Virus record (IMG/VR): IMGVR_UViG_3300025646_003943
Span: 1 to 31,625 of that record
Source: a virus
Direction: 5' to 3' (one strand)
DNA length: 31,625 nt
Both the position numbers and the translations under genes were made by a program. Shown here in pieces: positions 1 through 31,625 of this stretch (position 1 is the stretch's first letter; the number at the start of each line of letters is the position of its first letter). The notes below the pieces were generated by a model that was not told where the DNA came from, did not search any database, and worked only from the letters and a program-made list of their open reading frames with translations.

Positions 1-576
1 GTCTGGAATACCTGAGTAACCTAGTACGTTGTCTGTTGCTGAACTGTCACCAGCTGCCGCTCTAGCATCTGGATCAATAAAGCGACCAAAGTAAACTGCA
101 CTAGCCGCACTGCCTGCTGTGATGTTTGTTTCAATGTCAATATACTGGCTAGTAGCACCTAGTGTGTAGATATGTTCTACTTGCCATCCACTATGTGAAC
201 TATTAGTACCTTGCCATGTTAATGAGTTTGTACCATCACTTAGCCCATCGCTGTCTGTCCAGGATGCACCGCCTCCATTGTTATTTGTTGTGTTAGCCCC
301 GTCAATCTTAATTGACCAGCCATCAAATGGTGAACCTGGTGTTAAGTAATCGTAACTTGTATTAAATGTACCTGTACCTGTTGAATCGTACAATAAGCCA
401 GGACTTGTATTTCCCCCTGATCCGAATGTTCCTGATGTGCCGTTAACACCCGCTTTCACATAATCATTTTCGAGGACACCCATACCAGAAGTGGTAGTAC
501 TTAGACTAGACGTATCGGCAAATGCAGGCCCACTGATCAGTGCCGCCATCATAGCGGCGCTAATCGTTCTGCGCAT
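1..576 (-). CDS. Secreted protein with Sec signal peptide (3' end beyond window)
   Basis: The reading frame runs from ATG at 576 to the left edge, giving 192 residues with no stop. A ribosome binding site (GGGAGC) lies about 6 nt before the ATG. Residues 1-20 form a classic Sec signal: MRRT, a hydrophobic stretch, then GPAFA followed by DTSS, so cleavage after residue 20 is expected. The mature part is rich in Gly, Ser, Thr and Asn (for example GTFGSGGNTSPG and DYLTPGSPFDGW), as in secreted beta-rich or adhesin-like proteins; no named domain was recognised. A late-type promoter candidate at 624-631 precedes it, so late expression is likely. An export signal on a late phage protein is unusual, and it may be destined for the host envelope. 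Function is unknown. Confidence 0.85.
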   Translation of the reverse strand, partial: MRRTISAAMMAALISGPAFADTSSLSTTTSGMGVLENDYVKAGVNGTSGTFGSGGNTSPGLLYDSTGTGTFNTSYDYLTPGSPFDGWSIKIDGANTTNNNGGGASWTDSDGLSDGTNSLTWQGTNSSHSGWQVEHIYTLGATSQYIDIETNITAGSAASAVYFGRFIDPDARAAAGDSSATDNVLGYSGIPD

Positions 577-623
577 GCTCTTGCTCCCTTTTTAAGAAGA
601 CCTCCCTCAAGGTCTGTTAATAC

Positions 624-631
624 TATTTATC
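624..631 (-). promoter_or_regulatory. Candidate T4-like late promoter (GATAAATA)
   Basis: Read on the minus strand this is CGATAAATAG, one mismatch from the T4 late consensus TATAAATA. It lies 48 nt upstream of the ATG at 576 and directly after the 3' hairpin of the preceding operon. Between it and the gene is a short inverted repeat AGACCT-TGAGGG-AGGTCT in the leader. Assignment rests on motif and position only. Confidence 0.5.
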
Positions 632-645
632 GAACATAGTCATGA

Positions 646-669
646 CAACAGGGCAGTTACGCCCTGTTG
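646..669 (-). terminator. Strong hairpin at operon 3' end
   Basis: CAACAGGGC and GCCCTGTTG form a perfect 9-bp stem around a 6-nt loop, 8 nt after the stop codon of the 90-aa gene at 677-949. On the minus strand the hairpin is not followed by a T-run, so it may be an mRNA 3'-end stabiliser or a weak terminator. On the plus strand it is followed by ATTTTAATTAC, but no plus-strand gene leads into it. Confidence 0.5.
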
Positions 670-676
670 ATTTTAA

Positions 677-949
677 TTACTTTTTATTAGTAGGATTACC
701 GTTTACAAAACTGTACATCTTTTCAGCAGTTTCTAAAACTGTGTCTAATCCTGGAAACTCTGGCATTGTAGTCTTTGCTACAACATTGCCATCTTTGTCT
801 TTTTCAACTGTTTGTTCCCAACCATTCCATTTATATGAAAAGTCTTTGAATACTAAATCTTTAGCCATGCCGAGAATCTCTGTGCGGATCTCGTAACCGT
901 TTTTGTTAAATTTTACTTCTGGTAATTTTGCTTTAAAGTCTGACATCAT
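677..949 (-). CDS. Conserved-looking small phage protein, function unknown
   Basis: This is a 90-aa soluble, Lys-rich protein with no signal or membrane segment. Two ATG codons are consecutive at 949 and 946. With AGGAG upstream, the second gives the better spacing (about 7 nt against 4). The segment NGYEIRTEILGMAKDLVF is reminiscent of small hypothetical proteins of T4-like cyanophages, but this is from memory and gives no function. It is the last gene of a five-gene run of small ORFs starting at 2021. Its first ATG shares one base with the stop of the 77-aa gene upstream, which suggests coupled translation. Confidence 0.7.
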   Translation of the reverse strand: MMSDFKAKLPEVKFNKNGYEIRTEILGMAKDLVFKDFSYKWNGWEQTVEKDKDGNVVAKTTMPEFPGLDTVLETAEKMYSFVNGNPTNKK

Positions 950-1182
950 TATTCTCCTTTGTCTGTGTCTGTGTTATCCTGCGGAAACCATATTTTTGTA
1001 ATGGCATCTGCTGAATGCTTTGCGATTTTACAACCAATCTTGTGTGTGGATTTTGCCCAACTAACTTGAGCGTCGATAAAGTCTTCACAAGCACCTAGTA
1101 GTGTCTTGTCTGTTACGACTCGGCGAGTAATGTTCTTTTTAACATTGCCAAGATAATCTATATAGAATTCTAATGAGTACAT
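949..1182 (-). CDS. Small protein of unknown function
   Basis: This is a 77-aa protein with a good ribosome binding site (AGGAG, 6 nt before ATG). It begins MYSLEFYIDYLGNVKKNITR and ends in an acidic tail (DNTDTDKGE). Two cysteines are present (in GACEDF and IGCKIAK), and no motif was recognised. It overlaps the downstream 90-aa gene by one base (TAATG). It is probably an early or middle host-takeover type protein judging by size and neighbours only. Confidence 0.65.
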   Translation of the reverse strand: MYSLEFYIDYLGNVKKNITRRVVTDKTLLGACEDFIDAQVSWAKSTHKIGCKIAKHSADAITKIWFPQDNTDTDKGE

Positions 1183-1208
1183 ATTAATCTCCTGTCTGTC
1201 TGTGTAAA

Positions 1209-1481
1209 CTAATATTTAGCCCTGGGTGGTGGTATGGTTACAACATCACAATACCTAAACATTATTGCTTTATTACCCCAAGCTCGTACTCCATCAACAA
1301 TACCATTCTTCTGTAACCATTTATACACCTTTGTGGCTTCCTCTAGGTCTTCTTGGCTTTTACATACATCTGCCAAAGAATAAAAGTCGTTACATATAAC
1401 ATAACGTACTATACCCGTAGGTTCTACGCCCTGCATAAGGTACCTACTTAGTACTTCCCATAAATCTTCACGTAATCTCAT
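1209..1481 (-). CDS. Small protein, possible winged-helix-like fold, function unknown
   Basis: This is a 90-aa protein starting MRLREDLWEVL. The pattern of helices followed by LEEATKVYKWLQKNGIVDGV and then a short strand loosely resembles a small winged-helix domain; that is a guess from the look of the sequence. Its ATG overlaps the TGA of the preceding gene (ATGA), a typical coupled start. No catalytic motif is visible. Confidence 0.65.
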   Translation of the reverse strand: MRLREDLWEVLSRYLMQGVEPTGIVRYVICNDFYSLADVCKSQEDLEEATKVYKWLQKNGIVDGVRAWGNKAIMFRYCDVVTIPPPRAKY

Positions 1482-1726
1482 TTTTCTTTAAGTTTTTCCC
1501 AGACTTTTACCTGGTGTAATTCTTTCTCTACCTCATCTATCCAGTCTTCTTCACCAACAAAGGTACTACACTTGTTTAATAGTTCATCAACATGGTACTT
1601 TAACAACCATAAGTTCTGTTTGTAACCCCATTGTGTAAATCCATCCATGCGTGGGTCACTTGCTTTCATATATAAATCATAAATGTCCCAGAGCGTACTC
1701 TGTTTTAGATACTTAATTTTATCCAC
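1478..1726 (-). CDS. Small acidic protein of unknown function
   Basis: This is an 82-aa protein rich in Trp, Lys and Glu that starts with GTG at 1726, inside the last codons of the 100-aa membrane protein gene (8-nt overlap). The sequence WDIYDLYMKASDPRMDGF followed by predicted helices suggests a compact all-alpha protein. No family was recognised. The start has only a weak ribosome binding site (AGAAAG), consistent with translational coupling to the gene upstream. Confidence 0.6.
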   Translation of the reverse strand: MDKIKYLKQSTLWDIYDLYMKASDPRMDGFTQWGYKQNLWLLKYHVDELLNKCSTFVGEEDWIDEVEKELHQVKVWEKLKEK

Positions 1727-2021
1727 GTTTACTTTCTAATAACCAAAGTATCCTACACATCATAATAAAAAATGCCAGTATGGGATCATAAAACAGAATA
1801 AAGAATGATAATATTGCAAAAGCACCAGTCCAAAATGGACTGCTTAGTTCTTTGCCTGCGATCTTATCAGCAAAGTACTGTAAAAAACCTATTGTCTGGC
1901 AAATAGCCGCAAGTATTTTATCTCTAATGTATGCTAGTGTTTCCAAAGCCGCCTCCTTTAAAGTCCGCACTGAGCGTCTAACATTACGACGCTTCTTTGG
2001 GTCTTTGATAATTTTAGCCAT
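1719..2021 (-). CDS. Small membrane protein
   Basis: This is a 100-aa protein. Residues 1-22 are strongly basic (KDPKKRRNVRRSVR), a middle amphipathic segment follows, and residues about 64-94 are very hydrophobic (ILSFFILFYDPILAFFIMM), enough for one or two closely spaced membrane helices with a basic C-terminus (ESKRG). The positive N-terminus should remain in the cytoplasm. It opens a run of small genes behind a sigma70-like promoter whose -10 ends only 5 nt before the ATG, so either translation is nearly leaderless or transcription also enters from upstream. A holin-like or envelope-modifying role is possible, but nothing in the sequence proves it. Confidence 0.65.
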   Translation of the reverse strand: MAKIIKDPKKRRNVRRSVRTLKEAALETLAYIRDKILAAICQTIGFLQYFADKIAGKELSSPFWTGAFAILSFFILFYDPILAFFIMMCRILWLLESKRG

Positions 2022-2026
2022 GCTTT

Positions 2027-2055
2027 AGTTTAAACTGAAAAGAATCTAAAGTCAA
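2027..2055 (-). promoter_or_regulatory. Candidate sigma70-type promoter (TTGACT-17-TAAACT)
   Basis: On the minus strand TTGACT (2055-2050) and TAAACT (2032-2027) are separated by 17 nt. It lies directly after a hairpin terminator and before the membrane-protein gene at 2021. The predicted start site falls close to or on the ATG, which weakens the call. Confidence 0.4.
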
Positions 2056-2061
2056 TAGAAA

Positions 2062-2084
2062 AGGCGGATAAGATTTACCCGCCT
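2062..2084 (-). terminator. Rho-independent-type terminator
   Basis: On the minus strand AGGCGG, an 11-nt loop, then CCGCCT followed by TTTCTATT. It sits 13 nt after the stop codon of the 56-aa gene and immediately upstream of the next candidate promoter, so it separates two transcription units. Confidence 0.65.
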
Positions 2085-2096
2085 AGTTGGGTGTTA

Positions 2097-2267
2097 TTAG
2101 AAACGTAGTAACGAACGAGCTTGCTGATTGGAGTTTTGCCATGTTCTCATGCGGTTTTCTAAATCTGCGATATTTTGAGACTTTGACAAATAATATTCTA
2201 ACGCACGATCTTCATGATCTCTTGACCACCGATCAAACTTCTCTAATAAGTTATTAAGCCAATTCAT
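2097..2267 (-). CDS. DUF3563-like small protein
   Basis: This is a 56-aa protein (MNWLNNLLEKFDRWSRDHED and on) starting at ATG 2267, which shares its A with the TAA of the 39-aa gene upstream (TAATG). The segment YYLSKSQNIADLENRMRTW matches the look of DUF3563, a short family common in proteobacteria where a (Y)L..S.D..DLE.RMR motif follows a charged helix. This is recognition by eye. The function of that family is unknown. The coupled start and the terminator just downstream support it as a real gene. It may be a clue to a proteobacterial host. Confidence 0.6.
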   Translation of the reverse strand: MNWLNNLLEKFDRWSRDHEDRALEYYLSKSQNIADLENRMRTWQNSNQQARSLLRF

Positions 2268-2386
2268 TATGATATGTATCCTGCTCTGTTTTTGTACATA
2301 GCGATTCTACGTTGTGCTCTGTACTTTTGTGCCTGCAACATTGTGATATAAAACTTCTTTAGTTTTTGTAAAACTGTCTGTGTCAT
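2267..2386 (-). CDS. Tiny basic protein of unknown function
   Basis: This is a 39-aa ORF (MTQTVLQKLKKFYITMLQAQ, then a Lys/Arg-rich tail ending AGYIS). A ribosome binding site AAGGA lies about 11 nt before the ATG, a late-type promoter candidate lies upstream at 2444-2451, and the stop is coupled to the next gene by TAATG. The amphipathic basic helix is reminiscent of DUF1127 (YjiS-like) proteins, which often occur beside DUF3563 genes in alphaproteobacteria, but the DUF1127 core motif is not clear here. The short length makes the call moderate. Confidence 0.5.
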   Translation of the reverse strand: MTQTVLQKLKKFYITMLQAQKYRAQRRIAMYKNRAGYIS

Positions 2387-2443
2387 TTGTGTGTTTTCCT
2401 TATAAGTGTGTGTGAAAATGTTGTATAGGATCTCTATACATGG

Positions 2444-2451
2444 TTATTTAT
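2444..2451 (-). promoter_or_regulatory. Candidate late promoter (ATAAATAA)
   Basis: The minus strand reads GCAAAAATAAATAACC, close to the late consensus (AATAAATA in the expected register). It lies 58 nt upstream of the 39-aa gene. A small hairpin, TTTTGC-ATC-GCAAAA at 2452-2466, abuts it upstream, between the amidohydrolase stop and this promoter. The 2387-2492 gap holds nothing else that I can see. Confidence 0.4.
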
Positions 2452-2492
2452 TTTTGCGATGCAAAAGTTATATGTTTTTACGGTAATATCAC

Positions 2493-3851
2493 TTATGCTA
2501 TAAAGCCATAGTATTGATTACTTCTAGGCTCTTTGTACCGCAAACGCATTTCTGCAATTTTATCAGAATCTATTTCATTTATTGTGTCTGCAACATTAAC
2601 ATTATAGAGTCTAGCGGCGTTAAGGCCAAAAATCTTTTGTTTAATTATACCGTTAGGTTCCCCTAATTGTTTGTCCCAGCCCATGCGATTCATTACATGG
2701 TCAGGTATCTCAAGTCTACGCAGTGCTTCTATTTGCCATTGTGGTGAGCCATACCAAACAGAATCAGTACCCCATAGTATTCTGTCCTCACCCATCATAT
2801 TAAGCATCTGACCTAGCCAGGCACTTGCTACTAGTGGGTTAAGCACAACCATATTACCAAAACTTGTACCTAATTCTGCATAAACGTTTTTTAATCCATG
2901 CTTATGGACAATGTCACACAAATCAGTAGACCATTCAAAACGTCCAGTCTTTAAGAAGTTTTTGAGAATGTCTTCAGGATTTTCCTGACTGATACGTAGA
3001 GCACTATGGTATATTATAAAATTTAAATCGGGCCAATCTCTAGCCGCAGTTAATACATCCTGTACTGTGCCGTACTCCCATAACTTGCTCCAGGTTTCTC
3101 TATAGTCTGGTGGTAAGAGACCTTTGTGTATACAAATATTTTTTATACCTGCACGTTGCGCACGTTCGTACCAAGGATAAACTAGTTTTTCATCATCTAG
3201 TCTAAATTGTTTGTTTTTACGTGTAGGGTAACTAAATGTGCCTATAGTATAACATTTCCAACTATCGGGCTTTAGCACTTCTATTGCTCTATCTACTTCG
3301 TCTAAGTAACCTGGCAGTTTAGGTTCTATAATAGTATGACTAAAACTACGTTTACTACCGCACACACTATTAATAACATCGCTAGCCCATCGAATACTGT
3401 CATTGTCTATCAAATCGTCTTCTGGCGATTCGCCAGGAGCTCCGCTTATAAGGGCTAATTTAGTGTCGCTGTCTAAATATATTTCTTTGATATAATTATC
3501 GAACTTTAAACGATCTAATGTAGGATACTTCTCTACATTGGGATTGGTATATTCATGACTCCATTGTCTTTGTAACAGAGTACCAAACTTTTTGTGATTA
3601 TCCCCGCAAAGATGTGTTTGTACATCAAATATAAATTGATTGCTAAGGTCTCCATAGTCGGAATAAACAAACCCTGGGCCATAGACTGTGTTCATAGCAT
3701 TGAAGGATTCTTCAAATGTGCTATGAGCATTTATTTTTGATTGTACTAGTCTTTGTTGTTGTGTTTGTGGTAAAGGAGAATACTCCCCATTACTCACGTT
3801 CTGAGTAGGGATCGGACTAGGTTCTAACGTTTCGGCAGGTCTTACTGCCAA
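2493..3851 (-). CDS. Amidohydrolase superfamily protein (metal-dependent TIM barrel)
   Basis: This is a 452-aa protein with candidate metal ligands typical of amidohydrolase_2-type enzymes: DVQTH (D76, H80), ICIHKG (H242), IIYHSA (H282) and WGTDS (D363). The usual second His of an HxH pair is replaced (HLC), so the metal site may be altered. The start is TTG at 3851, directly after the TAA of the 58-aa ORF and in the same frame. I keep this start because MAVRPAETLEPSPIPT resembles, from memory, the N-terminus of bacterial homologues. In those, a twin-arginine RRQFL segment precedes the AMN.VYGP.F motif seen here at 52-61; that segment appears lost, so this version is probably cytosolic. Substrate is unknown. 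Such enzymes are rare in phages. The next in-frame ATG is codon 53. Confidence 0.8.
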   Translation of the reverse strand: MAVRPAETLEPSPIPTQNVSNGEYSPLPQTQQQRLVQSKINAHSTFEESFNAMNTVYGPGFVYSDYGDLSNQFIFDVQTHLCGDNHKKFGTLLQRQWSHEYTNPNVEKYPTLDRLKFDNYIKEIYLDSDTKLALISGAPGESPEDDLIDNDSIRWASDVINSVCGSKRSFSHTIIEPKLPGYLDEVDRAIEVLKPDSWKCYTIGTFSYPTRKNKQFRLDDEKLVYPWYERAQRAGIKNICIHKGLLPPDYRETWSKLWEYGTVQDVLTAARDWPDLNFIIYHSALRISQENPEDILKNFLKTGRFEWSTDLCDIVHKHGLKNVYAELGTSFGNMVVLNPLVASAWLGQMLNMMGEDRILWGTDSVWYGSPQWQIEALRRLEIPDHVMNRMGWDKQLGEPNGIIKQKIFGLNAARLYNVNVADTINEIDSDKIAEMRLRYKEPRSNQYYGFIA

Positions 3852-4028
3852 TTAGTCTGTGACCTGTGCTTTTGAATGCTCCAAGAACGTTTTAACAAAC
3901 TTAAGAGTTTTACGACTTGTATCGTAAACATATTCTTTGGTGTCGTCTTCACCGTTAACCTGGATCACGTAGCCGTTGGCTACTCGTCGTACTTCAATGC
4001 TATCAAAATTAAATTGTAAGTTTTCCAT
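3852..4028 (-). CDS. Small phage protein of unknown function
   Basis: This is a 58-aa protein (MENLQFNFDSIEVRRVANGY, then VIQVNGEDDTKEYVYDT) starting at ATG 4028, 33 nt downstream of the -10 of a sigma70-like promoter. The predicted beta-rich N-terminal half and helical C-terminal half (LKFVKTFLEHSK) look like a compact phage accessory protein; similar short proteins occur in T4-like cyanophages from memory. It ends in TAA and is followed in the same frame, with no gap, by the TTG of the amidohydrolase, so stop-codon readthrough or tight coupling is possible. Confidence 0.65.
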   Translation of the reverse strand: MENLQFNFDSIEVRRVANGYVIQVNGEDDTKEYVYDTSRKTLKFVKTFLEHSKAQVTD

Positions 4029-4060
4029 AATAAATGTGCCTAAATAAATGTTACCATGCT

Positions 4061-4089
4061 ACATTAACATCACTTTTACATAATGTCAA
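4061..4089 (-). promoter_or_regulatory. Candidate sigma70-type promoter (TTGACA-17-TAATGT)
   Basis: On the minus strand a perfect -35 TTGACA (4089-4084), a 17-nt spacer and TAATGT (4066-4061). The predicted start lies about 25 nt before the ATG at 4028. It starts just after the stop of the HEXXH gene and would drive the 58-aa gene plus amidohydrolase. Confidence 0.6.
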
Positions 4090-4098
4090 AATGTATTT

Positions 4099-4470
4099 TT
4101 ACCGTTTTACACCCCTAGTGGGTCTAAATTCATGCCATTCGCCCTCAAAACAATGCCGTACTTCATGTCCAATGTCACCTAAGGTTAAATATCGTTTATC
4201 CATAACTAGTACGCACTTGCGAACACCATTGGCGTCTACTCTATATTGTAATGCGCAATGTTTTACTTGGTAGTTGATGTCATTAGCATATTGTTTACAT
4301 ACCGCATTGGCATCGTCCACAATTTGTACTTCTAAATCTATGTTTGGGTATACAACATTAGCCTCAAACACTTGATCAAAAGGCAGGTCCCATTCATCTT
4401 CCGTTCTGCCCATATCAACATACAGTACCATTAGAACTAGTGCTAAAATTATTGGTATTTTCTTTGACAT
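4099..4470 (-). CDS. Secreted HEXXH metallopeptidase-like protein
   Basis: This is a 123-aa protein. Residues 1-19 are a basic start plus a hydrophobic core (SKKIPIILALVLMVLYV), a Sec signal or N-terminal anchor. Near the C-terminus is DIGHEVRHCFEGEWHE: H102-E103-x-x-H106 is a zincin HEXXH motif and H113 is a possible third ligand, one residue further away than in metzincins (HEXXHxxGxxH). Four cysteines (58, 72, 86, 107) could form disulfides outside the cytoplasm. The gene has its own sigma70-like promoter. A periplasmic zinc peptidase acting on host envelope is a reasonable inference, but the protein is very short for a protease and activity is unproven. Confidence 0.65.
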   Translation of the reverse strand: MSKKIPIILALVLMVLYVDMGRTEDEWDLPFDQVFEANVVYPNIDLEVQIVDDANAVCKQYANDINYQVKHCALQYRVDANGVRKCVLVMDKRYLTLGDIGHEVRHCFEGEWHEFRPTRGVKR

Positions 4471-4500
4471 AACCTAACCCGCTTGTTTATAATATCAGCA

Positions 4501-4529
4501 AGTATAGGGTAACTCGATTAATTTGTCAA
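4501..4529 (-). promoter_or_regulatory. Near-consensus sigma70-type promoter (TTGACA-17-TATACT)
   Basis: On the minus strand TTGACA (4529-4524), exactly 17 nt, then TATACT (4506-4501). The predicted start is about 25 nt before the ATG of the HEXXH gene at 4470. It immediately follows the 33-bp tandem repeat. It is one of the two best host-type promoters in the window. Confidence 0.75.
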
Positions 4530-4530
4530 G

Positions 4531-4596
4531 TGCGTAGTTAAAGTATTGATTCTACGTAACTTATGCGTAGTTAAAGTATTGATTCTACGTAACTTA
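4531..4596. repeat. Perfect 33-bp tandem duplication
   Basis: The unit beginning TGCGTAGTTAAAGTATTGAT occurs twice head to tail, at 4531-4563 and 4564-4596, with no mismatch. The right copy includes the last codons and stop of the 181-aa gene (ISYVESIL-stop). The left copy is non-coding and ends one base from the -35 of the HEXXH promoter. Each unit carries a short imperfect inverted repeat (GCGTAG ... CTACGT). Perfect identity suggests a recent slippage duplication. Confidence 0.95.
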
Positions 4597-5116
4597 TTAA
4601 TTCTGGGTCATCTGCATAGGTAAAAGTACCTATAAACCCTGTACTCCTAGCGTATGGTAGTACAAAACGCTTTTCCCAGTTCCAGGTAACTTTTATGTTC
4701 GAAACCTGAACAAGTTGACTGTATAGTGTGTTTACTACATTTGCTTCTGTACCGAATTCTACTTCTTCGATCTCGCTATTATACCATCCCATGTATTCAG
4801 ATACATTTGACTCTTGCATAACAGGAAAATTGCATGTGAACTTTGATTCTATATACTCTCTTAATTGATTGTTAGATGTCCATGCTACTGCGTCTGGCAT
4901 CAAATCGTCATCAAAGTTTCTGGCGGGGAACCCTAGGACCCGCAAGCCTCTGTCGTAATACGTATCTTGCAGGGTTTCCAGTGTTGAAAACTGTTTATCG
5001 AAGTATTCAGTTAAAATGTGTCCAATATTAACTACTAGAAGAGTTTTATCTTCATAATCAGTTAAGGAAACAGTGTCTCCTTGTAGAGTAGTAAAAGTAT
5101 GGTTGTAACGTATCAT
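4571..5116 (-). CDS. Glutathione-peroxidase-fold protein lacking the catalytic Cys
   Basis: This 181-aa protein aligns by eye over its whole length to glutathione peroxidases. TLLVVN (25-30) matches the strand before the active site, GLRVLGFPARNF (57-68) matches GL.VLGFPCNQF, TWNWEKRFVL (144-153) matches the WNF.KFLV motif, and PELISYVESIL matches the C-terminal helix. The active-site Cys/Sec position holds Leu (about residue 35) and the Gln of the tetrad is Asn (67), so peroxidase activity is not expected. It is a diverged paralogue of the adjacent 253-aa protein, and a late promoter lies upstream of the pair. A structural or binding role is inferred. A perfect palindrome separates the two genes. 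The ribosome binding site is weak. Confidence 0.7.
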   Translation of the reverse strand: MIRYNHTFTTLQGDTVSLTDYEDKTLLVVNIGHILTEYFDKQFSTLETLQDTYYDRGLRVLGFPARNFDDDLMPDAVAWTSNNQLREYIESKFTCNFPVMQESNVSEYMGWYNSEIEEVEFGTEANVVNTLYSQLVQVSNIKVTWNWEKRFVLPYARSTGFIGTFTYADDPELISYVESIL

Positions 5117-5125
5117 TATAAAAGT

Positions 5126-5147
5126 GGGTTCCAGAATTCTGGAACCC
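5126..5147 (-). terminator. Perfect 22-bp palindrome, likely terminator or processing hairpin
   Basis: GGGTTCCAG-AATT-CTGGAACCC folds into a 9-bp stem with a 4-nt loop. On the minus strand it is followed by ACTTTTATAATG, so it lies between the 253-aa stop codon and the ATG of the 181-aa gene. With a modest T-run it may attenuate transcription so that the first gene is made in excess of the second. No separate promoter for the second gene was seen. Confidence 0.6.
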
Positions 5148-5152
5148 CCTAA

Positions 5153-5914
5153 TTACATTGCTAGATATGCGGCTAATGCATTGTCCCACTTTGATGTGCC
5201 TTCAGCTGTACCTAAAGTTGTATAGTCACCACTACCATTATACTTAATAATTTTCCAGTGACCTGCTCCATCAGCATCAGTAATTTTTACTGTTTGATTA
5301 GCACTAGGACTTGCTCCTTCAATATCATCCATAGTTGCAACTGTATGGTGAATTGTGTTGTAACCACTGTCTACCCAGTTGTAGCTAGGTGAATAAGCGT
5401 ACTCATTAGGTAAAACATCTGATGGGGCAAATGCTGTTACTTGAGCTCCGCCAGGTGCAATTAGATACTTGTTGTAAGACCAGTCTGGTGTTGCTCCTAC
5501 TAATGCAATTACTTCCTGCCAGAAAGAATCCTGCGCTCTACCATGTGATACCTTGTCTAAAGATTGGGTGCCAACATTCCAAGTGTTTGTTGTAGTTAAT
5601 ACATCACACTTTTGAAATACATCAAATCCGATTGTATAGTTAGCATCGAGATTGGATTTAATTTCAGCATTTGTGGCATATTCCTCACCGTCAGTATGTG
5701 TAGCAGTAGCATAATTTCCTGTAGGGAAAGCCATGATCTTTAGTCCACTTCCTGAATGAGCTGTATGTAATGCTTGTAATGAAGCAAGTTGGTCAGCAGT
5801 CCATCCACTGTGGCTTGCCATGTTTACTACTAACAGTGTGTTACCACTGTAGTCACTAAGATTAACGGTTGTGCCGTCTAATTTAGTTAATGTTTGTGAA
5901 TATGTAAGTGCCAT
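5153..5914 (-). CDS. Glutathione-peroxidase-fold protein with C-terminal extension, catalytically dead
   Basis: This 253-aa protein has a GPx-like domain in residues 1 to about 160: LLVVNMASHSGWT (27-39) equals VVNVAS.CG.T with Ser36 in place of the catalytic Cys/Sec, LKIMAFPTGNY (58-68) equals the FPCNQF motif with Gln changed to Asn, and DWSYNKYLI (144-152) equals WNF.KFLV. Residues about 160-253 are an added, Gly/Asp/Thr-rich domain (SYNWVDSGYNTI, TDADGAGHWKIIKYNGSGDY), as seen in phage decoration or tail proteins. A late promoter lies 30 nt upstream, and the AAGGA ribosome binding site sits in an inverted repeat (TATAAGG-A-CCTTATA, 5916-5930). I infer a late, probably virion, protein. Confidence 0.7.
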   Translation of the reverse strand: MALTYSQTLTKLDGTTVNLSDYSGNTLLVVNMASHSGWTADQLASLQALHTAHSGSGLKIMAFPTGNYATATHTDGEEYATNAEIKSNLDANYTIGFDVFQKCDVLTTTNTWNVGTQSLDKVSHGRAQDSFWQEVIALVGATPDWSYNKYLIAPGGAQVTAFAPSDVLPNEYAYSPSYNWVDSGYNTIHHTVATMDDIEGASPSANQTVKITDADGAGHWKIIKYNGSGDYTTLGTAEGTSKWDNALAAYLAM

Positions 5915-5943
5915 ATATAAGGTCCTTATAAACTAGTTTCATT

Positions 5944-5951
5944 TATTTATG
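5944..5951 (-). promoter_or_regulatory. Candidate late promoter (CATAAATA)
   Basis: The minus strand reads AGCATAAATAAATG, one mismatch from TATAAATA. It lies 30 nt upstream of the 253-aa gene, which gives a transcript start about 15-20 nt before the ATG. The same GCATAAATAAA core recurs upstream of gene 32, which supports it as a real phage promoter. Confidence 0.65.
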
Positions 5952-5983
5952 CTATTCCGTGTTTTTGCGTTTAAATATGTACT

Positions 5984-6961
5984 GTGCTACATCGAATTTT
6001 AAAACAATACTTTGATAACATTTGTATTTACGACGGCTGTTTTTTTATGCCCTGCACAACTATGGGTTGGGATGTTAGGTACCCTGATAGCTCTGAAACA
6101 CGCTTTGAAAATCCAGATTTTAGGCTTTTTATGATATGTCAGGATATGTTAACCTTTAAATCTGATTCAATACTACCCAACGAACTTATAACAATAGACA
6201 AATACTACAGAGATAAGGATATAGACCTAAAACAAGTAGTAGCCATAGTCTGGAATCACGGTGTAGCAGACATTTGGCATAGAGAAATGCCTGACAGCAT
6301 CCAAGTCGTAGAGTTTAGTCCCTGGCAATACAATACCGTATTACAATATATTAGTAAACGTTACGAGATACAAACTGCAACACTAAAAAATAACCCAAAC
6401 TACATTGCTGTTGTGCCTAATAGGATCACAAAGAAGCATAGGGAAGATACTTACAATGACCTTAAGGATAATCCCTTAGTAAACATAAGTCTGCAACAAC
6501 GTGGCATAGAACTTAAACATCCTGGCAAAACGTTTGAACAATATGACTACGACAATGCCAGTAATTTAATTAGTATAGGTAAAAACTATGCAGATGCTTG
6601 GCTTGCTATAGTATGTGAAAGCCAATACTATGAACACAGAGGTATTATAACTGAAAAAACCTATAACGCAATTATAACACAAACACCGTTCCTACTAGTA
6701 GGCTCTCAGTATCTCTGGCATCACTTACAGCAACATGGATTTACTTGGTATAAGGCATTAGGAAGTGATATTTGTGATGGCTTGCTTAACGACAGTAGGC
6801 GATCTGATGTTTTAACATATTTGCCACGTAATTTACGTTACGCACAAGAAATATATCACATATTGTATAACTATGTTACTGCTAACTACTACTATTTTAT
6901 AAACGGGTACCCTGACAAACTACTAAACATGTTGCATCAGCAACTTAAACGCCTGCGTTAA
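5984..6961 (+). CDS. Fucosyltransferase/exostosin-like glycosyltransferase
   Basis: This is a 325-aa protein on the plus strand, against the direction of its neighbours. The C-terminal part has ITEKTYNAIITQTPFLLVGS then LQQHGF (about 221-252), matching the pattern (TEK...a...g.p.i..Gs....l...GF) of GT10-type and exostosin-like transferases that bind a sugar nucleotide. The N-terminal half is diverged. The start is uncertain: GTG at 5984 is the first, no ribosome binding site is obvious, and the next in-frame ATG is codon 22. It overlaps the convergent FkbM gene by 4 nt. Function is inferred as sugar transfer to a surface glycan, in line with the island it borders. Confidence 0.65.
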   Translation: MLHRILKQYFDNICIYDGCFFMPCTTMGWDVRYPDSSETRFENPDFRLFMICQDMLTFKSDSILPNELITIDKYYRDKDIDLKQVVAIVWNHGVADIWHREMPDSIQVVEFSPWQYNTVLQYISKRYEIQTATLKNNPNYIAVVPNRITKKHREDTYNDLKDNPLVNISLQQRGIELKHPGKTFEQYDYDNASNLISIGKNYADAWLAIVCESQYYEHRGIITEKTYNAIITQTPFLLVGSQYLWHHLQQHGFTWYKALGSDICDGLLNDSRRSDVLTYLPRNLRYAQEIYHILYNYVTANYYYFINGYPDKLLNMLHQQLKRLR

Positions 6962-7794
6962 CCTCCCAACATCTCAGTTTTACTAAGCCTAAGCCCTTCA
7001 CTTCTATCTATTATATTGTCTTCCCAAGATCTGAACGGACGTAAATTTTCTGGTTGCTTGTATGCAGAATGCACTGCAAGAATATTAAGTACACCACTAT
7101 TAAGAAAAATATTTGTTGAATTATTTCTAATATTGTGCTGGTTGTAGTTATAAATTGGCATCCAATAAAGTTTATATTTTGGAAAATAGTGTGTAAAGAT
7201 TACGCCGCAATTATCTGCCACATACTTTGACATACATTCGTATTGGATTATTGGTTTATGATGAGAAATAAAATTAAAACCTCCCATGAGTATGTCAGAC
7301 TCTTTGCCTTCTACATCGATTTTTACAAACTTAACAGGTTTATTGAATTGTACTAGGTTGTCTAATTTGTTAATAAAACAAACTTGTTCACCTTGACCAG
7401 TATGAATTACACCGTAGTTGCCTTTTACACTGGGATCGAAGTCAGTAACTGCACTACACTCAACTTTATACCCTAGTCCGCCTAGAAAAGCATGAACATT
7501 GGTTATATTATTTGTCTGAATATTTTTAACTAGGAGGTTGTAGTTTTTTTGATTAGGCTCATATGATATTACCATTCCGTTAGGGACTAAACTACTATAT
7601 GCTAAAGTATGTGTCCCTATGTTAGCACCTATATCGACAATTACATCGTCTTCATTAATATATTGTTTAACATAATCTATCTCTAAACTTGTGTATTCAC
7701 CATAGTATTCTAGGCTAGCGCCAATGAACTGATCATTGGCATAATAATACATATTACCATATCTAGTATTAGTCTTACGCACCAACTTTGACAT
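6958..7794 (-). CDS. FkbM-family SAM-dependent methyltransferase
   Basis: This 278-aa protein carries VIVDIGANIGTHTLAYS (51-67), the SAM-binding motif I of FkbM methyltransferases, then ISYEPNQKNYNLL (the acidic residue that binds the ribose), and FVKIDVEGKESDILMGG, the hallmark IDVEG motif. FkbM enzymes O-methylate sugars and other small molecules, and this one is likely to methylate a sugar in the glycan made by the island. The start at ATG 7794 overlaps the end of the glycosyltransferase upstream by 20 nt. It is the last minus-strand gene of the island. Confidence 0.85.
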   Translation of the reverse strand: MSKLVRKTNTRYGNMYYYANDQFIGASLEYYGEYTSLEIDYVKQYINEDDVIVDIGANIGTHTLAYSSLVPNGMVISYEPNQKNYNLLVKNIQTNNITNVHAFLGGLGYKVECSAVTDFDPSVKGNYGVIHTGQGEQVCFINKLDNLVQFNKPVKFVKIDVEGKESDILMGGFNFISHHKPIIQYECMSKYVADNCGVIFTHYFPKYKLYWMPIYNYNQHNIRNNSTNIFLNSGVLNILAVHSAYKQPENLRPFRSWEDNIIDRSEGLRLSKTEMLGG

Positions 7795-8434
7795 CTTCTA
7801 ACTCCCAATCTAATTCGTGTGGTTTTGGTTTACCGTGAAAGACAACTATACTGTTATCTGGATGTGCTTTACCTTCTAGGTACTCCCAACGATAACTGAT
7901 TGTCCAGTGCCAGGGCCACCAGCGTTTATCTTTGTCTAACCGTGCAGTTATATAGTCTTGATCTCCTCTGAAACTAGACATAATATTGCGCATGTTTACA
8001 GCAAACTCGTCCCAGAACTTTCTGTACTGCTCGTGTTCGAATAACATCACACTACTGTTACTGACAGGATAATCAGGACGCACTTTTCTGTTAAAGTCTT
8101 GACAAATCCAAAAGTTTCCATCGTACGAATTTAAAAACTTGTCTATGTTACCATTAATAATAACGTCTAGGTCAATATAAAAACAAGGTCCAGACAGACC
8201 TATATCATATTTAAACATATACATTTTGTACCACCACATCCAACGCACAGGGACAGGCAGTGGTTGTACTTTTACAAACTTTACATTAGGATTGTCGTGT
8301 GGCATATCAGTAATACACCAAAAGTCAAAGTCTTTGGTACAGTTTGCTCGTACCATGTCATAAAGTTTGTCTACATACTCTGTAGAATATGCTGGACCTA
8401 CCCTAACACATACTATGTTAAACTTTTGAGCCAC
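7775..8434 (-). CDS. GT-A-like glycosyltransferase with DxD motif
   Basis: This is a 219-aa protein. N-terminal FNIVCVRVG starts a Rossmann-like sheet, and CFYIDLDVIING contains the D88-x-D90 metal/nucleotide-sugar motif typical of GT-A folds. FRGDQDYI and VVFHGKPKPHEL near the C-terminus fit the conserved acceptor/metal-binding region of GT8-like enzymes. The start is GTG at 8434, overlapping the cupin gene by 17 nt. The donor and acceptor cannot be read. It is one of several DxD glycosyltransferases in this run. Confidence 0.75.
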   Translation of the reverse strand: MAQKFNIVCVRVGPAYSTEYVDKLYDMVRANCTKDFDFWCITDMPHDNPNVKFVKVQPLPVPVRWMWWYKMYMFKYDIGLSGPCFYIDLDVIINGNIDKFLNSYDGNFWICQDFNRKVRPDYPVSNSSVMLFEHEQYRKFWDEFAVNMRNIMSSFRGDQDYITARLDKDKRWWPWHWTISYRWEYLEGKAHPDNSIVVFHGKPKPHELDWELEDVKVGA

Positions 8435-8771
8435 CCACAGTCTCTCTTTCTATATCGTCGTGATCGAATTCTGCCCAATACAATTCAAATGCCACTGTGT
8501 CTTCTAATGCCTCAAACTGATGAAACTCTCCAGGACCAACGGCTGTGAAGTCTCCCGACTCTAATATTGTTTCGTCTACTAAATCGTAATTGTTTTTCCA
8601 TACTCTAATTAGTAGTTTGCCTCGTTCAACGAAGAATCCGTTCCATTTTGTTTTGTGCAAATGTTTACTACAATATTTGCCTGCATTTGCTTCTATCCTG
8701 TGGAATTCTAAGACTCCATTAGCATGGATAAGTTCTGTGACTCCCCATACTTTACCTGCCTTTGTGGTCAT
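8418..8771 (-). CDS. Cupin-domain protein
   Basis: This is a 117-aa single cupin. Motif 1 is seen in GKYCSKHLHKTKWNGFFVERG (H37, H39, E49) and motif 2 in GPGEFHQFEAL (H84), giving the usual 3-His/1-Glu metal site. Single-domain cupins next to nucleotidyltransferases and glycosyltransferases often act as sugar-phosphate isomerases or epimerases (mannose-6-phosphate isomerase C-terminal-like); this is the likely role but not proven. The gene overlaps both neighbours by about 20 nt. Confidence 0.8.
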   Translation of the reverse strand: MTTKAGKVWGVTELIHANGVLEFHRIEANAGKYCSKHLHKTKWNGFFVERGKLLIRVWKNNYDLVDETILESGDFTAVGPGEFHQFEALEDTVAFELYWAEFDHDDIERETVGGSKV

Positions 8772-9615
8772 ACTGTAATCCTTTTCGATTTAAAAATTTA
8801 TCCCATTGTTGACGTTTTTCAATACTTAGTAGGTTATAGGCATCGTCCTTAATACTTGCTGTAAGTGTTGATGTTTTGTTTATGTTGAGCCAAAACGCCT
8901 TCTCATCTTCAGTATCTAGTTGCCAGTCTGCTAGGTTAATAGTTTGGAATATAGGTTGCGTATCAGTATAGTAGACATGGAATAAGTTTGTATAAAAACA
9001 AAACATACCATACAACAATAGTTCGGTTGCAAAGTGAGGATACTGACTATATTCCTCAAACCAGTCTACAAAACTACGTTTGGTTGTGATAGTTATATAG
9101 TTCAACATAGATTGTAAGATAGTTAAGTTCACTGGATGAGGCACACCACCTGGCGCTAGCCAACGTTCTTCGGGCAATTCTAAATCTAGTAACTGCTTTA
9201 CATTTTTAAATCCATCACTAAACTGGCTAAACACTGGCCAACTAGTACTGGTAAACTTTCCATCAACAAAGAACTCGCTAAGTTCGAAAGGTCTAACTAA
9301 AAACGTTTTAGCATCAAACCATAAACTCCACTCAGAGTTAGTATAAACACTACCAAGTATTTTACAAATTTGCTGAGTTTCTCTGCCGTTTATAGTTGGC
9401 TTGCTCTTATACCCTATTTGTTCTCTGTTTACTACGACTACTTTGTCTGATAGTTTACCCCACCATGCAGGATCTATATCAAGTTTTTCTTCACCATTAT
9501 CAACAACTAATATTGTTTCTACAGCATCCCTACTCATATATAGGTCAAAACTTTGTGCGTGTGTTTTAAGTAGTTGGATTTCTGGCTCGTATACTACAGT
9601 AACTGTGCTTATCAT
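8752..9615 (-). CDS. DUF6492-like putative glycosyltransferase
   Basis: This is a 287-aa protein. The N-terminus MISTVTVVYEPEIQLLKTHA with ILVVDNGEE is the opening strand pattern of GT-A folds. YKSKPTINGRETQQICKI followed by WSLWFDAKTFLVRPF resembles the DUF6492 family, in which a K..Q...K segment precedes a D-containing pseudo-DxD motif; this assignment is from memory and moderate. LAPGGVPHPV and FATELLLYGMF would belong to the acceptor side. It overlaps the gene upstream by 4 nt. Confidence 0.6.
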   Translation of the reverse strand: MISTVTVVYEPEIQLLKTHAQSFDLYMSRDAVETILVVDNGEEKLDIDPAWWGKLSDKVVVVNREQIGYKSKPTINGRETQQICKILGSVYTNSEWSLWFDAKTFLVRPFELSEFFVDGKFTSTSWPVFSQFSDGFKNVKQLLDLELPEERWLAPGGVPHPVNLTILQSMLNYITITTKRSFVDWFEEYSQYPHFATELLLYGMFCFYTNLFHVYYTDTQPIFQTINLADWQLDTEDEKAFWLNINKTSTLTASIKDDAYNLLSIEKRQQWDKFLNRKGLQYDHKGR

Positions 9616-10283
9616 AAATTTGTTTCTGATGTTTCGTTATAGTATGTGCGCCATTCTTCACTATAGTCACAGTTTACATAGTCTGTAAACCAGGGACCAC
9701 CCTCTGTATAGTGAACACACTTGATATCCTTCTTGCTTTCGTACTCTCCTGCTAACCAGTTCCATTCTAGTGGTAGATCACCTATTAGGTGGTCCCCTTC
9801 TAACCATTTAAACTGGTGTAACTCTAGTCCGCTGGCTTTATTAACATAGTCTGGTGTTAGTGTAGTACATTTTTTACAATTAAGCAACATAAAACTACTC
9901 CAGTTCTTTTTCTCGTACTTGGTTTGTACTTGCCCTAGAAACTTTTTACTTGCTTTAGGTGTGTAGTCGTGTTTGCATACTTGTACAGTATAGCGATCAT
10001 CACGTAGGCGCCATAGTTCGTTTATGTCTGCTTGCATTAACATATCACAGTCCATAAACAATGCCCAGCCCTGATAATTCATTAAATGTGGTACAATAAA
10101 TCTACTAAAACTAAACTCTGTAGAGCTTAGGCTGTTACGCTCTCTAACAAAATCGTCTTTAATGTTTTCTAAATATATAGGAGTAATACTTACAGGCTTT
10201 GTGCTGTTCTTTAGTATACTGTAACTAAGAACATTAAACGCTACCTTCTCTTTGCTGTCGTATCCTATAAAAACGTTAATCAT
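9612..10283 (-). CDS. GT8-like glycosyltransferase
   Basis: This is a 223-aa protein. It starts INVFIGYDSKEKVAFNVL (typical of GT8-like phage and bacterial transferases), has the D78-x-D80 motif in ALFMDCDMLMQ, then WSSFMLLNC, PLEWNWLAGEY and VHYTEGGPWF, all landmarks of this group, with the His near the C-terminus as a likely metal ligand. Proteins of this type occur in many marine T4-like phages. Donor and acceptor are unknown. ATG 10283 overlaps the preceding stop by 4 nt. Confidence 0.8.
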   Translation of the reverse strand: MINVFIGYDSKEKVAFNVLSYSILKNSTKPVSITPIYLENIKDDFVRERNSLSSTEFSFSRFIVPHLMNYQGWALFMDCDMLMQADINELWRLRDDRYTVQVCKHDYTPKASKKFLGQVQTKYEKKNWSSFMLLNCKKCTTLTPDYVNKASGLELHQFKWLEGDHLIGDLPLEWNWLAGEYESKKDIKCVHYTEGGPWFTDYVNCDYSEEWRTYYNETSETNL

Positions 10284-10990
10284 TTTTTACGCATACCTTC
10301 CAATTTTGCTGCCTTTGCTCTGTTATTTTCAGTACTAAAACCTACTTTCTTCCTATTACCTTTAGTATGATCGTAGTACTCTGATAATACACACCTAGCT
10401 TGTATGTGTCCTTTGCCGCCATCTCCTATGTCATTATTTTTAGTGTTTCGTTCTACTTCAAACTTAAGACGAACAAAATCCCAAACAAAACTGTCATGGC
10501 ATTCAAGTAAACTGTAGATTTCATCTGAATCATACATACGTTTCATTTCTCTGGCAAAGTCTAATGTATCAGGGTGGTGCATATTGAATCCTAAAAATCC
10601 GCACTCGCTGTATTGTTTGCCTCTACCCATATAGGTAAGCATACAATCTTCCTTATATAGACTTGTCTTTATTTCTTCTTCGGGTAAAGGTTTTAAAAAC
10701 ACACTATCAGCATCTATTCCTACTATAAAGTCAAAGTTTTCCATAGTTAGTATGGCATGAGTATAGGCATAAACTTTATAACTAAATCTTACCCCATCCT
10801 GTAAGTAATTCTCGTAGGGTCTCCTGGCGTTCCTGTTAACAAATTTTTTAAGGTCAGGAACAAGATCATACATGCCACCATCTTCATTATAGACAATGTA
10901 AGGATACTTCCAATTATACGTGCTTTGAAACCTATGTCCGTACTCTTGATATAATCGATTATTCCATGTTGTAACTAATAAAACTCTCAT
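10280..10990 (-). CDS. GT-A-like glycosyltransferase
   Basis: I choose the ATG at 10990 (236 aa) rather than the ATG 27 nt upstream, because it overlaps the TGA of the asparagine synthase gene (ATGA) as in other coupled pairs here and opens with the strand MRVLLVTTWNN. FIVGIDADSVFLKP holds the DxD motif (D93, D95), and CGFLGFNMHHPD and LLECHDSFVWDF fit conserved regions of similar phage transferases. The C-terminus is basic (NNRAKAAKLEGMRKK). Function is glycosyl transfer of unknown specificity. Confidence 0.75.
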   Translation of the reverse strand: MRVLLVTTWNNRLYQEYGHRFQSTYNWKYPYIVYNEDGGMYDLVPDLKKFVNRNARRPYENYLQDGVRFSYKVYAYTHAILTMENFDFIVGIDADSVFLKPLPEEEIKTSLYKEDCMLTYMGRGKQYSECGFLGFNMHHPDTLDFAREMKRMYDSDEIYSLLECHDSFVWDFVRLKFEVERNTKNNDIGDGGKGHIQARCVLSEYYDHTKGNRKKVGFSTENNRAKAAKLEGMRKK

Positions 10991-12765
10991 AGTGTGATCC
11001 CATATACTTTTTTCCATACTGCAAAATTTAAAATAACAAAGAGCTCCTTCTGACTACGTATACCAGGACCTTTGTTTTTACTTGTAAACTCTTTATTATT
11101 AAGATACTTGTTTTCTATATCTGATTTTTTATATTCGAAAATATCCATTAGGTCTGCACTACTTAATATATCTCTTATATAATCTTTTAAGACACCATTG
11201 TCTGGTGCAGGTGAGTCTAATCTACCTACCAGTATTTCATCAGTAGGAAAACGCCAACCTGTTTTTTTATGATTTATAATATAGTCAGGCAAGATGCCTC
11301 TGTATGCTTCTTTTTGTAGTAACTTATGTTTCTCTGTTGGTGCATCAGCAAACATACTGTCTACTTTGGTTGCACCAGGTATGGCCCTAACGTAATCTCT
11401 TAGACTCTTGTTTAATATAGGAAAACGGGCTTCCATACTAAAGCTCATACCTAACTTATCGTTACGTACAAGAAAGTCTTCTGCTACGCTATTAAGACAT
11501 TCTGTGTACATGAAATCATTAAGTGCGTCTCCTGTCATTTGTGTCTTGGGCAACCACTCATTAAGATAATCCATTTGATCTTCTAGTGTACACTGAAGTT
11601 CAGGATTGTCAAGTGGTCTATTGTGTGTGCGCCACATCTTTAATTTGTTGCGCCAGTTAGGAATCCCACTGTGATGTTTATAGCCTGCAAATATTTCGTC
11701 GCCACCATCACCTGACAGTGTTACTACAATATTATTATTACTAATAAACTTATTTGTGTTGTAGTAAGTAGGAAAACTCTTACCCTGTCTTGGTTCTTCT
11801 AACGCATAGAAGGTTGCATCTAACGCATCAACATAGTCTTGTTGTGTTTGATGTATATGATAGTTTTCTATATCCCAGTCTCTACATAAACGTTCTGCTA
11901 GTTCGCTGTCCTCGTTTAGTCTACTTTCGGGATCAGTTGTGGCAAAACTACTTGTAAACGTAACTGGCTTAACTCCTAGCTCACGCATCTCTGCTAATAT
12001 ACTACCAGAGTCTAATCCACCTGATAAAAATAGTCCAATGTTTCTACGTCCCATTAGTGTTTGATTTACACTATGCTGGTTAAGTTGCTTTACTTCTGCG
12101 CCTAATACTTTAGGATCTGTTTCTGTTACAGGATCTAACGTATAATCTAATAGGTTAGTTCTAGAATCGTTAATCCATACTTCACCTGGAACAAGTTTCT
12201 TTATACCTTCAAACATTGTAAGGTAACCTGGATTGTATCCTTGATTGTAGTACTGGGCTAGAGCTTGCTTACATACTCGGCGTTCGAACCCTACTGCTAG
12301 TAAGCTCTTGATTTCACTACTAAAATGTAATACTTTGTCTTTGTAACCATAGTATAATGGCTTTGCGCCGTTAGTATCCCTGGCTAGTATCAACTGTCTG
12401 GTAGTCTTATTATAGAAAGCCACAGCAAACATGCCATCACATTTCTTTAAGAACTCCCAGCCTTGTTCTTTTAGTCCTGCCGCTAGAACTTCTGTATCAG
12501 TATTAGTTACGCACTTGTGTTTAATAGTTGATTGTAGTTCTTTATAATTGTAAATCTCACCATTAAAAACAAGGACACAATCTTCATGATGCCAGGGCTG
12601 AGCACTTGCATCTGCATCATCAACAATGCTTAGTAAGTTATGACCTAGTGTTATGTTAGAATCTGACCATGCACCGTTACCATCAGGACCACGATGATGT
12701 GCCGCCTTAATCATCTTAGCGACTTTGTTAGTATCCTTATGCAAAAATCCATGTATTGCGCACAT
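10987..12765 (-). CDS. asnB: Glutamine-hydrolysing asparagine synthase (AsnB-type)
   Basis: This 592-aa protein is full length for the family. Met1-Cys2 gives the N-terminal nucleophile of class II glutamine amidotransferases, with HHRGPDG (23-29) and FNGEIYN (68-73) completing the glutaminase site. The synthase domain has LSGGLDSGS (the PPi-loop SGGLDS at 248-253), SGDGGDEIFAGY and MEARFPILN. It would amidate aspartate or, as often in glycan loci, a sugar uronic acid or other carboxylate. Asparagine synthases are known in marine phages such as P-SSM2-like viruses and in surface-polysaccharide clusters. The start overlaps the preceding stop by one base (TAATG). Confidence 0.92.
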   Translation of the reverse strand: MCAIHGFLHKDTNKVAKMIKAAHHRGPDGNGAWSDSNITLGHNLLSIVDDADASAQPWHHEDCVLVFNGEIYNYKELQSTIKHKCVTNTDTEVLAAGLKEQGWEFLKKCDGMFAVAFYNKTTRQLILARDTNGAKPLYYGYKDKVLHFSSEIKSLLAVGFERRVCKQALAQYYNQGYNPGYLTMFEGIKKLVPGEVWINDSRTNLLDYTLDPVTETDPKVLGAEVKQLNQHSVNQTLMGRRNIGLFLSGGLDSGSILAEMRELGVKPVTFTSSFATTDPESRLNEDSELAERLCRDWDIENYHIHQTQQDYVDALDATFYALEEPRQGKSFPTYYNTNKFISNNNIVVTLSGDGGDEIFAGYKHHSGIPNWRNKLKMWRTHNRPLDNPELQCTLEDQMDYLNEWLPKTQMTGDALNDFMYTECLNSVAEDFLVRNDKLGMSFSMEARFPILNKSLRDYVRAIPGATKVDSMFADAPTEKHKLLQKEAYRGILPDYIINHKKTGWRFPTDEILVGRLDSPAPDNGVLKDYIRDILSSADLMDIFEYKKSDIENKYLNNKEFTSKNKGPGIRSQKELFVILNFAVWKKVYGITL

Positions 12766-13625
12766 TACGCTAATTCCTCATATACTGCTTGCCATTGTTG
12801 ACTTATTACACTGGGACTGTAATTTTCAATTACGTGCCTCTGTCCTGCACGTACACGTTCTAATGCCTGATTAGGACTATACTTGATATACTTTATACCT
12901 TCGTCAATATCCCCACACCATATATAGTCTTTAAGTGTTAACCAACTAGGGATCTCGGCATTAGTAACTACAAATTTGCCTTGCATTAATGCATCTACTG
13001 GTCTGTTGTTACCTTTATACATTGTCATTGCATTGCTGTTGTCTACTGGCAATAACACAAAGTCACTATTACTAACAACCTTACCTTGTGTTTCGTAACT
13101 CCACATAATAGGACCTTCATTACTAATTACTTTTAGGTCTAATGTATAAACGTCGTAGTCGTCCCAGTTAATTTGTTTTAAATTACCGGCGCTACCATAG
13201 TAGACTGCTTTAAGTATTCCTGTAGGTTTCCACGCAGGTTCTTCTCTCCTACGCTCAGTAGGGTCAGGAATAACGTAAACTGATTTGTCTGTTTTAGTTT
13301 GTATAAGGGTTTTAAGTTCATCACAAGTTGTAGTAATTGCTGTTGCTGTGCTATTAGTATTAGTCCACAACTTTTCTAACTTAGGCCACTTATTATCACA
13401 GATGTCATGTATGTAACGTATATTGTTGTCAAGTAGATAGGCAACATCTTGTTCTGTATGTATTCTACCTAGTACTACAATGTCATCTGTATTAGCGTTA
13501 GACAAATCTTCTATGCAATCACCTACTAGTCTAGCACGACTTCTGTAACTGTATGGCTCTTGTGCGCCTTTTCTATCTGGAGTATAAAACTTTAGCACAT
13601 TGCCACCACTGTTTCCAATACGCAC
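12765..13625 (-). CDS. GT-B-like glycosyltransferase
   Basis: This is a 286-aa protein. N-terminal half: DIVVLGRIHTEQDVAYLL and YIHDICDNKW look like the first Rossmann domain; C-terminal half: YYGSAGNLKQINW, FVLLPVDNSN and YKGNNRPVDALMQGKFVV are typical of the GT4-type donor-binding domain. A strong E-x7-E motif is not obvious. The first start is GTG at 13625, 34 nt inside the phosphorylase gene; a second GTG at 13598 (LKFYTPD) would also fit. Function is sugar transfer of unknown specificity. Confidence 0.65.
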   Translation of the reverse strand: MRIGNSGGNVLKFYTPDRKGAQEPYSYRSRARLVGDCIEDLSNANTDDIVVLGRIHTEQDVAYLLDNNIRYIHDICDNKWPKLEKLWTNTNSTATAITTTCDELKTLIQTKTDKSVYVIPDPTERRREEPAWKPTGILKAVYYGSAGNLKQINWDDYDVYTLDLKVISNEGPIMWSYETQGKVVSNSDFVLLPVDNSNAMTMYKGNNRPVDALMQGKFVVTNAEIPSWLTLKDYIWCGDIDEGIKYIKYSPNQALERVRAGQRHVIENYSPSVISQQWQAVYEELA

Positions 13626-14293
13626 TCAGTCATCTCTTTAAAACTGGTCTGTCTTGCTAGACTGTCCATTGCTTCATTTTTTGCTAAATGATCGCTAATG
13701 GTACAGACACTAAGTGCTTTCTTTTTAAACCTATTTGCTAGTGCATATAGTACATGTGTTTCCATTTCTACTGCCAGTATACCTAGATCGTCATGTTTAA
13801 GCCACCATAACTGATCAGTCTGATAAAAGTAATCATTACTTGTTATACTACCCACATGTGCTTGCGGACAAATGTCTGTGAACTTGCGCAACCAATCATA
13901 ACTTACTGTAGGGCAGAATGTCCAACCAGGTATAAACTCTTTAGTCATATTACTGTCTGTGCTTGCTGTTGTTGCGGCAACAATGTCGCCTAAGTCCAAG
14001 TGGTCAGCAATGGCTCCTGCAGATCCTACACGGATAATTGTTTCTACGTTGTACATATTATACAACTCGTGTATGTAGATAGCATTACTAGCCTGGCCCA
14101 TGCCACCACCTTGTACACTGATGGGAATACCTTTGTATTCTCCTGTGTAACCTAAACAGTTACGTACCTGATTAACTACTTTACGTTTAGTTAAAAAGTT
14201 GCGGCTTATCCATTCAGCACGAAGCGGATCACCAGGCAGTAATACTACTGGTGCGTATGCATCATCTGGTGCTTCAATGTGTGGTGTTGCCAT
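13592..14293 (-). CDS. deoD: Purine nucleoside phosphorylase, DeoD type
   Basis: This is a 233-aa protein, close to bacterial DeoD length (239 in E. coli). MATPHIEA, LLPGDPLRAEWI (19-30, phosphate loop), IIRVGSAGAI (86-95), VEMET (175-179) and CTISDH with D201 (E. coli D204, the base-protonating acid) line up with E. coli DeoD. It would split purine nucleosides with phosphate to free base and ribose-1-phosphate. In a phage this could salvage host purines, but here it lies inside a sugar island, so supply of pentose-1-phosphate is another possibility. The gene overlaps the HAD gene by 20 nt. Confidence 0.92.
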   Translation of the reverse strand: MATPHIEAPDDAYAPVVLLPGDPLRAEWISRNFLTKRKVVNQVRNCLGYTGEYKGIPISVQGGGMGQASNAIYIHELYNMYNVETIIRVGSAGAIADHLDLGDIVAATTASTDSNMTKEFIPGWTFCPTVSYDWLRKFTDICPQAHVGSITSNDYFYQTDQLWWLKHDDLGILAVEMETHVLYALANRFKKKALSVCTISDHLAKNEAMDSLARQTSFKEMTECVLETVVAMC

Positions 14294-14855
14294 TTACTAC
14301 CTCATATAATTCTTGCCAGTTAGAAACACGTAGTCCTTGCCAGCGTTTGTTGTAAGGATGATCCATTACAATACTGCGCATGCCTGCTTGTTCGCCAGAC
14401 TCTGCATGACTAACTGAATCTTCTATCCAATAAAAATTTGTATCCTTGTATGTACTGCTTAGATAATCAAGTTTGCCTTCTGTAAAATCTAAGCCGCAGT
14501 ATACTTTGTCAAACACATCACCAAATATATGTACAAGGTTACGATAACGAAGTTTTTGTGCATACTTGTCTATGTGTAAACTACTGGCAACATCAAAACG
14601 CCAGCCTTCTTCACCTAGTTTACGTACCCAGTACTGCGCATCTCTAAACGGCGGCAGGAAACCTACTGCGCCAGACTCATTGAATCTACCCACACAGTCT
14701 ATTGCTTCCTCTTCGGGAATACCATACCGTACACGTTGGATATAACTGTGATCTACGTCTGGTAGTTTGAGATAGCCTTGTTCAGCCATCCAGACATCAA
14801 ACGCAAATACCCAGTCTAGTAATACACCGTCGCAATCAGTGACAATTTTCTTCAT
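14274..14855 (-). CDS. HAD-superfamily phosphatase/5'-nucleotidase-like
   Basis: This is a 193-aa protein. KKIVTDCDGVLLDW holds the HAD motif I DxDG (D7, D9). VASSL supplies the Ser of motif II, a Lys (GKLDYL) motif III, and WIEDSVSHAESG the acidic motif IV. It is compact with a small cap, as in phage and bacterial 5'-nucleotidases or sugar phosphatases. Placed between a nucleotidyltransferase and a purine nucleoside phosphorylase, it could dephosphorylate a nucleotide (feeding the phosphorylase) or a sugar phosphate. It overlaps both neighbours by 20 nt. Confidence 0.75.
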   Translation of the reverse strand: MKKIVTDCDGVLLDWVFAFDVWMAEQGYLKLPDVDHSYIQRVRYGIPEEEAIDCVGRFNESGAVGFLPPFRDAQYWVRKLGEEGWRFDVASSLHIDKYAQKLRYRNLVHIFGDVFDKVYCGLDFTEGKLDYLSSTYKDTNFYWIEDSVSHAESGEQAGMRSIVMDHPYNKRWQGLRVSNWQELYEVVNGNTTH

Positions 14856-15567
14856 TTAAATATCTTCGAACTTCTGGCCATGTGCCTAAATCGATATAGT
14901 CTTGTACTCTAATACCTTTACTATTGTATATTGGTGTTTCTTTAATCTCATCTAACATCACACGTTGTCTCAGCGTAGACTTTTCCATAAAGTTTATACA
15001 CTGGTCAAACGCTCTACGTCTATAGGCAAACGCACACCAGAATGCATTATACTTTTCTACATCCTGTTCTGGTTTGTCCTCATAACTTTTTATAATACCA
15101 TCTTCTACTACAAGTGCGCCTTTAGTTTTTAATAAGTCAACATCGGTCTCGTCTTTGTATAAGAATGTAAAGCCTGTTTCTGTAAGGCTAGACATCACAC
15201 ACTCGTATAAGTCAGCACCTGTGTCTAACTTCATAACAGTATCTGGCAATAATACTATATTGTGTTCACCAAACAAGTGTCTTGCGCTTTTAATAGCACC
15301 CGTGTACTCATGTTCATTTGGATTCTGAAACGTAAAACTAATGTCATATCTGTTGTTATACTTTGCAAGGTAGTCTACAATCTCAGACTTGCCTTCTCTA
15401 ATAACGACTACAAACTCTACGTCTTTTCTACCATAGTCTCTAAAAAAGTTAAAACTGTTATCTATTAGGCTTTTGTTAGGCCCTATGCTCATTACCTCTT
15501 TAGCATAGGGTAATTGTAGTCTTGTTGCTTTGCCGGCGGCAGGCAATATCACTGTAAGTTTACTCAT
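14836..15567 (-). CDS. Sugar-1-phosphate nucleotidyltransferase
   Basis: This is a 243-aa protein. LTVILPAAGKATRLQLPYAKEV (4-24) is the G-x-G-T-R-type nucleotide loop plus the Lys (K23) that binds the sugar phosphate in NTP_transferase enzymes, IVLLPDTVMKL supplies the metal Asp region, and IIKSYEDKPE is the conserved EKP-type motif. It should make an NDP-sugar from NTP and sugar-1-phosphate (glucose-1-phosphate thymidylyltransferase/uridylyltransferase class) to feed the glycosyltransferases. No left-handed helix acyl domain is present. Its ATG overlaps the previous stop by 4 nt. Confidence 0.8.
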   Translation of the reverse strand: MSKLTVILPAAGKATRLQLPYAKEVMSIGPNKSLIDNSFNFFRDYGRKDVEFVVVIREGKSEIVDYLAKYNNRYDISFTFQNPNEHEYTGAIKSARHLFGEHNIVLLPDTVMKLDTGADLYECVMSSLTETGFTFLYKDETDVDLLKTKGALVVEDGIIKSYEDKPEQDVEKYNAFWCAFAYRRRAFDQCINFMEKSTLRQRVMLDEIKETPIYNSKGIRVQDYIDLGTWPEVRRYLNEENCH

Positions 15568-16112
15568 TTATTGTATCCAAATGTTTCAAAATCTTGCTTG
15601 TAAAAATTATACACTATTTCTTTCTGAAAGTCATATAATTCTATCTTTTTATCTGTTTGTGCGGCTCCTGAAACTTTTTCCCGTATACCACTAAACCCAT
15701 TATCATTTAACCACGGCCAGATAGTTTTATCTTCTAGTTTAAAAAATTTCATATTTAATTTTGGCTCATACCAATCTACTTGTCTACGTAATATACCTGG
15801 ATCTGGAAATTCACTAAGTTTTCCTTTATGCAAGCAGTCTAGTATCTGATCTAGTGTCCACTGCAACCTGCCTACTTGTTCTTCAATTTGATGATGGTAC
15901 GCACTGACAAATCTAGTGTAAGGGTTGCGTACTTGTACTATAAAATTATCCAACTTATATCCACGTTCTAGTATTTTACTTGCTCTAGAATGTGTACCTG
16001 TTATTTCGCCGTGGTGGTTATGGTCAAACTTTTGACACTGTACAACCACACTTCTTCCGCCACACTTGGGAATGTGTACGAATCCTGTATTTGTTTTACT
16101 AAGCACCAACAT
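15564..16112 (-). CDS. Sulfotransferase-family protein
   Basis: This is a 182-aa protein. TGFVHIPKCGGRSV (9-22) is the PAPS 5'-phosphosulfate loop of carbohydrate sulfotransferases (HIPK.GG.S), and FIVQVRNPYTRFVSAYHHQ (57-75) is the 3'-phosphate-binding R-x(7)-S motif (R62, S70). It would move sulfate from PAPS to a sugar or other hydroxyl. It is short against eukaryotic relatives but normal for phage members. Substrate is unknown; the context suggests the island's glycan. It overlaps the gene upstream by 14 nt. Confidence 0.8.
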   Translation of the reverse strand: MLVLSKTNTGFVHIPKCGGRSVVVQCQKFDHNHHGEITGTHSRASKILERGYKLDNFIVQVRNPYTRFVSAYHHQIEEQVGRLQWTLDQILDCLHKGKLSEFPDPGILRRQVDWYEPKLNMKFFKLEDKTIWPWLNDNGFSGIREKVSGAAQTDKKIELYDFQKEIVYNFYKQDFETFGYNK

Positions 16113-16758
16113 AGTGATTAAGTACCTCTAACTTTTGTTCTGGTGTATAGTGTTGACTTGTGCCTGCTGTAATCCAACAAGTATAATCTTCTATATGCTG
16201 GTTTAAATGTTTAAACTGTTGCTCTGCTACTATAGGTTCCCAGGTTAAATTTTGTTCTTGCCAAGAGTTCATAGGATGATCGCTCTCTGGCGGCTTGCCT
16301 ATCATTTTTTCTGCTTGTTTAACGACCTTCAATGCACCATCGGGTGTGAAGACAGCGGCGCTTACACCGCCCTTGTATTTTCCCTGTCCTTGTTTATATT
16401 TCCAACGACTTATTCTGGCATGTTCCACACCCCAGTTATCTTTGTCTATAGTCATTGCTTTCTTAACTGCTAGGCAATTTATTTGTGTTTCTAATATGTT
16501 CTCACCGTACTCGTAGGGCAAATGTAACCAACGTAGTACATAAAAGTGATTAATAATAGGATTGTCGGGGAAACGTCTATCATGTGTAACGTCCTTTACT
16601 TCAACTCCTAGTTTGTGCGCATTTTGGAAGTCCTTAGGTGTACACCCATATAAAGCAATTATTTTCCTAGTATCAGGATAAAATTTATTTGCTTGTTTTT
16701 GCCATAAGTCGAAATACAAGTCAAAATACTTTTTATTAGCGGCACAATATAAGATCAT
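16099..16758 (-). CDS. Protein of unknown function, possibly glycosyltransferase-related
   Basis: This is a 219-aa protein. It begins MILYCAANKKYFDLYFDLW, and a strand-helix pattern follows (KIIALYGC). Such an opening is usual for GT-A-like proteins of phage sugar clusters, but I see no DxD motif (ENILETQINCLAV stands at about that place). Many Trp, His and Gln residues follow in the C-terminal half. The assignment to glycosylation is from context only: it overlaps a sulfotransferase and a capsule-type protein by 4-14 nt. Confidence 0.55.
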   Translation of the reverse strand: MILYCAANKKYFDLYFDLWQKQANKFYPDTRKIIALYGCTPKDFQNAHKLGVEVKDVTHDRRFPDNPIINHFYVLRWLHLPYEYGENILETQINCLAVKKAMTIDKDNWGVEHARISRWKYKQGQGKYKGGVSAAVFTPDGALKVVKQAEKMIGKPPESDHPMNSWQEQNLTWEPIVAEQQFKHLNQHIEDYTCWITAGTSQHYTPEQKLEVLNHYVGA

Positions 16759-17600
16759 AGTTTTTCTCTTTCAGCCTCAAGATACCTAAAGGCTTTGCCG
16801 CTTAACAACTCTTGAGTGTCGAATTGATGATTGCATAAGTTAAACAACCAAGGGAGTCTGTCAAACTCTTCAAATTTTTCAATGTTGGCTATGTTGTTAC
16901 TGATTGGATAAGCGGCGCACTGTTCGCTACAAATAACAGGAATACCCTCAATAGCGGCTTTAACAGCCACACTACTATGATATGCTACAACACAATGTGC
17001 ATCCGCTAAGTCTTCTTCTAAAGAACGTTGTGTTGGATCGTTGGGCGTTCTGCCTACTTCAACGCCTTTATCATTTAGTAATACTTCACCAGGTTTCGAC
17101 CTTATAACTATATCTCTTGTAGAGTATTCCTTTATTTTTGAAACAACCATATCGGTCCAGTTGTGACTTCCAAAAACATAACTAACAGGATCTGTTGGTG
17201 GCAGTATTAAAATTTTTTGTCCGTCTCGGCGCCAAGGTTTAAGCTCAAAGTTCCTATCAAATAACTTATTAAATTTTGTACTATCTGTATCTGTAATCTT
17301 ATTACAGTTAAATCCATCCGCTGTTACACGCATCCACTCGTTGTGTTTATCATAGCCTGCCTTGAAGTAAGCATGGTCCATGTAGTAGTATTTGTGATCG
17401 CCTTGATTTAAGTAACGTAATAAGTCACCACCGCCACGTAAGATACCAGCAGTAACAGTTCTTTTAGTTCCTGTAGGTAATCTTTTATTAATTAACCACC
17501 AGTCAATGGGCAGTTCTCTACCTTGAGCACCTTTGTTAAAATTATGGACAATACGTTCCTGTGTATTTTTCTTTTTAGCTGGTAAAAACGATACGATCAT
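16755..17600 (-). CDS. Capsule-biosynthesis-type GT-B-like protein (paralogue 1)
   Basis: This is a 281-aa protein. ILILPPTDPVSYVFG and DIVIRSKPGE belong to a donor-domain Rossmann fold, and CVVAYHSSVAVKAAIEGIPVICSE followed by AAYPISNNI is the pattern seen in capsule polysaccharide (KpsC/KpsS-like) and CDP-glycerol-type transferases (S.....A...G.P). The same blocks recur in the next gene (17575-18384) and in the plus-strand gene at 19874, so three diverged copies are present. Role: transfer or processing of sugars in a surface polymer, by family likeness. It overlaps its neighbours by 4 and 26 nt. Confidence 0.65.
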   Translation of the reverse strand: MIVSFLPAKKKNTQERIVHNFNKGAQGRELPIDWWLINKRLPTGTKRTVTAGILRGGGDLLRYLNQGDHKYYYMDHAYFKAGYDKHNEWMRVTADGFNCNKITDTDSTKFNKLFDRNFELKPWRRDGQKILILPPTDPVSYVFGSHNWTDMVVSKIKEYSTRDIVIRSKPGEVLLNDKGVEVGRTPNDPTQRSLEEDLADAHCVVAYHSSVAVKAAIEGIPVICSEQCAAYPISNNIANIEKFEEFDRLPWLFNLCNHQFDTQELLSGKAFRYLEAEREKL

Positions 17601-18384
17601 TGATTTTATCTATGCCTTGTTGTAATTCTTTTTCTGTAAATTGAAAATAACTTAGTGTATTTAACCATTGAGTACGGTCAGGTTTGACGGGTGTTTCTAT
17701 CTTACTAAGGTCCGTTTGTGCAATAGGATACGCTGGACCTTGTTTATGACTGAACACTGGTATGCCTAAGCATGCGGCTTCCACTGCTGACATACTAACA
17801 GATGTTACAACTGCATGTGCATTACGAGCTTCATCTGCAAACGGTATAAGGGCGGCTGCTGGACCACTTGTGCCCTTACCTCTAGGTTTATGCCTTACTC
17901 GTATAGGCCTATCTGTAAACTTACGTAAAGTTTGTAGTGTACGTTCTAACCAACCAGTCTCTCCAATAAACCGCTCCATAGTAGGACTACTAGGACACAC
18001 CAAAATGTGATCACCACGAGTTTGCCAATCATGTACTTCTACTCCTAGTCGTTTAAATCTGTCATCGGTATAATCACCTACCCAATTACAATGTGTTGCG
18101 TTGGGAATAACACGCCAATAAAAATCCATATTGGGATCTAGTGCTTCTTTTAATCCGTTCCAGCGACCCCAATAAGGCATGTCTGTAAAGTACCAACGTA
18201 CTCCACGTTCTTGATGTTCTTTTACTAACTGAAAGTTCTTGCCTACAAAGCCCCAAAAGAAACTGGGACCTGTTCCGTCCCATGTATAGTCCAGTATTTT
18301 TCTAAAACCGTGACAGTCATGTAAAGGATTCATTACTCGGTAGGCTTTGCTGTCTACCTTGTGTCCCGGACAATACAAGTTCAC
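17575..18384 (-). CDS. Capsule-biosynthesis-type GT-B-like protein (paralogue 2)
   Basis: This is a 269-aa protein starting at GTG 18384, which overlaps the TGA of the carbamoyltransferase gene (GTGA). ILVCPSSPTMERFIG, PIRVRHKPRGKG and AVVTSVSMSAVEAACLGIPV then GPAYPIAQTDLS align block by block with the neighbour at 16755 and with the plus-strand gene at 19874. A Trp/Tyr-rich N-terminal domain (FFWGFVGKNFQLV) differs between copies and may bind different acceptors. Likely a glycan-building enzyme. Confidence 0.65.
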   Translation of the reverse strand: MNLYCPGHKVDSKAYRVMNPLHDCHGFRKILDYTWDGTGPSFFWGFVGKNFQLVKEHQERGVRWYFTDMPYWGRWNGLKEALDPNMDFYWRVIPNATHCNWVGDYTDDRFKRLGVEVHDWQTRGDHILVCPSSPTMERFIGETGWLERTLQTLRKFTDRPIRVRHKPRGKGTSGPAAALIPFADEARNAHAVVTSVSMSAVEAACLGIPVFSHKQGPAYPIAQTDLSKIETPVKPDRTQWLNTLSYFQFTEKELQQGIDKINDRIVFTS

Positions 18385-19859
18385 GAGAAAACCTTAACCC
18401 CATACTTTGCTTCAAATCTATCTGCATCAGAACGATCGTCTACCATGGGCTCACCTCTGATGTTTAAACTTGTGTTTAACAACATAGGGCATCCTGTTTC
18501 TGCGTACCATGCTTCTAATAACTTTCTAAAGCCTGGGCTATCGTTTTTGCTAACTGTTTGTACACGACTTGTTCCGTCTACGTGTACAATAGCAGGAAAT
18601 TCATCAGGTCGTCGGCAAGTAGCAACTACTTGCATGTAAGGACTGTCTTGCCACTTTACAGGCATGTCAAAGTAATCATGTACATGTTCAGCAAGTATGG
18701 CAGGAGCGAATGGTCTGAATAGTTGTCGTCTTTTAATTTTATTAACTTCATCTTTTATTTCTATACCGCGAGGATCTGCTAACAAACTGCGATGTCCTAA
18801 TGCTCTGGGACCGAATTCCGCTCTGCCACTTGCTACACCTGCTATCTTATTTTTCTTAAGATAATTTACAAGTCTTTTTACTGGGTACGCACCTGGTATG
18901 TCAGTACCTAAATAGGGGTGTTTCCAATCTAATTTTGTTCCTTGTGCTATTGCCGCCGCACCCAAACTACTTCCAGCATCGCCTGGGTTAGGCATTATCC
19001 AAATGTTATCAAAGTACTTGCCTATATTTCTATTTGCCACACAGTTAAGTGCTACCCCGCCCATAAACACAACGTTTATCTCTTCTGTTAGTTCTTTAGC
19101 ACGTTTAAAAACATTAGATAACAGTTCTTCTGTTAGTACTTGTATACCTGCGGCGATATCAGTGTCTTTAGAGTCTTTTAGGTAATCGTTTTCTATGCCC
19201 AGATGCATATTTTTAGTAAATTTTAACTCCCAAGGATCTAAAATAAGGTCACTCTTAATAGTGCTACTAAGTTTGCCATCACCAAATGCGCTCATGCCCA
19301 TTAGGATATATTCTTCATCTAGTGGCTTTAGACCTACACGTTGTGTAAACGCAGAGTACATTAGACCAATACTATGTGGGTAAGTGTTTGACCAAAGTTT
19401 TGTATAAATTATTTCATCTTCTTCGGGTTCAACGGATGCATGCCAAATACTCATAGTGTCCCACTCACCTATAGCATCTACCACAACAACTGCGGCACTT
19501 TGAAACGGACTAGTTGCAAAACCAGCGGCGGCATGTGCTTCGTGATGATCAGCATAGAATATAGGACAACTAAGCCCTGTAACCTGTCTAATTTGTTTCT
19601 TAACACTTGGAATAAATCTTAATGCGTCCGACCATTGACCAGCAAAAGCCTGACGTAACTTTTTATTCCAGGGATTCTCATAATACATGATACAACTAGG
19701 TTCTCCGTATTTGAGAGCTTCTTGTATTATTGAAGTATTAAGGTTTTCGTCGTGTTTTACTTTACTATATCGCTCTGCGTGGGCGGCAAATAAAATTTTA
19801 TTATCATTGAGTAGTGTTACGCCTGCATCATGAAAACCGTAACTGAGTCCGAGTATCAT
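18381..19859 (-). CDS. Carbamoyltransferase (NodU/CmcH/TobZ family)
   Basis: This is a 492-aa protein. The N-terminal Kae1-like domain shows GLSYGFHDAGVTLL (4-17), YADHHEAHAAAGF (102-114, metal His pair), VVVVDAIGEWDT and FMGGVALNCVANRN. The C-terminal YrdC-like/carbamoyl domain shows GRAEFGPRALGHRS and PMLLNTSLNIRGEPMV. Such enzymes use carbamoyl phosphate and ATP to O-carbamoylate a sugar or antibiotic hydroxyl. The protein is somewhat shorter than NodU or TobZ (about 570), ending about 20 residues after the NTS.N.RGEP motif. It opens the main minus-strand run of the island, with a perfect TATAAATA 62 nt upstream. Confidence 0.88.
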   Translation of the reverse strand: MILGLSYGFHDAGVTLLNDNKILFAAHAERYSKVKHDENLNTSIIQEALKYGEPSCIMYYENPWNKKLRQAFAGQWSDALRFIPSVKKQIRQVTGLSCPIFYADHHEAHAAAGFATSPFQSAAVVVVDAIGEWDTMSIWHASVEPEEDEIIYTKLWSNTYPHSIGLMYSAFTQRVGLKPLDEEYILMGMSAFGDGKLSSTIKSDLILDPWELKFTKNMHLGIENDYLKDSKDTDIAAGIQVLTEELLSNVFKRAKELTEEINVVFMGGVALNCVANRNIGKYFDNIWIMPNPGDAGSSLGAAAIAQGTKLDWKHPYLGTDIPGAYPVKRLVNYLKKNKIAGVASGRAEFGPRALGHRSLLADPRGIEIKDEVNKIKRRQLFRPFAPAILAEHVHDYFDMPVKWQDSPYMQVVATCRRPDEFPAIVHVDGTSRVQTVSKNDSPGFRKLLEAWYAETGCPMLLNTSLNIRGEPMVDDRSDADRFEAKYGVKVFS

Positions 19860-19873
19860 ATTAAATAGTGTTT

Positions 19874-20740
19874 ATGAAAATTAGCTTTTGGCCTAATGCT
19901 GTTGCACTTAACGGCAAAGATATTTATAAGGCTTTCGAGGACCATGTTTCAATCTTTGACAATGTAGTTCATGAAGATATGACAGCAGATGTGGCTTGTA
20001 TCTGGAGCGTACTCTGGCGTGGTAGAATGCAGGCTAATCAAGCAGTTTATAACCATTACCGTAGCCAAGGTAAACCTGTTATTATTATGGAAGTAGGGGT
20101 ACTTAAACGTAACCATAGTTTTAGAATAGCAGTTAACCATATTAACAATACTGGGTATTACGGTCACACTGATCATCCTATTATACTTGGAAGAAATGAA
20201 CGTTTTGACTTTGAAGTTAAGGACTACAGCCAATCAGGAAACAATATTGTTATATGCTGTCAAAACGAATCCAGTGAGCTGTGGCATAACATGCCTAACA
20301 CTGAGCAATGGCTTGATACTGTTATACCTAAATTACAACTATATTACCCTAGGAAAAAAGTAATAGTAAGGCCTCATCCGCGTTATCCTTTGTCAGAAAA
20401 CATTTACAACAAATATAAGGTAGAGAAGCCTTTGCGGAGAGGAGATGCAGACGACACTGATTTTGTTGAAATACTGAAAGATGCTTTCTGTGTAGTAAGT
20501 CCAACAGGCGGCGCCGCAATAGAAGCAATTATAAGTGGAGTTCCCGTAATTACAAGTCCTGAAAGTCTTGCTAGTCCGGTTGCAAGAACAGACTATCAAG
20601 TAATGGTTCCTGATTTAGGATTGCGTAAAACCTGGATAAAACAAATTAGAAATACAGAATGGTTTATAGATGAGGTCGTTGCAGGAGAACCATATCGTAG
20701 ACTTAGGCCGTATTTGCTAAGTCGAATAAATGCCCACTGA
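19874..20740 (+). CDS. Capsule-biosynthesis-type GT-B-like protein (paralogue 3, plus strand)
   Basis: This is a 288-aa protein from ATG 19874 (a GTG two codons earlier is possible; neither has a clear ribosome binding site). NIVICCQNESSELWH, KKVIVRPHPRYP and CVVSPTGGAAIEAIISGVPV then ASPVARTD match the two paralogues at 16755 and 17575. The gene is divergent from the carbamoyltransferase (14 nt between start codons) and convergent with the methyltransferase gene (38-nt overlap at the ends). Having one copy on the opposite strand suggests an inversion or separate acquisition. It is possibly transcribed from a weak promoter inside the neighbouring gene; none was identified. Confidence 0.65.
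   Translation: MKISFWPNAVALNGKDIYKAFEDHVSIFDNVVHEDMTADVACIWSVLWRGRMQANQAVYNHYRSQGKPVIIMEVGVLKRNHSFRIAVNHINNTGYYGHTDHPIILGRNERFDFEVKDYSQSGNNIVICCQNESSELWHNMPNTEQWLDTVIPKLQLYYPRKKVIVRPHPRYPLSENIYNKYKVEKPLRRGDADDTDFVEILKDAFCVVSPTGGAAIEAIISGVPVITSPESLASPVARTDYQVMVPDLGLRKTWIKQIRNTEWFIDEVVAGEPYRRLRPYLLSRINAH
19921..19928 (-). promoter_or_regulatory. Perfect late-type promoter TATAAATA inside an opposing gene
   Basis: The minus strand reads CTTATAAATATC. It is the only exact TATAAATA that I noticed just upstream of a gene start, 62 nt before the carbamoyltransferase ATG at 19859, and it lies within the first codons of the plus-strand gene. It would make the minus-strand island a late transcription unit. 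An 8-mer like this also arises by chance a few times in an AT-rich window of this size, so position is the main support. Confidence 0.5.
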
Positions 20741-21458
20741 TCCAACGTAGTAGTAAATGTGGTTGGTTTGTAACATGATTTACTCTGTCAATACTTTCAT
20801 CAAAACTTTGAGGTAATAGTTTTTTATCACGAAGGTCGTGCCAGGTAGTTGTTAAAGGATCCATAGGCTTTACCTTACTTTTATATACAACTGCATGCAA
20901 CCAAGGATCATTTTGACCTTTATAATACAAGCCATCCTTACAGTCGAATCCTGCACATGCTAACATAAAAACAAGATTTATAATATTAAAACTATGTAAC
21001 TGTCCTGGAAACTGATTGATGTGTATTCTATTATATTCTATATTGTGTGTTTGTGGAAGAATAACACACAACATACCTCCCGGATTCATTTGCTCATTCC
21101 AGACTCTAAGTGTTTCGTAGGGATTTAAACAATACCCTAAACTGTCATGACTCCATATTAAATCTACTTTTACTGGCAGGAAAGGTGCTTTTGTAAAGTC
21201 GTTTTTAACAACTGTTAAGTTTTTAGGTACCACATAATTTAACTTTGGAGCAAGGTCAACCGCAAAACATTTATAGTTGTGTGGCTCTGGTACTTCTTCT
21301 CTGTTATGACATTGTGCCCACCACTTAATGTCTAATCCTGCACCACAACCAACATCTGCGACGCTACGTATAGAATCCATTAGGTCATCGTGTTGGTAAA
21401 GTTCATTAAGTGTGAATAAACTCTGTTCGTGACTTTCTTCTGGTGTTAGTTGTCTCAT
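20703..21458 (-). CDS. Class I SAM-dependent methyltransferase
   Basis: This 251-aa protein starts at ATG 21458 (MRQLTPEESHEQSLF), which overlaps the uvsY stop (ATGA); longer upstream starts would run inside uvsY. SVADVGCGAGLDIKWW (32-47) is SAM motif I, CFAVDLAPKLNY supplies the acidic motif II residue, and VDLIWSHDSLGYCLNP with PGGMLCVILPQ are motifs IV-V. Substrate is unknown: a sugar, lipid or small molecule fits the island, and nucleic acid is not excluded given uvsY next to it. Confidence 0.8.
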   Translation of the reverse strand: MRQLTPEESHEQSLFTLNELYQHDDLMDSIRSVADVGCGAGLDIKWWAQCHNREEVPEPHNYKCFAVDLAPKLNYVVPKNLTVVKNDFTKAPFLPVKVDLIWSHDSLGYCLNPYETLRVWNEQMNPGGMLCVILPQTHNIEYNRIHINQFPGQLHSFNIINLVFMLACAGFDCKDGLYYKGQNDPWLHAVVYKSKVKPMDPLTTTWHDLRDKKLLPQSFDESIDRVNHVTNQPHLLLRWISGHLFDLANTA

Positions 21459-21907
21459 ACTGTTACATCTTCCATACCTGCTGTTCGCAGTCTTGTAATG
21501 TGACCTAGTTGCCATTGTTTGGCTTCTAAACCTTTCATAATACCTAGCCAACGATTACGTAGTAGCGCAACTTCATTTATTAGTGTTTCAAAGTCTACTA
21601 CTTCGTCCTCACCATCAACATACTTCTCAGCATCTCTGCTGGTCAACGCACGTTGATAACCTTCTAGATATTTCTTGAACCACTTACGTCTTATACGTCG
21701 TAGTTCGATATTCATAAAATTTAATACTGCTTCTATTTCTTGCAGTTGGTTAAATCTGTGTTCAGTAATACCCGGTAAGTTAGTAAGAGACTTTTCTACA
21801 TTTCCCCATATCTTAACTTCCTGCTTGGCACCGTCTAACTCGTTATTGTAATGCGCAATAAAGTCAGGCAAAAAAGCCAAGTCCTGTACTACTTTATTAT
21901 ACCACAT
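21455..21907 (-). CDS. uvsY: UvsY recombination mediator
   Basis: This is a 150-aa protein (T4 UvsY is 137). MWYNKVVQDLAFLPDFIAHY, EHRFNQLQEIEAVL, RRKWFKKYLEGYQRAL and DFETLINEVALLRNRWLGIMK are recognisable from UvsY of T4-like cyanophages. It helps UvsX displace gp32 and load on ssDNA in recombination-dependent replication. Its start shares one base with the stop of the 80-aa gene (TAATG). Both are driven by a near-consensus sigma70 promoter at 22190-22218. In this phage it is separated from uvsX by two radical SAM genes and the 80-aa gene. Confidence 0.92.
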   Translation of the reverse strand: MWYNKVVQDLAFLPDFIAHYNNELDGAKQEVKIWGNVEKSLTNLPGITEHRFNQLQEIEAVLNFMNIELRRIRRKWFKKYLEGYQRALTSRDAEKYVDGEDEVVDFETLINEVALLRNRWLGIMKGLEAKQWQLGHITRLRTAGMEDVTV

Positions 21908-22149
21908 TATTCTTCGAAATCGATCTCGTCTATGTCATCATCACCATCAAAATCATCATCTAGATAATCTTGTGATGCTCTTTTTAAATATGAGTCGACA
22001 GCACAAAATTTTGCGAATTCTGCATCTGCTATTCCCATATCAACAAGATTTCCAACCAACTGGTCTGCGGCTGCCTGTCTATCTTTACTTGACACATACT
22101 CTTTCATAATTAAGTATGTTTCAGTTAATACGTCTAAATCAATTGACAT
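21907..22149 (-). CDS. Small acidic protein upstream of uvsY
   Basis: This is an 80-aa protein. An N-terminal helical part (LDVLTETYLIMKEYVSSKDR, then QAAADQLVGNLVDMGI) is followed by a very acidic tail (about 62-80, DYLDDDFDGDDDIDEIDFEE). A similar small gene sits directly upstream of uvsY in T4-like cyanophages, as I recall. The acidic tail suggests DNA mimicry or binding to a DNA-binding protein such as UvsY or gp32; this is inference. The ribosome binding site GGAG lies 7 nt before the ATG. It is the first gene after the promoter at 22190-22218. Confidence 0.8.
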   Translation of the reverse strand: MSIDLDVLTETYLIMKEYVSSKDRQAAADQLVGNLVDMGIADAEFAKFCAVDSYLKRASQDYLDDDFDGDDDIDEIDFEE

Positions 22150-22189
22150 TTAGTTTCTCCACTAAGTTCGTACACTACTTATATATTCT

Positions 22190-22218
22190 ACTATACTATG
22201 CTAATTTGTCACTGTCAA
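22190..22218 (-). promoter_or_regulatory. Near-consensus sigma70-type promoter (TTGACA-17-TATAGT) for uvsY
   Basis: On the minus strand TTGACA (22218-22213), exactly 17 nt, then TATAGT (22195-22190). The -35 overlaps the last codons of the radical SAM gene at 22201. The predicted start lies about 35 nt before the ATG at 22149. This would be an early, host-polymerase promoter for the 80-aa gene, uvsY and the methyltransferase. Confidence 0.75.
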
Positions 22219-23343
22219 GTCAATTGGTTCATTTAACCAATCAACAAATGATGATGGGTATACGGATAAATCCAATCTTCTACGTTCTACAAACTTCTTT
22301 AAGAATATTTGTAAGTTACTATGTTGCTCTTTAGTACATTTTGTCTGCAAAGACTTTTTTATAAAATTGTCTTTATTTTTGAACTGCACAGACAGTAAAC
22401 TCTCTTTACTTGCATCATCTAGTACATTTAATGCAAGATAATCTGGTTCGTTACAAAAAACCATGTCTATATAATAGTCGCCGTACTTATCCTCAAATTC
22501 TTTGAAGTTGAAAATAGTTAAGTTAGATAATACACTACTAAAAGACACTTTGCCTGCTTTTTGTAGGAGTTCAAGATTTTTTACAAATCTTTCATAACTG
22601 TTGTTCCATCTCACAAACTCGTAACTTTCGTTCAATCCTTCAGCACTAACTACAAACTCTACGTTGTCTCCTATATCTGCTAGTATACGTTCTAACCTGT
22701 CAGGATTAACACCTAATCCAGTGTACAACCTAACAGGATTCGTAAAGTTTTTTAGCAACTTAGTCAAACTATTGTTTAAAAAAGGTTCACCGCCAGTTAT
22801 AGACACAAACTTATAATTCTTATACTTAACTATTTCATCTATCAGTAAATTATAAGACTCAGTTTGATCTATTTTCTTTTGTCCTAACTTTAACAATACT
22901 AAGTCGTTTACATTAATATTATACCGGTCTTCAAATAGATATGGTCCGTTACTCGCTATGTCTCTAAGCCAAGCAGTACTGTATTGTTTTGTACAATACA
23001 CGCAAGTGAGGTTACAATCACTACCTAAATTAATATGTAGTACTTCTGGCTCCGTTGTTATGTCAGTATGTGTTACTTTATCAGACTCCATAACAAGACG
23101 CCTACTAGTCTTACCCTGTCGTTCGGGAGCCCAGCATGTGGCTTCACAACTAGGAACTTGTTTACCATCTAACATATCCTTGCGCTCTTGTGTTAGTATA
23201 GGTATGTTAAACAAGTTACCTGGGTTGTCTTTTAACCAGGCGGTATCTATTTTATGTGGGTAAGCGGCGCAACACGATTGTAATTGCCGACGCTCAGGTT
23301 CTATAGTTAGCCACCAAAATTTTTGAGAGCAATAACTACTCAT
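22201..23343 (-). CDS. Radical SAM protein (copy 4)
   Basis: This is a 380-aa protein. The radical SAM cluster motif C110-NLT-C114-VY-C117 lies after LHINLGSD, and SITGGEPFL is the GGEP SAM-binding motif. Before the core are Cys24, Cys25, Cys66 and Cys70 (CEATC), a Cys-rich N-terminal segment also seen in the other three radical SAM proteins of this window, which may bind a second Fe-S cluster. Substrate is unknown. Its ATG overlaps the TGA of the preceding radical SAM gene (ATGA). It is the last gene before the uvsY promoter. Confidence 0.85.
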   Translation of the reverse strand: MSSYCSQKFWWLTIEPERRQLQSCCAAYPHKIDTAWLKDNPGNLFNIPILTQERKDMLDGKQVPSCEATCWAPERQGKTSRRLVMESDKVTHTDITTEPEVLHINLGSDCNLTCVYCTKQYSTAWLRDIASNGPYLFEDRYNINVNDLVLLKLGQKKIDQTESYNLLIDEIVKYKNYKFVSITGGEPFLNNSLTKLLKNFTNPVRLYTGLGVNPDRLERILADIGDNVEFVVSAEGLNESYEFVRWNNSYERFVKNLELLQKAGKVSFSSVLSNLTIFNFKEFEDKYGDYYIDMVFCNEPDYLALNVLDDASKESLLSVQFKNKDNFIKKSLQTKCTKEQHSNLQIFLKKFVERRRLDLSVYPSSFVDWLNEPIDLTVTN

Positions 23344-24725
23344 AACAATTTGTTCCCCTCATTTAGAAGCGCATTTAGTTCTGGATAATAGTCTTTAAAG
23401 AATGTTGAACGTTTAAGGTCTTGCGGTTCTAAATACTCCCGTACATTACTTACACCTTCTTTAGAATCCATTATGCTTAATATTGGTGTAATTTTTTGGA
23501 CGAACTCTTCATTACTTATAGATAACAAACTATTTCTTATATTTTTCTTTACTGTACCAGGTAAATTAGTCACTGTCAATTCGTAAGGGTATGTAAGTAC
23601 ATTATATCTAAGTCCCATGCCAAGTTGGGTCGACAAATCAAAAACTTCCTTACTATAAAGTATATTAATATTAGTAATTGTGGCGTAAATGTTACAGATA
23701 TAATTAGTGTCTCCGTAGCGTTTTAAATTTTCACTTACTTTATGCCATGTAGATCCAAATCGTTCATACATAAAACGTTTGCCTACTGCATCAATACTAA
23801 AACTAAGTTCTACTTGCTTAAATTTATCCCAGTAATTAAATAGGAAGTCTGCAAATACTGTTCCGTTTGTATTATAATGTAATGATATATTTTTGCTAAG
23901 ATCATTATCTATAAAATATTGTAACAACTTTCTATGTGTTTTGTCCAGTAACGGTTCACCACCTGCAAATGTAATGTATCTTACATCCTTGCTTACACTA
24001 ATAATGTCTGACCAAAATGTACTTGACTCATTTGCTAACCAGTCAAACTCTATCGTTACTGCATCCTCGTAAAGACTCCAGGTACTACTAGAATGTGAAT
24101 TGCAAATCCTACATGCTAGGTTACACTTGTTACCCAACTTGATATCTAAGTTTAGTATCTTGTTTGCTGTTAAATCGTTGTAGTCTATGCCAAACTTGTG
24201 TTCTCTAAACACATATTCATCATTTAACCGTTTACTGACACCACCACTATCTTCTACTTGCCAGCACTCACCGCAAGCGTCTGGTCTATGCCCTTGTAAT
24301 AACTGTCGCTTCAGCTCTTGTTGTTTGGAGCTTGTAAAGTACCTAATAATACTGGTACTAGTCTCACCTAATTGCCTGTCCCATAAACAGCAACGATGTA
24401 AACTGCTGTCAACATCTATCTCTAGTCCTATCCACGGTGTCATACAAATTGTATCTGGTATGTTGTAGTTTGTAGGATTGTCTACCGACAAATTGCCTCT
24501 GTTTATGTTCTCAACAAAGAATGTATCAATGTCTAAATGTACAAATAACTTGCTAAGGTAACGCTCTAAGTGTTCTTTAGCATCAGACTCTACAACATCA
24601 TCAATAAAAAGAATGCGTTCGTTGTTAGCAAACGCACCCTTGTATACCGCCTGTAACTCAGTGTATATTTGATTTACTGGCTGTGTTAGTAGACTACTGT
24701 AGTTCTTCTTGAGTAGGTACTTCAT
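23340..24725 (-). CDS. Radical SAM protein (copy 3)
   Basis: This is a 461-aa protein from ATG 24725 (an upstream TTG at 24731 is less likely). The radical SAM motif C201-NLA-C205-RI-C208 follows LNLDIKLGNK, and ITFAGGEPLL is the GGEP motif. N-terminal to it is CMTPWIGLEI (C94), HRCCLW and a C151-GE-C154 pair: an auxiliary cysteine module placed before the core, in reverse of the usual C-terminal SPASM/twitch. Such proteins occur in marine T4-like phages with no proven function. The start lies inside the uvsX 3' end (32-nt overlap), so they are co-transcribed. Confidence 0.85.
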   Translation of the reverse strand: MKYLLKKNYSSLLTQPVNQIYTELQAVYKGAFANNERILFIDDVVESDAKEHLERYLSKLFVHLDIDTFFVENINRGNLSVDNPTNYNIPDTICMTPWIGLEIDVDSSLHRCCLWDRQLGETSTSIIRYFTSSKQQELKRQLLQGHRPDACGECWQVEDSGGVSKRLNDEYVFREHKFGIDYNDLTANKILNLDIKLGNKCNLACRICNSHSSSTWSLYEDAVTIEFDWLANESSTFWSDIISVSKDVRYITFAGGEPLLDKTHRKLLQYFIDNDLSKNISLHYNTNGTVFADFLFNYWDKFKQVELSFSIDAVGKRFMYERFGSTWHKVSENLKRYGDTNYICNIYATITNINILYSKEVFDLSTQLGMGLRYNVLTYPYELTVTNLPGTVKKNIRNSLLSISNEEFVQKITPILSIMDSKEGVSNVREYLEPQDLKRSTFFKDYYPELNALLNEGNKLL

Positions 24726-25800
24726 CAGCAATTTCTGGTTCCGTTGTAGGTACTTCTTCTGTTAGTTCTTGTTTTTTAGGTTTATCGTCCCAGTCTGCCA
24801 TAATAGCATCTAAACAACCACCTGTATTCTGTTCCCACTCTTTTCTGTAGAACTTGACTTCTTCGCCCTCACTTGCAACATACTTTAGTCTGTTGCCATC
24901 TTTTTGTAACAAGTTCTTTTTCTCAAACAAGTCTACTAGGCCACTGTATGGATTCATACCAGTTTCATAAGGAATCTTAACTTGTACACCTTCAAACGGT
25001 TTGGCATAACGAGTCTTCATTACTTTACAGCCTGCTCTAATACCTTTTACTTCAGAAGTTTTAACACCGTCTTCATCTTCTTTTAGTTTAAGTTTCTTCA
25101 TAGCAACTACAATACTTGAAGCATAGATAAAGCCCTGTCCACCTGATATCTTATCATCTGGATCAAACATATCTTGACTTGCGTATGTGTGGTTAGTACA
25201 TACCATGCCTACATTGTGGTTACCAAACATATTAACACAGTTACGTACAAGTGCTGTCAGTGCTTTAGGCTTACGACCCATATCACCTTTTAAGTCACCT
25301 TTATCGAACTGATCTACGTCAGTAGGTGTAAGTAGCATACCCAAACTGTCAATAACAAATAGTACTTTTGGTCTATCGTCTAATGGCAGAGTTTTGTAGT
25401 CTGCCATAAATGAACTAATAGTCTTTGCTACGTCATCAATCATAGCCAGGCCTAAACGTAGTAGTTTATCCTCACTGGTGTCTACTCCCAATGCGTGTAA
25501 CCAACTCTCATCTAGTGCGTTCTCACTGTCTACTAGTACAACAAAGATTCCTTGTTCTTGAGCGGCCTTAATAATGTTGCCTGAACAAATGTAACTTTTA
25601 CCTGCACCAGACTCACCTGCAAATACAGTCACTTTGCCTAGTGGTACACCTTTGTTAAAGTCTCCACTGATAAGATAGTTTAAGGCATAGTTGCCTGTTG
25701 AGATCCAGTCTGTAGGATCATTGAAGCCAAAACTAATTCCGTCAATGGCTTTAGTTAGGCCTTTTCTAAATTTTGATACGTCGAAGGGTTTTTGTGCCAT
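24694..25800 (-). CDS. uvsX: UvsX RecA-like recombinase
   Basis: This is a 368-aa protein. Walker A is GESGAGKS (62-69), Walker B is VLFVIDSLGML (146-156), VLVDSENALDE (88-98) carries the catalytic Glu region, and MVCTNHTY and KISGGQGFIYASS match motif regions in T4 UvsX. The C-terminus is an acidic, Pro/Glu-rich tail (EVPTTEPEIADEVPTQEEL) as in other UvsX. It forms presynaptic filaments for strand exchange and replication restart with UvsY and gp32. The ribosome binding site GAGG precedes the ATG; the gene starts 1 nt after a radical SAM gene ends. Confidence 0.95.
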   Translation of the reverse strand: MAQKPFDVSKFRKGLTKAIDGISFGFNDPTDWISTGNYALNYLISGDFNKGVPLGKVTVFAGESGAGKSYICSGNIIKAAQEQGIFVVLVDSENALDESWLHALGVDTSEDKLLRLGLAMIDDVAKTISSFMADYKTLPLDDRPKVLFVIDSLGMLLTPTDVDQFDKGDLKGDMGRKPKALTALVRNCVNMFGNHNVGMVCTNHTYASQDMFDPDDKISGGQGFIYASSIVVAMKKLKLKEDEDGVKTSEVKGIRAGCKVMKTRYAKPFEGVQVKIPYETGMNPYSGLVDLFEKKNLLQKDGNRLKYVASEGEEVKFYRKEWEQNTGGCLDAIMADWDDKPKKQELTEEVPTTEPEIADEVPTQEELQ

Positions 25801-25801
25801 G

Positions 25802-26956
25802 TTATTGCCTCATAAGTTTATAAATCTCAGGGAATATTTGCTCACTGTCTGTACTTCTGCGAGCATCTATCCACTGTAAGTATTCAATCGTGCTGTTTGG
25901 ATTTTTTTCAAACGGCTCTTGTATATATCTCAGTAAATTTCTATAACTGTTTTCTAATAGATGTCCTGGGTTTTCTTGTATTCGTTTACCTAGTATAACA
26001 CTTATTTTTTCCAGTGTCAATTTACTATGATGCCGAATGTTAAGTTCTACCGGTTCTGTTATTGGTCCTATTACAAATGCATTTGGATGAAAGTTCCAGT
26101 CGTTTTTAAATTTATCTATAAAGTTAAACATGCTATACGCATTAAGAGCAAAGTATAACATATTAAATGTTATCTTATGTCCTAGGTCTTTGATCCAACG
26201 TAAGTTGCTACAGAAGGTTGCCCAGTCTCCACCATACCGAATGTACTCGTATTCTGCACCCATTGTTTCTGCACTAACTGTCCAGTGTACATTTTTGAAC
26301 TGACATGCTAAGTCAAATACTTTTGTATTTGTCTGACTTAAATTAGTATTAATACGTAAACTTACATTGGGATTATACTTGTAAAGTTCCTCAAGTAGTT
26401 CTTCGTTCTCTGTCATTAGCATGGGCTCACCGCCTGCTAAGTAAACATTTTTTAACGTTTTGATATTTTCAAAAACATAATTACGCAGGTCTTTATATTT
26501 GTCTTTACCGGGCTTAGGTTGTTTTATTCCTAGTTCTTGTTCCCACTTACTACTAAACTCTGGACCACAGTATATACATTTAAAGTTACAGGTATTTTGC
26601 CAACGTATATCAATTTGGTGCAGTTCGTGTGCATTTTGATCGTATATAACTTTGTCAACGTTTCTTAGTTCTTTAATATAATACTTTCTATCGCTGATAA
26701 CATTTAAACCAGTTGTTTGTCTCTCGAGTTCATAGCAACCTTGACAACTATCGTGTTGTTTATTACTTTGTTGTGTCTTTTGTATTTCTAAGTTTTTAGA
26801 ACCACTAATTATTTCACGTATAGGCATAGTTTTAAGATCGCCTATATCTTGATATGCTCTTATACAGTTTTTGACTTGTCCATTGTGATTGACCATTACA
26901 CCCGTCCAAGGCACAGGACATCGTACATCACTAGTAATATATTCTTTAGCGTCCAT
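25802..26956 (-). CDS. Radical SAM protein (copy 2)
   Basis: This is a 384-aa protein. The core motif C123-NFK-C127-IY-C130 follows IDIRWQNT, and VYLAGGEPML is the GGEP motif. The N-terminal segment has C13 in RCPVPWTGVMV, C31 and a C71-QG-C74 pair, the same layout as the other copies (Cys-Pro/Thr-Pro-Trp start, then CxxC). This looks like an auxiliary Fe-S or substrate-recruiting module. The reaction is unknown. It starts one base inside the SDR stop (TAATG) and ends 1 nt before uvsX. Confidence 0.85.
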   Translation of the reverse strand: MDAKEYITSDVRCPVPWTGVMVNHNGQVKNCIRAYQDIGDLKTMPIREIISGSKNLEIQKTQQSNKQHDSCQGCYELERQTTGLNVISDRKYYIKELRNVDKVIYDQNAHELHQIDIRWQNTCNFKCIYCGPEFSSKWEQELGIKQPKPGKDKYKDLRNYVFENIKTLKNVYLAGGEPMLMTENEELLEELYKYNPNVSLRINTNLSQTNTKVFDLACQFKNVHWTVSAETMGAEYEYIRYGGDWATFCSNLRWIKDLGHKITFNMLYFALNAYSMFNFIDKFKNDWNFHPNAFVIGPITEPVELNIRHHSKLTLEKISVILGKRIQENPGHLLENSYRNLLRYIQEPFEKNPNSTIEYLQWIDARRSTDSEQIFPEIYKLMRQ

Positions 26957-27477
26957 TAGGCAATACTAACGTCGTAAATTTCCATACCTACTTGGTCATT
27001 TTCTAAAATAGTTGTAAGTCTCTTTACCCATGCGTGTACATTAGCGCCGCCTTCTTTTTGTGTGTCTACTTTACCTGGCCGCACAATTACAAGTTGTGGC
27101 CAAGTTTGATTATTACGTAATAGTTCAACAGCACTTTCTAATGCACGTTTTTGGTGATGGTACTTTAACATATGATAACCATCTAAACAACTAACAGTCA
27201 TACCTGCCATCATACTACTGATATTAATAATCTTTTTACCTGGTTTATCTTTCCAATATTCATACACATCAAACAATAATTCTGTTTGCGCATAACCTTG
27301 TTGTGCATTGTTAAAGAACCAATCAGCTTGTGCAATGCGTTCAGCCAAGTACTCGTGATTAGCAATATCCCATCCATTGCGTTTACTGTAATCTAATACA
27401 GTATGTCCTTTTTGAACATAATGATCTAATATTGCCTTGCCTATACCGTTTGTACCGCCTGTAATTGCTATTTTCAT
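26956..27477 (-). CDS. Short-chain dehydrogenase/reductase, compact
   Basis: This is a 173-aa protein. ITGGTNGIGKAIL (5-17) is the TGxxxGIG NAD(P)-binding motif, FFNNAQQG the NNAG-type motif, NISSMM supplies the catalytic Ser, and Y101-HML-K105 the YxxxK pair. It is shorter than the usual 250 aa, lacking most of the substrate-binding C-terminus, though all catalytic elements are present. It sits between two radical SAM genes with 1-4 nt overlaps, so it may act on the same metabolite (oxidising or reducing a sugar). Substrate is unknown. Confidence 0.85.
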   Translation of the reverse strand: MKIAITGGTNGIGKAILDHYVQKGHTVLDYSKRNGWDIANHEYLAERIAQADWFFNNAQQGYAQTELLFDVYEYWKDKPGKKIINISSMMAGMTVSCLDGYHMLKYHHQKRALESAVELLRNNQTWPQLVIVRPGKVDTQKEGGANVHAWVKRLTTILENDQVGMEIYDVSIA

Positions 27478-28424
27478 AACAGATATTCCTTATAATTAAT
27501 TTTCCTAATTGTATCTTGATACAGTAACCATTCAGACAACTTGTGACTGTTGTCCTGTTCAGTACCTACAACGTTAAATAATTCTTTTGCTGGCTCAGTT
27601 AAAAAGTTTGTATGTCTAACACTTAAGACGTCTGGCGCTTCTAAAAACGCCCATGCCCAATTTACTTTCTTATCCTCAGTAAATTTTTTAATATTATTAA
27701 AGTCTTGTAAGTTTAATGCGCTAATAGTAGACCATAGATCTAAATGAAACTTCTCATTCTTGAATTTATTATAGTAATTAAATTGCTTTAGCCATGTTTT
27801 CCAAGTTACGGGCCAACGTAAGTAGTCGTGTACCTTATCAATACCGTCCAAACTCATTGTTATTGTAACATCTATATCACGTTCAAGTAAACTCTTAACA
27901 TCTATTCTTAAACTACCGTTTGTGTTGATACGAATATAACGTACATTTTTTGGTGGATGTTCTAATAATGTTTTATAGTTAGGGCTCGCAGTGGGTTCAC
28001 CACCGTTAATGTCTAGTTTAAGTATGCGCTCCTGCGGAAAGTCATAAAACTTATCTGTATTATCTACACCAATTTTATTATTTGCGATTGCGCCAAACTT
28101 TGTGCTAAGGTGTGGATTACAATGCTGACATGCACTATTACATATATTGTCTAATACCCCGCCTATAATGAGATAGTCTTTGCGTATATTGTAAAGTTCC
28201 TCGTGTTGTTTCTCACTAAACTGTCTTATGCTTTCTTTGCCCTCATTTTCACTAACTTTACACCTTATACATTCGTCAGGCCAGTCTTGCAAGTTTTGAT
28301 TCCATTCACTAGCATTCATGTCATTGAACGACTTAAATCGTGGGGGGCGTACCATATGTCCGCACCGACTTACGGTACCGTCTGGATTTAATCTTGCAAA
28401 GTGTCTAAATCTAACGCAATTCAT
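27474..28424 (-). CDS. Radical SAM protein (copy 1)
   Basis: This is a 316-aa protein. The core motif C95-NSA-C99-QH-C102 follows IGGVLDNI, and LDINGGEPTAS is the GGEP motif. The N-terminal segment has C3, C21 (SRCGHM) and C52-IR-C55, again the CxxC module before the core. It is the shortest of the four. It overlaps the oxygenase-like gene upstream by 14 nt and the SDR gene by 4 nt. Reaction unknown. Confidence 0.85.
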   Translation of the reverse strand: MNCVRFRHFARLNPDGTVSRCGHMVRPPRFKSFNDMNASEWNQNLQDWPDECIRCKVSENEGKESIRQFSEKQHEELYNIRKDYLIIGGVLDNICNSACQHCNPHLSTKFGAIANNKIGVDNTDKFYDFPQERILKLDINGGEPTASPNYKTLLEHPPKNVRYIRINTNGSLRIDVKSLLERDIDVTITMSLDGIDKVHDYLRWPVTWKTWLKQFNYYNKFKNEKFHLDLWSTISALNLQDFNNIKKFTEDKKVNWAWAFLEAPDVLSVRHTNFLTEPAKELFNVVGTEQDNSHKLSEWLLYQDTIRKINYKEYLL

Positions 28425-28929
28425 TTACTGGTTCATTGAAAAATGTCATACTTAATACTATACGTGGCCCATATTCAATCTTTACACCGTGTGGTATCTG
28501 ACTGTTGAACACTATTGGTTTTGTAAAGAACTTGTGTGTAATTATCTCTGAGTTTGCTACCCAACCTTTTAAGTCATATACTTCTCTATCAAACTTATCT
28601 TTTATTTTTGGTCTGTAACTAATATCCTCATCATACCAATAGTTTATGTTACCCACACAGTTTTGTATAGGTATGTTAAGTTTAGCAACTACTGGTTTTG
28701 CATCTACGTGTAAGTCTAAATGTCTAGTAAGATACGTACAAGCAATATCTCTAGGATGCAGTTTGAGATCCTTGACTAGCCAATTCATCAGAGTAGGACA
28801 ACTACGTAGGCAAGTAGACTCGTCAATATCGTTCCATCCTTCTACAAGATCGTAACCAGCAAGGTGCTCCATGACTTCATGTTGTATTTGAATTATCCCA
28901 TGACACTCTAGCTCTTTAAATGCTTTCAT
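28411..28929 (-). CDS. 2-oxoglutarate/Fe(II) oxygenase-like protein
   Basis: This is a 172-aa protein from ATG 28929, MKAFKELECHG (a longer start lies 63 nt upstream inside the sulfotransferase gene). RHLDLHVDAKP gives a likely H74-x-D76 metal pair, LNIPIQNC and INYWYDE follow as core strands, and IPHGVKIEYGPRIVLSMTF holds the distal His (H147) and the Arg (R156) that binds 2-oxoglutarate. This HxD...H...R order is that of 2OG-Fe(II) dioxygenases, of the aspartyl/phytanoyl-type seen in many marine phages. It would hydroxylate a protein, sugar or nucleotide; substrate is unknown. Confidence 0.65.
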   Translation of the reverse strand: MKAFKELECHGIIQIQHEVMEHLAGYDLVEGWNDIDESTCLRSCPTLMNWLVKDLKLHPRDIACTYLTRHLDLHVDAKPVVAKLNIPIQNCVGNINYWYDEDISYRPKIKDKFDREVYDLKGWVANSEIITHKFFTKPIVFNSQIPHGVKIEYGPRIVLSMTFFNEPVNELR

Positions 28930-29500
28930 GTATTTTTTTACTATGTTCAAAAACTTCTTTATAGTATTCCTTGTGGTTAGTACGAAGTACACGCATTAGT
29001 TCATCAAAATGTACTTGTTCATTTATGTAGTTATCCCATATCATCTTATCACAAGTCATATAGAATTGTACTTTGTCTGACACAGGTACATCCATTGTAT
29101 TATAAGGTCGTTCGTGAAATACAGTTACCTCTCTAATTTTGTCTATGCTTTTAAACACAAAACTTGTTTGCTCGTTCATGTAACGATGCAAGTTAATTAG
29201 AGTGTAAAACTGTGGTGCGTAATGTTTATTTAAAAACAAATACTTTACAGCCGTATGCATACTAATGCCAGTCTGGTGTACAAATGTACTTACACCACTT
29301 TTAAACCTTGCAATAGGTTCTCGCCAGTAAACTGTAATTGTTTGTGCTTGTTGTATTTCTTTCAGTGTTGCTAACTTGTATCCTTCTTTATCTATACTAC
29401 TAGATGCATTTTTAAGGATTTTAGCCACGAGTTTGCCTGACGGTAACTTGTATACCTCAGGCGTATCGGGAAATAGTTCGTAATCGAGTTGTGTAAACAT
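28916..29500 (-). CDS. Sulfotransferase-like protein
   Basis: This is a 194-aa protein from ATG 29500 (MFTQLDYELFPD). An in-frame ATG at 29533 exists but falls inside the loop of the gene 32 terminator. KLVAKILKNASSSI resembles the 5'-phosphosulfate loop (K.a.SSS) and ITVYWREPIARFKSGVSTFV the R-x(7)-S 3'-phosphate motif of phage sulfotransferases. It is diverged from the sulfotransferase at 15564. No ribosome binding site is obvious. It opens the run ending with copy 4 of the radical SAM genes, reached by readthrough of the terminator unless an unseen promoter exists. Confidence 0.6.
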   Translation of the reverse strand: MFTQLDYELFPDTPEVYKLPSGKLVAKILKNASSSIDKEGYKLATLKEIQQAQTITVYWREPIARFKSGVSTFVHQTGISMHTAVKYLFLNKHYAPQFYTLINLHRYMNEQTSFVFKSIDKIREVTVFHERPYNTMDVPVSDKVQFYMTCDKMIWDNYINEQVHFDELMRVLRTNHKEYYKEVFEHSKKIHESI

Positions 29501-29516
29501 TGTACTTGTAGTATTA

Positions 29517-29546
29517 AAGCAGGTGCCCACCATTGGACACCCGCTT
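29517..29546 (-). terminator. Strong terminator hairpin after gene 32
   Basis: On the minus strand AAGCGGGTGTCC, loop AATGGT, GGGCACCTGCTT (12-bp stem with two wobble pairs), followed by TAATAC. It lies 24 nt after the gene 32 stop and before the sulfotransferase-like gene. The only upstream in-frame ATG of that gene (29533) is in its loop. Confidence 0.75.
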
Positions 29547-29570
29547 CTAACTACTTACTACTAGGAGGTT

Positions 29571-30557
29571 TTATTGCTTTTGTCTATTTCTAATCATAGC
29601 CAGAATGTCTTCTGCTCTCTGGCTTGCTGGTTTAGCAGTTTCAACTGGTGCTGTTGTTTCTGCTGGTTCCATATCTTCTTCTGACTCAGGTTGTGCTTCA
29701 GCTACCGGTGCTGGAGCAGGCTTTGAAGCAGGAGCACTTTCAGTTGCAGGTTCTGCGTTAGCAATAACGACACCTGCTGGTCTAAAGTAGTTGCCCCACT
29801 TATCAGCGTCATATGGTTGCCCATCTACTGATGCTTCAAACATTTCTTTCATAACCTTGAGCGTTGTCTCATCAGGACGCTTGGGCAAGAAGTCTGCTAG
29901 ATCGAATAAACCATATTGTTCTATAGCCGCTGTTTCTGTTGAAGTTAGTGCAGACTCTCGCCTTGCCCAATTACTTGTAGAGTAGTCACTGTAACCGCCT
30001 TTGCTGGTTTTAACTACTCTGAAGTCTAAGCCTTGATTGTAGTCAGTTGGTAACTCAACCATGTCTGGGTCAAGTAGTGCTGACTTAATCAGGTTAAAGA
30101 TTTGTGGACTAATTACAAATCTACGAATTGGATTCTCAGGAGTTGCATCCTCCTGCATAGGATTTTCTCGTACAAAGCCCTGGAACAAATAACTACGCTT
30201 CTTCCAGTACTTACGACCCATATCTTCAAGACTCTTGTCTTTGAACCAAGTTCTGACTTCTGACAGGATAGGACAGGTCTCTCCCCACATCTCAACGCAT
30301 GGGACTTGTACTTGTACAGGTTTGCTATCTGCTTGTCCTTTAATACCCTGGAAAGGTAAACGGATCATAGCACGTTCTACCCAGAAAAAGTCATTTTTAG
30401 AATTGCCATCAGGAAGGAACCTGATAGTTGCGGTGTCGCCTTCTTTAATATTCCAGTGTGCAAAGATAGCATTGTCGCCACCCCCACTAGAATTACCGCC
30501 TTGTTTGTTTTCTTGTTGTTGCAGTCTTGCTCTGATATCGGCCAATGATGTTGCCAT
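29571..30557 (-). CDS. 32: Single-stranded DNA-binding protein gp32
   Basis: This is a 328-aa protein (T4 gp32 is 301). N-terminal ATSLADIRARLQQQENK is the B-domain that gives cooperative binding, then a Gly/Ser linker. The OB-fold core follows (FAHWNIKEGDTATIRFLPDG; IRLPFQGIKG; KYWKKRSYLFQGFVREN). The zinc module is degenerate: only C87 and C95 remain (PCVEMWGETCPI), as in cyanophage gp32 as I recall. The C-terminus is long, Ala/Pro/Glu-rich, and ends in a helix (SQRAEDILAMIRNRQKQ). It coats ssDNA and contacts UvsY, polymerase and helicase loader. AAGGAG lies 7 nt before the ATG. Confidence 0.95.
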   Translation of the reverse strand: MATSLADIRARLQQQENKQGGNSSGGGDNAIFAHWNIKEGDTATIRFLPDGNSKNDFFWVERAMIRLPFQGIKGQADSKPVQVQVPCVEMWGETCPILSEVRTWFKDKSLEDMGRKYWKKRSYLFQGFVRENPMQEDATPENPIRRFVISPQIFNLIKSALLDPDMVELPTDYNQGLDFRVVKTSKGGYSDYSTSNWARRESALTSTETAAIEQYGLFDLADFLPKRPDETTLKVMKEMFEASVDGQPYDADKWGNYFRPAGVVIANAEPATESAPASKPAPAPVAEAQPESEEDMEPAETTAPVETAKPASQRAEDILAMIRNRQKQ

Positions 30558-30590
30558 AATGTTTTCTCCTTAATAAGTTTGCCATAATGT
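30551..30590 (-). repeat. Direct repeat ACATTATGGCAA at gene 32 start
   Basis: The 12-bp sequence ACATTATGGCAA occurs on the minus strand at 30590-30579 and again at 30562-30551; the second copy is the true start of gene 32. The first copy is an ATG-containing decoy 28 nt upstream, without its own AGGAG. It may serve in autoregulation. Confidence 0.8.
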
Positions 30591-30628
30591 ATGCCTAAAT
30601 GCATACACCACCTTATGTAGTGTATACA
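30588..30628 (-). promoter_or_regulatory. Gene 32 leader with two competing hairpins
   Basis: On the minus strand GTATACAC ... GTGTATGC (8 bp, one wobble, 11-nt loop) and TGTATGC-ATTTAG-GCATACA (7 bp, 6-nt loop) share the segment TGTATGC, so only one can form at a time. T4 gp32 represses its own translation by binding a structured leader (a pseudoknot). The position here is equivalent; the mechanism is inferred. Confidence 0.5.
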
Positions 30629-30647
30629 ATTTTATTTATGCCGTCAA
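30619..30647 (-). promoter_or_regulatory. Candidate sigma70-type promoter for gene 32 (TTGACG-17-TACACT)
   Basis: On the minus strand TTGACG (30647-30642), 17 nt, then TACACT (30624-30619); a TATACA at 15-nt spacing is an alternative. It overlaps the late promoter, and its start would lie about 20 nt downstream of the late start, leaving out the 5' arm of the first leader hairpin. Confidence 0.4.
30633..30640 (-). promoter_or_regulatory. Candidate late promoter for gene 32 (CATAAATA)
   Basis: The minus strand reads GGCATAAATAAAATTG, the same GCATAAATAAA core as at 5944-5951. It lies 76 nt before the gene 32 ATG. A small inverted repeat GCCGT ... ACGGC sits just upstream, between the stop of the preceding gene and this site. 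Confidence 0.6.
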
Positions 30648-30663
30648 GTTAAAACGGCAAAAT

Positions 30664-31625
30664 TTATTTAATACCGCTTAATCTCTTTAGATCTTCGGCT
30701 GTTGTTTCGCCGTGCTTCTTTTTCTTAGTAGTGATTGAGTCAATAAAATCTTCACTGGCATCACCACCTATTGTCTCTTCCATTTGCATGTCACCAAAGT
30801 CTAACAACTTTAGTAAGTCTGGATTTACCTTTTCCAAGTGCTTGTACACTGCTGGTCTACCACATGCATCAGGACCTTTCTCATCTGCAATTTTTTGTAA
30901 CTCTGCATTTAAATCTTCACTGTCGATAAAATCCCTTAATGCCATAATAGCATTAGAACCATCCTGTCCCACTGGGAAATGCTGTCCAACTAACTTCTGT
31001 AATTCTACGTGTGCTTCCTCTGATCCTTCGTTGACACCTTCCATTTTGTTACCAGCCTTAAGTTCTTCATGCCAGTTATCTGCTAGGTTACCAGCAACTG
31101 CTCTGCGTACTGCTGGTGAGAACATCTTAAATCCATCTCCTACAGAATGTTCTTTACCATACATCTTAGCACCAGTGTCTGCTAGGTACTTAAACAATGT
31201 CTTTGCTTGATCATGGTCATAAATGCCTTTGTCCCACTTCTTGGTGAGGTTACGCATAATAGGTTCGTACTGCATACGATATAGATCGCCGTTGTGTTGA
31301 ATGTAAAGTTCTAGTTCTCGTATTGCATCCTCATCTACTTCATCATCTTCAACTAAACTGTCTGCCCAGTTTGTATACTCGTCTGACTCGTCTACTTCAA
31401 ATGGACTTAATCCATACTTGTCTAAAATTAAGTGTGCTTTCTCACGTGGGCTTGTGTCCATGCCACGTAAATATTCTTCCCATTCCATAGGATCACCTGA
31501 TCTAACTAGGTCTGCTAGTGTTAGGAAGTCTCCCTTGTCTATGCCTGCTTGGTCAGCATAGTCTAATAGTTCGTCTGCTACGTCTTGATATTTTTCAGCA
31601 TCTTCACTTACCGGCTGGCCTTCTG
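30664..31625 (-). CDS. Acidic phage protein of unknown function (5' end beyond window)
   Basis: The frame is open from the right edge of the window to TAA at 30664 (320 codons visible). Residues are strongly acidic and helical (for example EDAEKYQDVADELLDYADQA, then DDEVDEDAIRELELYI). The C-terminus turns basic (TTKKKKHGETTAEDLKRLSG). No enzymatic motif or signal is visible. Upstream of gene 32 in T4-like marine phages, a protein of this type may be a structural scaffold or replication accessory, but I cannot name it. The first in-frame ATG in view is at 31488; codons before it remain coding-like, so the true start is probably outside the window. Confidence 0.7.
   Translation of the reverse strand, partial: EGQPVSEDAEKYQDVADELLDYADQAGIDKGDFLTLADLVRSGDPMEWEEYLRGMDTSPREKAHLILDKYGLSPFEVDESDEYTNWADSLVEDDEVDEDAIRELELYIQHNGDLYRMQYEPIMRNLTKKWDKGIYDHDQAKTLFKYLADTGAKMYGKEHSVGDGFKMFSPAVRRAVAGNLADNWHEELKAGNKMEGVNEGSEEAHVELQKLVGQHFPVGQDGSNAIMALRDFIDSEDLNAELQKIADEKGPDACGRPAVYKHLEKVNPDLLKLLDFGDMQMEETIGGDASEDFIDSITTKKKKHGETTAEDLKRLSGIK

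Follow-up and report, generated by a model that had tools for sequence, protein, structure and literature searches.

Gene content of the locus

The window, that is, the whole stretch of 31,625 nucleotides analysed, is a fragment of a T4-like phage with four radical SAM open reading frames (R1 to R4) on its minus strand. The genes discussed here are as follows.

20703–21551, minus strand: class I methyltransferase adjoining uvsY (Methyltransf_11, 3.7e-8)
21455–21907, minus strand: uvsY (PHROG 231, 1.9e-14)
22201–23343, minus strand: R1, radical SAM protein with N-terminal four-cysteine module, optional gene of the uvsX–uvsY slot (N_Twi_rSAM 153.9 bits, cut-off 170; cysteines kept in 13/13 orthologues)
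23340–24731, minus strand: R2, radical SAM protein with N-terminal twitch and 90-aa extension, optional gene of the uvsX–uvsY slot (N_Twi_rSAM 293.5 bits; cysteines kept in 11/11 orthologues; slot contents)
24694–25800, minus strand: uvsX recombinase, flanking the cassette (PHROG 97 UvsX-like, 2.7e-67)
25802–26956, minus strand: R3, radical SAM protein with N-terminal twitch, 384 aa, cassette gene (N_Twi_rSAM 233.8 bits; alignment A1; AF2 model, pLDDT 83.5)
26956–27477, minus strand: SDR, short (173 aa) short-chain dehydrogenase/reductase, cassette gene (Pfam adh_short 2.6e-7; profile against PDB SDRs 1.9e-8)
27474–28424, minus strand: R4, radical SAM protein with N-terminal four-cysteine module, 316 aa, cassette gene (Pfam PF04055; N_Twi_rSAM 106.7 bits, cut-off 170; 24-sequence alignment A2, 7/7 cysteines invariant)
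28411–28992, minus strand: OX, often found with the cassette, resembling 2OG-Fe(II) oxygenases in its motif (HxD...H...R unchanged across 9 sequences)
28916–29533, minus strand: ST, sulfotransferase-like protein, cassette gene, 205 aa (alignment A3; AF2 model, pLDDT 85.6)
29571–30557, minus strand: gp32-like ssDNA-binding protein, the other cassette flank (PHROG 1192, 1.5e-67)

The original prediction had placed four radical SAM genes here, and motif positions and Pfam bear this out, coordinates included: each protein carries one CxxxCxxC and one GGEP motif (C110/G184 in R1, C203/G257 in R2, C123/G175 in R3 and C95/G141 in R4). Each protein also has a Pfam Radical_SAM match (values from 1.3e-16 to 2.2e-8), so the co-occurrence of the motifs is not due to chance, and the AF2 model of R3 aligned with SuiB, MoaA and BlsE at Z 10–11; both the CxxxCxxC motif and the core fold that define the superfamily are present. 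Overlaps between neighbouring genes had also been proposed. R4 and SDR, as well as SDR and R3, overlap by 4 bases, and R2 (with a TTG start) overlaps uvsX by about 38 bases, whereas R3 is separated from uvsX by a 1-base gap. The block also holds two open reading frames left out of that prediction (28411–28992 and 28916–29533), the second of which is part of the conserved unit described below.

The best-scoring family for all four proteins is NCBIfam N_Twi_rSAM (NF033640), for which NCBI sets a curated cut-off of 170 bits on the score of the whole protein. R2 and R3 score above this value, while R1 and R4 score below it and are relatives, not members, of the family by the NCBI rule.

An N-terminal twitch-type module

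23134–23331, minus strand: R1 twitch-like module, residues 5–70 (Cys 5, 24, 66 and 70 invariant)
24264–24446, minus strand: R2 twitch-like module, residues 96–156 (Cys 96, 114, 153 and 156 invariant)
26732–26920, minus strand: R3 twitch domain, residues 13–75 (C13-x12-G-x4-C31 ... C71xxC74; Pfam SPASM; BtrN alignment)
28260–28418, minus strand: R4 twitch-like module, residues 3–55 (C3, C21, C52, C55; hhalign of R3 and R4 profiles; invariant cysteines)

The N-terminal cysteines (R1 5, 24, (25), 66, 70; R2 96, 114, (115), 153, 156; R3 13, 31, 71, 74; R4 3, 21, 52, 55) are invariant across orthologues (n = 13, 11, 23 and 24 for R1, R2, R3 and R4, respectively). When R3 and R4 profiles were compared with hhalign (E 3.7e-18), the module aligned as well as the core. 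R3 matches Pfam SPASM over the whole model (7.7e-8; 32.9 bits against a cut-off of 21.5), and none of R1, R2 and R4 matched in the same Pfam SPASM search. The SPASM/twitch motif, CX9-15GX4C followed by CxxC, is found in these proteins, with CxxxC as the last pair in R1. The module of R3 also aligns with the auxiliary domain of BtrN (2-deoxy-scyllo-inosamine dehydrogenase), a four-cysteine twitch of the form C-x17-C ... CxxC, with the four cysteines in register (whole-sequence E 7e-4; best single stretch i-E 0.22–0.32), while the R4 profile matched only the core in PDB sequences, BtrN being absent from the matches. Judged by these alignments, the N-terminal module of R1 to R4 is a BtrN-type twitch domain, which normally lies C-terminal to the core. 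NCBIfam already lists the layout of an N-terminal twitch followed by a radical SAM core under N_Twi_rSAM, and R1–R4 share it; the definition of that family, which has no assigned function, includes no cassette, SDR or ST.

The extra cysteines had been described as replacing the usual C-terminal SPASM. Their presence in all four proteins and their position were correctly described, but the module is itself of the SPASM/twitch type; the accompanying Pro-Trp motif occurs only in R2 and R3, and the CxxC pair does not extend to R1. Orthologue alignments and N_Twi_rSAM scores place the four proteins in one radical SAM family with conserved N-terminal cysteines, which argues against unrelated families whose cysteines are not kept in homologues.

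In a quick tree search, R1 to R4 each formed a separate clade, consistent with their description as paralogues and indicating four old orthologue groups; a recent tandem duplication was rejected on this basis. All four are under purifying selection: dN/dS is about 0.08–0.14 for R1, R2 and R3, and in R4 dN is low and dS saturated.

Partner proteins

Across 21 SDR sequences, TGxxxGIG (G7, G11, G13), NNAQ, Y106 and K110 are invariant and S87 is conserved in more than 90%; SDR has both the TGxxxGxG motif and the S-Y-K catalytic residues of its class. The enzyme classes of R3, R4 and SDR are established.

ST looks like a PAPS-type sulfotransferase, with moderate support from its fold. In the VIA comparison of its model, the top 15 rows were all sulfotransferases (Z up to 6.0), and the next class reached 3.6. 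K41, R71, P73 and R76 are invariant and S79 is conserved in more than 90% of alignment A3, and the R-x7-S spacing matches the PAPS 3'-phosphate motif. The model resembles PAPS sulfotransferases such as heparan sulfate 3-OST, StaL and Teg12 in its predicted fold and in the K / R-x7-S spacing, but at about 10% identity, with these modest Z values, in a protein of only 205 aa and with no Pfam match. Foldseek matches had E > 0.3, which does not speak for a new fold; a profile search against PDB sequences returned nothing useful, and hhalign gave a weak match to the Pfam-positive open reading frame at 15564–16112. Comparison with orthologues suggests that translation begins at Met12, near 29500.

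In OX, H95, D97, H168 and R177, candidates for the facial triad and 2OG-binding Arg of a 2OG-Fe(II) oxygenase, are invariant in 9 sequences, with no match in Pfam or PDB; the gene accompanies 38 of 97 full cassettes.

A cassette gained and lost nearly as a unit

R3, R4, SDR and ST (28916–29533) form a cassette that uncultured phages gain and lose in a nearly all-or-none manner. Among 160 gp32–uvsX intervals, 97 hold all four genes, in three gene orders, 55 hold none, and 8 have partial or other contents. Among 66 uvsX neighbourhoods, a sample fetched without the module genes as query, the full set was found in 9, none in 56, a partial set in 0 and another radical SAM gene in 1. Pairwise distances of the cassette genes correlate more with each other (0.87 for SDR–R3) than with those of uvsX (0.63–0.71).

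In other phages, modified versions of the cassette lie at an unrelated site, away from gp32 and uvsX. In these 9 records, ST and R4 are present in 9/9, SDR in 8/9, R3 in 3/9, OX in 5/9 and an extra radical SAM gene in 9/9. This second site adjoins a Toprim primase and a DnaB-type helicase. Weak, partial near-matches to APS kinase were seen in 2 of the 9. The gp32–uvsX gap might be an insertion hot spot collecting accessory neighbours without a joint function, as some phages carry other genes in it (gaps of up to 4.2 kb). This explanation is largely refuted and very improbable, since partial sets are missing from the unbiased sample, the same content appears in rearranged orders and the same genes occur together at an unrelated site.

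R3 gave zero tblastn matches at 1e-5 against 50,697 isolated phage records, and the best E value for R4 in isolated phages was 0.02 or worse; these searches thus revealed no carrier of the cassette in culture. A single scan of genome_contigs gave two loci. The richer one, MAG MED685 (G032), was rejected as a bacterial carrier: a T4-type Gp23 on the same contig shows that this is phage DNA assigned to a bacterial bin, and it therefore offers no bacterial operon with clues to function.

The slot between uvsX and uvsY varies in content, and R1 and R2 are optional genes of it, separate from the cassette. The original prediction treated R1–R4 as one set, acting in a multistep pathway or as modifying enzymes with different targets, and the four do share one block in the present phage and in its close relatives, L005 and L007 among them; a fifth family member, moreover, often takes the place of R1/R2 in the slot. 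However, most carriers of R3/R4 lack both R1 and R2, and radical SAM genes of the slot also occur without the cassette (e.g., L105, L106 and L145). R3 and R4 travel with SDR and ST, while R1 and R2 come and go elsewhere, which makes a joint pathway of all four improbable.

Neighbouring genes

The methyltransferase by uvsY is found in 26/30 phages with the cassette and 9/30 without it (p 1.6e-5, a statistic that ignores kinship). The proposed co-occurrence with the glycan island did not hold near uvsY, where glycan genes were equally common with (19/30) and without (21/30) the cassette (p 0.78), and the island was rejected as a partner there. An acidic, conserved 80-aa open reading frame (21907–22149) was likewise rejected as a RiPP precursor, being found with and without the cassette. 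A UDP-glucose dehydrogenase adjoins a family member in G011, and a UDPG dehydrogenase and an epimerase lie near the second-site cassette in L187. A-type Fe-S carriers, a point of likeness to the marine myophages discussed below, occurred in 8 of 16 records searched.

Comparison with known systems

For the four-cysteine cluster of BtrN, a role in oxidation has been proposed (PMC6231123). The module of BtrN is C-terminal and no cassette accompanies it, whereas the module is N-terminal in R1–R4, and the likeness does not imply a shared substrate. AprD4, a radical SAM diol dehydratase, works with the NADPH reductase AprD3 (PMC5461906) and was a weak Foldseek match (E 2.5e-3). Here, too, a radical SAM enzyme is paired with a putative ketone reductase, SDR, whose gene overlaps those of R3 and R4 and which co-evolves with R3; unlike AprD4/AprD3, the present system has two radical SAM partners, a sulfotransferase-like partner, a phage setting and another placement of the auxiliary domain. 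We regard BtrN and AprD4 as architectural analogues only.

Multiple radical SAM genes also occur as cassettes in T4-like marine phages: the passages available from two studies describe a marine myophage genome with 12 such genes (PMC5332604) and pelagimyophages with radical SAM cassettes in a host-recognition cluster (PMC7029224), and those passages do not describe the ST-R4-SDR-R3 unit or its gp32–uvsX location. The "moaA/nifB/pqqE family" proteins of KVP40-type Vibrio phages, which are cultured, belong to the same broad family (about 25% identity to R2), but form a separate clade (weak support, 64) and lie among GT8 genes, near nadV, without the cassette.

A possible tailoring pathway

The near all-or-none occurrence, gene overlaps, correlated distances and recurrence at a second site suggest that R4, SDR, R3 and ST make up a single tailoring pathway, which T4-like jumbo-type phages carry as a cassette; we put this forward tentatively, as a reading with a substantial chance of being right. 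The product is probably an unusual, perhaps sulfated, modification of some molecule. With SAM and the CxxxCxxC cluster, R4 and R3 would each abstract a hydrogen atom from a C–H bond beside a hydroxyl, and a putative auxiliary Fe-S cluster held by the four N-terminal cysteines would then accept the electron, as in BtrN. Dehydrogenation or dehydration would yield a ketone, which SDR might reduce with NAD(P)H for a net epimerisation or deoxygenation, by analogy with AprD4/AprD3. ST may then sulfate, or modify in a PAPS-dependent manner, the product or the substrate. R1 and R2 could perform related reactions on other targets or add optional steps.

A sugar or glycan is our first guess for the substrate, as suggested by the KVP40-type relatives among GT8 genes and the nucleotide-sugar genes of G011 and L187; the equal frequency of glycan genes near uvsY with and without the cassette argues against it. 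DNA would fit as well, since both cassette sites lie among replication genes. The cassette might produce a hypermodified base, or a nucleotide that is protective or terminates chains, given that the two known sites are in the gp32–uvsX–uvsY and primase–helicase blocks, that another family member lies between primase and helicase in G011, and that viperin, MoaA and QueE, enzymes acting on nucleotides, are also among the matches of the radical SAM core. In T4, too, base-modification genes are located near uvsX. However, no gene next to the cassette was recognised as encoding a known base-modification enzyme, we know of no precedent for a sulfotransferase-like partner in base modification, the Vibrio phage relatives sit among glycosyltransferases, and the cassette is missing from most of the closest relatives by uvsX; we consider a DNA or deoxynucleotide target unlikely.

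Alternatively, R3 and R4 could be RiPP-like maturases that alter a protein side chain, with ST acting on, e.g., tyrosine. SPASM/twitch enzymes of known function mostly act on peptides, and SuiB and SkfB are the best Foldseek matches, but these matches span the core common to the superfamily. The cassette contains no small precursor gene, the 80-aa open reading frame occurs regardless of it, and the Pfam search of R1–R4 revealed no RRE-type domain, leaving this explanation unlikely.

Implications

To our knowledge, none of the radical SAM genes of marine T4-like phages has a known role. They are abundant there, with up to 12 per genome according to one report (PMC5332604), and a 289-kb relative has 14. 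R3 and R4 stand out as a pair with fixed partners in a nearly all-or-none arrangement, which makes them part of a defined four-gene set open to expression and testing. It is possible, if on the unlikely side, that a sulfotransferase, two N-terminal-twitch radical SAM enzymes and an SDR constitute a hitherto undescribed pathway of T4-like jumbo-type phages, encoded on a mobile cassette and yielding a new sulfated, radical-derived modification of a phage glycan, DNA or virion protein. If the proposed chemistry is true, these phages would encode their own radical-plus-sulfation pathway, pointing to a modification that nobody has sought in virions or infected cells.

Radical SAM ORFs and their N-terminal module

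The 31.6-kb viral record carries T4-type gp32, uvsX and uvsY, all on the minus strand, together with four radical SAM ORFs, which we confirmed at the coordinates originally predicted.

Radical SAM ORFs of the window
22201-23343, minus strand: R1, radical SAM Pfam match
23340-24731, minus strand: R2, radical SAM Pfam match
25802-26956, minus strand: R3, radical SAM Pfam match
27474-28424, minus strand: R4, radical SAM Pfam match

The four are radical SAM enzymes, and each contains the predicted CxxxCxxC and GGEP, with four cysteines before the core. They fall in a named family with no function assigned: NF033640 (N_Twi_rSAM) is the top NCBIfam model for all of them, with R2 and R3 above and R1 and R4 below its cut-off, and its name already describes this arrangement, in which the twitch domain precedes the radical SAM core.

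R3 residues 13-75 match Pfam SPASM over the full model (7.7e-8), and in a 23-sequence R3 profile residues 11-85 pair with the auxiliary domain at the C-terminus of BtrN so that all four cysteines line up. The BtrN statistic is modest (E 7e-4 for the whole sequence, 0.22-0.32 for the single stretch alone); the cysteine register and the independent Pfam match agree. The four cysteines of the BtrN domain fully ligate a [4Fe-4S] cluster, the suggested oxidant of the substrate radical (PMC6231123); this domain is C-terminal, whereas the matching module of R3 is N-terminal. The alignment of R3 and R4 profiles spans module and core (E 3.7e-18). The four module cysteines are invariant in R3 (n=23), R4 (n=24), R1 (n=13, where the last pair is CxxxC) and R2 (n=11); ten widely different family members all keep three of them, and at least 90% keep the fourth. 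R1-R4 share a four-cysteine module, predicted from sequence to bind a cluster.

R2 orthologues have in common an extension of about 90 residues before the module (R2 residues 1-90), with no Pfam match. R3 C218 (window about 26303-26305), a barrel cysteine outside both cluster motifs, is invariant in 23/23 R3 sequences and possibly serves as hydrogen donor or in another catalytic role.

A four-gene cassette between gp32 and uvsX

Relatives were gathered by three routes, with R3, uvsX or R4 as query. Among 160 non-identical gp32-uvsX intervals, 97 contained orthologues of R4, R3, the sulfotransferase-like ORF ST (window 28916-29533) and the short-chain dehydrogenase SDR (window 26956-27477), while 55 contained none; the others had ST and R4 only (6), lacked SDR (1) or held another radical SAM gene (1). 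Because querying with R3 or R4 favours cassette carriers, the uvsX route is the fair sample: 56 of its 66 intervals were without the cassette, 9 had all four genes, none was partial and 1 held another radical SAM gene. Content stays constant while gene order changes (ST R4 SDR R3 in 81, SDR R3 ST R4 in 14, R3 ST R4 SDR in 2), and the R4-SDR and SDR-R3 junctions are mostly 4-base overlaps. Between the four genes, pairwise distances show mutual correlations of 0.75-0.87, against 0.63-0.71 with uvsX; partial correlations given uvsX are 0.56-0.78. The four genes form a nearly all-or-none unit.

R1 and R2 lie in the uvsX-uvsY slot. Its content differs among phages: no gene at all, R1, R2 or a different radical SAM gene. 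In a quick tree R1, R2, R3 and R4 are separate clades (support 95-100). The original reading of the four as one set of paralogues in a recombination operon thus holds only in part: by gene neighbourhood, R1/R2 and R3/R4 are two different kinds of copy.

ST was previously unannotated. Its alignment keeps K41, R71, P73 and R76, and S79, eight residues past R71, in >90%. The AlphaFold model (pLDDT 85.6) had no significant match by Foldseek alone; in structural comparison the top 15 rows were sulfotransferases, with Z up to 6.0 vs 3.6 for the next class. The model thus points to a sulfotransferase-like protein, which is likely PAPS-dependent. SDR is short, yet retains the cofactor and catalytic residues of its class. 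A further ORF, OX (28411-28992), occurs in 38/97 full cassettes and shows an HxD...H...R pattern with no database match. A class I methyltransferase adjoins uvsY in 26/30 phages with the cassette vs 9/30 without, counts uncorrected for kinship. In the window it spans 20703-21551, where the TTG start is probably too early (282 aa; orthologues are mostly about 250 aa).

Recurrence at a second genomic site

Ten R4 loci showed neither gp32 nor uvsX. The nine that were mapped carried ST (9/9), R4 (9/9), SDR (8/9), R3 (3/9) and OX (5/9), with a further, weakly scoring radical SAM gene upstream in 9/9. The gene set is therefore not a by-product of one place; from these few loci, ST-R4 looks like the core, with SDR and R3 as additions. 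Neighbours include a primase or DnaB-type helicase, an FkbM methyltransferase and a porin-like ORF, and at one locus (L187) a UDP-glucose dehydrogenase and epimerase lie some kilobases away.

Other genes were observed at such loci. Following R4 on the opposite strand is a conserved ORF some 230 aa long (L198:6972-7658; also L186, L187, L196, L229, L231, L238 and L244); it has no Pfam match and reads like an SGNH hydrolase by its GCSHTWG motif. The second-site cassette also encloses another radical SAM-like ORF, on the minus strand and rich in cysteines at its C-terminus (L244:3739-4917, PF04055 below cut-off at 6.7e-5; L196:2690-3940). Separately, in a 289-kb phage relative (G011), a further N-twitch radical SAM gene near R3 in the tree (L093:12568-13686) is close to a Toprim primase and DnaB-type helicase, again a replication block.

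Possible chemistry and substrate

By analogy with BtrN, we infer that R4 and R3 would act on a carbon bearing a hydroxyl group, by oxidation or dehydration, and that the auxiliary cluster would take up the electron; SDR would then reduce the ketone, the part that AprD3 plays for AprD4 (PMC5461906), and ST would add sulfate. Our guess at a carbohydrate substrate is based on the GT8 genes that surround family members in KVP40-type phages, on UDP-sugar genes beside family members and on the fact that both precedents act on sugars. Against this guess, the proposed link to glycan genes failed to appear near uvsY, where these were no commoner with the cassette (19/30) than without (21/30). Both cassette sites also lie among replication genes, so that the target may instead be DNA or a nucleotide. 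For a RiPP-like role, no precursor-like ORF specific to the cassette was found.

Relation to known phage genes

Two papers report many radical SAM genes and Fe-S carrier proteins in T4-like marine phage genomes (2017, PMC5332604) and cassettes of radical SAM genes within the host-recognition clusters of pelagimyophages (2020, PMC7029224). An A-type Fe-S carrier was present in 8/16 records searched, and the 289-kb relative has 14 family members; it also encodes a CHASE2 domain and nucleotide cyclase protein (G011:C1 about 274991-277021; L094:4992-7022). R3 had no match at 1e-5 among 50,697 isolated phage records. One contig listed under a gammaproteobacterial MAG (G032 contig C3; L085, L095-L097) carries Gp23 and >10 N-twitch genes, and looks like phage DNA binned as bacterium. 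Elsewhere in the window, two minus-strand ORFs resemble glutathione peroxidases (Pfam GSHPx; 4571-5116 and 5153-5914); the usual active-site Cys/Sec position is Ser (NMASHSGWT) or unrecognisable, perhaps a reused fold and not a peroxidase.

The ST-R4-SDR-R3 unit was described nowhere in the limited set of papers searched. What is new here is the fixed partnership of these four genes and its recurrence.
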